Source of the DNA: Mytilus galloprovincialis
Taxonomy: Eukaryota > Mollusca > Bivalvia > Mytilida > Mytilidae
Assembly (NCBI RefSeq): GCF_965363235.1
Contig: NC_134851.1
Location: forward strand, 57,965,522 to 58,029,521
DNA length: 64,000 nt
Direction: 5' to 3'
The position numbers and the translations under genes were made by a program. The number at the start of each line of letters is the position of its first letter. Within the stretch, counting starts at the first letter, position 1. The notes beneath the pieces were generated by a model, which made no database searches, had not been told where the DNA came from, and was given only the letters and a program-made list of their open reading frames with translations. This document shows, piece by piece, positions 1 to 64,000 of this stretch.

Positions 1-640
1 GTATGGTTGAGTGCTCACAAACTTGTTTTTTTTATAACATGTATAAGTTGTTATTGATTTAAAACTAGATGTCAGTAATGTTGAGTACTAACTGATCTTT
101 GTGCCTTTTCCATTAAGGGAAATGTATAAATTTCCTACTTAGTCTGGTCAGTATTTTTTTGGCAGGAAATTTATGTCATCTGTTGTCTGGTGAAGAGTTG
201 TCTTATTGCCACATCTTCTTATTTTTATATAACCTTGTCATATTCTTTTTGTACCTGTCCCAAGTTACAAGCCTGTAGTTTGGTCCGACACATAAAAAGA
301 GTTAAAAATATTATTCAATGACATCTTGCATCAATATTTTTTTTGCTGTTTTATGTATATTATTGTGTGTTTCATAAAAAATTGTACCAAGAGTGCCTTA
401 TAATCTTGTTGCCCTTTTAGCTAGTCTTTGGCTTTAAATGAATTCTAATGGTCAACTTGAAAAACTGTGAGCACTGCGCAAATATTGGATGAGTTGTCTC
501 ATTGGCACTCATACCACGTCTTCCTATATCTATTTACATAACTGTAGAACGGTAAAAGTGACAGGTAGTGGACGGAAACTAAAAATTCATTAATTTTCCT
601 TTTGTCAGTTTGTAAGGGACATACTTCTAGAACAGTATTT
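1..640. repeat. Fragments of dispersed bivalve repeats; no gene seen
   Basis: Around 175-300 there is text of the 'GAGTTGTCTTATTGCCACATC ... CCTGTCCCAAGT' repeat, and around 470-540 the closely related 'GAGTTGTCTCATTGGCACTC' end. The same words recur at about 33.3, 34.05, 42.25 and 52.93 kb in this window. No open frame of note and no splice-bounded exon was seen. Confidence 0.5.
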
Positions 641-644
641 AAGT

Positions 645-2830
645 GACACCACTGCGGTATGGACTTTGTTGAGGGCCGTACGATGACCTATAGTTGTTAA
701 TTTCTATGTTATTTGGTCTCTTATTGATGAGGGTTGCATAATTGCCAATGATAATACATCTACTTTTTTATATTTGGATAAGTACCAGGGTTTAATTATT
801 TTTCATTCCAACCTTACACATTTAGAATTTTTATCAGTGGACTAAGAAAACGTACATGAAAAAGAATAATAATAGCATGCATGATTTGTCATTGTAATTT
901 ACATTGAACTCATTGAGATTTTATAGAATTCATCGGCCCCAATTCGCCTTTTCATAATCTAACGGACTATGGGCAATCACATTGTTTGTACACCAAAATG
1001 TAAATAACGTTACGCCATTGGCTGAATTTCCATTGTTTTGAACGTTTTGAACCAATGAAAACATTTTGGTATACGCTTTTGAAAATATTACCCAGAATGC
1101 ATTAGATTCCGAAAAGGCGAATCAAGTCGAGTTTACGTTGATAAAAGCAAATACTGGTCGACTCGGAGTCACATTAATGTTTCTGGTAGGGTTACATTGT
1201 ACATGTCGTCCTTTTGAAAGCCAGAGTCAGTTTTTTCCCGCCATATTTTATAAATCAAATATTTCGAAAAGGAGCTCCATGATCTTTCAATATTTTTAGC
1301 TTATTTTTTACCTTAACTAATGCTCTTCCAGCTTAAAGTATCAATTTTGAATTCTTGATTTATGTAATTTTACCTTAGATCACCTAAGTACACCCTTAAG
1401 TTAAGATGTGTTCCAAAAGGACGAATTTTTCCAATTGTCCTACCATAAATTAGTCTTTCGATTGAATATCTTAACTTTAGTGTTTTTATGCATACAGGCC
1501 GTGGCTTTATACCCAACATAAATTGCCATGTTCTCGTCTTGAATATGTATTCTTAAAATTGGCCACTGGACGTTCAAAAACAAGGAGTTACATTTTCAGA
1601 AATTCAAAGTTGCTGGACAAGGAGTTTAACTTACACATGCTAAGGTTGATTTATCTGCCCGGTTAGTATTATCTTAGCTTTGTTCTTTTCAATCATTTTA
1701 ACGCGGCAGTCAACTTTTCAGTTACATGTATAGTCCCACTTAGCTCTATTTTTTTTAAAATCTGTATTGTTTTTAATGTTTAGCAATTGTTTGTTTATTA
1801 AATAAAGAAAATGCAAACGAGGCATGTGTTTCCGCTGTTAGTACTTCTACATTTTCCTTTTATTTCACATTCTATTATAAATAAATGAAGATGATATAGG
1901 CACTGATCAATTTGACAGACAACCAACTAAAAAAAAAAATAGTTAGAAAGCCAAACAAGTACAATGTTGAAGACCATTGATAATTCAAGATTCCAAAATT
2001 TGGTCCAAATACGGCTAAGTTGATTTATGCCTGGGATAAGAAAATCCTTAGTATTTCGAATAATTCATACTTTTGCAAACAGTAGTTTTATAAAAAGACC
2101 ATGTATTTGTTATTCATGTCAACACCGAAGTGCTGACGACAGGGTTGGTAATACACTCGGGGACGAAACGTCCACAAGCTGTGGCTTCGACCCAGTGGTG
2201 TAAATAGTTATCAAAGGTATGCCATACTCTTAAATATCCCGGGTTTCTGAGAGTAAAGAAAATTTCAAACAATCACATTTGAGGTACAAATAGCATTAAT
2301 GGCATTTATTCAAGTTGTGAATGTAATTTGTACAATAGTTGGCTGATTGCAAGATCCGTGTTTTTATTGAGATAATTGACAATACGATCTACTTTGAATT
2401 AAAACATTTAAAAGTCTTACCTTCTGTACTATAATGCAATAAACAGTGTAAAATATTTGACCTCAGATCATGTGTAAAATAATTAACTATATATCAAATC
2501 AATTTTCGGGATTAAAATCAGGGTCATCTTAAAACACAATAGCACTCATCAATGCATTGTTAAATGTATGCTTATTATATCTGATTGAGAGTTTTAGTTT
2601 TGAACTACTATAGAAGCCAAACCACTAAAATAATTATAAGGTGTCTTTTATAAAAAAAGCTAAACATATAGTAAACATTAGTTATATATTATTACATTTA
2701 ATGAGAACTACAAAAAAGTAATTCAGAAGAAGTTTTTTAAATGAACTGCTTTAAGCGGTTTTGCTTTTAATCTAGCTCAAAGCTACAGCCTATAATTTTG
2801 TATTTATTTTGTTTAAAAGGACAAGTTATA
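645..2830 (+). repeat. Segmental repeat block X, copy 1
   Basis: This block is collinear with 13085-15240 (X2) over nearly its whole length, with many stretches of 30-80 bases almost identical. Examples are the ATCAGTGGACTAAGAAAACG text at about 834 and 13302, and the CATGTGTAA/CACTCATCAATGCATTG text near 2470-2560 and 14610-14700. Inside it (about 1950-2230) lies the common mussel repeat that ends in ATACACTCGGGGACGAAACG. The short open frame at 1066-1299 falls in this repeat and is not kept as a gene. X1 runs directly into block Y1. Confidence 0.75.
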
Positions 2831-2859
2831 CGGAGTATATATTGATATGATATTCCCGG

Positions 2860-5420
2860 GCTTGTATTTTCTATCATGAAATGACAAACAGATATATATA
2901 TATATGATGTACTAACATATTACCGCTGATCAAATAATTATACAATTATAACTTATCTAACCTTATCAATATTATAAACAGACAACAAAATATAAACCCG
3001 ATTACTTTTTGTTATATATGTTTTTAAATAATTCGGCCTCGACCATCACTAGATTAAAAAGACATATTCCCCATTTCCATTCTTATTTTATTTATTGTCA
3101 AAATAATCTGGTTTAATAACAAACAAACAGATAAATATATGAATATTTGTATAATACTATACTAACCTATGGTCGCTTATCAAATATTGATACAATAATC
3201 TATCTAATAGCGAACGCACAACACTATACTGTGTTTGTTTTTTGTTACGATATCTAGTTATCTATTAAGAAAAATGGAGGAGTGAAACGAGGGAGAAAAT
3301 TACATTTACTCCTAACCTATTGTCGTTATCAAATATTGATACAATATTCTATCCAACCCTCGTGATCCAACCTTATTATCATTGATTGATTGTTGATTGC
3401 TTAACGTCCAGTGGAAAATAATTCATGCATGTTCAGGACGACTTAATTTTTTTAACAGACAACGAAACATGAACTCCTTTACTTTTTGTTAATATTTTTT
3501 CTCTCCTCTTTGTTAACGATCAGTTTGCTGTAAATAATTTTGAAACCTACATGTTTATGTAATGCGTTAAAAAGGTACTAGAACAAATCCGCGAAATCGC
3601 GGGCATTATAAGAGCTTGGTTGAAAGTATATAAACTGTCATAGGGAGAATTTTGTAGAATATTTTGTGTCTGGAGAATTTCAGTAAAAGATTTCAAATCT
3701 GGAGAATTTCAGAAAAGGTATCAAAGTCGTTATTATTTTTTTCTGTTTCATTATTTTTGCGAAATCGCGGGCATTTTAAGCTTGTTTGAAAGGATGAATT
3801 TTGTATACTATGACAATACGTATGGACCTATATTATATTATGAATAATACAGTGTATTTAATTTTCTATATAACTACATGCATATATTTATTCTATAAAG
3901 TTTCTTCTCCATTGCGATCACTGCTATTTTATATAGAGTATCTATATATTATAGTAGAATATTATTAATCATAGTATACACGCAGATAAATGCAAAAATA
4001 ATTGTCTTGTCTCCGTTCAAGTACTTATGAAAATTAAAGTTAAAACCGAGGTATACTAGTAGTGATGTCACGTGAAGGAAGTTCCTTCATAATATTAGTT
4101 CCAAAAGGAAGACATATTCTTGAATATTATTTCCACAGGAATAAATATTACAGTATATATTCCTAACGGAATGAATGGTATAGAATATTTGTTCTTACGG
4201 AATAGGTATTATGACATTGGTTTATAAGAAGTTAATACTGTAATTAGCGAGTCCACACGGAGGTTGTAAGTTCAAACCCCGCACGTGCGGGTGCAATCGA
4301 CTCCAAACTGAATTGACGAGGATTGTCAGTTTTCCTATCGAAGGTCTGTGGTTTTCTCCGAGCACTCCGGCTTCCTCCACCAATAAATACTACCCGCCAC
4401 AAAATAGCCTAAATGTGGTGCTTAAAAGGGGTGTTAAAAACTTCAAAATTCAAATTCAATTCAAAGTGGACATCTGGTGCCGTAAAACTGGTACCGTTGA
4501 TATAATTAGAGGATTTATATGTACATTTATTAACTTGATCGCTGAAAATACATCAACTTCTAAAACCAAATAGTTTTTGCGGTTTTAAACGTCTAGTGAA
4601 AAACCTTTCATGTATTTCAATAATGATATATTTGTTAAGAAATCTTCTTCGATCGAAATAAAAGGCGGGGAATTTGAACAGCTACTGGAAAACAAAAGGG
4701 TTTGTTAGTATGATCAGACATTTTTGTCTGTTATCTTTCCCACTTTCCCCCCAGCTGAACCGTAGATGGATTTAGTTTGTTTCTCTTTTCTCTCTCTCCT
4801 TTTCTCGCTCTCTTAGACATGATAGTAAAAGTAGATAAACTACAAGTTACAACAACCTCATCTGTTATGAAAGTTAATTATGGAGATGAAGTCATGCTTA
4901 AATGGATTGTCAGTGTAATACCAAAAGCATTCAAGATTTACTGGTATACAAACATAATGGTCAAAATCATTTTTAAACCTGTCATTATAACGGTGCAATA
5001 TTTTTACTTTGAAATCAAATTTCCAACTTAATTGATAAGAATAAAAAGAGATAGCCGGTATTGTTAATATGAAAGCTTCCGATCAACAAAAATATGAAAA
5101 TATATATATATACATTTGTCTATCGCTACAAGTCTATACAAAGACTTAATACATAACGAAGTCTGAGGACAATTTAAAACGGAAAGGCAAAATCAAAAGT
5201 TCAAACATCTCAAACGAATGAACAACAACTGTCATATTCCTGACTTGGAACAGACACTTTCTTATGTAGAAAATGGTGGATTAATTATAAACCTCTTTAA
5301 AAACAGCTTGAATAAATTTTAAAAAATGTAAAAAATGAAGAAAAAAAAAAGAAGTTATTTAAAACGATAACCGCTGACAAGTTTCCTGGCATAAACAGAC
5401 AACTGCGGTATCTTTAAGTT
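2860..5420 (+). repeat. Segmental repeat block Y, copy 1
   Basis: This block is collinear with 10905-13085 (Y2). Shared landmarks are TGATCAAATAATTATACAATTATAA, GGAGGAGTGAAACGAG, the 'GATTGATTGTTG.TTGCTTAACGTCCAGTGG' mussel repeat, a SINE, and a 'GGTATACAAA..TAATGGTCAA' stretch. Y1 holds about 640 bp (3570-4215) that is absent from Y2 and contains GCGAAATCGCGGGCATT twice (about 3592 and 3759). The open frames at 4313-4573 and 4777-5031 lie in repeat sequence and are rejected as genes. Confidence 0.75.
4225..4575 (+). repeat. tRNA-derived SINE with Meta-domain-like core (copy in Y1)
   Basis: A tRNA-like B box (AAGTTCAAACC, about 4269) is followed by a core with 'GGTTTTCTCCGAGCACTCCG' and 'CTTCCTCCACCAATAAATAC', typical of bivalve Meta-domain SINEs (BivaMD-like). 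The A-box half is degraded. The same SINE sits at the same relative place in Y2, so it was inserted before the block was duplicated. The family name is from memory. Confidence 0.7.
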
Positions 5421-6285
5421 AAGAAAATTTCAAACAGTTGCAATAAAAGAACAGAAAACTCCAAATAAAAATAAACAACTGTAGAACATTGTAGAAAGGA
5501 CAAACGGTCATTGAATAATGGCGTGGGAGACATAGAAATATGTGTGCATCGTTGTGTGCGTCCGTCCGGTATGTTAAGTGCACACAATCGTAAAGCTTTT
5601 GCCAGATATTTGACTAATAGTTATCAAAGGTACTAACATTAAATTTTGACTATTTTGAAAGAACTACTATCAACTGTTTTCAAATGCGTTATATATTACA
5701 TAAAATATAACTTATGTAGAATTTTTGTAGGATTTGTCTCAAAGGTTTATTTCAGTAAGGTTTTGGACGAGTTCGAATATGCGTGGTGATCATTTGCAAA
5801 TATTTGTTTTCTCTATTTACCATATTCTCTTTATGCGATCTTTTGAATCATAAAGAATATCTATACCTCAAATATTCATACATCACCGGTTTTCATGCTT
5901 TCGCGTCGCATTCATGATAAATAGAGAGGAAAAACAGTTTAGTGGTAAAGGGTCAGACAAGTTCCTTTGTTATTAAATACATCTTGAAGGCGTTAGCCCG
6001 AATAAATGTATAATATAATAATGGCAATGCAGTGTGATAGCTACTGATAGGTATTGATAATTGAGGAGGGTAGTCTTTCAGCGATTTGATCATATTATAT
6101 CGAAAGGCATGATAAATGCAGACTATGCAATTTCATTAAACGATATCTTGGCGATGAAAAAAATACCTGACAGTTATTCTGATTTTGTGTTGCATTTGAT
6201 GACTTTGTATTCCAGAGAGCATGACTTTTTTGTGAAGAACATTCATGTCTTTTAAGTATACCCGTATAAAACTTCAAAATAAGAT
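5420..6285. other. Unassigned stretch; one weak open frame
   Basis: The end of Y1 jumps at about 5412 into text matching X near 2255 (AAGAAAATTTCAAACA), then becomes unique. An open frame at 6061-6255 (64 codons, TTG start, first ATG after 'SKG') reads fairly protein-like (ISLNDILAMKKIPDSYSDF), but no family is recognised. The frame has no good acceptor or start context. I keep it only as a note. Confidence 0.2.
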
Positions 6286-6700
6286 ATCATTACCGAGTTC
6301 ATGTTTTTATTTACGACACAGATCTACTTTCAATCTGAAAACGGGGCAGATCGACATTTAAAAGTCTCACCTTCTTTTAAAAAAATGCAATGATCATTGT
6401 GAAATGTTTGACCCCCGATCACGTATAGCATAACAAACTACCTGTCAAAAATGTAGTTAATCTACGGGTTTAAATCAGGGTTATCTTAAATAACATTACC
6501 ACTCATCAGTATTGCGTTATATCTGATTAAAGGTTGTAGATTTAAACGAGATTAGACTGCTAACATCCTTCCTTTAATAAGGCGCCTTTAGTACAAAGTT
6601 TTACAGTTAGTTAACACTGGTATTTGATATTCAATTTAATGAGATCTACGAAAAGATATCCAGGAGTAGATGTAAACAAATAATTTTGAACAAATTCATA
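6285..6700 (+). repeat. Diverged partial copy of block X (X3)
   Basis: The text from ACATTTAAAAGTCTCACC (about 6355) to AATGAGATCTACGAAAAG (about 6650) follows X1 2397-2720 in order, with much more divergence than X1 shows to X2. It comes after Y1, so the arrangement is X1-Y1-X3, as expected of an old tandem array of YX units. Confidence 0.6.
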
Positions 6701-7000
6701 CTCTAAAAAGCTGTATTTGATAAGTCCGCGATACATTTTCTAAAAACATTACCGTTTTTTTGATACACGGCGAATATCGCAGGTTGAATAAGTAAGATTA
6801 TTTACATGATTTTTTTTCATTTCAAGGAGGGGGTACATGCAATTGCCTTTAAGTAATTTCCCTCACTATCTTGAAATTTTTGTAAGAAACCGAATAGACA
6901 ATTGCACAGTAAGCATTGTTTTAGCTTATTTCGATGGGACACTTTATTGTGTGTCGCATAATGTTATATATATTTCTGTCAATAGACACTACAGTTTTAG

Positions 7001-7380
7001 CCGAGATATCTGGAAAATGTAAAGGCAACATTTGAAACAAAACGCCATGAGACATGTCAACAGGACACCAAACACGACGAAGAGACATCGAAAGCTGTGT
7101 GGCAGAAACATGAAGAATTTTTCGATAATTACATTCTACAAAGAACTATGGCAATGAGACCATAATGAAACTGAAACCGTCAGCTAGATCAAAGAGAAAT
7201 AACGATATACAGCAGACTAATGTGAATATAAATACCACCCTAATCAACGAAATGTTTCACAGAATACCAATACGGGAACATATGCCGCCGTTGCTTCTAA
7301 ATCAACTTTTTAGGAAATCGACAACACCATATTCAGATATAAATACAATTATAGCCACGTTTGTTTTCCTTATAGCATGA
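7001..7380 (+). CDS. Possible exon(s), product unrecognised
   Basis: A splice-acceptor-like CAGTTTTAG ends at 7000. The following frame is open for 54 codons to TAA at 7163-7165. It is hydrophilic and charged, with pieces such as 'HDEETSKAVWQKHEEFFDN' and 'YILQRTMAMRP'. The stop overlaps an ATG (TAATG) that opens a 71-codon frame (7165-7380) beginning MKLKPSARSKRNN and ending in a hydrophobic tail (IIATFVFLIA). Composition argues that at least the first part is or was coding. No family is recognised, no partner exon was found upstream on this strand, and it lies just downstream of the minus-strand Rab exons. It may be a chance frame or a relic. Confidence 0.25.
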
Positions 7381-7629
7381 CCTTTGTTTGCGCAACTATA
7401 ATGATTTGCAATTAAATGGTTGTGATTATAGATCTGTTACTGTAACTCTGTGTATTTAGCTTACATTACTGTACATACTGCGTGGATTTATTATTACGGT
7501 TTTGATATTTTAGACTAAAATGCAATTTGAGTTTTAACTATTGCGCAATAATTTCTGAACTAAATATATAATACTCTATCTATATAACTGGTTAATGTTG
7601 ACTTATCGTGAAATTAAAAACATTCTTAC

Positions 7630-7755
7630 CTCTTTGGAAACTCATCTTCTTGAGTCTGCAAGATCAAGCTTATTACCAACGAGGCAAATCTGAACTGGAT
7701 TGTTGGAATTGTGTAACAGTTGTTTTATCCAACTTTGGGCCCCTAGGAAAGATTC
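7630..7755 (-). CDS. Rab-like GTPase exon with G4 (NKLD) and in-frame TGA
   Basis: This 126-nt exon is exactly 42 codons in phase 0. The acceptor is TTGGTTACAG and the donor GAG|GTAAGA is strong. It reads ESFLGAQSWIKQLLHN, then QICLVGNKLDLADSRR, then TGA (7642-7644), then VSKE. In Rab5, 21 and 22 the spacing is D-L-x3-R-x-V, which fits here only if the TGA codon is an extra triplet. The damage therefore looks like a 3-bp gain rather than a point change. Confidence 0.75.
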
Positions 7756-8119
7756 CTGTAACCAAAAACAGACCAATTAACAGAAAATGTCGGGTACATG
7801 GCAATAAATCAGCTTCCAAACCAACAGACAAAGACAGGATTATTATAAAAAGCCACGCTAGTTATAAACCAACGGAGTCAATTTAAATCAATCTAGGTTT
7901 TTACAATAACAATTTGCGTTATCAATATCTCATTAATTGGTACACAAGCATTACATGTAGTTACAATTATAAACAGCTTGAAAACTAAACAGAATTAATT
8001 TTTATTTTATACATCCTAGTACTTTACCGTACATCATTTATATGTCTAACTTTCTTTTTGAAATGTTCTTGCAACAATTGTCAATTTCCGAGTGATTAAT
8101 GTCATGTAAAAAATCATAC

Positions 8120-8271
8120 CTTATCTGTAATGTCATACACTACAATTGCTCCTGCTGCGCCTCTGTAGAACATTGCTGCTACACACCGGAATCTGTCCTG
8201 GCCTGCTGTATCCCATATATCTAGCTTGATATCCTTACCATTAACCGATAATGTTTTATAGAAATAGGCCG
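8120..8271 (-). CDS. Rab-like GTPase exon with G3 (WDTAGQ)
   Basis: This 152-nt exon has acceptor CATTAAAG and donor ATAAG|GTATGA. Its first two bases complete the codon begun in the previous exon, giving [20 protein letters not shown]. Then come [10 protein letters not shown] and the Rab-family '[18 protein letters not shown]'. The Gln of DTAGQ, needed for GTP hydrolysis, is kept. The exon ends in phase 0. Confidence 0.85.
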
Positions 8272-8399
8272 CTTTAATGAATGACACGAACAATAATGAT
8301 TTGGAGTCCGATAATAGACACAGTCTTAGATGCATGATATGTTTTTCATTAGTTGCTACTGGCTTTGAACTAGCTGTCAGTAACTGTTACTACTCACAG

Positions 8400-9380
8400 A
8401 TATGTACTTAGTGTATTTTTTTGTTCGAATGTAAAAGTAGTCGGCCACATCTACATTTACTCTGTGTTTTTGTTAGATGTACTTCTATTTGTAACCATCT
8501 GATGAATTAAGCCTTTTTCAACTGATTGTTATAATTATAATTATAATTAGGATAGAGAACATATCTAAACCCGCCACATTCTGTATTTGTGTGCCTGTCC
8601 AAAGTCAAGAGCCTGCAATTTTGTTTTTTCGTTCTTTTTTTGTTGATAAAGTCAGGCAGTTAGTTTTCTCGTCTGCTTGTCGTGTTTTGGAATTTTTTTG
8701 TCAGATTTTCGGAATCCTCTGGTGTATCCATTTGAATGCTTTAACAAATTTTCCACATGAACCCCCATTTTTCTTTTTATAAATCTTTTATATGTATAAT
8801 TATAAGCCATTTGTAAAAGTCTTATAACAATTTATTTATTTTTTGATAGTATTTGAGAACCTTAACTAGTCAATGATAAAGCTATGAAAAATCAAGAGAG
8901 AACATTTTCCCGCCAAAATTCCAATGGCTAATATCTCGAAAACAAGCACATTTTCCCTAAAATTGTTTTTGCTTTTTTGATTCCTCAATGTATTCCCTAT
9001 CATTACATACTAGTTTTATGAAAAGTTATTTATTTTGAAACTTAGCAGCGAACATCCTTAATATGTTTTACCAAAATCTGTGAACCGTCCGAATCTACAT
9101 TCATATTCGACATGAATTAAACAGTGAATTGAATAATCTATTTCTACACGCAATCATTCAATGACATGTAATATTGTTTTACATAGTTAGTTCTTGTGTT
9201 GTACCGTCACACCACTAACCAGGCAAGAGAAGGCTATTCAATTTTTAACTAAGTGCAAAAGGTCAATAACGCAGTAACAAAACTGTGAATTTTCAATGGT
9301 ATCATTAAGCACTTTGTAATAAATATATTAACACACTGTTTATGATGTTGCTTACATATATATACAAAGTTTGGATAATG
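8400..9380. repeat. Intron of the Rab-like gene with repeat fragments
   Basis: From about 8575 to 8710 there is a copy of the mussel repeat that reads 'GTGCCTGTCC.AAGTCA.GAGCCTG' followed by 'AG.CAGTTAGTTTTCTCGT'. Related fragments lie near 230-300 and 52925. The rest of the intron shows nothing further, except the 'TTTCCCGCCAAAATTCCAATGG' text near 8908, which looks like a repeat too. Confidence 0.45.
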
Positions 9381-9394
9381 TAAATGAACATCAA

Positions 9395-9560
9395 AGATAC
9401 CAGGATAAAATTTAGTATTTAAGCCAGCCGGGCGTTTCGTCTACAAAAGACTCATCAGTGACGCTCGATTCTATAAAAAGTTAAAAAGGCCAAATTAGAT
9501 ACGAAGTTGATGAGCATTGAGGACCAAAATTCCTAAACATTTTGCCAAATGCAGCTTAGG
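9395..9560 (-). repeat. Mussel 'GCGTTTCGTCTAC' dispersed repeat, minus orientation
   Basis: The text 'GATACCAGGATAAAATTTAG ... CGGGCGTTTCGTCTACA ... GACTCATCAGTGACGCTC ... TTGAGGACCAAAATTCC' is the 5' part of a very common Mytilus repeat. It is inserted in the Rab-like intron, and the same family appears in plus orientation at 10290-10395. Confidence 0.65.
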
Positions 9561-9601
9561 TCTTAAAAAAAATATGCATCTAAAAAAACAATTTTATGTA
9601 C

Positions 9602-9771
9602 CTTCAATGGTCATATCAATGTATTCATTGTATTGTCCTTTTGCATACTGTAATGTGATACTAGATTTACCAACACCTCCTTGTCCTACCAGAACTATTT
9701 TCAGCTGATTTGACGTCACAGTGTGTCTGCTTCGCGTGAGTGAATCGGTTGTATTAGCACACGCCTTGTCA
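9602..9771 (-). CDS. Rab-like GTPase exon with P-loop and switch I
   Basis: This 170-nt exon has its acceptor at TTTTTTCACCCAG (minus strand) and its donor GAAG|GTACAT at 9601-9600. It enters with one base and leaves in phase 1. It encodes SDKACANTTDSLTRS, then LKIVLVGQGGVGKSSITLQ and the start of switch I (DMTIE). The switch I Thr that binds Mg is present. The usual Pro before it is Met, and the usual Gly after Ile is Glu. About 20 residues before the G domain show that an upstream exon must supply the start codon. Confidence 0.8.
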
Positions 9772-10124
9772 CTGGGTGAAAAAAAAACCACAAAAAAAAA
9801 CCTCATTATTATTCAAATAAATACATTTTTATAAAGGAGACGAAGTGTTGCCGTACAAAACACATTGACATTGTTCACGTTTTGTTTATTGTTCCGACAA
9901 ACCAAGACCAAGAGAGGAAGGGATCTAATTAGATATGTACCTAGACCTCTGTAATGAATATTACCATTAGTAGTATTCATTTCTGTTTTGTTTATTCACA
10001 AATGAAATTTCTTCCCTTGAATAATGAAAACATAACATGTAGGAAAAAAATATAAAAAAAACAATAACGTCGCTTTTTTTCTTCCAAATGGTCGTTTTGC
10101 CGTTGCACAGTTTGCGGAGTTAGA

Positions 10125-10400
10125 AAAGGGGGTTTATAATATAAGTGCGGAATTTCCTCGCAGGCTAGCAGACAGCTTAATGGCCCTGATCTGTTTTCTA
10201 CCCTTTGGAGGGATTGTTGCCTCTTTGACACATTATTTGCTTCCATTCTCAATTTTACGTTAATATTCAATACAGTTCCTTTGTTCTTGTTTGGCTTTAT
10301 AAATATTTTAATATGAGCGTCACTGATGAGTCTTATGTAGACGGAACGCGCATCAGGCGTACCAAATTATAATCCTGGTACCTTTGATAACTATTAAATG
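10125..10400. repeat. Two abutting dispersed repeats
   Basis: At 10125-10270 lies a diverged copy of the 'CCCATTTCCATTCTCAATT' repeat (also at 53095-53220 and 61125-61225). Its reverse frame gives the open reading at 9992-10270, so that frame is not a gene. At 10290-10395 follows 'TGAGCGTCACTGATGAGTC ... ACGGAACGCGCATC', the plus-strand form of the repeat at 9395-9560. Confidence 0.6.
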
Positions 10401-11048
10401 TACCTCCGCAATATATAATCATAGTCAATATTTGTGCTTAAATTATGAGCGATTGATTTGATAATAATAAAAATAAAATAGTTATTATGATCATAATGAT
10501 GAGTATAATCATTATGACACTTTTACATGGTATATACTGCTTACGGTAATAATTACAAATGTAGAAAAAGTAAAAGACGAAGAAACCAATAATTGAAAAA
10601 ATGGCAACAAAAACAATGAAAAATAGGACAAAACTGCCACCGCAACATGCCATTATATTAACATGTTAATAATCGTCAAAGTTTCATAAAATATTTTACC
10701 TTTTGAAAAATCGATTGAATATGCATTCTATAAATATATATTTACGAATAATCATCCGGTAGTGAATGTATTTTAAAAATTACGCATACATGTACCTTAT
10801 GTTTAAATGTTAATGATTGGATGAGGCATTTGTTTAGTTATTAAATGGATATTTGACTTAGTATTTACTATCACAGAAGAAGACACCCGTACCATGTCGT
10901 TTAACAGTTTATTATAACTGACAAACAGATAGATATAAGATGTACTAGCCTACAACTGTTGATCAAATAATTATACAATTATAACCTATCTAACCTTACT
11001 AATATTATAAACAGACAAAAAAATATGAACCGATTACTTTTATGTTAA

Positions 11049-11327
11049 ACTTTATAATTTTATGCCCCATTTATATGAATTATGTTTTCTGATCTGTCCG
11101 TTCGCCCGTCCGTTCGTCCGTCCGTCTGCCCCGCTGCAGGTTGACGTTTTTGGTCAAGGTAGATTTTGATGAAGTTGAAGTCTAATCAACTTGCAACTTA
11201 GTTCACATGTTCCCTATGATATGATCTTTCTAATTGTAATACCAAATAAAAGATTGCCCCCATTTTCAGGGTCCACTGTACATAGAAATGATAGTGCGGA
11301 CGTGGCATCCGTGTGTTTGGGACACTT
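11049..11327 (+). repeat. Dispersed repeat inserted in Y2
   Basis: The text 'TTTTATGCCCCATTTATATG', then 'TCCGTTCGCCCGTCCGTTCG', then 'GGTCAAGGTAGATTTTGATG' and 'GGGACACTTTCTTGTTTTAC' is a known mussel repeat beginning 'TTTATGCCCC' and ending 'CTTGTTT'. Y1 lacks it at the matching place (about 3015-3040). Confidence 0.7.
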
Positions 11328-11948
11328 TCTTGTTTTACAAATGTTTTTGCTACGAGCATCACTGAATTAAAGAGACATATTCCCCATTTCCATTCTCAAT
11401 TCTATTAAGTTAAAAAAAAACTTGATTAATAACAAACAAACAGATAAAAATATATGGATATTTGTATAATGTGTACTATTAACCTATTGTCGCTTCTATC
11501 TAATATCGAACGCACAACCCTATACAGTGTTTATTGTTTGCTACGATAGCTAGTTATCTATAAAGAAAAACGGAGGAGTGAAACGAGAAAGAAAATTAAA
11601 TGTACTCCTTACCTATTGTCGCTAATCAAATATTGATACAATATATAAAACCTCGAGATCCAACCGTATTGATTGATTGTTGGTTGCTTAACGTCCAGTG
11701 GCAAATATTTTATTCATGTTCGGGACGATTAATTATTATAAACAAACATGAACTCCTTTACTTTTTGTAAATATGTTTTCTTTCCCCTTTGTATACGATG
11801 ATTTTGCTGTAAATCATTTTGAAACCTACACATTTACGTGATGCTTTTAAGAGTCATTAGCTCTAAGCCTTTAAATTAAATTTTAGATTTTCAAACGTTT
11901 TGGCATCGAACATAACAATAGAGACAGTAAATGGCAAAGTGCACAGTG

Positions 11949-12290
11949 GGCATAGGTGGCCGAATGGTTTAAGTAGTTATTACTGTAATTACTAGCCAGT
12001 CCACACTGAGGAGGTGAGTTCGAACCCCGTGAGTGCACTCGACTCTAATCTGATTGTCATTTTTCCTATCGGAGGTCGGAGGTTTTCTTTGGGCACTCCG
12101 GCTTCCTCCCCCAATAAATACTGGCCGCCACCAAATAGCCTAAATGTGGTACTTAAAAGTGGTGTTAAAACTCCATATTTCGAATTCAATTCAAAGTGGT
12201 CATCTGGTGCCGTAAGATATAATTAGAGGATTTAGATGTACATTTAAAAACTTGACCGTGTAAAATGCATCAACTTCTAATACCAAACAG
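11949..12290 (+). repeat. tRNA-derived SINE with Meta-domain-like core (copy in Y2)
   Basis: The A box TGGCCGAATGG (11957-11967) and B box GAGTTCGAACC (12016-12026) form an RNA polymerase III promoter. They are followed by the core 'GGAGGTTTTCTTTGGGCACT' and 'TCCTCCCCCAATAAATACTG'. This is the better preserved of the two copies. The open frames on both strands over 11992-12226 are shadows of the SINE. Confidence 0.8.
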
Positions 12291-13084
12291 TTTTTGCGGT
12301 TTTATACTGCGTAAATATAAAACAGTAAATGATCTTTGATTATTTTTTGCAATGATTTCCAGTGACAAATCTTTTATGTAATTCAATGATAAGATATTTG
12401 TTTAGAAACCCTCTCTGATCGAAATAATGGGCGGTAAATTTGAACAGCCACAGGAAAACAAAAAAAAGGTTTGTAAGTATGATCGAACATATTTGTCTTT
12501 TTACAACAACCTCATCTGTTTTAAATAAGTTTTTATGGAAATGAAGTCTTGCTTAATTGCATTGTCAGTGCAACTCCAAAAAGCATTTGAGATTTACTGG
12601 TATACAAAAATTAATGGTCAACATCATTTTTAAACCTGCCATTATAACGGTGCAATATTTTCCCTTTGACAAGTATTAAAATTTCCCAACTTAGTTGACA
12701 ACAATAAAGGATTTTATCGGGTATTGTCAATGTGACAGCATCCGATCAACAACAATATAAAAACATGTATGTACATTTGTTTATACGATATATCTTCATC
12801 GCTGCAGGTCTATAAAAAGTAAAAATAACAAAATTACCGAAGTCCGAAGACAATTTAATACGGAAAGGCCGTAATCAAATGGCAAAATCTTATGCTCAAA
12901 CATGTCAAACGAAGGGATAACAACTGGTACAATCCAAAATGTGTACAGGCATGTTCTGATGTAAAAAATGGTGGATTAAAACTCGTTAAAAAGTGTGAAT
13001 AGGTATTAAAAAATCTAAAAAATTTGAAAAAAAAAACACTCAAAGATATTCAAAACGATAACCGCTGACAAGTTTCCTGACTTA

Positions 13085-15240
13085 AATAGACAACTGCAGT
13101 ATGGGCTTTGTTCATTGTTGAGGGCCGTACGGTGACCTATAGTAACTGTTGTTAATTTCTATGTCATTTGGTCTCTTGTTGATGAGAGTTGCATAATTGA
13201 CAATCTTAAGACATCTACTTTTTTATATTTGGATTTAAGGGTTTAACCAGGGTTAAATTATTTTTCATTCCAACCTTACACATTTAGAATTTTTATCAGT
13301 GGACTAAGAAAACGTACATGAAAAAGGAATAATAATAGCATGCATGATTTGTCATTGTAATATACATTGAACTCGTTGAGATTTTGTAGAATTCATCGCC
13401 TTTTCATAATCTAAAACACTATGGGTAATCTCATTGTTCGTACACCAAAATGTAAATATCGTTACGCCATTGGCTTAATTTCCATTGTTTAGAACGTTTT
13501 GAACCAATGAACAAATGTTGGTGTACGCTTTTGAAAATATCACCCAGAATGCATTAGATTCCGAAAGGCGAATCAAGTCGAGGTTACGTTGATTAAAGCA
13601 AATACTGGTCGACTCGGAGCCAAAAAGATGTTTCTTGGTAGTGTTACATTGTACATGTCGTCCTTTGGACTGATATCTTGTGAACTAACACGGTGATATT
13701 CGACTCATCATGTCGGTCTAATATATCAGGGCACGTATGCATAAAGGTAGTAAAAAGATTTGTTCCGAACGGACGGAATTTTCAAATTGTCTGTCGAAAA
13801 TTAGTCTTTTGATTGAATATCATAACTTGAGTGTTTTTATGCATACAGGCCGTGGCTTTATACTCAACATACATTAGCATTTTCTCGTCTTGAATATGTA
13901 TTTTGTAAAATTGGCCACTGGACGTTCAAAAACAAAGATGCTAGGCACTGATCAATTTGACAATCAACCAACTAAGAAAAATAACCAAAAGACTTTCGAG
14001 AAGCAACAAACAGTCTTCACTTTTGGTGAGTTCTATACAATATATATATATATGTTATCAAAGGTACCAGGCGGCTTATGATTCAATACGCCAGACGCGC
14101 GTTTCGTCAAAATAGTTAAAAGTCAAACAAGTACAAAGTTGAAGAGCATTGACAATCCAAGATTCCCAATACTTGTGTCAAATACGGCTAAAATTATATA
14201 CGTCCGGGTTAAGACAATCCTTAGTATTCCGATTAATTCATACTTTTGCAAACAGTATATTTATAAAAATGACCATGTAATTGATATTTATGTCAACACC
14301 GAAGTGCTGACGACTGGATTGGTGATACCCTCGGGGACGAAACGTACACAAGCAGTGGTGTAAATAGTTATCAAAAGGTATGTCATACTCTTAATTGTCC
14401 CGGGTCTCTGAGAGTAAAGAAAATTTCAAACAATCACATTGAAAGAACAAGAACATTTATTCATGTTTTGCATGTTATTTGTACAATAGTTGGCTGATTG
14501 CAAGATCCATGTTTTTGTTGACAATACGGTTTACCTTGAATTAAAACATTTAAAAGTCTCATCTTCTATACTATAATGCATTGAACAGTGTAAAATGTTT
14601 GACCTCAGATCATGTGTAACATAATCAATTATATACCAAATCAATCTCCGGGGTTAAAATCAGGATCATCTTAAAACACAATAGCACTCATCAATGCATT
14701 GTTAAATGTATGCTTTATATCTGATTAAAAGATTTAGTTTTGAACTAGAATAGAAGCCAAACTACTAATATACTTATTAATAAGGTGCCTTTTATAAAAA
14801 GCTAAACATGTAGTAAACATATATAATTATAAATTATTACATTTACAGCCGATTGCATAAAGTGTGTAGGCAAAGGTATTATCTTTGATTAGCTTGCTTG
14901 CTAGCTGAACCGTGAAGTCATCATATAGTCAGGTAAACTACCCTCCTTAAAAAGTAGTCTGGGCCGGCAGATAACCCATCTATCGGTCTGTATGATAAAT
15001 CTATTTCGAAAGGAGGGTAGTATACCTTACCTTATAATGACTTCACGGTTCAATAAGCCAGTAAGCTAACCAAAGATATTATCTTTGTCAACAAACCCAA
15101 CAGAGTCGGCTGTAGTGAGAACTACAAAAAAGTAATTTAGATGAAGATTTAAAAATAAACTGCTTTTAGTGGTTCTGCTTTTAATCTAGTTCAAATCTAC
15201 AACCTTTAATTTTGTATTTTTTAGGTTAAAAGGACAAGTT
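13085..15240 (+). repeat. Segmental repeat block X, copy 2
   Basis: Collinear with X1 (645-2830). It contains the GAGGGCCGTACGGTGACC repeat at its start and the full 'ATACCCTCGGGGACGAAACG' mussel repeat at about 14045-14385. A MITE at 14846-15112 is missing from X1. Similarity to X1 stops at about 15240 (AAAAGGACAAGTTAT). Confidence 0.75.
14846..15112. mobile_element. MITE with CAGCCGA...TCGGCTG ends and TA target duplication
   Basis: The ends are CAGCCGA and TCGGCTG. Internal inverted parts pair too: AACCGTGAAGTCAT with ATGACTTCACGGTT, and AACTACCCTCCTT with AAAGGAGGGTAGTA. It is flanked by TA on both sides (14844-14845 and 15113-15114). X1 shows the empty site, reading ACATTTAATGAGAAC with a single TA. 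The TA duplication points to a Tc1/mariner-type transposase in trans. Confidence 0.85.
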
Positions 15241-15535
15241 ATTAGAGTTTCTGTTGTCTTGGTGACCAAGAGGACTAAGTAGTTGAACTACATCATCATT
15301 TATTTAGTCTGACAACACTGTGGTTGTTAGTTCTACAGAGTAACTCCTCACGTGGCAGGTGCATTCTCCTTAAATATCAATTGACTAGTATTGCCAATTA
15401 TACTGCCAAAGGTTGGTTGTTCTTTGACTTCAACAACCAATAACGACTGTTCTCCAAATAGCGTGTATTGATGAAAGTGTCATTACACACAATTCTATCA
15501 ATCAATTAATTATTATAGGAGCTTCAGGTCACATG
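15241..15535 (+). repeat. Degenerate tRNA-derived SINE
   Basis: A tRNA-like head (TGACCAAGAGGACTAAGTAG), a degraded B box (GTTAGTTCTACAG), a core 'TGCCAAAGGTTGGTTGTTC', and a tail 'GTGTCATTACACAC ... ATCAATCAATTAAT' match the layout of bivalve SINEs that end in (TCAA)n. It is older than the Y-block SINEs. Confidence 0.5.
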
Positions 15536-15629
15536 GCAGGTGATAATATAATATGGTTATATTCTAACTAAGATTTTCTTATTCAGGTATGACCATATAA
15601 GCATATTTCCCCTTTAGATGCCTCTGTTA

Positions 15630-15990
15630 TTTGTATAAAAAGTAAAATCACAAAAATACCGAACCAAGAAGAATATATAATCGGAAAGTCCAGAATCACA
15701 TGGCAAAATCAAATAACAAAACGCATCAAAAACGAATGTATTCTCTTCCATTACAAACAACAAACAATCTGGAAATATACTGAAAAAGGTTAAATCACAA
15801 AAATACTGAACTCCGAGGAAATTTCAAAACGGAAAGTCCTTAATCAAATGGCAAAATCAAAAGCTCAAACACATCAAATGAATGGATAACAACTGTCATA
15901 TTTCTGACATGGTACAGGCATTTTCTTATCTAGAAAATGGTGGATTGAACCTGTTTTAAAGCTGATTTACAGCCAACAATCACTTGTCAC
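15630..15990 (+). repeat. Two tandem copies of the 'AAATCACAAAAATACTGAAC' mussel repeat
   Basis: The first copy is at about 15638-15740 and the second at about 15790-15960. Each reads AAATCACAAAAATAC.GAAC, then CGGAAAGTCC, then TCAAATGGCAAAATC. The second continues into ATGGTACAGGCATTTTCTTA and AGAAAATGGTGGATT. The same family occurs in Y1 (5120-5300), Y2 (12810-12990), on the minus strand at 18350-18440, and at 45175-45430. Confidence 0.6.
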
Positions 15991-16414
15991 GTGTTTTTAA
16001 ATCAAGTGCTCTATTTAAATTGTCTACACCTTATTATTGGATTCTGGGGGTAGTTAATTTTTTGAAAATAAGCTTTGGCAACCCTCCTGTATCGAGGTCG
16101 CTTGTCCTGATTTCTAACAGGTAATACGTAGCAAATAATCGGATGAATTTTATAAAGCGCAGTTTCTTAACCGATCTACATACGTTTCTGTTAGCTTTTT
16201 ATTAGCAGGTTAGTCAATTTCTTTTTTTTCTTGCTTACTACATATATAGCTTTATAATTTTTGCATGTAGTATTTTTAAAAACACCAAAATTATTTTTAT
16301 TGCAAACTTCTGATGCTAGTTTTTGGTTTTATGTATCTTGGGAGACAATGTTCCTGGCTGGGTTTAATCTTTTTATGAATTGATATACATGTAGTTACTC
16401 GTTATTATCATTAT

Positions 16415-16570
16415 TTACAAATAAAGGCAACAGTAGTATACCGCTGTTCGAAACTCATAAATCCATGGACAAAATAAAATCGGGGTAACAAACTAAAACA
16501 GAGGGAAACGCATTAAATATAAGAGGAGAACAACGACACAACATTAAAATGTAACATTGCTGTCTTAATC
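16415..16570 (+). repeat. Dispersed repeat 'AAAGGCAACAGTAGTATACC', partial
   Basis: This repeat reads AAAGGCAACAGTAGTATACC, then ACTCATAAATCCATGGAC, then GAGGGAAACGCATTAAATAT. A longer copy lies at 21355-21690 and a minus-strand copy at 28770-29220. Confidence 0.6.
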
Positions 16571-19000
16571 AGTGTAACTTTTTATATACCATTAAATTGT
16601 TAATGCAGGCTGACAAGTATGAAGTAGAATGCCCTAAAGGAGTTGTTTTAAACTTTTTTGTTATTTGTGAAGTTGAAGGTGTGTATGCAGTAACCGTATG
16701 AATTTCTCAAGTTCAGACTTTAATAGCCATCATATACATGTATTGAGCTTTATAAAGTCTGACAGTTAATAAATAAGTGATAGTAAAAATCCATGTTAAA
16801 TTTAAAAAAAAATACATTGCATTGTTATTCCCGAATTCTCAAATCTGATTTGGAGCCGCACAGTCAGGAGTCTACTTCGTCAAAATTATCTCCCCATTAC
16901 GCCAGTTCATTTTCACAATCGTAGAAATGGAAGCCATTGTAGGGATGACGCGCTACCAATATTGCTCTTGGAAACCGATAAATTTATCCACATTGCACCA
17001 TTACGATCCTTATATGTCAGTTGTATTTTAAAAGACAAATGTATCAACTAGCTAATGAGCATCAGTTAATAATCTTGTCTGCATTGATTGAACTTAAAAC
17101 TATTGTCTGATCGGTTGTCAGGTGGAATTTTCGAAAATTCATAAACATTTAAAAAAATTCTAATTAGATATTTCGTGGAAGGGCACACTAGATTTTTTTA
17201 GTGTATGAAGACTATAAACCCTAGTAATCACACACAAAAAATTAGAATTTTTTGAAGATATGCATTTTCATCATCCAACTTGAAAGACTGTCGTCAAGTA
17301 CTTTCAGTTAAAAAATAGCTATTCGAACACACCTTCTCTGTTTTTGTGACTCATTAGATAGGTATTTCACTTGACCCATATATTTCATCTTTTAGTACTG
17401 TGATTTTTTTGTGTTATAAAGTCAACCTGTAGCTTTAATATATAAAAATGATAGAATCTGAAGCGAGACGATGTATGAAATATTCTTACTTTGTACGATA
17501 TCAAGACAAAATACTCAACTCAAACACGCCCTAACATAAAAAGGTGCACTCGATTTTCTCTTTTCGATACAATTGTTACCTCTTTTTTGGAATTTTTTCT
17601 TCAGTCATATAATGGAAGGGCAGACACGAAAATTACTGAACTAATAGATTGATATGTTTTCCGTCCGTGGTAATTTTTTCATAAAAATCGGAGGTTATGC
17701 ATTTTCTTCATCCAACTTGAAAGATACCCATGTCGTCGACTTGATATCTAATTGTTCTGCTTAACTATGTACTAGATAAATTGAAAACTTATGCAAATGG
17801 TGTTTTTAAAATAAAACACCTCGTAATTGAGAAGAAAATTGCAATTTTGTTTGTTTCTATTAACTTTTAAAAATTTTGTCACTATAGTAAACAATACAGT
17901 AAACATTTATCGCCTTCTCTAACAAAGAGCTTCGATTCTTTTGTTCTATTTCAACCTGGTTTCCGACTGCGCATACTAGATACATCCATCAAAAACGTCT
18001 TATTAATATATCAGACGTTTTTCTAATCGACTTTTATGGTGTGTTTTAGACGCGGCTATACAAAACTAATCTCGTCAGGTTATATTATAAAAAGATGTAT
18101 TCGAAATAGATAAACATCCATTATATTTCAAATTATGAGCGTATTTGATGAAGATTATCAAAAATATGCATTTGATATAAAATATGACATTAAAATGAGG
18201 TCTGTTTTGCTTGTTGAATTAAGTACCACGTTGTCTAAAAGTTCAGTAATGTTTCATACTCTAATAATAAACAGAATTAACAAAATGATCAATCTCTATT
18301 GAAAATAACTACAATGTAATTTTATTTACATTAAATTCGTTTTATGTGTTTGAACTTTTGATTTAACCATTTGATTAGAAACGTTCCTTTCTGAACTTTT
18401 CGTCGGAGTTCATTATTTTGGTGATTTAATTTTTACCTATTCAAGCTATACAGCACGAACGTTTATTGTTGAACAGCCAACGATCAAATGTCGATTGTTT
18501 AAATAGAATAATGTTCTTTGTACACTCGGTTTGATCTTCATTGGCTTACTAAATTGTTGGCTGACCTCGTATACACATATCATCGGCAATGGTATTTGGC
18601 TTTAATATCAGACGCTCTTCTAACCGACTTTATATGTATGCATTTTAGACGCAGCTGAACAAAACTTAACTCGTCAGGTTATATCATAATACGAAAAAAC
18701 GTTCTTACTTTTGTCCAGTGTGATTCTCAAAGAAATTAACAACTTGCATGGTTGTAAAGATATAGAAAATTTAATGCTAAACAGGTGAATAAATGGGATA
18801 TAGTACGTGTTCCTAATTTGAATAGGAAGCATTAAGTTTGAATTTCCTTTCAAATCAAAGCAGTCGTAGTCATTGTTTCGCCAAAGCACCTTAAATAAAA
18901 AGTGCTCTCATTTTGATTTTATTAAAAGTTATTGTAATGTCATACGAGCTAAACCAAAAGTATAAAAAAGGACAGTTCCTTTTTCTGAAAACTGAACTCG
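16570..19000. repeat. Gene-free stretch with two local duplications
   Basis: No gene was found. Two pairs of related segments stand out. One pair is 17150-17310 and 17600-17745, sharing ATGGAAGGGCA-like text, then TATGCATTTTC.TCATCCAACTTGAAAGA. The other pair is 18005-18095 and 18605-18690, sharing TATCAGACG.T.TTCTAA.CGACTTT and CTCGTCAGGTTATAT. A minus-strand piece of the 15630 repeat lies at 18350-18440. The open frame at 18674-18889 overlaps this repeated text and is not kept. Confidence 0.5.
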
Positions 19001-19009
19001 CTTATATTT

Positions 19010-19245
19010 GATATCATGTTACACTATTATATTTAATGGCAATGTTGTTTTTGAATTGCTCATGTGTGTTTACACCACTATCAGTTTAACTACTTGACAT
19101 AACATTCATGATATTTGCCAGATGTCCAAAAATGCCTGCATGTTGTTCTTCAGTTAAAGTGTTGATAGTTTTAACTTCTCTGTAACCTTTGTACTTGCAT
19201 GGTTTTATGAGAATAAACTATCTATCTATCTATCTATCTATTTCG
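19010..19245 (+). repeat. LINE-like 3' end with (CTAT)n tail
   Basis: The text ending 'TTTATGAGAATAAACTATCTATCTATC' has a polyadenylation-like AATAAA and then a run of CTAT units to about 19241. This is the usual look of a non-LTR retrotransposon 3' end. No reverse transcriptase frame is attached. Confidence 0.45.
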
Positions 19246-20730
19246 AGCATCATGTGACTTCTACAAATAATACGGTTAGTCGTATCTCAAAGGAGGTGTA
19301 TATTGAAGGGCACAATCTTGAATTATATCCAAATGTCATATTTATATATACATGTTGATTTAAAAGAAGATATAATCTTGTAATAGTTCAATATAGAACA
19401 TAAATGATTTATCAACATTTCGTCATGCACAATAACTATTGTCAGCACTTTAAAATGTTTTGCAACAACGTAATGTTAAATCAGCAATTTAAACGATACT
19501 TCTCATGCTGCAGAAAGTGTAACTTTTTATATAAGTTTTTAAACCACCTTCTCGATACAAATACTGAAGGATGTCACCAGTTATAGTCATCAGTTTGTTC
19601 GCTGGTATGCAATATCAATGATATGAGCATTTTCTTAAAATGTTCTGCTTATAGTAAAACTTCGAATATTTTCTCATATGCATAGTTGAGTTTAACCGTT
19701 TTTGGCATAGCATTTAGTTTTTGTTTCAATGATCCTTATATATTTTTTTTCAATTCATCGTTAAATTATTTTCCGTTTTATTCCAAAACCACTGATTGAT
19801 TGAATGTAGACGGAACGCGCAAATGTCGTTTGGTGTGTTTGATAAGCTTTTTACAACTACTGGGTTGATGCTATTGCTGGTGAAATTTTGGCGCACTGTT
19901 CTAAAATGCTTTTAAATTTCGTATTTGATTTGATCTTTTATAACCAGATCCCACTTTTTATTAGATTTCAATGTAATTGATCTGTTCCTTTTGTGCTCTG
20001 TGATTCGCAAAACCAATATATGTATTTGCATATGAATGATCATCGATAAAAAGCACTATGATGTTTCACTGTTTGGTGGAAAATATATCGTATGGAAGAA
20101 GTTAACAAAATACACAGAAAATTAGAAAAGTCTGCAGAAATAACTCTTTCTGATTTTAACACACCTTTTTTTAATTTAGCTATATTAAAACCGCTGAAAA
20201 AAACCCATCTGAAATACTGAGACAAGACATGACAGCATTATTGAAACAAATTATCTAGATCTAAATGACAAGAGGGGAAATAAAATTCGTCTATGGTCCG
20301 CTTTTCCTGAGATAGTATAGAAACTTTCTATATTTTTTTCATATTTTCTTAGAATCAACAAAACATTGAAGAATGATGTGTAATAGTAGTTCCAAAGCAC
20401 TGTATACGAAGTGAGTTTATAATTCCACCGGGAACCAACTGCCTACTTTCCACGTTATCGAATAGCATGTGCTGTTGAATAAATGTCATACTATATATAT
20501 TTTATGCAATCCAAGAGTTCACTGCTACTGAAATATGCTACGACAAATACATTTCCAAAATACACAAATGATAAATCAATGGATTTGCGTATTTATAATG
20601 ATTGTAGTTAAAAAATATTTTAAATCCATACAATGTTTTTTTTTTTTATTTCAGACAATGACAAAGAGGTTCCGTGTTTCGGATGTTGCACTTTTCCTTT
20701 TAATAGGTAAATGAAATCTTTATGCGGATA
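19246..20730. other. Gene-free stretch
   Basis: Nothing convincing was seen. A scrambled piece of the mussel 'GTAGACGGAACGCGC' repeat lies near 19800-19900. The short open frames at 19404-19586 and 20040-20225 have no support. Confidence 0.4.
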
Positions 20731-21210
20731 TACACAGGCAAATTTCACTCACATCAATTTCACGTGAATTTAAATTCATGTGAATCTCACGTGAAATTCA
20801 CATCAATTTCACCTCAAACGAGCTTATACGTGAAACTCACGTGAAAACAATTATTGTGAGTTTCACGTGATTTTCATGTGAAACTCATGTGAATTTCACA
20901 TGAAAATTACGAAAAATTTTAATGTGAAATTCACATGAATTTTTAAAATAGAGTAATTCAAATAACATATAAATTTTCAAATTTAATTAAAATCATGAAA
21001 AATATCAATTTTTTGTAAATTTCACGTGAAATTCATGTGAAAAATTTCACATCAGAATCATGTGAATCTCGATTCACGTGAAATTCACATGAAAATTTTC
21101 ACGTGAGTTTCATGTATAAGCTCGATTGAGGTGAATCTCACGTGAAATTTTTCATGTGAATTTCACGTGAGATTGATGTGAAATTCATGTGAGCTAATTT
21201 TGCCTGTGTA
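20731..21210. mobile_element. Palindromic MITE made of CACGTGAA words
   Basis: Terminal inverted repeats TACACAGGCAAA and TTTGCCTGTGTA are flanked by TA on both sides (20729-20730 and 21211-21212). The inside is almost wholly built from variants of TTTCACGTGAAAT and TTCACATGAAAT in both directions, so each arm pairs with itself as well as with the other arm. The centre is AT-rich (about 20940-21020). No coding capacity is present, as for a non-autonomous DNA element. Confidence 0.85.
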
Positions 21211-21354
21211 TAATATGTAAAAACAATAAAAGTTATCTGCTATTTGAGAAAAAAACACGCTACGATACATGTTAGATTGTATAATGCTATTAGAGAATAC
21301 GGATGTGCGATCGGACAAATAATTGTCAACTCTCATTATGGTTTGACTGATACA

Positions 21355-21690
21355 TGTAATAAAGGCAACAGTATTATACCGCTGTTTGACAGACAAAAGT
21401 TGATTGAGACAAAACAAATCCAGGTTACAAACTAAAACCGAGGGAAACACATCAACTATTAGAGAAAAACACCGAAACAACAGAAACACTGAAGTGAAGA
21501 AAAAACAAACGACAATGCAAAGCACACAGAAACAAACTATTAGAAAACAATTGCCCATTTGGTAAGGAAATTTTAAGAAAAAATTGTGGTTTGAACTTGG
21601 TTTTGTGGCTAGGTAAACCTCGCACTTTTATGATAATGTTAAACATAGCACTAACATGACACCTTTACATGACAGGAATATAGGTTCTAT
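21355..21690 (+). repeat. Dispersed repeat 'AAAGGCAACAGTATTATACC'
   Basis: Longer copy of the family at 16415. It reads on through GAGGGAAACACATCAACTAT, TTTTAAGAAAAAATTGTGG and AAACCTCGCACTTTTATG. The open frames on both strands between 21163 and 21646 are shadows of this repeat and of the MITE beside it. Confidence 0.6.
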
Positions 21691-21889
21691 AGAGTATTAA
21701 AATTACAAATATAGAGTTTTGTTTCATGCAAAACGAGGAATCCTATGCAAAACAAAACATGTTAACGATTACAGGTAACCGTATGGTTTCGACTTAGTAT
21801 ATAACTAGAAAAACAACCATTCGAATGTATCATTTTTGCATGTTTCTATGCGATTTTCACTAATCTGTTTATGTAACAACATAGAAGAC

Positions 21890-22290
21890 TATGAATGATT
21901 GATTGAAGATTTTTTTAAATCATGTGGCAACTATTTCATGCATGTTCATGATGAAACCAAGTTAACAACACATACGAAAGACTTGTTCTATTATAGAAGC
22001 GTTCCGGGACGAAGGTCAAGAAATTTGTACTGCACCAACAAACTGCGAGTACATTGGATAGGGGCAGCAATGTTGTCTTGCAAAAGGTCACCTTTGGACC
22101 CTCAATGAGTTGTTGGACGGCTTCCTAATGTGCAGAAAACGTAGCTTTCTCTTTACACGGGGCATGGGATTCAATTCCGTCCAGACGTGGTTGTGTATTT
22201 GTTCATTCCGCAAAATTAATCGGGCACCTAACTTTGGCGAGGGTTTTACTATCAATCGGAAATGACCGACCATACGTTACTATCACGTCA
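21890..22290 (+). repeat. Dispersed repeats, two pieces
   Basis: The first piece is the 'GATTGATTG ... GTGGCAACTATTTCATGCAT' repeat also found in Y1, Y2 and at 27300. The second (22000-22275) reads TTCCGGGACGAAGGTCAAG, then CACCTTTGGACCCTCAATGA, GTTGTTGGACGG and GGGCATGGGATTCAATTCC. It is known to me as a common mussel repeat. The frames at 21899-22108 and 22088-22273 come from it. Confidence 0.5.
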
Positions 22291-22412
22291 ATCTATTCAA
22301 TTGAAAAGTGCCCGCCAACATATTAAAACGTTCCTTTTCAAACTAGAAAAATGAAAATTCTATCAAATATGTCAAAAAACGTCACTTGTTAGATGGTTTT
22401 GTCAAAATAAAT

Positions 22413-22513
22413 GTGGCCGCATCCGTGTTCATCCTCAACCTTTATATATAGTATGTATTATCAGCAAATACAACTTACATTTCAATATAATGAATGAACA
22501 CGAATGCGGCCAC
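22413..22513. mobile_element. Short fold-back element (GTGGCCGCAT ends)
   Basis: The left end GTGGCCGCATCCGTGTTCAT pairs with the right end ATGAACACGAATGCGGCCAC over about 20 bases with one mismatch. The element is 101 bp with an AT-rich loop. No clear target duplication was seen. Confidence 0.7.
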
Positions 22514-24110
22514 TTGCATTTAAGACGGACACCGTCTAAAATTTTACTAAAATGCTAAAATTGTATATATTTCAGTTATTCAGCATGACTTCAAGATGCT
22601 ATTACTAGATATATGCGCATTGTATTGTACAAAAAAAGCCCATCTTTATGTAGCAGAAGCATTCTACTTTCCAATAAATAGCTTAAAGATAACATTTCAA
22701 CAATTTTGTAAACCTGCTATATTTTGGGGCCAAAAGGAGGGTCTTACTGAACCTACTCCTTTGCTTTTGCAAACATTCGTTTTAGAACAAAAACGTAGGA
22801 GTCAACAGATATAACCCCACCTCCCCCCAAAAAAAAAACATTGCTACAGTCAGATAGTCAGATACAATGGTAACTCAAACATTGCCCCGAATAGAACATA
22901 TTTGTATGCATTTGTATGCAAATGATATTCTGAATGTTATTTTAAACTGTATAAAACACATCATATACATTAAGTATTAATTACAATTGTATGAGTTTAT
23001 CTTAATATCTTTAACCTTGACATTTACTGAATCATCACTGAAGAGACAACACATACCGAAAAGGGCATCTGTTGCTGTAGAATTTGTACGGTTTAATGTA
23101 GGGAGTGTATACAAGATGACAAAGGAAATTTAAAAAAAAGGTGCAAACTGCAACGCATTTCAGTTTTAAAAGTATTTAGACAAATTGTATTGCAGTGTAT
23201 TAAAGGAAACACTACGGGTACATTAATACTGCAATACCCTCCAAGATATATGACCGTGTTTGACCTTGGCCAAAAAAGTCCTCTTATTTGGGTTTTCAAG
23301 CAGAATAGTTCGATATAAATTTACTTAATTTTTGAGTAGATGGTTATTGTTTTAATAAGTTAATGAATCTGAATTAAGACACCTGTAGAGTAAGACCAAA
23401 CTTTATTGTACCTCCATTAAACTGAAGATTGTGTTCGGACAATCTATTTTGTCAGACTTTGGCTTTACTTTTGTTTCTTTTGTGGTTTTGTCAGTTGTTT
23501 AAATTTTTGAATACGTTATGGGTTTCAAATTATTTTACCTCACTTATGTTGTTGTGTATACTGTTGTTTGGCTGTCTGTCTGTCTGGGTTTTTTTTAATT
23601 TTATTTTAGCAATGGCATTCTCAGTTTATATGTTTTAAAAGCCGCTTTAGTATCATTCGCCTCTCTTTAAATATTGAAATGCGTTTTGAATACGTTTATT
23701 TTGTTGTGTTATTAAATAACTGTCAAAATCTGGAGAGAGTTGAGTGTTTATAAACATGATAAATCTTGCCTCTTTCTTAATGGGGATTTCAATCATCAAG
23801 TAACTATTATTCAGTCTGTTGTTTTTAATGTTGTGTTTTGTGTACTTTTGTTTGTCTGCTGGTCTATTTCTTTTTTAGCCATGGCGTTTTCAGTTTATTT
23901 TCGACTTATGAGTTTGAATGTCCCTCTGGTATCTTTCGCCTCACTTTTACAGAGCGTTTTCAATAAAAAGGGGAATCGTAGATACAAATTTCTTGTTTTG
24001 GGTTACAATAATTCATATTTTGTGAAGAGTCCCACTGAATCTACCAGAAAATATACTTAAGAATATATTATCAAAATGCTGGACTTTTTTTGATCGACAA
24101 TATACAGATG
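22514..24110. repeat. Gene-free stretch with fragments of a dispersed repeat
   Basis: Near 23555-23680 and 23860-23955 two diverged copies of the same mussel repeat occur (GCCATGGCGTTTTCAGTTTATTTTCGAC ... TTTGAATGTCCCTCTGGTAT). A third is at 33865-34140. The open frames at 23429-23638 and 23740-24060 are this repeat, which explains their hydrophobic, T-rich reading. The rest shows nothing. Confidence 0.5.
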
Positions 24111-24130
24111 GGTGCACTCCTTTCTGTACA

Positions 24131-24520
24131 GCAAGTTAACTTGATAACCAGTCATTTGGACTGGTCAAAGTTAACCTGTGACCGAATATAGGACTGCTCT
24201 GACCAGTCCTAGGACCAAAATCTAGTTAATTTGAAAAACGGACTTGGTCCTAGGACTGTTTTTATGTCTGCCAAAAAGTTAACTTGGAAACAGGTCCGCT
24301 ATTGATATAAGTTAACTTCGAACCAGTCCTGTCATAAGTTAACATAAGTTATCTTCGGAACCAGTCCTGTCATAAAGTTAACATAAGTTAACTTGGTAAC
24401 CGGTCTTGCCACAAAGTTAACTTCTGCTTGGACAAATCCGATCAAAACCAGACCTGTTCCCAAGTTAACTTGTGACTGGTCTGCTCAACCCTAAGTTAAC
24501 TTGTAACCAGGACCGCTCTT
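24131..24520. mobile_element. Palindrome-rich element built from AAGTTAACTT and GACCAGTCC words
   Basis: The words AAGTTAACTT (self-complementary) and GGACTGGTC/GACCAGTCC alternate about ten times across about 390 bp, in both directions. The outer parts are GTACAGCAAGTTAACTTGATAACC on the left and AAGTTAACTTGTAACCAGGACC on the right. Its design is like the 20731-21210 MITE. Exact ends and a target duplication could not be fixed. Confidence 0.6.
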
Positions 24521-24894
24521 CCTTGATTTAAAAAAAAAAATATTATTAATATCTTTGTTTCGTAGTATAAACATCGAAAATAAAGTAATTTGAAAATTAA
24601 TACTTCCGTTTTATGAACAGGATTAAATACAAATATTTGAAAATAAGTACGCACAGAACGTAACACAAATTTATCTGTGATCTGACAATCTATCTAATTA
24701 TAAAAACGATCTCGGTTACAATGATAACAGGCACTGAATATATATATATTCCGAGAACAAATTCAATCATATTATGTATATTTTTGAAAAGAAGTATATT
24801 TGATGTTAGGTGTATACGTCCTTGTTAGTTATACATCCTTGAACTATGCAGCCACAATCAGCAATAGTTTAATTCAATTAAATAATGACTACAC

Positions 24895-26990
24895 ATTTGT
24901 GTTCGCCTAAATTAAGGGTGCCAGCATGTCCTCTTTTTACTCAAAATACTGATACGTAACAAAATTTCAGTAGTTTTGATGCCTCCAGTTGACTTGTACA
25001 ACAAAATTATTTGACCGCATCCACCAAAACTGACCATATATGCACTTTAATTTGTAAATCTATATACCCGCATAGTAAATCAGCCATATTTTTTATGTCA
25101 GGATTTTATGCCAGAATCAATGTATAATACAATCATGACAATGGACAGCAATATTGCAATATAATAACAACGAATTTTTGTTCGCATAAATTTAGAATTC
25201 CAGCATGTCCTCATTTTATTCAAAATATTAATACGTAACAAAATTTCAGTAGTTTTGATACCTCCTGCTGACTTGTACAACAAAATTATTTAACAGCATC
25301 CACCATAACTGACCATATGTTCACTTTAATTTGAAAATCTATATACCCGCATAGTAAATCAGTCATTTTTTTATGTCAGGATTTAATGTATAATACAATC
25401 ATGACAATGGACAGCAAAATTGCAATATAATAACAAAACATTTTGGTTCGCATAAATTAAGGATACCAGCATGTCCTCATTTTATTCAAAATATTGATAT
25501 GTAACAAAATTTCAGTAGTTTTGATACCTCCAGCTGACTTGCACAACAAAATTTTTTGAACGCATCCACCAAAACTGACCATATGTGCACTTTAAATTGA
25601 AAATTTATATACCCGGAGAGTAAACAGTCCTTTTTTTTTATGTCAGGATTTAATGTATAATACAATCATGACAATGGACAGCAATATTGCAATATAATAA
25701 CAACAAATTTTGGTTCGCATAAATTTAGAGATACCAGCATGTCCTCATTTTATTCAAAATATTGATACGTAACAAAATTTCAGTAGTTTTGATACCTCCA
25801 GCTGATTTGTACAACAAAATTATTTGACCGCATTACCAAAACTGACCATATGTGAACTTTAAATTGTAAATCTATATCCGCATAGTAAATCAGCCTGATT
25901 TTTTATGTCAGGATTCAATGTATAATACAATCATGACAATAGACAGCTATATTGCAATATAATAACAACAAATTTTTGTTCGCATAAATTTAGGATACCA
26001 GCATGTCCTCATTTTATTCAAAATATTGATACGTAACAAAATTTCAGTAGTTTTGATACCTCCAGCTGACTTGTACAACAAAATTATTTGACCGCATTAC
26101 CAAAACTGACCATAAGTGCACTTTAATTTGTAAATCTATATACACCATGACGTACCCGCATAGTATTAATCAGCCATATTTTTTATGTCAGGAATCATGC
26201 AATGTATAATACAATCATGACAATGGATAGAAAAATTGCAATATAATAACAAAGAATTTTGGTTCGCATAAATTTAGGATACCAGCATGTCCTCATTTTA
26301 TTCAAAATATTGATATGTAATAAAATTTCAGTAGTTTTGATACCTCCAGCTGACTTGTACAACAAAATTATTTGACCGCATTGCCAAAATAGACCATATG
26401 TGAACTTTAAATTGTAAATCTATTTACCAGCATAGTAAATCAGCCTTATTTTTAATGTCAGGATTCAATGTATAATACAATCATGACAATTGACAGCAAT
26501 ATTGCAATATAATAACAACAAATTTTTGTTCACATAAATTAAGAATTCCAGCATGTCCTCATTTTATTCAAAATATTGATACGTAACAAAATTTCAGTAG
26601 TTTTGATACCTCCTGCTGACTTGTACAACAAAATTATTTGACCGCATTACCAAAACTGACCATACATTTTATATGCACTTTAATTTGTAAATCTATATAC
26701 ACCATGACGTACCCGCATTGTAGTAATCAGCCATATTTTTCATTTCAGGAATCAATGTATAATATAGACATGACAATGGACAGCAATATTGCAATTTAAT
26801 AACAACAAATTTTTGTTCGCATAAATTTAGGATACCAGCGTGTCCTCCTTTTATTCAAAATATTGATACGTAACAAAATTTCAGTAGTTTTAATACCTCA
26901 TGCTGACTTGGAAAACAAAACTATTTGACCAAAACTGATCATATGTGCAACTTATTTGCAAATCTATATACCCGCATACCATTGTACCGA
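24895..26990 (+). repeat. Satellite array, eight units of about 270 bp
   Basis: The marker GCATGTCCTC begins at 24924, 25203, 25469, 25737, 26001, 26285 and 26551, and as GCGTGTCCTC at 26838. The spacings are thus 264-287 bases. Each unit also holds AACAAAATTTCAGTAGTTTT, TGACTTGTACAACAAAATTA, ATATACCCGCATAGTA and ATGACAATGGACAGCAATAT. The outermost units differ most. There is no coding capacity. Confidence 0.9.
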
Positions 26991-27294
26991 GCACCTTAAT
27001 GTCTTCTCCTGGCGCTCCTGTTCACATTTTAGTAGGACTGTAAATGTACACGTAATCAATAATATTGGAAAACTATTAATGCAAAAACTATTCTGAATAA
27101 ATTGAGAATGTCTGAATTTCATCTCTTTATTCATAATAACAGTCACATCATATATAGGAGTTCATGATGGTGTACGTGTAAAACAACTCTATTATGCCAC
27201 ATCATCAAAGTACCAACACTGACATGTCTGAATTCATTTGTACTATTTACAATGATTTAATAAAAACAAGTATACGAGGTTCTCTTCTTGGAAT

Positions 27295-27370
27295 CTATTA
27301 TGTCGGTTGATTGATTCTTTTTATAGTTAAACGTCAAGTGGCAACTATTTCATTAAAGTGCGCATTGAGT
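27295..27370 (+). repeat. Fragment of the 'TTAACGTCCAGTGG' mussel repeat
   Basis: The text GATTGATTCTTTTTATAGTTAAACGTCAAGTGGCAACTATTTCATT matches the repeat in Y1 (about 3388), Y2 (about 11675) and at 21890, with small changes. Confidence 0.5.
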
Positions 27371-27509
27371 ATAATTTTAGGACGTCACATTTAAATATCG
27401 GCAATGACAAATCTCTCGATAAATCTGACGAATTTGACGAGATTGTTGATAGTTTTACCACACCGTATGCTTACGGACACTGTACAATTTCTGTTATAAT
27501 TTTCTGCGG

Positions 27510-27791
27510 GAAGTAGAATAGTAAATCCAATGCAAAACTATCAATTTCCCATTTCACAGAAGTAAAATACCCTCTGCCCCTTCGTATGGTGTTTACATAT
27601 CTCAATTGATAAGTTACTTTCGTGCGTGTTCACACTATACGGACTTCATATACAGGAGTGTGCTCCTCACGCAGAGACTGCTCCAACAAAGTTATAAGGA
27701 GGACAGATTTAAATTGACACTCCGTAAATTTTACGGACACCATCACGAATTGGTTGATCCATACGATGCGTCTTTGTCCAAACTATATTAG
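27510..27791 (+). mobile_element. 3' fragment of a reverse-transcriptase retroelement ORF
   Basis: A frame from about 27517 to 27791 reads IPSAPSYGVYISQLISY, then FRACSHYTDF, then LRKFYGHHHELVDPYDASL. I know this C-terminal region from many bivalve and coral reverse-transcriptase ORFs (pattern SYGVY.SQL.R..RAC ... FYGRH..LV..Y). Only the end of the element is here, so it is a broken, old copy. Whether the parent is LINE-like or of another retroelement class cannot be told from this piece. Confidence 0.65.
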
Positions 27792-27839
27792 GACATATTA
27801 ACTACATGTTAGATTGTGGTTTTTCATTCCGTCGTTTAA

Positions 27840-28060
27840 TCTTTTAATTCCCGAACATGATTTGTCCCCGATTGTGACTGTTTTGCCGAGTGTGAATTCG
27901 CATTGCTTTAAGACGTGTTTCGGTACTTTTCTATCCCAAATTTATGTATTTAGTTTTGATGTTGATTTTGACAAATGCTTGACGTCTTTTCGGTTATTAT
28001 ATTCATGTGTTATGGTAAAGACAATTAATCACCGCCTTTATTTATTATATTAGATTTGGT
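27840..28060 (+). repeat. Dispersed repeat 'GAGTGTGAATTC.CATT..TATAAGACGTG'
   Basis: The words GAGTGTGAATTCGCATTGCTTTAAGACGTGT and GGTACTTTTCTATCCCAAATTTATG recur at 28940-29020 with changes. The open frame 27814-28053 lies in it and is rejected. Confidence 0.5.
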
Positions 28061-28559
28061 TCAACATAATTTGTACGATGTATTACGTTTGCAGTTTGAT
28101 TCAGAATTAACCGTACATAGACTATAGTTAATTGTCTAATTGCTACCTCAGTTTGATATTTATAAGTATTGCAATTTTCATTGTTATTAAATGTAATATC
28201 AGTATTTAGTACGAATATAATCTTAAATTAATCCTAATTATATCTTATTTTTGATAGATTGTTTTATTCATTCAAATGGGATGTCTTTTTTTGTGTGCTG
28301 TTTTACAAATTCTAATGTGGCGTCCTTTTTTTGTCCTTTTTTACAATTTCAAATGTGACGTCACTTTGCGTTGAGGCCTTGACTAACTCGGGTGTGTCAA
28401 TTTTTTTAGTTGGATTTTGTCGGTTTATGTAATGTATCCAGTTGTTTTTCAGTAATTAGTTAATACTTCAGTTTTATCATGTTTATCTTTTATATAGTCA
28501 TTTTATAAAATTTACTGTTTGCAAAAGTATAAATTATTCTAAATAATAGGGATGTTCTT

Positions 28560-29270
28560 GTCCCAAACAGAAAACCCTGGCCATTTTTGAAACAACTTTT
28601 TTAACTTTTGGTCCTCGATGCTGTTTAACTTTTAACTTGTTTTGGCTTTCAAACTTTTGTATCTGGGCGTCACTAGTAAGTCTTGTGTGGACGAAACGCA
28701 CTTCTGGCGTATTAAATTTTTAACCTGGTGCATTTTGTTAGCTATTTTTCGTGTTTTTCTTTGTCAAATATGTTCTCCTATTAATTTGTATTGTAGTCCT
28801 GTACTGTTGTGTTGTCATTTTAATGTTATATTTAACATGGCCATTAAAGCGGGAGGTTTAGCATGCCACAAAACCAGGTTCAACCCACCATTGTTTTCTT
28901 TAAAAAATGTCCTGTACCAAGTTTGTGTTTTCTTATATTTGAGTGTGAATTCACATTATTATAAGACGTGTCACGGTACTTTTATATCCCGAATTCATGT
29001 AATTAGTTTTGATGTTATATTTGTTATTCTCATCGGATTCTGTCTAATGCTTAGTTCGTTTCTGTGTGTGTTACATTTTAATGTTGTGTCGTCATTCTCC
29101 TCTTATATTTAATGAGTTTCCCTCGGTTTTTGTTTGTGACCCGGATTTGTTTTTTTTCTATCGATTTATGAGTTTTGAACATCGATATTCTACTGTTGCC
29201 TTTAATTTTGCCGTTGATTGCTGTTTGTCTTTAATGTTTTTCTTTTATATATGTTGCATAAACTAGGTCG
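28560..29270 (-). repeat. Chain of dispersed mussel repeats
   Basis: This starts with 'GGTCCTCGATGCTGTTTAAC ... GGGCGTCACTAGTAAGTC' (same family as 9395 and 10290). It then continues as the reverse complement of the 'AAAGGCAACAGTA' family (GTCCTGTACTGTTGTGTTGTC, AAGCGGGAGGTTTAGCATGC, TATTCTACTGTTGCC). The long open frames at 28642-29112 and 29066-29266 are made of these repeats and are not genes. Confidence 0.65.
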
Positions 29271-30265
29271 TTTTTGTTAATTTTTTTTACATTTTAAACC
29301 ATTTCCGCGCATTTTATACGCAGTGGATTTGGCACATTTTTAAATGGTTTACATAAAACTGCAATTTTTATTGTAAATGATTTTATATACAAAAATGGAT
29401 CATTGGAGATCATATGGCATCTTCTTATTTCTATATCAATTAAATATGCAATGCGGAATAAAAAGACGCATTATGTGATTGTTTTCTCTTTTACGTGGAA
29501 TTTGTCTTTCCTAAATTATTCCTTGTTGTAGAGAAATTCTCATAAAATCGTATTACGTTAAGAAATAAAAAAGAAAAGCTGTTAAAAATTTTTCCACTTT
29601 TTCAATACGACACACAGAAAACAGCAGAATATACTAATTTTGTATATTTTGTTATACCTAATTTACAAATCCAACAATTAACAGATGTTAAAGTCAAACT
29701 CTTAATCGTCGACTATAGAAAATGTATCAGCAAAATAATAGCATGAAACGCATTTATATATATATATTAACATTTGCACAAACACATCACCAAAAATGAT
29801 TTGAAAGAACAGTTGATTCTACTTTAGGTTAACTTTACTTTTAAAATATATAGCTGTCTTCTAACAAGAAATTGGATATATCTATACCAATATCCTCTTC
29901 ACGACTTTCGATTACAAAACTAATGACGACCTTCCTCAAATGGTACGATCATACAAAATACACATGTTTTTTGTTGTTGTTTTTTTGTATTCTAAAACTA
30001 TCCACTTTAAATCTGTCTTTTTTTTTTTTGGTTTGTATTCTAAAACTGTCCACTTTAAATCTGGACCCGGGGAAGTATAAAAATAACCCTACTTCAGTGC
30101 TCAATCAAACTCCGAAATAAACACTTGAAGCTATATAATATCGATTTATTTATCATTGGTTTTCATATCCTCCCTATATATATGACAGTTATTGTCCATT
30201 CGTTTTTTATGCGGTTTGTTTTTTTTTATTTTGCCATGTGATTATGTACATGGAATACGTAATTC
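29270..30265. other. Gene-free stretch with a 43-bp tandem doublet
   Basis: At about 29984-30065 'GTATTCTAAAACT.TCCACTTTAAATCTG' occurs twice in a row, separated by a T run. A minus-strand fragment of the 15630-type repeat is near 30180-30245. The rest is unremarkable AT-rich sequence. Confidence 0.4.
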
Positions 30266-30269
30266 AAAG

Positions 30270-31090
30270 TTATGACCAAGCTATTTCACATTGTCTACAG
30301 AGTTTGATTAAAAACTTCCAAGTAAATCTAAGGTTACTTGAAACTCTGCCTGCAAACATGGAATAAAACCGTTAATGTAAATACAGCCCTTTTTCACATT
30401 CTGTAACAAACATGGATGAAAGTAACGAGTAATCTACTGAATACACACTATCTACATACATTGCTTATAACCATTTGAAAATGACATTGCAACTTGACGT
30501 ACTGTCTCAACACTAAGGTTTAAAAACTAAATCTAATGACACACTGTATACAGTCACGACTTAAACACTTATAGTAATGACAGCGCAACTGGGCACACTG
30601 TCTAAATACGTGTATCACACCACTTACAAAAACGTACGCTGCTTGACATACTGGCTACATACTAACAAATTAAAATCATTTCAAAGTCACTAGACACACT
30701 GTATACTACATGGATTATAACTTTTGAAATAATGACACAGCTGCATACATGTATTTTATCCCTTAAAATTACGAGAAAGTTGCTTCCCATACTGTATATA
30801 CACATGTTTAAAATTCTACAGAATTATGACAAAGCCATTTGACACACTGTCTTCAAACATGGATTATAACCTTTACAGTAATGACAAAACTACGTGACTC
30901 ACTGTCTATATACATGCATGGAGTATAACCTTTTACATTATAACAAAACTTCTAAACACATTGTCTATTTGCATGACTATAACATTTGACGTTGTGACAA
31001 AGCTATTTGACACACTTTCTACAAATATTGATTATAAACTTTACAGTAATGACAAAAATACGTGACACCTGTCTATATACACCAGATTGT
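30270..31090 (+). repeat. Degenerate minisatellite, unit about 60 bp
   Basis: The phrase TGACACACTGTCTA(C/T)A with a following ACATGGATTATAACCTTTAC and AGTAATGACAAA recurs about every 55-65 bases (for example 30541, 30597, 30695, 30849, 30899, 30958, 31010 and 31066), heavily mutated. Two more units lie beyond an interruption at 31985-32090. Confidence 0.7.
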
Positions 31091-31251
31091 ACTGCACTGG
31101 TTACCGGAATTTTGGATACACCAAACCAGGCACTTCATATATGAGAAACAGGCTATATATGCTCCAATTTTACTTTTCTGTATAATTCAAAATTATCAGT
31201 AAATTGTGTGTTCTACAAGGATCACCAGTCCTTAACCTTTAATCTGATAAC

Positions 31252-31505
31252 TTAAGGTGGTACCTAACACTTACTCTGTAAAATCAGATAAACGTTTTAA
31301 TCACATTGTACTGTTAAGGAAATATAAAGCTTCTCAATGATCAAAATTAGTGTTTGTCAAACTGCTATATATCCGACCAATTTTTTCCGAGAAAGCGATT
31401 GGTTCAAGTTTGTTGAAATTTTTATATTGTTTTCAAAGGGTTAAAGTAAATATTGTGTCAAACGAGCCAAATTAATTTTATTCAAGGTGTTGGGTACCAC
31501 CTTAA
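31252..31505. mobile_element. MITE with TTAAGGTGGTACC ends
   Basis: The left end TTAAGGTGGTACCTAACAC pairs with the right end GTGTTGGGTACCACCTTAA. It is 254 bp, non-coding, and interrupts the minisatellite region. A second copy of the family at 55153-56724 (reverse orientation) carries another element inside it, so this solo copy serves as the uninterrupted reference. Confidence 0.8.
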
Positions 31506-31839
31506 ATACTAAAATATATGCTACAAAGTTTAAGATTTACAACTGTGCGTAGGAGCTATTTTGTTTTGAATATGTACTACTTTCCAGTATGTTCTTTTTC
31601 GACCGGACCCGATATGGTGGTTACATCTTACAAAGTCTATCCAAATTATATGTGCAAATACTTCCGCTTAAGCTGCAGTGAGGTCAGAGTTTTTTGCGCA
31701 GTGTTGAGGTCTCACTGTGACTTTGAGATGAAGAACAACAATAAAAGCGCTGTTCCTTAGCTTTTTGTATGTTTTTTGTTGTTGTGAATTTACTGATTTT
31801 GTGTCATGGATGGATACCCCATATCCTTTGTGTTTTTCT

Positions 31840-32095
31840 ATTATAGATATAAGACGATGTGGTAGTGAGACAACTCTTCATCCAAGTCACAATTTGTAAA
31901 AGTATTAAACCAACATGGAATGGAGCCTTGGCTCACATCGAAAAGCACGCTAAAAAGGACCCCAAAAATTACATGAGTTATAAATTTTGAAATTATAACA
32001 AAACTTGTAAACACACTGTCTATTTACATATATGGACTATAACATTTTAAGTTGTGACAAAGCTACTTCACACGCTGTCTACATAAAACCATAAA
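31840..32095 (+). repeat. Dispersed repeat plus two stray minisatellite units
   Basis: 31848-31970 reads GATATAAGACGATGTGGTAG, then ACAACTCTTCATCCAAGTCA, GGAGCCTTGGCTCACATCG and ACCCCAAAAATTAC. This is the reverse-orientation form of the 'GGCCGTAC' mussel family. 31985-32090 holds two units like those at 30270-31090. Confidence 0.6.
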
Positions 32096-32398
32096 CACAC
32101 TGAAATTATTGAAAAAAAACATTGCAAGATCTAGAAAAAACATACATGCATGTTTGATTTCAATAGTAGTTGAACTCATCATTTGATTTAACGAGAGTAC
32201 CACGAGATAAATAAATAGTTGTGCAAGAACTACTGAACCTGATATACTCTCGGACAAAAAGTAAATCGATTTTATTATATGTAACCACACTCGATTTACA
32301 TTTGAATAAATGCGGACGGATACATTAACATAACAATATAAACCGAACACTGTTCCCACCGTGGCATTACTAAACAAGAAAAGACTTCCCCACTCACA

Positions 32399-32599
32399 AT
32401 GACTCTTTTTCAGCGTTGGATGCTGATGCTGCTTTTACTAATGATAGATGGTTGTCCAGTGACAAGTCAAATGCCTATTCAGAACGAAACGTTCAGAAAG
32501 AAAATGAGATATGAATATGAACCATGTTTCGTACTACACACAGAGCTGACTTTTTACGACCTTGTTCACACAGTAACAGTCCCTTTTACCCTTCTTTGA
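32399..32599 (+). CDS. Possible first exon of a small secreted protein
   Basis: The ATG at 32399 opens MTLFQRWMLMLLLLMIDGCP followed by VTSQMPIQ, which has the charge and hydrophobic core of a signal peptide with a plausible cleavage after a small residue. The frame stays open for 66 codons, but only the first 30-odd read convincingly, so an intron donor may fall soon after. No family is recognised and no second exon was identified. Chance cannot be excluded. Confidence 0.25.
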   Translation: MTLFQRWMLMLLLLMIDGCPVTSQMPIQNETFRKKMRYEYEPCFVLHTELTFYDLVHTVTVPFTLL

Positions 32600-33305
32600 C
32601 ATATTATTCACACTATTCTTTACTCCTACTTCTGTATGCCTCGTGCTCTGGGTTGGGATTGTTGGGACAACACATCCCAATTTACAAGTGCAAGGTTTGA
32701 CTCGGCCAGGCAACAAACCTTTAAACTCCTTTACCCGAGGAAGGCACTTAACATAAGACACCTGTAGGGTTACTATGATGCTGTCGTGAAATGAAATCCA
32801 CAAATATAATTATAATACAAAATCTATTCAGACAAACACACTGTTTCATCTGCTTTGGTCCTTTCATGTGCATATTGTCATTTCTTGATATGAATAGAAA
32901 GGAAAGCCACGAACAAACAGTCAGGTAAACAAAATTCATCATATACTAGACACAATTATGTAATATGTATATTATTTATCTCATGTATAAACGTATATCT
33001 TCCACAAAAAGTTCTTGCAACTGCAAACAAAACATCTAAAAATAGAAAATAAACTTAACAATGCGAATTTTTCCAATCTTCGAGTTTTTGAAGATTTTGC
33101 CGTAATATATATGTAATTCATAATACATGTAATACATATTACCCTTTCGAACGTCTTTATTGATGAAATGTGCATGGACCAGTCTGGTAACTTCATTTGA
33201 TAGTTAGATTGTTATTAAGGTCATGTGAATGTTTTCAAGTTACTGGTATGTGTTATTCCTTTATTTGGAAGGTTCTAATAAATAAATTATACGCAAACTA
33301 TATAC
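32600..33305. other. Gene-free stretch
   Basis: Minus-strand frames at 32534-32803 and 32748-32942 have several cysteines, but no start, splice site or family likeness that I can support. Nothing else was seen. Confidence 0.3.
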
Positions 33306-33309
33306 AAAA

Positions 33310-33530
33310 CTAGTCTAATAGATATAGGAAGATGTGGTGTGAGTGCCAATGAGACAACTCTCCATCCAAATAACAATTTAAAAATTAAACCATTATAGGT
33401 TAAAGTACGGCCTTAATACACGGAGCCTTGGCTCACACCGAACAACAAGCTATAAAGGGCCCCAAAATTACTAGTGTAAAACAATTCAAACGGGAAAACC
33501 AACGGTCTAAGTCTTAACATTTCGATATAA
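33310..33530 (+). repeat. Dispersed mussel repeat (reverse of the GGCCGTAC family)
   Basis: The text 'TAGATATAGGAAGATGTGGTG', 'TGCCAATGAGACAACTCTCC', 'ACGGAGCCTTGGCTCACACC' and 'AACAATTCAAACGGGAAAACC' is one of the commonest Mytilus repeats. Its opposite orientation is at 42090-42310, inside the intron of the TIR-Roc gene. Confidence 0.75.
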
Positions 33531-33829
33531 ACCATTTTTTAAATGTATATGCACGTACTTGTTTCCGGTGATAGCCCCTACCCATGAAAATTAAATTCAT
33601 CCATTCAACTTAAGGATCCATATATCACAAAATGTTTTTTATAGTTTTATTAGTTTTATGCAAATGAAAAAAAAAAATGAATGTGTCTTTCAAAAGATTT
33701 TTAAAGATCGATAAAGATCTTTATATCACATTTATATAAACATTTCAGTAGCTCATTATGACTTGATATCCGTTATGAATAAGACACCTGAAACATATAT
33801 ATGACAGTGGGGTTTGTATTGCTCAGTCT

Positions 33830-34160
33830 TTATCTTTATTTTCATTTTTTCTGCTTGTCTTTTTTTTTTCTTGCCATGGCATTGTCATTTTGTTTTCGAC
33901 TGATGGTATATATTTACTTTTCGTTCATTAGTTCATCATTTCGGGGTCTTTTGTACAATGTAGCTGTTTATGCATCATAGGCTTTACTCCTTATTGAAGG
34001 CCGTACGGTGACCTATATTTGTTCATTTCTGTGTCGTTTGGTCTTTTGATGGGAGTTGTCCCATTGGCAATTATACCACATCTTCTTTTTCATATTATGA
34101 GTTTGAATATCCCCTTGGTTTATTTCGCCTCTCCTTGACTTGGAATGTTTAATTATGCAG
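33830..34160 (+). repeat. Dispersed mussel repeat (GGCCGTACGGTGACCTATA)
   Basis: Text in order: TTGCCATGGCATTGTCATTT, TTCATTAGTTCATCATTTCG, GAAGGCCGTACGGTGACC, GGGAGTTGTCCCATTGGC, and TTTGAATATCCCCTTGG. Non-coding. Confidence 0.7.
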
Positions 34161-34847
34161 TCTCGTCCAATTATATTTGAATGGTTGCATCCGATGCCTG
34201 TAGAAGGAATAGTGTCTGCTCATTGACGAATCCTTACTGAGAGGCTGTTTTCCCTGAACTTCCATTCCATTATTATCCATGCGATATCAATTTACAACTA
34301 GTCACTTTGAAGACACGTCTATTTTTCATTAAAATATTATCGGTCATTATATGCATGAACTATATATTTGTAAATTGACTTAAGTTACCAGAATAAATCA
34401 AGTGATCAATACACATTACAGTCTCCCGTGACCTCTGAAACTAAATCCTTTTAGGATTTTTATTTGGGTTTAAATGCTCTATTTTCATTAATATGGTGTT
34501 TAAACGTTTTATTTTCAAGAACTACTCAAGGTTTTTTCAGTTGCCATGTTAAAAAAAAATGGTAGACTGTCTTTCTGTTTATTATATCGTCTTTTCAATG
34601 TTGCTGCTGATGGAATTTAAATCTTCGATGCGAGAGCCATTCAAGTACCAAATACATTGACTACAATATTTTAATAATACATCGTCGTGTAGAAAGCATT
34701 TTATGTTATACAGTTTATACTAAAAGCAATACGTTATCAAGTCTTGACAATTGAAATATTTATAAATAAATCGGAAAAAATTACTCTACGAAAATTTCTG
34801 TGAATCGATTTTTTTATATATAGGATAATGTATTAATGATAGCTTAC
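34160..34847. other. Stretch downstream of the TIR-Roc-HEPN gene
   Basis: Nothing supported is seen, apart from AATAAA-like words on the minus strand that could serve polyadenylation. The true transcript end cannot be placed. Confidence 0.3.
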
Positions 34848-34903
34848 CTTGTACGCTTAAACAGTGTTTCGAGTACATCGCCTTGCTGGTTTAAGAACTT
34901 TCA
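34848..34903 (-). CDS. Possible last exon of the TIR-Roc-HEPN gene
   Basis: Acceptor TTTCAATTTTAG and donor-like ACAAG|GTAAGC bound 56 nt. Entering in phase 1 from the HEPN exon, it reads VKVLKPARRCTRNTV then TAA, after which an intron may follow in the 3' UTR. The only supports are the splice sites and the fitting phase. Confidence 0.4.
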
Positions 34904-37900
34904 CTAAAATTGAAATGTATAGGTCGCTCATAATTTGTGGAAACAAAGAGACCATGCAGACACTACTATTTCCGCTGGTGGTGAAAATGATCAATACAAC
35001 AAATATGTATTTCTAATTTTGTTTTTGAACATGTTTAACTTGAAAAGGAAATACTACAAAATTAGAATAAATCGCGTTGCTTAATTCTCCAAGATAGAAA
35101 GTCAAAAGTCATGTGTAAACCTATTTGACCTTGGTTTTAAAAATGAGCTACTTTCACTACCCTTCTATCCTACAAACGCAATTGCCCTTTAGTATGTTGC
35201 TTACACACTTGAAATTACCTTTAGATTCTTTGATTTGAAAGGTTTGAAAGTCTCGTTTTCTTCCCAGGTACTGTTGGAGACCAAGAAGCCTCTCCTCATA
35301 AAACGTCGCAGGTGTAAGTCGAACATCGAACCTTTTTGCAAGGGCATTCAACTTTTTCCATCTGTCGGTGAACTCAAAAATTGACATTTCGAAGTGTGAT
35401 GTATGTTGAAGCCTATTTCTGTTCAGCCGTATTCTTTCAATATCATCTCCAACATTTATTGCAACTAACTCACATGGCCAATTATCTCCGCCCCATCTCC
35501 CACGTGACGGAAGGTGTTGACCTAATCCTTGACGTCTTAATTCCCCATACAGATAAGTGATGTCACATTCATGTCTAGGTTTGGTGATTGGACATGCGCT
35601 TGAATGGGCAATATCATATAGGATGTCTGTAAGCACTTCCACCGATGCTTTGCTTACACGTATGAAATTCTGTTCTTCTTCTGAAACGGTGTCATTCTTG
35701 AAAAAAACATAATACTTATATGACATTTTACGCTGGCCAAAGTGCCTACCTTCTTAATAAATAAGCGTCAATTTTCTTAATATTTACACCTCAATGACTT
35801 TCAAATCGCTTAGTTATCTAAAGAGAGAGATACGAACGTGCTGAATTAGTAAAGTTATATTTGTATGAAGTCGTTCAGTTTCAATGCCTCATCTCTTAAC
35901 CATAGCGTATGGATTATTAACCTCAAATGAAGACTTAATCAAGATCTGACATCAGTATGCAAGCAAAACTAGACGCATTTTGCACCTCCCTATAAAGTAG
36001 TAATATTGAAAACAATGCACATATCGAGACATCACAACTTGTTTTGTTGGCCAATTTTGAAAGTGCTGTAGAACCCATACAAACATCCTGGTGTTTTATT
36101 TTATTACACTGGTATAAAATTCATACGACGAGAAACTCGATTGCAAACTTATTTCTTCAAAACAGACTAGAGCTATGAAACAGTTTTATAAACACGATAA
36201 AGAGCAAAAACCTATACAAAGAAATGTATTTAAAGCGTTGTATTATTTTAAATATGCCTCGATTATCACTGAAGAATCAATTATGGTCGAAATGTGATTC
36301 TGGTGCAGACATATTGGTACCAATAATTGTATGTTCATACATCTTTTAATTCAACAATCGGCCTGAAGCGAGTAAAAAAACGGAAAAAAAACCAAAGAAC
36401 GACGTTCATGAACGGTACTCAAACAATGAATATGCGAAATTTGAAAGGCGTGGAAAAGTGAATCTATGCAACTGAACAGCCAACATTGTAGTCTGTTTGG
36501 ACGAATACAATATTATTGTTAGCTCCATTACTTGATTAGAAACGTCAACTGTATTCACACTTGTATCTATTGAAAATGTAATTTGTTATTAATTGATATT
36601 AACTTGATTAATATAAACTAGATAAGACAAAAATAGTGGAATTCTATCTTTCAACATTTAGATTGGAACACATGGTACAGTGAATTGACGTTAACTTAAC
36701 GATATTTACCACTAACACATTCAGCATCCAATAGTGTTTGAATGGCAGGCACTGATGTATAGTGTTATGTTCTTTACACCAGTATTCTCTTGCTGGTCGA
36801 AGGCTTTCTAGGTTTATTCCCCCTTTGTTACTGGTCAAGGTGCCTTCTGGGCATTTTATCTTTATTTCGACCGTTTTCATTACATCATATTTCCTTTGAA
36901 TAACAAACATATCGTCCTCAAGGAGGCATCTGATCATCTTACCAGTATTTTCCATTCCAGAACCCCATGTCCATATTTGAGCTTGAATACTGTTTTTGTG
37001 AAAACAAAGAAGTACCTTTTCACATCCAGTATCGTCAATATCAAACAGCGCCACATCTCTGTACAGTTCACCAACATAACCGGAGGAATTGTCGGAATCA
37101 CTGGTTAGTTTGAAACGGCGAAGGAAATACACTACCACATGACAAAAAAACATTGACGGGAGAAAATCATAATCAAAGCAAACGATTGCAGATTTGGTAA
37201 AACCAATACATTTCTTACTAATTATATGCAACCCAGATGTCCGTATCATGCACGGAACGAGAAAATTAAAATCGTTGTTATACATGTCATATTTTTGGTC
37301 CAAAACATCTGCACGAACTAAGATGTCATATTTTTCCATCACGTTAAAGATATGTTTTTTGAACTCGGACAAAGAAAACTCTGTTTCTTTAAATAATAAG
37401 TCTATGAACTTCTTTTGTAAGAACCCAGTCTGTTCGTATAGTTGCCAATCCATATGTAAAAATTGTGCTTTAAACGATTTTGCGCCAACAACACAACGCA
37501 AAGCATTAGCAAACCACTGTGGACATATTATGACACTGTCACCAATATCTTCAAAAAAGATGATATTTCCGATATCATGATGTAATACTAAGAATGCAAT
37601 GAGCTCTCTAGTTCTTGAAAGAGGAGAAAGAAGCGACTTATTAACCTCACAAAGCTCATCAACGGTCACCACTGTTTTCCCTTGGATTCGCAATTCATCT
37701 ATTTTATTACTGAAAGGTATCCATTTTACTGGCACCTGTACGCCCCAATTTTCCTGTTGCTTTGCGATTGCAAATATATATTGCCGTAACTTTTCCATTT
37801 CGTCTTCAGAGGATTGCGTGTTCGATATAGCAAAAAAATTTCTTAAATGATCCTTCTGTCTGTCTGAACCTAATGACTTTACTAATGCCTCTCGGTAATC

Positions 37901-40900
37901 TTCAATATACTCTTGTACATTGCTCAGCTGAAAGAAAACAAAATATCCTGAGGTAATGACATTTTGAACTTGCTTTGGGACAATTACACACCAATACTTT
38001 ACATTTATTGCGACATTTTCATTATTGCAAAATCTCGTTGGGATAGTTATTGCAAAATAAAACCTCGCATTTTAAATTTTAATGGCATACACCATTTCCT
38101 GAAATTGCAATACTTAATCATGTTAATTTGGCAAGTGCTTCCATTGTTCAAGAACCTTAATAATAAATGTACAAACACATTTCTGAATATACAGTATAAA
38201 GGATTTCATTTTGATTATAATATGACGCCTTCTTTCGATATGAAAACAAAGCCATGTTCTTATTCCGATAAAACATAGGCTGCATGGGATTGACGTCACA
38301 ATTGAAATTTCAACGTCGGCTGTATTTTTAACAACGCCGAACATCAAAATAGACATTTGTTTTGGTGTTGGTCGCTAGGAAATTAAATGAAATCATTCTA
38401 AAAGTAAGTTTGCATATATCTGTTTATTAGTTTATCGTGAAACGGTTGGTTTTCTATAACGTTTAGGCTTCATCAATTCAAAATTGATGCCTTTTGAACG
38501 CATATTATAGGTGCGCTTCGAAGTACAGAAGTTCTTTATTGCCCTGTTAGAATCGAAATAAATCTATCATGCCATGCTCTATGCTAATTTACGTTTAATT
38601 TCATGGTATGTAAGAGAACCCTTTCCTTTTATACTTTATTAGATGTCCGAATGTAAATTATTGCAAAATAAATGTTCTGTTCCTTTTAAACATCGATTAC
38701 TACAGTTATAAGAAAAATAATAAAACATGTCAAAATTAAATAGAACGTATAAATTGTAATGCCTAACCACAACATACTGAGAGAGGATAAAGGTCGATCC
38801 ACAGTAAAATCCAGAACAGTCCAATTATTGAACAAAAAATTGAGATAAGAGGTTTGCATCCCATGTTTCGGCTTGTAAACAATGGTCATATATTTTCAAT
38901 GCAACTTAATTTGATTTTTTTACTAACATTTAAGATTAAATATATACAGTATTAAGACTGCAAAATATAAAGCCATACAGTTATTGTAAAAAATTATCAG
39001 GCTTTTCCTGTGGTTCCTAGTAAAAATAAACTCTTTTATCAATGAAGATTTAGAAGGATAGGGTTACTTGTTTCCCTATGAACTTTACCTGTATTTTATC
39101 GACGTGTGTGGCAACCGGAATGATTGGTGGGTTTAGAAATTGATCTTTATTTCTTGATATATCTCCATAACAATGAACGGTATTTGTCCAATATTGAACG
39201 TAATCTACAAAATATAAAAATATCTTGACATATGTATCAAAACTGTATGCACAATATTTTGACATTTTCTTCGAACTTTGTAAGAGTGACATTTCTCACT
39301 GTGTTTCGATTGTTCACCGAGATGTACTTGATAAGCGTCAAATAGAAAATATTTCTTTCTTATTCACGATGAGAAAAATGGCAATTAATATAATTTGAAG
39401 CTCTGTTAAGTATTGTCGACTGGCATGTAGCTAGGAATAGGTGGGTTCCAACTTGCAAATAAGTGTATGTTGGATAGGGCAGACATTTCAACATGGAACA
39501 GGCCATCCATGCACACTTCAAATATATTTTGCAGTGATATCTCAGCCTTCACGATGCGTCTGAATTATGTTGATTATCCTGATCGTACTTTATTACATCC
39601 CAACAGCCACCCATACACTCTTTTTCGAAATAATGTTAATGCGGAATGACAGTTATTTCTTTTTTTATACCGAAGACATTTCGATGGGCTTTACTTTGTT
39701 TAATTAAAGTAAAAGATTCATAACTTATAGATAAATTGTACAATTTACCTTGTACTTCTGACAGAATCTGTTTTCGTTTTGGATTGCGCTCGTACAATAC
39801 CGTTTCCTGTAATTCATTTTGATCTAATCCTTTAGAAATGTTGCTCACTAATAAGACAATGCAATTCTTTGACAGAAACAGTTGGTGAGTGGGGTAATAT
39901 TCTTGTTGACCGGCGAAGTCCCAGACTGAAATAGTTGCTGTCCTCCCGGAGTCAAAACTTTTTTCTACAGAGAGATTTTGTAAACTTTCTTTCCATGCTT
40001 CATGCTTTGCTCGTTCATTTTCAGATTCTACTAAAGATTTGATCGATCTCCCAAAATTACTTAATTTGAACAATAATTTGTCTTTTTTCATCTTCTCTTT
40101 TGATATTTCGCGCCTCAGTTTTTCAAATTCCTCCATTTCGGTAAATTTTCGGAACAAAATGGCATTGCCATTTGTTGTAAACAAATCTTTAAAAGAATAG
40201 AAATACTTGGATAGTTTCAGTTATAGATTATATGATATATGTAAACACCCTCTCAGCTATGTGTAATTTAATTTGTTATACTGGATGTGTTTGCATTATT
40301 GTCTTTTACTGTTAGATTTCAAATTCAAGTACATTTGACGTCGGGTAAATAGCAACGGTACAGTTAGTAGAACAGCAACATCTAGAATTGTCTGCACGAG
40401 AGGGTAACATTCCAAAATTTGTCCCCCGATGAGCTATGGGATAGAGTATATAACCCCCTTCGTAGTAGCCAATCAAAATATTGCATTTTGACGTGAAGTA
40501 CAATACTATAAATTATTTGTAGGATTGTAGGAGGTACATGGTAAATAATACATACTAATAGTTATCTGTCGTTCAGTATATTTAAATAGCATGATGATGG
40601 TATCTGAATATAACACTGTTCCCCTAAATTGTAGCACCACATGTAGACTAAAGTCTATTGTACAATTTATTAAATAAAAATCACCAAAGGAGAACACAAA
40701 TTCATTACAGGTTTTGCTGGCTAGTTAACCACGTGTTAAAAGGATGATAAATGTATTCAGAAAAGGAGACTGTATGGCTATTTTGAATATGTTAAAAAGT
40801 ACATTTAATTGTAAATATTCTAGCCTCAGTTATTTCATATCAGTTCATTTGTTTGCATTTTGTTACTTTAAATTATATAATCTAAATATAGTAATTGACT

Positions 40901-43900
40901 AATAGGAACCTCAGAAGATGTTTTACTGATCTGCATTGTTCTTCTTTTTTTTTTTTTAAAGAATATGATCTGCAAACTGTATTTATATTATTGAAAAAAG
41001 GCATCACAAAGTATGCAATGTGGTACCCTAAAGTACGTGATCATTATCACGCTGTGTTGAATGTTTTTTTTTGTTTCAGGTCAATAACAGATAGTTTTAA
41101 AACACAAGGGAGACAACGCATGGAAACTTCACTGAGGTTATTTTTTAACAAAATGTTTCAGTATGTAAAATAAATCAAATATAATGTTAAATACATATAA
41201 AATATATTGTTATGTTGAAGCTTGGTGCATCTTTTATTTTTATTTGCAGACTCAGAGATGTAGATATAAATGGCTGCTCCAATTCCCCCTCCCCAAGTAA
41301 ATCCACATGCCTTGTTACCTAAGTGCAAAAAGTTTGTCGATTTTGCTGTGTTAAATTTGAAATTAAAACAAATATAAGACCGCTATTCTTATTATTATAG
41401 ATAACAAAACGAATAAACTTCATATAAGAATAAACGTCATTAACATCATTAAAAACATGATGTCATACGAATGAAAACTTTCAAACTGAATGTTGTTCCG
41501 TTCGTGTACACTCCAAGTAACGATAACATTGCATTCAAATGGAATTTTAAGTAAGTGTTGTTTTATTTCTTCTTTTTTTTTTGCATTTTTGGCACATTTA
41601 TTATTTCAGCAAGTCAACATGGCGGCTCAATCCTAAGTTACGACATGTCAAATGTGGATTTGACGGTAAATAGTTGCCAATGAAAAATAAATGCTAGGGT
41701 GTAGAATCATATGGAGTAAACACATTTGTTCTAGAGGTTATTTGAAAAACAATTCACACAAGCCATATATTCATCGGATATTTTGAGCTTTATCTTACAG
41801 AGGGTAGTATAGAACAGCCACAAATACGCACATTTATTTTCGCGTCAGTTTTTACCGTTTTTACATATTAGATTCGAAATAATTCATGCAAGTTTTAGAT
41901 ATGTTTTCATTTTCATATTGCGTAGACTGGTATTTTTGTTAATTGTATCCCCCTCAAACGCTCCGAATAAAATTTGAATATAACAGCTGAGGCCATTTGA
42001 AAATGTTTATCAAATTTATGACTTTCGTGAATTATTTCTTTACCAACATTGAATATTTGTATTAAATAACCAAATTTTATTATTTTAAGTTTTTTATATA
42101 GACTAGACCGTGGGTTTTCCCGTTTGAATGGTTTTACACTAGTCTAGTAATTTTAGAACCCTTTATAGCTTGCTGTTCAGTTTGAGCCAATGCTCCGTGT
42201 TGAAGGCCGTACATTGACCTATAATTATAATGGTTTACTTTTATAAATTGTTATTTGGATGGAGAGTTGTCTCATTGGCACTCACAACACATCTTCCTAT
42301 ATCTATAAAACAAAATTAGTCACATTGAGATTCAACCGAAGTGCAACAAATAGTTCCGATTATACAAGCAATAAATATCATACTAGATCATTTCGATATC
42401 ATACTTCATGTACATGTAAATGTAGTATACAATTTTAATTGTGTCTGTTTTTTAAGAATCAAATTGAAATCTTATTTGCAAGAAAAGCTAGAGTCGTCGT
42501 AAGTATTGTACATTCCTTCCAAAAAATAACAGATAACAGATAACGAGTACCTTTGTGAAACTGCCATTCACCAGTACGTAAAGAGATGCCATATTTGTTG
42601 ACATTAATTTCAATTCCATTTGTGCTCTTCACTTGAGATATGCTTTCTTGTAGAAGTCTTCGGACTAAACTGGTTTTACCAACCCCTTCTTGTCCGAGGA
42701 CGACAAGTCGTATGTAATATAACTCCTCCGATTTGGTTTCTACTAGTCTTTTGTATAAATCTATGCCTTTTCTGCACTCACTAAACAACTTTTGTGGAGG
42801 CTGCAGATTAACCAATCTAGAAAAAGCTAATGATACACAAGTATAAAATTGAACTTAGATCTTTTCAAAGAGATATGCATTTTATATAAAGTATAACAAA
42901 GATATGTATCCTTGATTAAAATACAAACAAATGTTACTTAAGGACGTATACCTCTGAGAAGCCAAACATTTCTAGAAATAAACGTTTTTTCTTAACCTGA
43001 TTTTTGGGTTTATAAGACTATAACCAAAACAATTGGTTAAAAAACATCATATGGCGGTGCACTTCTTTTTTTGCTACGGCCCTTTGAAAATGCCCAATTT
43101 TGATGATTTTCCCTTTTTCATCGATTTTTACCTATTTTTGGGCCCTAATCGGGGGAAAAAATGACATTTCCACAATTAAACTTTTCTTCATACTTTCTGT
43201 AAAGATGGAGTGGACCGATCTGAATAAATATTACTTACAAAAACAATAGGGAGGTGTTAATATAAGAAAGTTTTATCATATTTTGATGCTTTTTGGTGTA
43301 AAATTTTCCATGCTGTCAATTTTGTAATTTTGTAATTTTTTCTCAGATTTAAGAACAAAATGCATATAATTTCAACTTTTTTGTTATAAATGATTAAAAA
43401 AATACATATCTAAGAAATTTGAAAAGATCAAAATGATATGGGATGTACATGATTATTGTAAAATCATTTTTTGTATCCCTCACCAATTTCCTCAAAATTT
43501 TGGCTAAAAAAACTGACTTGATTTAAATTTAAAATATGATATACAGAGGGATTAGGTGAGGATTGTAGTCATACGATCGACGATTTAGAGAAAAAAAAAT
43601 GACGACACGTACCTATTTGTTCATTCCGATCCTTTAATCTCCTGTTTTCAACTTCTAAATCATTTTCAGTCAAATCTGAAATTAAATGCATTGTAAAAGT
43701 AATCGATTTTAGAAATTATTTCATGATTTAAAATGCTATTTTGTTCGTTCTGTGTATAAAGTGATAATGTCACTAATCAACTGATACATGCATATCCTAA
43801 TTAATCTGTAGAAAATGAATAGATATTGCCATAGTATAAACCAGTACTTTAAACGCGTGCGTGTTTCATAATACAAAATTATCACAAATGCCACTTGAAA

Positions 43901-46466
43901 CAAACGGGTAAAAAACAAATGAAAAAAGAGGGTTAGGAACGATTATCCCTTTACCTGTTTCATGCAAATCGCTACAATATTGTTGTTATATTTCTCTTAT
44001 AAATATCGATTGCATTCTGTTCTGGGGAAGATTTGTTCGGTTGCTTTTTATTTATGTCATTCAATGATACTTTGAGGCCGCAAATACAATATGCTAAATA
44101 TCCAAAAAAAGCACATATGGTGTCGTGCAATCCTATTTAACGCCTGTAACTGCTTCTGTTGAAAGAAAAGAGCAACTTCGACCGCAAACAAATTCTAAAT
44201 TTTCAGTAAAATTCATAAAAATAAAATGCTAAAAAATGCTCTACGTTCTTTAGAATATCTTGATTATGAAACATTATGTGCTTTTGTTAATTGTTCAGCA
44301 GAACTACTCAAATGTTAACCTTAATCCCCCAAGAACTGCACCTTGATATTGACTGCAATAACATATATCAATGTATTATTTTGCTGATGAATACAAGCAA
44401 AAGACATAGTAAAAGTCAGAAAATAGGGAAAACAAATCAAAGTTAAAAATACTATCATATAATGGTCTTTGTTCTGACGAAGTTTGTGTCTATGAATCGA
44501 AAAGATCCGTTGAGGGAAAACAACGTTAACTCTAGACTGTATCTAAATATTAGTAAACTGAATTCGTATCCAATTCAACATCTTTATTGATATATAAATA
44601 ATGTCGGAATAAGGGATCTATCAGTGTAGCCTCTATGAATTCCGAGGCAGGCGGGTGAAAAGTTAATAAAATACCTGTGCCAGTAAGAATCTTCAAAATC
44701 TGTTGATATGCCCTTTCTTCATAATGTTTCTTTACAGTTATTCGACTGAATGATTTAAAAAATCTTAAATGTTCGGCAAGTATCGGCTTAACTTCTAAAA
44801 CAATGAGCTTGAAATATTGATTCCCAAGTTGGATTTGTTTTCCTACTTCGATTGTAAATTTTGCCATGGCATCATTGAAGAAGGAATTGTCATACACTAT
44901 GATTAAAGAACCTGTTAAACGCATTTGTCTTTCTATTTCATCTACAATTATTGACCCACTTTCCATATCTCTTAAGTCGCAGAAGAAGCTGTATCCGATG
45001 CACTCAAACCTGTCCAAAAATGAACGGAGAAATGCTAAAGATTCCGATGCACACACTGCTACGTAAGCCTGGTAAAAATACACCAATGAGTGTATATACT
45101 CGCAGGCATATTCTGAAAAAAAGAAATGTTGCATTAGAAACTTGAGCATTTTGTATATTACAACATCGAAACAAACTTAAAACAGGATAACAAATATACC
45201 GAACTCCGAGATTAACTAAAAAAGAGGAAGTTTATAAAAATTGATCAAATGCAACGTTAGACTATATCAACCAAAGGAATGAATGGAACACAACTGTAAT
45301 ATTTCTGACTTGGTACAGGCATTTTCCGACAAAAATGGTGTGTAAACCCTTATTTTATAACTAGTTAAACCTCCACTGCAATGATAGTTCCTCATAATTC
45401 CGTTATATTGACAAACATTGATGAGGACAAAAAAAAGACATGAAACTACAATTAGCTTGAAGTTTTGCTTTTTAAGGACTGAAAACCTGAGAGTTCAGTT
45501 TCTAGTTTCAAAGTTATTTACATCAACTACTTCCATAAATTATTAAAGTTTGTCTTCTTAAATTTAATCACTTTCACATAGTTGGGACTCTGAATGTACA
45601 GGTTACCAAATAAAGCAGTCACATCTTATATTGTCAGCTCTTTATCTGTTCCCCTACAATACATATTAAGAGGCAAAAGAAAGAATTAGTATTCTTTAAT
45701 TACACAGTATAAGAAATTAACATTATTGATGCGTCTATAATAAATCTGCGTAAAGCAAGTTTGTTTGTAAAAAGGCAATATAATATAAATAACACATAGC
45801 TGAGAGCATGCAGAGGGTGGTGGAGAAGATTGTAAATCCGAGAAAACATTGTCAACTGAAGCTAAGGTTGACAGTTTCTTTGTGAGGGGTAAACAATCTT
45901 CTCTATCACCCTCTATATATATGGGTTATTCAATTCAATTTACATGTATTCTTTATCTTACAGATTAGACACGTAGCCTGGCTTAAATGCCCCAAAACTA
46001 TAAAAACGTCATTTTAAAGAAAAGATGAAGACATATATAATTAACAATAGATACCTTTTGTAGGACCCCTCTTCAAATAGTCAAGTATTTCTGGCATTTT
46101 GCATGAAAAATCTGATGACAGTTCATATGTTTCATATTGTTTTAGATCTTCTGGAACCAAGCAATTATTCAAACGAAAGATGTAAGGTAGAAAGTATCCA
46201 TGTCTGCTTGCAGAAGTATGTCGAACAATGTCTATACACCAATCTAACCAGTGATTTCTATAATCATTTTCGGATGAAATCCAAATGATGTAATACTCTG
46301 AATCGGTTACCTTTTTGGCAAGTGAATCCTGGATATCCCAATCAGGTGTAAAACATAAGTTATTGCAACAGTTATATCCCTCTTGTTTAAGTAAGTGAGT
46401 AAAAGTTAAAAACGACCGATCATCTTTACCAATATGTATGACGAAGAAATCAAATGGAAACAATTC
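34848..46466 (-). CDS. Multidomain TIR-TIR-Roc-COR-HEPN protein (spliced, nine exons seen)
   Basis: Exons on the minus strand, 5' to 3': 46055-46466, 44675-45112, 43613-43675, 42551-42816, 39749-40187, 39089-39204, 36710-37927, 35219-35696, 34848-34903. Phases agree at every join except coiled coil to Roc. The chain is TIR, MyD88-like TIR, a short coiled coil, Roc GTPase (P-loop GQEGVGKTS, switch STNGIEI, DFAGQ, THVDK), COR, and a DZIP3-like HEPN domain with RNRLQH. From family knowledge, TIR domains assemble signalling complexes or cleave NAD, Roc-COR is a GTP-driven dimer switch, and HEPN domains are often RNases. I infer a cytosolic innate-immune or cell-death protein. No leucine-rich repeats, transmembrane segment or kinase domain was found. 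The start codon exon is missing. It could also be two adjacent genes (TIR-TIR and Roc-COR-HEPN). Confidence 0.75.
35219..35696 (-). CDS. Exon: HEPN (DZIP3-like) domain
   Basis: Acceptor TTTTTTTCAAG and donor CTAAAG|GTAATT; phase 0 in and 1 out. It matches a bivalve family I know next to DZIP3-type HEPN domains: EQNFIRVSKASVEVLTDIL, then HECDITYLYGELRRQGLGQ, RGRWGGDNW, GDDIERIRLNRNRLQHTSHF, and WKKLNALAKRFD. The motif R-N-R-L-Q-H (35403-35420) is R-x4-H with Asn after Arg, the form seen in active HEPN RNases. Without splicing the frame would run on to a stop at 35157-35159. Confidence 0.8.
36710..37927 (-). CDS. Exon: COR domain
   Basis: A large exon (1218 nt, phase 0 in and out). Acceptor TTTTCTTTCAG, donor TTAGTG|GTAAAT. 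It begins LSNVQEYIEDYREAL, where the Roc C-terminal helix ends, then carries the COR mark VPVKWIPFSNKIDELRIQGK, a winged-helix part (LIAFLVLHHDIGNIIFFED, then VIICPQWFANALRCVVG), and a second lobe with FDYDFLPSMFFCHVVVYFLR and VALFDIDDTGCEKVLL. COR follows Roc in all Roco proteins and makes the dimer. The frames on the plus strand over 36896-37850 are shadows. Confidence 0.85.
39089..39204 (-). CDS. Exon: Roc GTPase, G4 (THVDK)
   Basis: Acceptor TATATTTTGTAG and donor ACAG|GTAAAG; 116 nt, phase 1 in and 0 out. It reads DYVQYWTNTVHCYGDISRN, then NPPIIPVATHVDKIQ. The pattern (I/V)PVxTHxDK is the guanine-specificity motif of Roc domains. Confidence 0.85.
39749..40187 (-). CDS. Exon: Roc GTPase, helical insert and G3 (DFAGQ)
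   Basis: Acceptor TTCTTTTAAAG and donor CAAG|GTAAAT; 439 nt, phase 1 in and out. After NGNAILFRKF it holds a long charged helix (MEEFEKLRREISKEKMKKDK and on), then TATISVWDFAGQQEYYPTHQ, the G3/switch II of Roc with a Phe-Ala form of DxxG, and NCIVLLVSNISKGLDQNELQ. The stretch between switch I and DFAGQ is around 100 residues, longer than in most Roc domains, and is probably a coiled-coil insert. Confidence 0.85.
40188..42550. repeat. Intron within the Roc domain; holds a dispersed mussel repeat
   Basis: At 42085-42310 lies 'TAGACTAGACCGTGGGTTTTCCC ... GTTGAAGGCCGTACATTGACC ... GAGAGTTGTCTCATTGGCAC', a full copy of the GGCCGTAC family. The plus-strand open frame 40895-41173 and minus-strand frames at 40312-40697 show no domain or splice support. 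Confidence 0.6.
42551..42816 (-). CDS. Exon: Roc GTPase, G1 and switch I
   Basis: Acceptor GCTTTTTCTAG and donor CAAAG|GTACTC; 266 nt, one base in and phase 1 out. A basic lead-in (LFSECRKGIDLYKRLVETKS) is followed by the strand YYIRLVVLGQ and P-loop EGVGKTSLVRRLL, and then the switch I signature KSTNGIEINV. These are the marks of Roc (Ras of complex proteins) domains, as in LRRK, MFHAS1 and the bivalve Roco proteins. Confidence 0.85.
42817..43612. other. Intron before the Roc exon
   Basis: From about 42945 to 43560 the base use differs from the flanks (long A and T runs, ACGTATACCTCTGAGAAG at the start, ATACAGAGGGATTAGG at the end). It may be an inserted repeat, but I could not show matching ends. 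Confidence 0.3.
43613..43675 (-). CDS. Exon: short coiled-coil linker
   Basis: A 63-nt exon between a good acceptor (TTTAATTTCAG) and a good donor (AATAG|GTACGT). It reads DLTENDLEVENRRLKDRN plus EQIG, a heptad-like, strongly charged helix. The phase matches the TIR exon upstream (1 to 1). The main donor leaves in phase 1, but the Roc exon needs phase 2. The weaker donor GTAC|GTGTCG four bases on would fit. This is the least certain exon of the gene. Confidence 0.5.
44675..45112 (-). CDS. Exon: second TIR domain, MyD88-like
   Basis: Acceptor TTTTTTTCAG and donor CACAG|GTATTT; 438 nt, phase 1 in and 1 out. By eye it follows MyD88's TIR: a first strand (YQAYVAVCASES), box 2-like CDLRDMESGS (compare SDRDVLPGT), then GSLIIVYDNSFF followed by AKFTIEV (compare VVVVSDDYL ... 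TKFALSL), then a hydrophobic strand FKLIVLEVKP. Read past the donor, the frame stays open to 44550, but no further domain appears, so splicing at CACAG|GTATTT is preferred because it links in phase to the next exon. Confidence 0.8.
45170..46054. repeat. Intron between the TIR exons; holds a dispersed repeat
   Basis: 45175-45430 is a diverged copy of the mussel repeat at 15630 (TACCGAACTCCGAG, GACTTGGTACAGGCATTTTC, TAGTTAAACCTCC). Around 45795-45925 GGTGGTGGAGAAGATTGT faces an inverted partner (ACAATCTTCTCTATCACCC), suggesting a small fold-back element. Confidence 0.5.
46055..46466 (-). CDS. Exon: first TIR domain
   Basis: Acceptor GCCATTTCAG and donor AAAAG|GTATCT; 412 nt, phase 0 in and 1 out. 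It encodes a whole TIR fold: strand A (FDFFVIHIGKDD), a Cys-rich helix/BB-loop part (YNCCNNLCFTPDWDIQDS), strand C (SEYYIIWISSEN), then NHWLDWCIDIV and a late strand (GYFLPYIF). Where NAD-cleaving TIRs such as SARM1 have a catalytic Glu after the W, I see no Glu, so a scaffold role is more likely. The exon does not start with Met, so at least one 5' exon lies upstream beyond 46466. Confidence 0.85.
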
Positions 46467-46987
46467 CTGAAATGGCGCAGAGCAAAAAATGAACTAAGAG
46501 AACAATAACACGAATAAGGCACAATATACATTACAAGTTTCACTTATTGGCAAAACTTAAAAAAAGGTGTAAATCGGAAACAAAAAATATAAGTGATTTT
46601 TAAATATTCAAATGAAGAGTTTTTGCTGATTTTAGTTGTTTTGTCTTTCTAAATATTCCATTATATTATTAAAATCATCCCATGCGCATTATATCGGATA
46701 TTTGTTTCCGTAAAAGTCTAAATAGGAACTTGGCTTTAATAGACACTCTATTCGGATGCTGTAACAGAGTCTGTTTGTAGTACACGCGTAAAACTTCGGA
46801 GCAAAATATGCAGCACGTGGTACATTCATACACAATACACGATACATATGTGTTATACACCTGACCGGGTTGAAAAGAAAGACATGTATTTGTGTGAGTT
46901 ATGTTTCATATTTCCTTGCAATATATAACAAATTTGAATTATTATGTCTTATCTTCAGTTAAGGATGATGTAACTTAAAGCAATCAT

Positions 46988-47027
<40 letters not shown>

Positions 47028-48760
47028 TCACCTTAAGTTAAACGATAAAGGCTTAGGATTTGCAGGTGATATTAAATCGGATTGTTCTTTTAACAATTGA
47101 AATATGAAATTTCATTGCGTTTGAATAAGGACACCTTTTGATTTAGAATATACGATTATTTTCGTATCGCAATTTCAAAAATAATATGTGGAGCATTCTT
47201 TTTTAAGGGCAAAAGGAGTTTTATTGTATTATGCAATTTAATCTGTTTACCTTTATCAGACAGCCGAAAGATGGCTTTGTTCAGATGCGTGAATTTGATC
47301 TCAAATATTTATTCTATTGCTTCATAGATATAAAAGTACACATGTTTATTCTTAAATCGCGCATGTTACTATTTCATAGTTAAAAGCAACACATCTTATG
47401 TTACTGCTTTAAAAAATGTACCCAGATGTTTTTACCTGAATTGTGCATATTTATATATAATGGTCATAACAATTATATATTATAACTGCTTTGAATAATG
47501 TACCCGGATGTTTTTACCTGTCACTTTGTGATAATACATTATTTCCAACCGTGTATTTTTACTTAGAAATTTGAGATGTTTCAGTCTTTAACACGTTAAA
47601 TATAACTTCTATGAAGTAATTCAAAAGTGTTTAGTGTTAGAAGTGTGTGTTTACCTACCATTGCAATCTACTAATTGATCAGGTCAGGAATAATGATTAA
47701 CCATACCCGCCACGTAGATGGGTTAGGTGTACGATCAGCGAACAATTACAAGTATAATATGTATCATGCACTGATGGTTTTGAATAAATGAAAATCCCCA
47801 TTGAATTTGCTATTTTTAGGTATGATATCAGAAAAATAAAACCTATTAAAATTAAAACTAATCCACCGTTTACATATACAATTTCAATAGTTCACGTTTT
47901 TGTAAAGAACATGCATATAATATTCAATTATAACTAAAATGATGACACTGCAAAATTAATGTAATAAAAGTTAGAACAAAGAAATAAACTTATAGTATAT
48001 CTTATAAATTATATTAGATTTGAGAGAACAAATATTTAAACATACATCTGTTATGTTACTATGTGATTCAATTTATTGCTGATTTGTATGAATTTTATCA
48101 GTCAAGAGGGCAGCTCTATAGAAGCGGAATAAGCACTCGAGTAGGGTAACATAAACATGTAATATTTTGGAAGAGGAACATAACCGTCTTCAAAAAAGAA
48201 AATTAACAATAGGGAACGAAATTCGTTCCGAATGTCGTCATTTTTGTTTAGAGTTTACTTTTCAAAACTGAAATATCTAAATGAAAAAGGACTGTTATCA
48301 CGGTTCATATTTGGCTTATTCAAAGTCAGTTCATTGGGTAAATGATGCTAGTAAATTAGTTATCAAATGATGCAAACAAACAAAAAAGCAAATCAATCTT
48401 AATATTTTTTTTCTGAGAATGCGACAAAAAAAGAGAATTTTGTGGATGGACAAATCCAGGTAGTTTTTATTAATCTTGTAATTCACGATGCACTTTATTG
48501 AATCAAACAGATATTTTAGGTATCGACAGGCTTTTGCATTTAAATTCTGTGTATGATGCCTTAGTTGAAAGGGATACAATATTTTTGAAATGATGGTAAG
48601 GTAACTGTTATAAACAGACTCTATTTTAAAAGAGTAAAATCCATTTTATTCCTTTTTATGATCTTTTTCAATGTTTACTATAAATGAATACAGATTTCAT
48701 TAAGAAATACACAACTTTTACAATATTCCATGTTTTTATTCTCATAATTGATAAAACTTA
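46467..48760. other. Region upstream of the TIR exons; (TCAA)n run
   Basis: No convincing first exon was found. 46980-47027 is a (TCAA)n microsatellite (possibly a SINE tail) whose parent SINE is not recognisable. Near 47400-47530 GTACCC(A/G)GATGTTTTTACCTG occurs twice about 110 bp apart. The rest is AT-rich. Confidence 0.4.
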
Positions 48761-48764
48761 CAAT

Positions 48765-49360
48765 AAATGTTGGGGAAATTTCCCAAAATATATGATAGTT
48801 TTAAAATATTTGTGGTAAAAATGTATATGACAGCTATTTATTTGGGAAATGTCCCGAAATCATTTTCAACATTAAATTTTATGACATATATATTTTGGCA
48901 AAGCATTTTAACAAACAGACCTGAAACACATTTCGGGAAATATCCCGACAAAAATAAACTAAGTACAAAATGTATAACACAGATGTCTTCAAATATTTCG
49001 GGATTTATCCCGAAGATATGAAATGTATATGCTAGATCTCATGACTAATAATTTCTTTTCACATTTCGGGAAAAATCCCGAAAATATAAAACTAATATCA
49101 GACACACACTTGGTGCATAGATTTTATTTACCCACTTCGGGAAAAATCCCGAAAATTAAATCTACAAGCAAAAATTATGCATTTTGATTTCTTTTTACCC
49201 ATTTCGGGAAAAATCCCGAAATAAAATCTACAAGCAAAAATTGTGCATTTTGATTTCTTTTTACCCATTTCGGGAAAAATCCCGAATAAAAATCTACAAG
49301 CAAAAATTATGCAAATTTTGATTTCTTGAAACAATATTGGGAAAAATCCTGAAAAAAAAA
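48765..49360 (+). repeat. Hairpin minisatellite, nine units of about 66-72 bp
   Basis: Each unit is centred on a perfect or near-perfect palindrome of the form TTTCGGGAAAAATCCCGAAA. It appears near 48773, 48843, 48930, 48995, 49064, 49136, 49202, 49268 and 49338. The last units share CTACAAGCAAAAATT.TGCATTTTGATTTC between hairpins and are nearly identical, while the first units are degenerate. The minus-strand frame 49128-49334 reads as a repeat peptide (FGIFPEMGKKKSKC...) only because of the array. Confidence 0.85.
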
Positions 49361-49853
49361 CAAAATCTTTTCACAACACAGAATTTTGATACATAAAAAA
49401 ATTTGTATGTAAACTTGTTTCTAACATTTATTGAATTATTATGATTCATAAAAAATATGTCTCACTTAAAAAAAAGTATTTTGATTATAACCTTACTTTT
49501 CATTATAGTTCAGAAAAAAGTATTTTTTAAGAAATGTAAAGGTTGCTACATGCATATAACAGGTTAAACATAGAAAATAAAATTCAATAAGAATAACTTG
49601 TTTTTAAATTTATTTCTAAATTAAAAAGACTAAGATTGCTGAAAGGTATGGTATATGATAATGCATACATATGCAATTACTACGCGCTAGTCAACTAATA
49701 AACTCAAATAAAGAACTACAATCATGATAATTTTTACTTAAATAGTGATTGCATTTAAGGAGCTTAAAAGGCACCAACAAGATTTACAGGATGTATGCCT
49801 ATACAAATAAGTTGATATTGCATTATTACATTTATACCAAAAAGAACAGTTTG

Positions 49854-49974
49854 TTAGATATCAGGAAGTCTGCAGTCCTTTAAACCATGTTTGTCATTCT
49901 TTTTCTCTTGTTTATCTTCAAATCTGTGCCTTTTAAGACTCGCACCAATTTGTCCTTCAAGATTTCTATGTATC
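49854..49974 (-). CDS. Possible terminal coding exon, product unrecognised
   Basis: Acceptor CATCCTTTTCTTTGTAG. Entering in phase 2, the frame reads RIHRNLEGQIGASLKRHRFE, then DKQEKKNDKHGLKD, CRLPDI and TAA (49854-49856). Composition is coding-like and the phase fits exon 51297-51423. No family is recognised. It might instead be a non-coding exon. Confidence 0.35.
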
Positions 49975-50239
49975 CTACAAAGAAAAGGATGTGACTTATT
50001 AGTAGATCTTATGGTGTTGATCATTTTTACTATACAAAGTTTCCCTCTCTGTACAAAATGCTGTACAATAGTTTTCAATAGGGCTAACAACAAAAAAGAT
50101 GCGTTTTGATTGCCCTTTCAACTCTAATTTATCGGCTTGGACACCCCCAAAAAAATTGATGTTAAACAAAAAATTAAATGGGGAATGTATCAATTATGAT
50201 GGATCACAGTTGATGCCCCCGCTTGCATATATCATATAA

Positions 50240-50705
50240 AGTTATAAAAGGACATAACTGAAGAACAGTAAAAGTGACTCTACCAAAAACACTTGATCTG
50301 ATTTAGTGGTAATATGTATTGTGTATAAGTTCCATAAAACTTGGTTTATGCAAACTTAATTTAGAGATTGGAAACAAAAATTCAGCAATTTTTCCATTTT
50401 CAAAGGGGCATAACTCTAGAAAATTTAGTGACAACCTCAAAGTTCAAACTTGATTTGTATTTTGTGGTAATAAGTATTGTTTAAAATATCATAGCATTTG
50501 GTTGAGGCAAGCTAAAGTTAATGAATGGAAATGAAAATTTCAGCAATCATTCAATTTGTGAAGAGGCATAATTCTAGAAAAGTTAAAGTGACCCCCTTAA
50601 AATTCAAACTTGATCTGTATTTTGTGGTAACAAGCATTGTGTATAAGTTTCATTGCATTTAGTTGAGGCAAACCAATGTTAGAGAATGGAAACTACAAAT
50701 ATAAG
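50240..50705 (+). repeat. Tandem repeat, three units of about 155 bp
   Basis: The words GGCATAA(C/T)TCTAGAAAA, TTCAAACTTGAT.TGTATTTTGTGGTAA and GTTGAGGCAA.C recur at about 50300, 50450 and 50600. It abuts the AGCTCACCTG repeat, with which it is often found in mussel DNA. Confidence 0.7.
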
Positions 50706-50709
50706 CATC

Positions 50710-51060
50710 TTTTTAGCTCACCTGTCCCGAAGGGCCAAGTGAGCTTTTCCCATCACTTGGCGTCCGGCGTCTGTCGTCGTCTTTTACAAAAATCTTCTCC
50801 TCTGAAACTACTGGGCCAAATTAAACCAAACTTGGCCACAATCATCATTGGGGTATCTAGTTTAAAAAATGTGTGGCGTGACCCGGCCAACCAACCAAGA
50901 TGGCCGCCATGGCTAAAAATAGAACATAGGGGTGAAATGTAGATTTTGGCTTATAACTCTGAAACCGCAGCCTTTAGAGCAAATCTGACATGGGGTAATG
51001 ATGTTTATCAGGTCAAAATTTATGTGCATTTAAGCCAGCTTTACTTGTCTGAAAATTTGA
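50710..51060 (+). mobile_element. AGCTCACCTG repeat, left copy
   Basis: It starts TTTTTAGCTCACCTG, then GGGCCAAGTGAGCTTTTCCC, AAAATCTTCTCCTCTGAAAC, GATGGCCGCCATGGC, and TTGGCTTATAACTCTG. This is among the most frequent bivalve repeats. Its inverted partner ends CAGGTGAGCTAAAAA at 52801. The plus-strand frame at 50676-50942 is a shadow. Confidence 0.75.
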
Positions 51061-51296
51061 CGCTATTTTCAATTATCAGATAAACTTGATCCATAAATGA
51101 TCCATGCATGAAAATGAAGGCATTGGTGAGTTTAACTGGTCAGGCAAATACAGCTTACAATCATTTCATACACCAATATAGTGGCCTTATTGCAATTGCT
51201 ACATAAGTGTCTAAGACACAGAGTATTTTATTTGTGAAACAGCACATTTTGTTAGAAATAACATATTTTTGCACACTTGCAAACTTTCAAACTTAC

Positions 51297-51423
51297 CTTT
51301 CACATCTTCCCATATTTAGACTAAGAAAGACCTTGAACTTCACAGAGAACTGAATCAGAGACCTTTCTCTTCCTGTTTGTCTACATGGTCTAGGGTAACT
51401 GCATGTCCTATGGATATGTCAAT
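51297..51423 (-). CDS. Possible internal exon, product unrecognised
   Basis: 127 nt between strong borders: acceptor TTCTGTTCTTATTTCAG and donor GAAAG|GTAAGT. One frame is open after its second codon (CSYPRPCRQTGRERSLIQFS, VKFKVFLSLNMGRCER) and joins in phase to 49854-49974, but it has a TGA just inside the acceptor. Another frame reads IDISIGHAVTLDHVDKQEEK, then GL and a stop, and could be a C-terminus. Host origin is suggested because it sits between two repeat copies and belongs to neither. The frame is unresolved and the transcript may be non-coding. Confidence 0.3.
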
Positions 51424-51474
51424 CTGAAATAAGAACAGAATGGCATAAAACTTCATCATTCATGCTGAAAATAT

Positions 51475-51693
51475 TTACTGTGGATTAATTATTATTCATG
51501 GGATACCAGTTTTGGCGTTTTGGTGGAAACTGCTGAACCACGAATTTAAATGTTAAATGTTAAACGAATTAAAAATTTGCCATCGGGTTGTAAAAATACT
51601 TTGACAAAACAAAAAAAACAAAAATCGGCGAAATATACAAAAATTTCTTTAATCTTTAATTGATACCCATGAAAATAATTGAATCCACAGTAA
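51475..51693. mobile_element. MITE with TTACTGTGGATT ends
   Basis: Left TTACTGTGGATTAATTATTATTCATGGG and right CCCATGAAAATAATTGAATCCACAGTAA form terminal inverted repeats of about 28 bases. 219 bp, non-coding. Another copy begins at 63944 and is cut by the window end. Confidence 0.8.
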
Positions 51694-52089
51694 CATCCTT
51701 AGCATTGTTTTACACATGAACTGCTTAAAGGCACATTAATTTTAAATTGTGATTTGCACTAATGGATATTAATTTCTATGAAATTCTGTCTATGAAATCA
51801 GGACAGAGTTATGATTTTCACCTTATTTAGATAGGTGGATATTGGATCAATTTCTATAAATTTATGTCTAGAAAAAGAACAAAGTTGAAAATAGATACAA
51901 TATATCAATCGGTACGAATAATAAATCGAATTCTTCAGCAGAAAACTTCAAACAGTATTCAGGAAATACCGGAATCTTATTAAAACAGATTCTACAATTG
52001 GTGACAAAATCAATAAAAACCTATCAATAGGATTCAAAAGAAATAGAAACATTGATGAATTAGTAAAAAAGCTATAAAATAATTAGTAT

Positions 52090-52801
52090 GAACTAAAAAG
52101 TTCCTTCTAACATTTAACTTTAAAGGGCAATAACTCCTTAAGGAGTCAATTGACTTTTTTGGTCATATCAACTTTTTTGTAGATCATTCATTGCTGCTTA
52201 TACAGTTTACATCTATCTATAATAATATTCAAGATAATAACAAAAAACTGCAAAATTTTGTTATAACTACCAATTTCAGTGGCAGCAACCCAACAATGGA
52301 ATGTTTGATTCGTCTGAAAATTTCAGGGCTGATAGACCTTGACCAATTGAACAATTTTACCCAATGTCAGAATGTTCTAAAAGCTTCAGTTTTTGAGATA
52401 TAAGCCAAAAACTGCATTTGACCCCTATGTTCTATTTTTAGCCATGGTAGCTTGGATCAAAACTTCGGATACAATTTATAAGCTTGATACCCTAAGGAAC
52501 ATTTAGTTAAAGTTTAAAGTTTAAAGTAGTTTCAGAGGAGAAGATTTTTTAAATAGTTTACGAAGACAGATTCCAAGTGATGGCATAAGCTCACATGGGG
52601 CCCTTGAAGGATCCCTGTGAGCTAATTATTACAAAATATATACCCATTTAGCCTAAGTTTGGTTAAAATGAATTAATTCAGTAGTTTCAGAAGAGAAGAT
52701 CTATGAAAAAGTGTACACCAGACAATGGATGATTCAACAATTAATGCCAAGGGATGGCAAAAACTCAGATGGCCTCTTTCTTAGGTCAGGTGAGCTAAAA
52801 A
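52090..52801 (-). mobile_element. AGCTCACCTG repeat, right copy (inverted)
   Basis: It reads AAAGGGCAATAACTCCTTAAGG, TAATATTCAAGATAATAAC, CAACCCAACAATGGAATG, CCTATGTTCTATTTTTAGCC, GTTTCAGAGGAGAAGATT, and ends CAGGTGAGCTAAAAA. This is the reverse complement of the left copy's family and includes the longer inner part. The end region (52590-52800) shows an extra partial repetition. Confidence 0.75.
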
Positions 52802-52924
52802 GAAAAAAAAACTTTTGACAAACAGAAAAAAAAATCATAAGTTTGGTATTGACATATATATTGAAGCACTCTGTTAATGTAAGTGCCAGGATTCTATAAT
52901 GGTTGATTGACAAAATATATGTAT

Positions 52925-53350
52925 GCATACAAGAGTCCCCAAGTCCCAAGTCAGGAGCCTCTGGTCTTTGTTACATGTAGTCTTGTATTATTTTTAATTT
53001 TAGTTTCTTGAGTACAATTGTTTAATATGGTGTTCATTAATTGTCACTAAACTAGTATATATATATTGTTTAGGGGCAAGCTGAAGGACACCTCTGGGTG
53101 TGGGAATTTCTCGCTGCATTGAAGACCTGTTGGTGACCTTTTGCTGTTGTTTGTTCTATGGTCCGGTTGTTAATTGTGTCTTTGATACATTTCCCATTTC
53201 AATTCTTAATTTTATGTATATTATTGTCCTCTTTCTATAATGATAAAATTGTGAAAGGAAATGGGGAATGACTGTCAAAGCGACAACAACCCGACCATAG
53301 AGCAGACAAAAGCCAAAGGCCACCATACAATGGGTCTGTATTAATTCTTT
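52925..53350. repeat. Dispersed mussel repeat in two opposite copies
   Basis: Plus orientation at 52925-53220: CCCAAGTCAGGAGCCTC, GACACCTCTGGGTGTGGG, TTGAAGACCTGTTGGTGACC, TTTCCCATTTCAATTC. Minus-type orientation at 53240-53345: AAATGGGGAATGACTGTCAA, CGACAACAACCCGACCATAG, and AAGGCCACCATACAATGGG. The minus open frame 53156-53374 is this repeat. Confidence 0.7.
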
Positions 53351-53404
53351 GAAAATAAATGAAATAAAATTCATCTCTAAAATAGTGTTTAAATATAATG
53401 TACT

Positions 53405-53588
53405 CAGACTTGCTACAATTCCCTATCTTTTTTTTTTATACTAATTTATATGTCTGCTGATAACTGCCCGTCTACAGATTGCCCCTGCAGATGTCAGTAT
53501 AATGGTAATCTCCTAGTTATAGCAGTGAAATGTTAAAGGGGCAAAATTGAAGAAAAAAATAATTAGGAAGGAACATGTAGCAAGTCTA
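53405..53588. mobile_element. MITE with AGACTTGCTACA ends and 10-bp target duplication
   Basis: Inverted ends AGACTTGCTACA (53406-53417) and TGTAGCAAGTCT (53576-53587) lie between direct copies of ATAATGTACT (53395-53404 and 53589-53598). 184 bp, non-coding. A 9-10 bp duplication is typical of Mutator-like elements. Confidence 0.75.
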
Positions 53589-53652
53589 ATAATGTACTGT
53601 ACACACAATCTAACTTTTTTGCTCTATTATAACATTAACCAGTTTCATTTAT

Positions 53653-54377
53653 CAGTCAGGGGCATTACTTAAACAAGTAACAATTAAAATTACCTATACA
53701 AGTTATGTTGAAAACGAGGCTATTCTAAATATTACTTATATGTAACTTTTCTAAATATTATTTTTATAGATGTCCAATAATGCAGATTTTACTAGCTTTA
53801 ACAAATTTTCAGTCATCTGGTTATTTTTCCCCATGAAATATAATCCTTCTGAAACACTAATTAACATACTGACACACTAATATCACTTATCTTTCATACC
53901 CATGGATGCTTCTGGGTCAAAGTTGGTCTCTTGGGACTATTAAATTATCATTTTCCTCCAAAATCTTGAAGATAGACTGACACAATGACTGATATAAATA
54001 GATACATACTGGTGAATTAATTAAGATTTCAAGTTCTTTTAACTGCTAACCCAAATCAACTACATGATGTGTTCCATAAATAAGTGTTATTACTATATTT
54101 TTTTCAAAAATGTATAAAACAACTTACCGTATTCAAGTAATTTGTCATTATTTTTAATTTAAACCTTTATCTCCATACTCCTTCTAAAATCTTCTAAATT
54201 CTTTTTTTTTGGATAGAAAATGATACAATAACTTATTCAAACTACATTTAATCTATAATGCTTCTATTAGAATTTAAAATAACTCTATTAAGTAATTTTA
54301 TTATTTTCAAAAACAAAAATTACTTAAATATATAAGTAACTTAAAAATATTACTTGTTTAAGTAATACCCCTGACTG
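53653..54377. mobile_element. MITE with CAGTCAGGGGCATTACTT ends
   Basis: Left CAGTCAGGGGCATTACTTAAACAAGTAA pairs with right TTACTTGTTTAAGTAATACCCCTGACTG with one mismatch over 28 bases. 725 bp, AT-rich inside, no coding frame. No clear target duplication was seen. Confidence 0.8.
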
Positions 54378-54639
54378 TTTCTAATTTTTTAATTTGAGGT
54401 TCTAAGTTTTGTATTTTATGTATGAATCATGCATGTCTTTCTCAGTTTTTCTCTTGATTATCAAAGACAAAGTTTTTAATTTTGTAAATTATTTGGCCTT
54501 TAATTTTTTTTTTTATTGGAGATCGATCGAGTTACTTATGAGTCTTTTGCAGACAAATACCTGTCTGACCTAAACACAATTATCAGAGTATTTGTCATTT
54601 ATGTGTTAACATGGCTTGATTTATTAAGGTCTAGATAGG

Positions 54640-54800
54640 GGTTATGCATACCCGTAGCAAGGGGGGTTCAGATGAACCCCCCTTGAAACCAAATAAGCAC
54701 TGTTAAAGTCAACGTTCTGTTCAAATTGTGACTGTTAAAGTTGAGTTCACGAGTCCAAATAACCCCCCATTGGAAATTCCTGGCTACGGGCCTGTTATGT
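54640..54800. mobile_element. Small fold-back repeat with CCCGTAGC ends
   Basis: Left CATACCCGTAGCAAGGGGGG and right 'GGAAATTCCTGGCTACGGGCC' carry facing CCCGTAGC/GCTACGGG. Inside, GGGGGGTTCA faces TGAACCCCCC. It is a common bivalve repeat by memory. Confidence 0.6.
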
Positions 54801-55152
54801 ATACAATTTTTACATGTATCTTTATTCTTTAATACATGTATGTTAGATTGTTTTTCTTTAATCTCTATTCTTTACATAAATTTCATTTCAGCACTTTTTT
54901 TATTCTCTAATATTTATTTAGTTTTAGTTTTCCTTCTTTTCCCCATTTATTATTTTTTTCCCCTTTATTCTATACATTTTGCCTGTTATTCTCTATTTTG
55001 TAAACCTCATCTAAACTCTCATCCAGGTCAAATACTGTATATACTTTCAAGTGGCATACTTGTATGCAAAATTCTTGAATTTTAAATTGTAGGCAATTAT
55101 CAACTCGTAAAATTCAGAAACTTAATTCTTAATACTTTGCATTTAAGATCAT

Positions 55153-56724
55153 TTAAGGTGGTACCCAACACTTTTACTAAAAATTATTTAGCTCGTTTAA
55201 TTTTCATAAAATTTTGTCAAAGTATTTAACAAAAATATAAACAATTTTGAACCAACCGTTTTGCCAGAAAAATTACACTGGTTATATAGCAGTTTGACAT
55301 TTAACACTAATTTTGATCATTAAGAAGCTTAGTATTCTTTTGACAACACAACGTAATTATAACACTTTTTTTAAAGGGACTTATCATTATTTATCTGGGA
55401 AGGTTGGGTGGTCAAAATACAGGGGGGATCAAGTTTTTTTCTGTGTGTGGAAAAGGGGGGTTCATATTTTTTTATAAATTCAAAGTGGGGGGATCAATAT
55501 TTTTTACACATGGAAATAAGTATTTCACATACTTCAAGAAACAACATCATGAACATCATCAAGAAGAACATTGCAACAGTCAAATAGAAATATATTTTTA
55601 CAACACCATTCAGTATACAGTTAATTAAGACACCACAAGAATTTGGTGATGTAGGTGCTTCATAATCCAAATAATTCAGTCGTTATACATGTATTTCACT
55701 CACTTTGATCACTAAATTAACAAGCATAACTGCCAAATTTTGTTTTAATCAGCTTAATAGTTTGAGAGAAATTAAGTATAAATTAAGGAGAAATCTACAG
55801 CGATTTGTGCAAAATTTTGTCCCAAAACACAAAGTATGCCGCATCATGAAAGAATAATGTGTAGAGTAATTAATGCTCCAATAAATGATTGAATATTCAT
55901 CTTAGAATCTGCATAGAAACAGTTGTATGAATACAAAATGATTTTAAGATGATGAACACTACTAATGTAACTTTTTGATTTCATTACAAGATCTCTTTGG
56001 GTCCATTAATTTATTTATACCTCTTACTCCCGCAAAATTTGTACTTTTAGGCTAATAAATCAAAATGTTACATGTACTATCACACATAATATGAATGAAA
56101 TGTGACAATAAATGAGTAACTTATAATCTCCATATAAAAGTTTAGCAACTAAATAAGGCCTTACATAAAACTCAAGTTTAAGCAGTGTTCAAGAGAAGGC
56201 CATATAATAGATTCCATTTAGTAAATAATGTGTTGTTACTGTTTCAAAAAGTTATCTTTTAGAGTAACTTAGGATCAAGTTTTCTTTAATAGCACAATAC
56301 AGGAAATTAGAAAAAAAATCAGGAAAAAATTACTCAAAGCACTGGCTTGCGCTACCTCTCATGCTTATATTCATGGAAGAGGCCTCATGGAAGTGCCCTA
56401 TTTCAAGACAATTTTCCCTCAAATATTTTTTTGATTCAATCCACTGAGAATATATCATTTTCAATATTTTCATGAAATAATATGATAAGTGTTTTGCATG
56501 TTAAAATTTTGGCATGTTTGATTAGGGGGGGGGGGGGTCATTTTTTTTAAATGTTTTTACTGGGGGGATCAAATAAAAAAAGTGAAATATAATAGGGGGG
56601 ATCAAGAAATTTTGTATGTTTGATTTCAAAATGACCAGCTCCCCCCCCCTCCCAGGTAAAAAATGATAAGTCCAATAGCTGACTTTACAGAGTTATCTCC
56701 CTGTAGTGTTAGGTACCACCTTAA
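55153..56724. mobile_element. TTAAGGTGGTACC MITE carrying an inserted element
   Basis: Left TTAAGGTGGTACCCAACAC (55153) and right GTGTTAGGTACCACCTTAA (ending 56724) match the ends of the solo copy at 31252-31505 in reverse orientation. The left arm follows the solo copy closely to about 55370 (AGCAGTTTGACA, TAATTTTGATCATT, AGAAGCTT) and the right arm resumes at about 56680 (GACTTTACAGAG). Confidence 0.8.
55377..56673. mobile_element. Inner element with GGACTTATCATT ends
   Basis: Left GGACTTATCATTATTTATCTGGGAAGG and right CCTCCCAGGTAAAAAATGATAAGTCC are near-perfect inverted repeats. G-rich ends (GGGGGGATCAA words) face each other, and about 1.0 kb of unique sequence lies between. The open frame 55404-55628 falls in it and has no support. 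Confidence 0.75.
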
Positions 56725-58085
56725 ATCAATAACAATAATGTTTCCATAGTAAACAGATGACCCACTATAGCTAGCACTATCATTTTTATAATTATGTTCA
56801 GTGGACCATGAAATTGGGGGCAAAACTTTAATTTGATACTGAAAGCCTTATAGATGCCCAACAGTGAGACATAAAACATCTATAGGCAAATATCCTTAGG
56901 TGACAGATTATTAAATTTATCACTAATGCATGCATGCATATATCAATATAAATATTTTTTTAAATTGATAGATATATTAGAATTTTTTAAAATTATAAAA
57001 CATCCTTATTCTGTATCTTTGTCTGTGGTACTGCAGTGGCAGATCCAGAATTTTTTTAAAGGGACCCGCTTAAATCATGCTTCAGTGATTTGATCCCGAA
57101 ATAAATTAATCAAACAATTATTTTTTTTAAAAGGGGGGCCCATTACCCATTAGCCCCACCCCCTTAATCCTCCTCATAATAAAACTTTAAGGAGACCATA
57201 CACAAAACATAGAAATAAACAATTATTGGCATCAAGTATGAAATTATTACTTACAATAAATTTTTTCTCAAAATTCTATCCCTGTATGTCATTGGAACAT
57301 ATACTGCATGTGTATTCTAATCCTTCTAATTATTTCACTTTTATTTACACTTAAATAGACCTATTCCCATTATTCTTAATTAAGTCCATTGAATCGATGA
57401 CATTGAATGTGGTGAGAGTATATATATATATGTATAACATTTACTTGTGTTTTTATATTTAAGTACAGCATACACACAATATGTACAAGTAAATGTGACC
57501 TGTTTTTATCCAAAGATTTTAGGAAGACATTAAATAAATTTCTCTTCTATCTCATTGGTTACTATATGGATTTATATTGATGTCATGACCTCATTACTTG
57601 GACATCATAAAATGTGTAGAGCAAAATAAATTTATGTTGAAAATCACACACAGTTGTGCTACTCTTATAACTCTTCAATTTATTACAATATTGTTTTTGT
57701 GGTGATTTTGTGAAGAACCTGATTATGCAGTGGAGGAAAACAGTTCAAAGAATAAAATGGCAAGTTAATTAATTTCACTTTGAAGTTTAGTTACAGTAAT
57801 ATAATATAAAAAGATAATGTCAACAATTCTCTATCGAATATTTCTTTAAAAGTTCAACAACAGTGGGTTTGAAGTTTAACAGTAATTCATTATTCCCTAA
57901 TTAATGCATATTATGACTATCTATTATATAGAAATGTAATGCTGTCTTGAAATAACTGCATGGTTCAGGATAGTTTGAAGTGAATATTTAGACATATATA
58001 TACATGGACATGTATATACAAATCTAAATTGAAAACTACGTTCAAACCTATGATTGCGTTGGATAAAAACTGCAATTTTTATATG
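56725..58085. repeat. Gene-free stretch with one dispersed repeat
   Basis: 57040-57185 reads AGTGGCAGATCCAGAATTTTT, AAGGGACCCGCTTAAATC, and GGGGGGCCCATTACCC, a G-rich 'GGATCCAG' repeat common in molluscs. Nothing else was seen. Confidence 0.4.
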
Positions 58086-58087
58086 TG

Positions 58088-58330
58088 TGCATGTAAAACA
58101 AAGCCCAGGTGGTCAAGTGGTCTAATGCGTCAGATAAACATGATAAAGTGCAGGGGCCAGTTTCACGAAGCTGTCTTAGGACTAAGACATGTCTTAGGAT
58201 GGTCATACGACATATATTAGTCCTATGTGGGTTTCACAAAGCGGTCCTAAATTGGGACATCTCTTTATATTGGTCATAAAGTTAGGACTACATGAGAGGT
58301 GTCTTATGATGGTCTTAGGATAGTTGTACA
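58088..58330 (+). repeat. SINE head fused to a palindromic 'GTCTTAGGACTAAGAC' repeat
   Basis: 58088-58148 holds a tRNA-like A-box half (GGTGGTCAAGTGGTCTAATG) but no B box. From 58152 the text GGGCCAGTTTCACGAAGCTG, GTCTTAGGACTAAGACATG, GGGTTTCACAAAGCGGTCC is a common fold-back repeat. Confidence 0.5.
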
Positions 58331-58389
58331 TTTATTTATACAACTTTCACTCATTTTAATATCAATTTTGCAAATTTTCTAATATTATT

Positions 58390-59340
58390 AAGGTCTTTCC
58401 TTTTACTAAAGGGAAAGACCTTACTGTATTTCTTCTGATTATTATTCTTCTTCTTCCGCCAAACTTTGACAAAATTTCCCTCCGTAACCGTAAACCATGT
58501 CGCTTTCATGTTCACACTTTGTATTGGTGTCATGAATACCTATCCGGAACTCACCCTGTGAGTCGAAATATTTTGTCGGTTCGGAGTAATCCCTCCGAAA
58601 CCCAAAAACCTTGTTATCGTTCCAACACCGTAACCGTAATAGGTAGAAAAAAAATGAAGGGTGAAATTTGTTCAGGACCAGACCCGGGTTCTTCGTTACA
58701 TTTGGATCGAAAAGATTCAACGACTCATTGGTAGGGTTATGCCCCTATGAAAATTAACCGGTGTCGGTTGGCCACCAAAACTCAGAAACCGTAAGTCGTA
58801 GACACATAGGATCTTCACCAATCATCATCATTTCATGTATCTTTAAAAAATATCTCAAGGTCAAATTTGTATGTTGACCTTGACCTCTGACCTAACAGCT
58901 TGTTATGGGATAATCTCAGAAACCATTATACTTACAGAAGTTTTAAATGGTGGAAAATGTTTGGGTCATTATGGCGCAACTTTGTTACATTTTGATCAAA
59001 GAGATTTGACCTTTCTATAAGGGGCATAACCCCTGTTTTAGGTTTTTGAAAAGACAAAATCAGCTTTTACTATATAACCAAAGGTCCTAGACCCTTGGGG
59101 TCTTCAGTAATGGCATTGGGGACCAATGACCTTGACAAAGGTCAAAAGGTCAAAGGTCAAGGTCATGTCCCAGATAGCGAATTTAGTGTTTTTAACCTTA
59201 TTTAAAGGATTTTTAGTGTGTTTTCGAGCTTTTTAAGGTTGACCTTGACCTTTTCAATACATTCTACGTCTGTTGGAACATGTATTTTACATTAAAAAAG
59301 GAAAGACCTCTCAATTGTTCAAGAACAATTGACGGTTTAA
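58390..59340 (+). mobile_element. Fold-back element with AAGGTCTTTCC ends
   Basis: Left AAGGTCTTTCCTTTT with its own inverted echo AAAGGGAAAGACCTT (58390-58422), right AAAAAGGAAAGACCT (about 59295-59309), then the hairpin TCAATTGTTCAAGAACAATTGA. After the left hairpin comes TTCTTCTTCTTCCGCC, a signature I know from mollusc repeats. The inside holds many AGGTCA/TGACCT words. The overlapping frames at 58351-58734 are shadows. Confidence 0.7.
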
Positions 59341-59639
59341 TTTTATTTCTCTTTTCCTTTTCCTGCTTAGTACAAAATGTAGTATACCTAAATATTTATA
59401 GGTTGACAGATCAAATATAACGATTTGTCAACATTGAACATTCGATTTATTGATATCAAGAATGCACGATTTTATCCTTTAACTTTTTTATCACAGATAC
59501 AGTGTTGGGTTAAATTTAGAGGAGTTGTATATATACATGTGCATACCTTCTCCAGATGATTTAAATGATCTTACACATGTATGTTTTTTAATAGATCTTT
59601 AATAAAAAAAAAATTGTATCATAAATATATTGCTGATCA

Positions 59640-60035
59640 ATGAAGTCTGTTTAGTTTCTCTCTATCTTCATGATCTTATTTAGCTCTTGATCCAAACACA
59701 AAAGAGTATTTTTTTCTGATCATTTTTGCATTTTTTAAAGTTTCTCTCTATCTATTTTAGTTTTCAAGATAATAGGCAAAATTTGATCGAAAAAAAAAAT
59801 GACCTTCATTGCCCCTACTCCTTTGATTCCATATTGTATATTGTATTGTATTGTATTTCATGTATTTGGACCAGTAGTTTCAGATTACAAAAATTTACCA
59901 AAAAAATATTTAAAGAGACTATAACTCTGGTCATGTTGACCTAATTGTAGATTTTACTTTGCTGAACCTTATTGCTGTTTATAATTTATCTCTATCCATA
60001 ATAATATTCAAGGTAATCAATGTTGTTTTAGTAAA
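59640..60035. repeat. Diverged inner part of the AGCTCACCTG repeat family
   Basis: GTCATGTTGACCTAATTGTAGATTTTACTTTGCTGAACC and TATCTCTATCCATAATAATATTCAAGGTAATC match, with changes, 52150-52235. A second degraded copy lies just before it (59735-59775). Confidence 0.5.
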
Positions 60036-60534
60036 TCAACTGATTATGTGTTTACCAGCTGCACATGGTCAATCAATTAAAAGCAATAAATTTCTTCAGT
60101 TTAAGTGACCACAAATAATTGCTCCCAATCAAGCATTAAATTTGTCTGACCCTAAAATGTTGTGGAACAGTATCATTATAAATCACAGCTTTATTCTGTT
60201 AAGCTCCAGTGCATTTAGCATGTCAGTTTAATTATGCTGGCTGAAATTGTAGTTATCAGAATAAACATAAAGTTGGAAGAAAATATTTTAGAAGAACTTT
60301 TCAAAAACGTCACAGATACTGGTAAAAAACTATACAAAATCCCTTGAAAACACATAAAGAAAATATAATAAAATGCATCAAAAACTAGTGCAAGAATAAA
60401 TAAAGGTAGCTTTGTTACTTAAATATTAAATAGTTGTTTCCAGATTATTAGGGTTGGTGATATATTTCACTTTATTCATCTAATTGTCATAATATTAATT
60501 TGTGTTTTTATATATTCAATAACAGATTTTGATA

Positions 60535-60990
60535 AAAAAAAATTGAAAACAATTAACACCTTTAATAATTTATTGCGTCCGAAGCACTTTTCTGGATTTA
60601 CCTTCATCAGGAACGCTCAAAGCCAAACATTTGAACTCCGAAGATGTATAAGTACCAAAACCATCGAAGAGCTATATATGTCAAAAATTCCTAAAATTTA
60701 TACTAGTAGCGAAATTCATCTAACATGTCTAAAGCCAACTTTGCCTGAGGGAGTTAAAACCTAAGTTTCCTAATAATTTCAAAATTTGTAGACCGACAAT
60801 TTTAGTAAAGTTTGTTAAATCATGTCAGTTCCGAAATACTGACTTCTGAGCTGATGATACCCTCGGGGACTGATAGTCCACCAGCAGAGGTATCGACCCA
60901 TGCAGTGATGTAAAAAATTGAAAACAACACGTTTAATAATTTATTGCGTCCAAAGCACTTTTCTGGATAAATGTTTGTCTAAAATTAATA
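60535..60990 (+). repeat. Repeat unit of about 375 bp with duplicated start
   Basis: AATTGAAAACAA..A..C.TTTAATAATTTATTGCGTCC.AAGCACTTTTCTGGAT occurs at 60541-60598 and again at 60916-60968. Between them lies GATACCCTCGGGGACTGATAGTCCACCAGCAGAGG, which shares its layout with the X-block repeat (CTCGGGGACGAAACG). The open frame 60543-60764 is this repeat. Confidence 0.65.
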
Positions 60991-60999
60991 CCTATGGTC

Positions 61000-61970
61000 C
61001 AAATACATAAAGGGGCCAGTTAGTCCTAACTAGACTGTACGAGTACACTCATAAATATTGGTGTGACCATACACATATGGTCCGACCACACGAATATAGG
61101 TGTACCATCGTTCGTTTTTCGTTATGTTGAAGACCTATTAGTTGCCTTCTGATGGTTTCTGCTCTTCTGGTAGCCGGGTTGCTGTCTTTTTTACACATTC
61201 CCCATTTCCATTCTCAATTTTCATACAAAAAAGGCAGGACCGAATAGAGTGAAAAATACATAACAACTAATAGAATGCAGGACAAAGTTTTTCATCCTAG
61301 ACCCCCATAAAACCAATTGGTAGCTAGGTCGCTTAATTATCTATACCTTTCTCAGAGACAGAGGATGGTAAATGGTTATTTTTGTGCGAAGTAATTGTCA
61401 CGGTTTTATTTTAGTTTCTATGTTGTGTTTTAACTTTTTTATTTGACGTTCTGTCTTACAAGATTTTCAAATGCTTATAAATTTTGCATAATTAAATCTC
61501 CTGTAAAATTCAAACGCTTAAATTGGCAGGGCCGGATTGTCAAGGAATACTTTTTTAAAAGCTGTAAACCAATTATATCATAAATGTGTATACTAAATCG
61601 GGAATATCAAGTCAAACGTAAAGTTAATATATACAAGAAGCAGCGACTCAGTCAGAAAAAGGTTCACACCAAAGTATTTTTTTTTTTCGTGCAACGTTCA
61701 TGACAGAAAACTTTTAACGTGAAATTATGTCTTATTTCATGCTTATTCAGTGCAAGCACCACCACCCTAACATTTTTTTTTGGGGGGGGGGGTCATTAAG
61801 TGTGAAGTGGGAGGTAAGCCCCCCCCCCCCCTCCCAAAAGAACAAAAACCAAAAAAACTAGTCCCTCTTTAAAGTTTAACGTAAATTATACTCTCACACT
61901 TGTTTTAACTAAATGTTTACCATATAGGACCATATATATATATATTGAAATCATTTCAACAACAGGCTAC
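61000..61970. repeat. Repeat fragments and homopolymer runs
   Basis: 61015-61110 has GAGTACACTC and facing TGGTGTGACCATA / GGTCCGACCACAC words. 61125-61225 is a copy of the 'CCCATTTCCATTCTCAATT' repeat. 61780-61845 has a G run facing a C run (TTTGGGGGGGGGG / CCCCCCCCCCCCTCCCAAAA), a fold-back repeat. No gene was seen. Confidence 0.5.
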
Positions 61971-62605
61971 CGCCGTACTGTCAAGTTTTCATTCAGAATT
62001 TTAAGCTCTGCATCTTCAAGTTCAAGGTCACAACCAGTTTGTCTTACCTGAACTGGTTCCCTGATTGCATTTGGATAACAGACTTTCTTCCATCACACTG
62101 CATGTGTTGATCACTGACTGTAAGTAGTAGAAGTTGAACTAAAAAAACAGTTTGAAGGTGAGGATGTTTGTTTCATCCACAGACCTGGTACCCGTTACCT
62201 ATTCTGTAAATTCCACCTTTCTCAGACGAACCACTTCGGTTTGGAAATCCTCAGGTTACCTGACAGTGACAGGTATGGGGAAAATCTGGATTCAGAATAT
62301 TTTTTGTCATTTGCTTGACCACAATAATGTCAACTGTTCAATGCTTATTAAATAGAGCAATAATTTCTCTTACACAGTTTAAAAAAAAACAATTTAAAAT
62401 TCAGAAATAAAGTTATTCATTAAAACTACCAAATATAGACCTATTCAAGTACACCTTTGGCTTAATTAAGAAGTTCTGGGTCAAGTCAGATACTGATACC
62501 AATAGTATATTCACCTGTTACCTATTACCTTATCTGTACTCTCCGCATCTGACAGGCGCACCACCAAACGGTGTATTCAGGATTAATATGCTATATAGAG
62601 GTATA
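61970..62605 (-). other. Cluster of exon-like segments, product unrecognised
   Basis: On the minus strand three segments end in good donors: TACAGATAAG|GTAATA (near 62530), TACAGAATAG|GTAACG (near 62203) and AGTTCAG|GTAAGA (near 62047). The first two are related in sequence, both reading VVRL(S/R)... before the donor, as if an exon had been duplicated. The third has an acceptor CTACTACTTACAG about 70 bases up. Reading past the last donor, one frame gives CDLELEDAELKILNENLTV, RR, stop. Phases do not join cleanly, so this could be a gene continuing off the window, or a relic. Confidence 0.25.
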
Positions 62606-62614
62606 GAGGGGGGA

Positions 62615-62815
62615 TAGGACCTTTATCGGGACTCCGGGATCGGGTGTTTTTAAGCTCGGGATTTCGGGATTGACCCTTTCGGGATCCGGGAATCCTTTTT
62701 TTCTGATTTCGGGACGTCGGGATTTACTTTATTTAAATTCGGGACCTCGGGATTTCGTTTTTTTAACTTGTTCGGGATCAGGACCCCTACTACCCCCCCC
62801 CCCCCCCCCTATATA
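62615..62815 (+). repeat. CGGGAT-rich degenerate repeat
   Basis: The words TCGGGATTTCGGGATT, TTCGGGACGTCGGGATT and TTCGGGACCTCGGGATTTCG recur, ending in a C run (about 62790-62809). The frame 62670-62873 comes from this. Confidence 0.65.
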
Positions 62816-62829
62816 CACAGGTCATAATC

Positions 62830-63245
62830 ACAGGGTTGACACTACTAAATTGTCAAATTGTTACCTATTGTAGTATTTTAATCAGTAAGACTTTCTAAGA
62901 TAACAATACGAATACTAAAAATCTGCACTAAAAATAAGGTGTATACATTGTAGGTACAGTTTTCAATTTGTTAGCGGGCATGACGTAAAACAGCGAATCC
63001 AAGAATTAAACTTTATTTATAACTAATATAGGACAATGCTGTTGATTAAAAAATACTCCATTCCAGGACCTTTTGTTTTCCAAATAATTAATATTACCAA
63101 TAATTGATAAGTTCCAATTCGACGGGTTCAAACAGAAAGATTTGAAAGCAGAGAAAACTGTGTATCTTATAATCGGCATGACTTTATCAGATGACAATAC
63201 CAATACTAAAATAAGGCTTGCACATAGTTATATACTTTAATTCAG
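62830..63245 (+). repeat. Dispersed mussel repeat 'GCGGGCATGACG'
   Basis: The text TTAGCGGGCATGACGTAAAACAGCGAATCC and ATACTCCATTCCAGGACC is known to me as a frequent Mytilus repeat. 'AACAATACGAATACTAAAA' and 'GACAATACCAATACTAAAA' frame it as near-direct repeats (about 62900 and 63192). The minus frame 63006-63203 is a shadow. Confidence 0.5.
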
Positions 63246-63943
63246 GCATGGACCCGCGATATCACAGGTGTGTTCTAGTTTAATTTAAAGTTCTGTAGGA
63301 CTCTTTGTAAACAATAAATGCTGGCATAATTAACATAATACTTATTTTAGTGACTTAATCACAATGAAAATCTGTAATAGATCAACCTAATTAAAAGTCT
63401 CTGTTTTTTTTTTTACAAAAAACTAAGCTTTACTTGCATACAACCCCTATTTTCTATTCGTTTTTTTCTTTTTTTTCTACTCTATTCTTCCATATAGTAA
63501 CCGCCTTCAACAAAAGTAAGATGTTGTAATTGAGTTAATATTGATGCTTTGAAATTGAAGATTTGAAAGAGTCTACTGAAGTGCAATTTACAATGTTATC
63601 CGGTAGTTTAGATCAGGCCATGCAAAAATGATTGTTTGTTTCCCCCATCCCTGCTGGGAATGAAGATGAAAAAAAAGAAAGAGTTGTTTTGGTTTTAAAA
63701 TTGTCTGATATTTTTTATATAGTGTTTAGTTTAAACAATATTTATTCAGATAAATCAACATTTAACAATATTATACAACATGCACAAAAGAAATAATATA
63801 CCGGTATATATTATTGAATAGCAATATAATATTTCCAACAAAAAGTTAATTACCAAAGGATATAATATATAGCGTGCAATAAATTCCAATATTGCACTAG
63901 TGCAATAAATCTTCAAAATTCATGAGTCATGCAATGTCTTTAT
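63246..63943. other. Gene-free AT-rich stretch
   Basis: T-rich runs and no supported feature. Confidence 0.4.
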
Positions 63944-64000
63944 CTACTGTGGATTCATTAATATTCTTTGGATATCAATTTCCGTGGTTTTCATGGGTAC
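63944..64000 (+). mobile_element. Start of a TACTGTGGATT MITE, cut by the window end
   Basis: CTACTGTGGATTCATTAATATTC ... TTTTCATGGGTAC matches the left end of the 51475-51693 family. The right end lies outside. Confidence 0.6.

Follow-up and report, generated by a model that had tools for sequence, protein, structure and literature searches.

Do the TIR, Roc, COR and HEPN exons lined up on the minus strand of this Mytilus galloprovincialis DNA form a single gene, and what might a protein so composed do? The preliminary description of the window (the whole stretch of 64,000 nucleotides analysed) placed two TIR domains, Roc motifs, a COR domain and a HEPN domain in that order on one strand, and this order is confirmed by a spliced gene model and by its repetition at four loci.

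Gene structure

The spliced model comprises nine exons running from 46466 to 34848 on the minus strand, which together give one open frame of 1161 aa with the order TIR-like, TIR, linker, Roc, COR, HEPN, stop.

46055..46466, minus strand: exon 1, TIR1, diverged TIR-like; phase 0 in, phase 1 out; homologous exon at three other loci of the same chromosome (C14)
44675..45112, minus strand: exon 2, TIR2, with a BB-loop-like RD-x3-G; homologous exon at three other C14 loci
43613..43675, minus strand: exon 3, linker, a charged stretch of 21 residues between TIR2 and Roc; phase 1 at both borders
42551..42826, minus strand: exon 4, Roc-1, with P-loop GQEGVGKTS and switch I STNGIEI
39749..40186, minus strand: exon 5, Roc-2, with the Roc insert and switch II DFAGQ
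39089..39204, minus strand: exon 6, Roc-3, with the Roc G4 motif THVDK
36710..37927, minus strand: exon 7, COR (COR-A); phase 0 out, donor at the same place in three other copies
35219..35696, minus strand: exon 8, HEPN, with the RNRLQH (R-x4-H) motif
34848..34903, minus strand: exon 9, tail VKVLKPARRCTRNTV, ending in stop TAA (34859-34857) and followed by a donor; the three other C14 copies likewise have this exon, its stop and the donor

Seven of the eight joins had originally been described as matching in phase. The sole mismatch came from the acceptor at 42816 for Roc-1, which has been replaced by 42826; this is preferred because all eight joins are then in phase and because the same acceptor place is used in two paralogues, a TTAG acceptor lying at the same distance from conserved residues in the C14 copies at 58.95 Mb and 65.19 Mb. 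The coding sequence ends at 34857, and 34848 marks the end of the exon; since the donor that follows is common to the three other copies, the 3' untranslated part probably holds an intron. Within the stretches read, no convincing upstream (start-codon) exon common to the copies was found.

Four copies on one chromosome

The window gene and three further loci, all on one chromosome and spread over distances of up to about 7 Mb, each carry TIR, TIR, Roc, COR and HEPN on one strand, and the order is more than chance because it is repeated at four loci. The copy at 58.95 Mb is open and in phase from a third TIR (TIR0) through COR, has a phase-0 acceptor for HEPN, and shares with the window the lengths of its TIR2, linker, Roc-1, Roc-3 and COR exons (438, 63, 276, 116 and 1218 nt). 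In all four copies the TIR1 and TIR2 exons are open, at pairwise dS values of about 0.5 to 1.1.

That two adjoining genes, one TIR-TIR and the other Roc-COR-HEPN, have been misread as one is very improbable. Roc-COR-HEPN is indeed also present, without a related TIR among the matches listed, at many other loci, which would favour such a misreading. Against it, the donor at the end of TIR2 is of phase 1 in each of the four copies, and the order and strand of the TIR2-Roc interval are kept in all four over the distances given above. The linker exon, too, is placed and oriented as expected in the 58.95 Mb copy, where it has 63 nt and phase-1 borders and stays in phase, and in the 65.19 Mb copy; the 64.5 Mb copy was read in part, and the linker exon was not seen in that part. 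What the paralogues retain (the linker exon, the splice borders, the phases and the tail exon) supports a single TIR-TIR-Roc-COR-HEPN gene.

The 65.19 Mb copy looks decayed from its sequence: its Roc-2 is interrupted by a TGA, and between the same borders its linker exon measures 67 nt in place of 63, which breaks the frame. Its condition is what might suggest that the window copy is itself a pseudogene or an assembly mosaic, a reading that is hardly credible given that the window copy reads through 1161 aa without a stop, every join being in phase, and shares with the other copies low dN/dS in COR and HEPN.

The Roc-COR switch

The Roc motifs reported earlier (GQEGVGKTS, DFAGQ and THVDK) are in frame, and the Pfam Roc profile is matched over two stretches at 52.7 bits (cut-off 27). 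With G1, G3 and G4 present, the GTPase motifs are intact as far as sequence tells. The switch II stretch matches the Roc structures of LRRK2 (E about 1e-7) and the Chlorobium tepidum Roco 3dpu (E 5e-4).

COR follows directly after Roc. Its assignment holds for the family and falls slightly short for the window exon by itself, which matches COR-A at E 8.9e-8 and 32.6 bits, just under the cut-off of 35.3. COR-A was matched by 20 of the 21 members scanned (the window and 20 of the 29 other COR loci) at E up to 0.01, with a best value of 2.8e-16. In a tree that took in all 29 of these loci, the nearest relatives are the Roco-HEPN genes at C13:61.70 and 61.74 Mb; eight tree rows have no HEPN match among those listed, and two of these eight (L031 and L032) have a weak HEPN-like stretch. 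No match to ankyrin, kinase, WD40 or LRR was obtained in the 1161-aa frame, nor to LRR of the Toll-like receptor type in this model lacking its 5' end, and NACHT and NB-ARC (the criterion for an NLR) were likewise without a match there at E up to 0.01.

The HEPN domain

The attribution of the last domain to the DZIP3-like HEPN type is supported by the family rather than by the window exon, which scores 16.6 bits against PF18738 (HEPN_DZIP3; cut-off 27). At E up to 0.1, PF18738 is matched by 25 of the 29 members of the family, with 3e-6 as the best value, and hhalign of the HEPN family against six PF18738 matches of the same genome (six of eight loci taken, among at least 150 matches listed) gave 96% and E 3.3e-9. 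The single-sequence AlphaFold model is poor (pLDDT 42) and carries no information on the fold.

HEPN RNases have their active site at R-x4-6-H (PMC3710099, in part), and the superfamily form of this motif, in which R is followed by N, D or H, is present as RNRLQH. All 29 rows share R93, N94, Q97 and H98 of the R-N-x3-H motif, a figure that leans towards conservation because the rows are the best-scoring of 78 matches. These rows are the window and 28 of 30 loci, leaving out L039, which is the window itself, and L051, which has an internal TAG. R and H are also kept in three more distant loci, as RSEILH (L038), RNDMAH (L017) and RNEMQH (L020).

It may be asked whether this HEPN no longer cuts RNA and instead binds RNA or a partner, the protein being a Roco-gated TIR signalling adaptor to a Toll or MyD88-like pathway. 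Such a role is unlikely, if worth serious thought. ROCO domains in TLR, MyD88 and TIR proteins of Aplysia have been proposed, in passages of PMC9334734, as the mark of a GTPase Toll cascade, and the HEPN-like stretch of the related Roco loci L031 and L032 is without the R-x4-H motif. The invariant R, N and H of the nearest family, with the selection of rows just noted, the R and H kept in the three distant loci and a dN/dS of 0.15 all argue against the loss of cutting.

A wider Roc-COR-HEPN family

Among the 78 HEPN matches listed, 58 are preceded on their own strand, at no more than 45 kb, by a Roc or COR match and none has such a neighbour on the opposite strand, while a local-shift control gave a mean of 3.1 and a maximum of 9 of 78. 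By these sequence matches, Roc-COR-HEPN is a large family in this genome. The counts are lower bounds, drawn from the best 102 of 408 candidates for COR, 150 of 158 for HEPN and 150 of 416 for Roc; two of 103 COR rows come from a single place, and the neighbour tally took in 148 Roc rows.

The Death domain was considered as another partner and set aside for the window gene, near which there is none; among the best 150 of 217 Death candidates, at least seven of the 148 Roc rows have their nearest match no more than 45 kb downstream on the same strand.

The TIR domains and selection

The claim of two TIR domains stands for TIR2 and is weakened for TIR1. TIR2 matches PF01582 in four of four copies (best E 4.9e-9; the window copy at the cut-off, 21.3 bits), and in the PDB its profile can be aligned to TIR-STING and TLR2; its AlphaFold model, made without an alignment, is poor (pLDDT 50) and carries no information. 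TIR1 of the window reaches E 2e-4 and 22.3 bits with Pfam TIR_2, below the cut-off of 28, and one of five copies matches a TIR profile at E up to 0.1. Against the PDB, the TIR1 profile aligns with designed Rossmann-like chains (E 0.09-0.4) and with TIR-STING (E 0.5), and no clear match was found between the TIR1 and TIR2 profiles (6%). TIR1 is probably a diverged, barely recognisable TIR.

The catalytic residue of TIR NADases is a glutamate in alphaC. The TIR2 column aligned with it, by a weak alignment, has T in the window and K, E and T in the other copies, and the corresponding region of TIR1 is unconserved, so that the NADase glutamate does not appear to be kept in either domain, with the TIR2 column resting on that weak alignment. 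The 87 other matches of TIR1 or TIR2 type are all more than 100 kb from any COR or HEPN match listed. The same holds for the best 150 of 648 TIR_2 candidates, which means little since those 150 omit even the TIRs of the window.

Constraint is strong on COR and HEPN and weaker on the TIRs, with dN/dS of 0.17 (bootstrap 0.13-0.22) for COR, 0.15 (0.09-0.22) for HEPN, 0.51 (0.37-0.65) for TIR1 and 0.64 (0.46-0.87) for TIR2; the sets included TIR0 of the 58.95 Mb copy under TIR1 and excluded the 65.19 Mb copy from Roc-2. The higher values for the TIRs, being below 1, may reflect relaxed constraint and not adaptation. Another reading is that the TIRs sense nothing and are losing their role, Roc-COR-HEPN having become the part that does the work. 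Those dN/dS values, the poor recognition of TIR1 by Pfam and the alphaC column would all fit such a loss, which is nonetheless improbable: both TIR exons are open in every copy at the dS values given above, the strictly conserved stretches of TIR1 adjoin two variable patches, unlike even decay, and a third TIR, in phase, is present at 58.95 Mb.

Proposed mechanism

The explanation preferred here, to which we give a little less than an even chance, is a HEPN RNase gated by a Roco unit and fronted by fast-changing TIR domains, encoded by one gene and working like RNase L or Ire1. It rests on the exon order, the phases, the copies at four loci, the GTPase motifs, R-x4-H and the pattern of constraint. 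The preliminary description had likewise proposed one chain with TIR assembly, GTP gating and HEPN output; its single gene is supported, as are intact GTPase motifs and an invariant RNase motif, and sensing, gating and RNA cutting are putative activities of that chain.

In the proposed scheme the Roc-COR unit would pair two chains in a nucleotide-dependent manner, as does the bacterial Roco of Chlorobium tepidum, for which a nucleotide-dependent dimer is described (PMC5714945, in part). Pairing would bring two HEPN domains together, so that the RNase site is formed or exposed, and the cutting of RNA would limit virus growth or kill the cell. The TIR pair would be the input, engaged by a second TIR protein or by a TIR ligand in assembled form, rather than acting as a NADase. 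Through its changing surfaces each copy could respond to other triggers or work with other partners, with an unchanging switch and RNase. The C. tepidum Roco becomes monomeric with GTP (PMC5714945, in the part available), which counts against the scheme as to the direction of gating; this could run either way.

A broader proposal, which we put forward more tentatively, is that bivalves have a class of GTP-gated Roco-HEPN RNases doing the job that RNase L has in vertebrates, in which switch and RNase are conserved and combined with exchangeable front ends that include a fast-changing TIR pair at the four chromosome-14 loci, this pair being a receptor for assembled or foreign TIR domains.

Comparison with known systems

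The preliminary description knew of no report of this exact order, which fits the open-licence literature (titles, abstracts and passages), where no description of the TIR-TIR-Roc-COR-HEPN combination was found, although TIR-Roc-COR has been described in Aplysia. The TIR-ROCO proteins of Aplysia californica, of unknown function, are molluscan as well and join TIR to Roc and COR; they differ in that the figure legend of PMC9334734 lists LRR, Death, Mbt, EF-hand and Neuralized repeats, and in the passages seen HEPN is named only in a NACHT protein. PMC11378527 (in part) mentions ROCO with TIR at its N-terminus and, from a red alga, TPR-ROCO-TIR, and a table in PMC3710099 has a TIR-HEPN(DUF4145) fusion from one bacterium.

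The DZIP3/hRUL138-like HEPN of bivalves and cnidarians (PF18738) is probably of the same HEPN family and has the R-x4-6-H motif. According to passages of PMC3710099, PMC9646362 and PMC8260672, it is expanded in bivalves and fused to an NTP-binding switch in immune-type proteins, its partners there being TPR, Zn-ribbon, RING, ankyrin, CARD, NACHT, Death and LRR. The mussel protein differs in having Roc-COR as its switch, with HEPN C-terminal and TIR N-terminal. If the proposal is true, Roco joins NACHT among the nucleotide switches linked to HEPN RNases in animal immunity.

With Roco proteins (LRRK2, C. tepidum Roco) and the bacterial AP-GTPase-COR conflict proteins (PMC8195603, in part) the mussel protein shares intact Roc G motifs followed by COR. 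Its frame gave no match to LRR, ankyrin, kinase or WD40, and its output domain is HEPN where that in bacteria is GT4 (PMC8195603, in the passages seen). A Roco mechanism known from the Parkinson-related LRRK2 would then be linked to RNA cutting.

The locus would also offer a test case for receptor variation in bivalves, with a constant switch and RNase and a changing TIR surface, in animals that to our knowledge lack antibodies, and proteins of this size can be made and assayed. RNase L and Ire1 work through a sensor, a nucleotide-binding switch and a paired RNase of the HEPN superfamily. The mussel protein resembles them in its putative sensor end, nucleotide-binding middle and C-terminal HEPN-superfamily RNase expected to need pairing; no homology beyond the HEPN superfamily, to which the KEN domain belongs (PMC3710099, in part), is claimed. 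By this analogy, the TIR-TIR-Roco-HEPN combination could be a switchable antiviral RNase.

Gene structure in the window

The 1.38 Gb genome searched carries, in the window on contig C14, one open frame of 1161 amino acids, which was joined from nine exons on the minus strand (46466 to 34848) and closes with a TAA stop at 34859-34857. The encoded order is a TIR-like domain, a TIR domain, a 21-residue linker, a Roc GTPase (three exons), COR, HEPN and a short tail. The order TIR-TIR-Roc-COR-HEPN on a single strand, proposed in the preliminary description, was present in the window and repeated at three other C14 loci, and the gene with this order is considered real.

Seven of the eight joins had been described as in phase, and these stood; the sole mismatch was an artefact of the acceptor at 42816, which was dropped for 42826, with which 8/8 joins are in phase. 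A TTAG acceptor is found at the place equivalent to 42826 in the 58.95 Mb and 65.19 Mb copies. Position 34848, previously taken as the gene's end, does close the last coding exon, yet the coding sequence ends earlier, at the stop inside that exon (34857). A donor occurs nine bases past the stop codon (34848), as it likewise does in the three other copies, and the gene therefore probably has an intron in its 3' untranslated region.

In the joined frame, Pfam scored Roc at 52.7 bits (cut-off 27) and TIR_2 at 36.6 bits (cut-off 28; a whole-protein score whose best stretch is TIR2), while COR-A reached 30.5 bits against a cut-off of 35.3 and neither HEPN nor a separate first TIR was listed at E <=0.01. 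The weaker domains were therefore tested together with their copies.

Outside 34848-46466, the window gave no RNA family at gathering score, no tRNA in a tRNA search and no stop-to-stop frame of at least 160 amino acids. Three tandem arrays were recorded:

24882-26978: 266-base unit, 7.7 copies, 86% matches
49120-49359, upstream of the gene: 66-base unit, 3.6 copies
50291-50693, upstream of the gene: 158-base unit, 2.5 copies

Copies of the gene on C14

An exon-by-exon search of the whole genome located three other loci with TIR1, TIR2, Roc, COR and HEPN matches in the same order on a single strand, all of them on C14. The 58.95 Mb copy, which was assembled from separately read pieces, has a further TIR exon at its front.

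C14 58.947-58.958 Mb: TIR1-TIR2-Roc-COR-HEPN copy (exon searches)
C14 64.513-64.538 Mb: TIR1-TIR2-Roc-COR-HEPN copy (exon searches)
C14 65.184-65.198 Mb: TIR1-TIR2-Roc-COR-HEPN copy (exon searches)
C14:58957763-58957340: third TIR exon, front of the 58.95 Mb copy (G000, L073), in phase

In the 58.95 Mb copy, the three TIR exons, linker, Roc and COR follow one another open and in phase, with lengths identical to those in the window for TIR2, linker, Roc-1, Roc-3 and COR; the HEPN exon has a phase-0 acceptor and begins about nine residues later than that of the window. Since the extra TIR is in phase and shares the phase-0 entry of the window TIR1, tandem gain or loss of TIR exons has taken place in this gene group. 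The 65.19 Mb copy (L080, C14:65187900-65193150) looks to be decaying or wrongly assembled, because its Roc-2 is interrupted by a TGA and its linker exon has 67 nt compared with 63 nt in the window.

Whether the TIR exons and the Roc-COR-HEPN exons form two separate genes was considered against the same copies. A phase-1 donor closes TIR2 in all four, a donor stands at the same place at the COR end in 4/4, and the tail exon including the stop was also found in 4/4. The strongest single argument against two genes is the linker exon, as it is placed between TIR2 and Roc; it was located in the 58.95 Mb and 65.19 Mb copies, and in the 64.5 Mb copy linker and Roc-1 were not found in the sequence examined, which covers all but 2.1 kb between TIR2 and Roc-2.

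Divergence and selection

Identity to the window differed along the gene, being 79-82% for COR, 86-91% for HEPN, 53-60% for TIR1 and 46-54% for TIR2. At TIR1 and upstream, the exons can be aligned among copies and the flanks hardly, and the upstream sequence read for these copies gave no convincing conserved first exon; 3' of HEPN some intron pieces also align, chiefly when the 64.5 Mb copy is compared with the 65.19 Mb copy.

Based on Nei-Gojobori counts among the C14 copies (three to five sequences per domain; dS from 0.41 in HEPN to 0.73 in TIR1), dN/dS was 0.17 for COR (bootstrap 0.13-0.22), 0.15 for HEPN (0.09-0.22), 0.33 for Roc-2 (0.22-0.50; three copies), 0.51 for TIR1 (0.37-0.65; five exons) and 0.64 for TIR2 (0.46-0.87). 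The ratio at the front end of the gene is thus three to four times that at its back end. COR and HEPN of the 65.19 Mb copy still show low dN/dS. Change in TIR1 is concentrated in alignment columns 31-60 and 71-100, two patches with pN nearly equal to pS, and neighbouring stretches are nearly fixed; in a tentative placement of our own, these patches may correspond to the BB-loop and alphaC faces used in TIR pairing. Relaxed constraint is a possible reason for the raised front-end ratio, as no domain exceeds 1.

TIR and HEPN domains

TIR2 is, by profile, a real TIR: PF01582 matches it in 4/4 C14 copies, and a PDB search with its profile retrieved TIR-STING, TLR5 and TLR2. Judged in the same way TIR1 is doubtful, and it was named TIR-like because of its position, length and weak profile match. 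The window TIR2 has T in the column aligned with the alphaC glutamate, which we take to be the catalytic residue of the NADase, making NADase activity of this domain unlikely.

R93, N94, Q97 and H98 of HEPN (R-N-x-x-Q-H) are invariant in 29 rows (the window plus 28 loci) taken from the best of at least 78 matches. R and H are retained in three more distant HEPN loci (RSEILH, RNDMAH and RNEMQH). The RNase site of the HEPN superfamily is R-x4-6-H, in which a polar residue follows the R (Anantharaman and colleagues, PMC3710099), and in pearl oyster the motif is kept in 194 of 202 DZIP3-like HEPN proteins (PMC9646362). When the HEPN linked to Roco was compared, profile against profile, with six PF18738 matches of the same genome, the probability was 96%. 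In two related Roco loci elsewhere in the genome (L031 and L032), the HEPN-like stretch downstream of COR has lost the R-x4-H motif; these are possibly a non-cutting branch.

A Roc-COR-HEPN family

HEPN and COR queries gave at least 78 places and at least 103 rows in the genome, respectively. Among the matches listed, 58 of 78 HEPN places have a same-strand Roc or COR match no more than 45 kb upstream, compared with a mean of 3.1 and a maximum of 9 in 1000 trials with a local shift (60 kb to 1.5 Mb) of each place; within the same distance, four have a same-strand match downstream and none has a match on the opposite strand. Roc-COR-HEPN is thus a large gene family in this genome, with members on C1, C4-C8 and C11-C14. 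Of the 148 Roc matches listed, 7 have their nearest Death-domain match on the same strand no more than 45 kb downstream, and none has it upstream or on the opposite strand; the Death domain may be another C-terminal output of Roco proteins.

In a tree of 30 COR domains, the four TIR-bearing loci grouped with support 100/100 and were adjoined (100/99) by two C13:61.7 Mb loci, both also with HEPN; HEPN-linked rows were spread over several deep branches. Apart from those of the four C14 loci, every TIR match listed is more than 100 kb from the nearest COR or HEPN row. On these sequence searches, the TIR pair seems to have been added to a Roc-COR-HEPN gene that already existed.

Comparison with known systems

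TIR-ROCO proteins are known from Aplysia (PMC9334734), and ROCO proteins bear an N-terminal TIR in some organisms and the order TPR-ROCO-TIR in a red alga (PMC11378527). HEPN-NACHT proteins have been reported from bivalves and cnidarians (PMC9646362, PMC8260672), HEPN with Ig and DED-TRADD-N from oyster, AP-GTPase-COR with other effectors from bacteria (PMC8195603), and HEPN_DZIP3 as an expanded family from clam (PMC11592408). The partners of DZIP3 in PMC3710099 are TPR, Zn-ribbon, RING, ankyrin, CARD, NACHT, Death and LRR; unlike the mussel gene, these include neither Roc-COR nor TIR, though the same table does give TIR as a partner of a bacterial HEPN of another family.

No Roc-COR-HEPN fusion was described in the portions consulted of the open-licence literature on TIR, Roco, HEPN/DZIP3 and molluscs including mussels; it may be present, unremarked, in supplements or in other molluscs' protein databases. 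The TIR-bearing genes belong to a larger Roco-HEPN family of which the literature searched gave no description. The component domains are of known kinds, and their combination is new to us.

KEN-type HEPN RNases act as paired domains. In the function that we infer for the TIR-TIR-Roc-COR-HEPN protein, the Roco unit would govern how two HEPN domains pair, and the TIR pair would recruit or cluster the protein once a TIR assembly forms. In the bacterial Roco protein of C. tepidum, Roc-COR is largely dimeric when nucleotide-free or bound to GDP, and monomeric when bound to GTP (PMC5714945). The mussel protein would follow the plan of RNase L and Ire1 with other parts, a likeness of analogy and not of membership.
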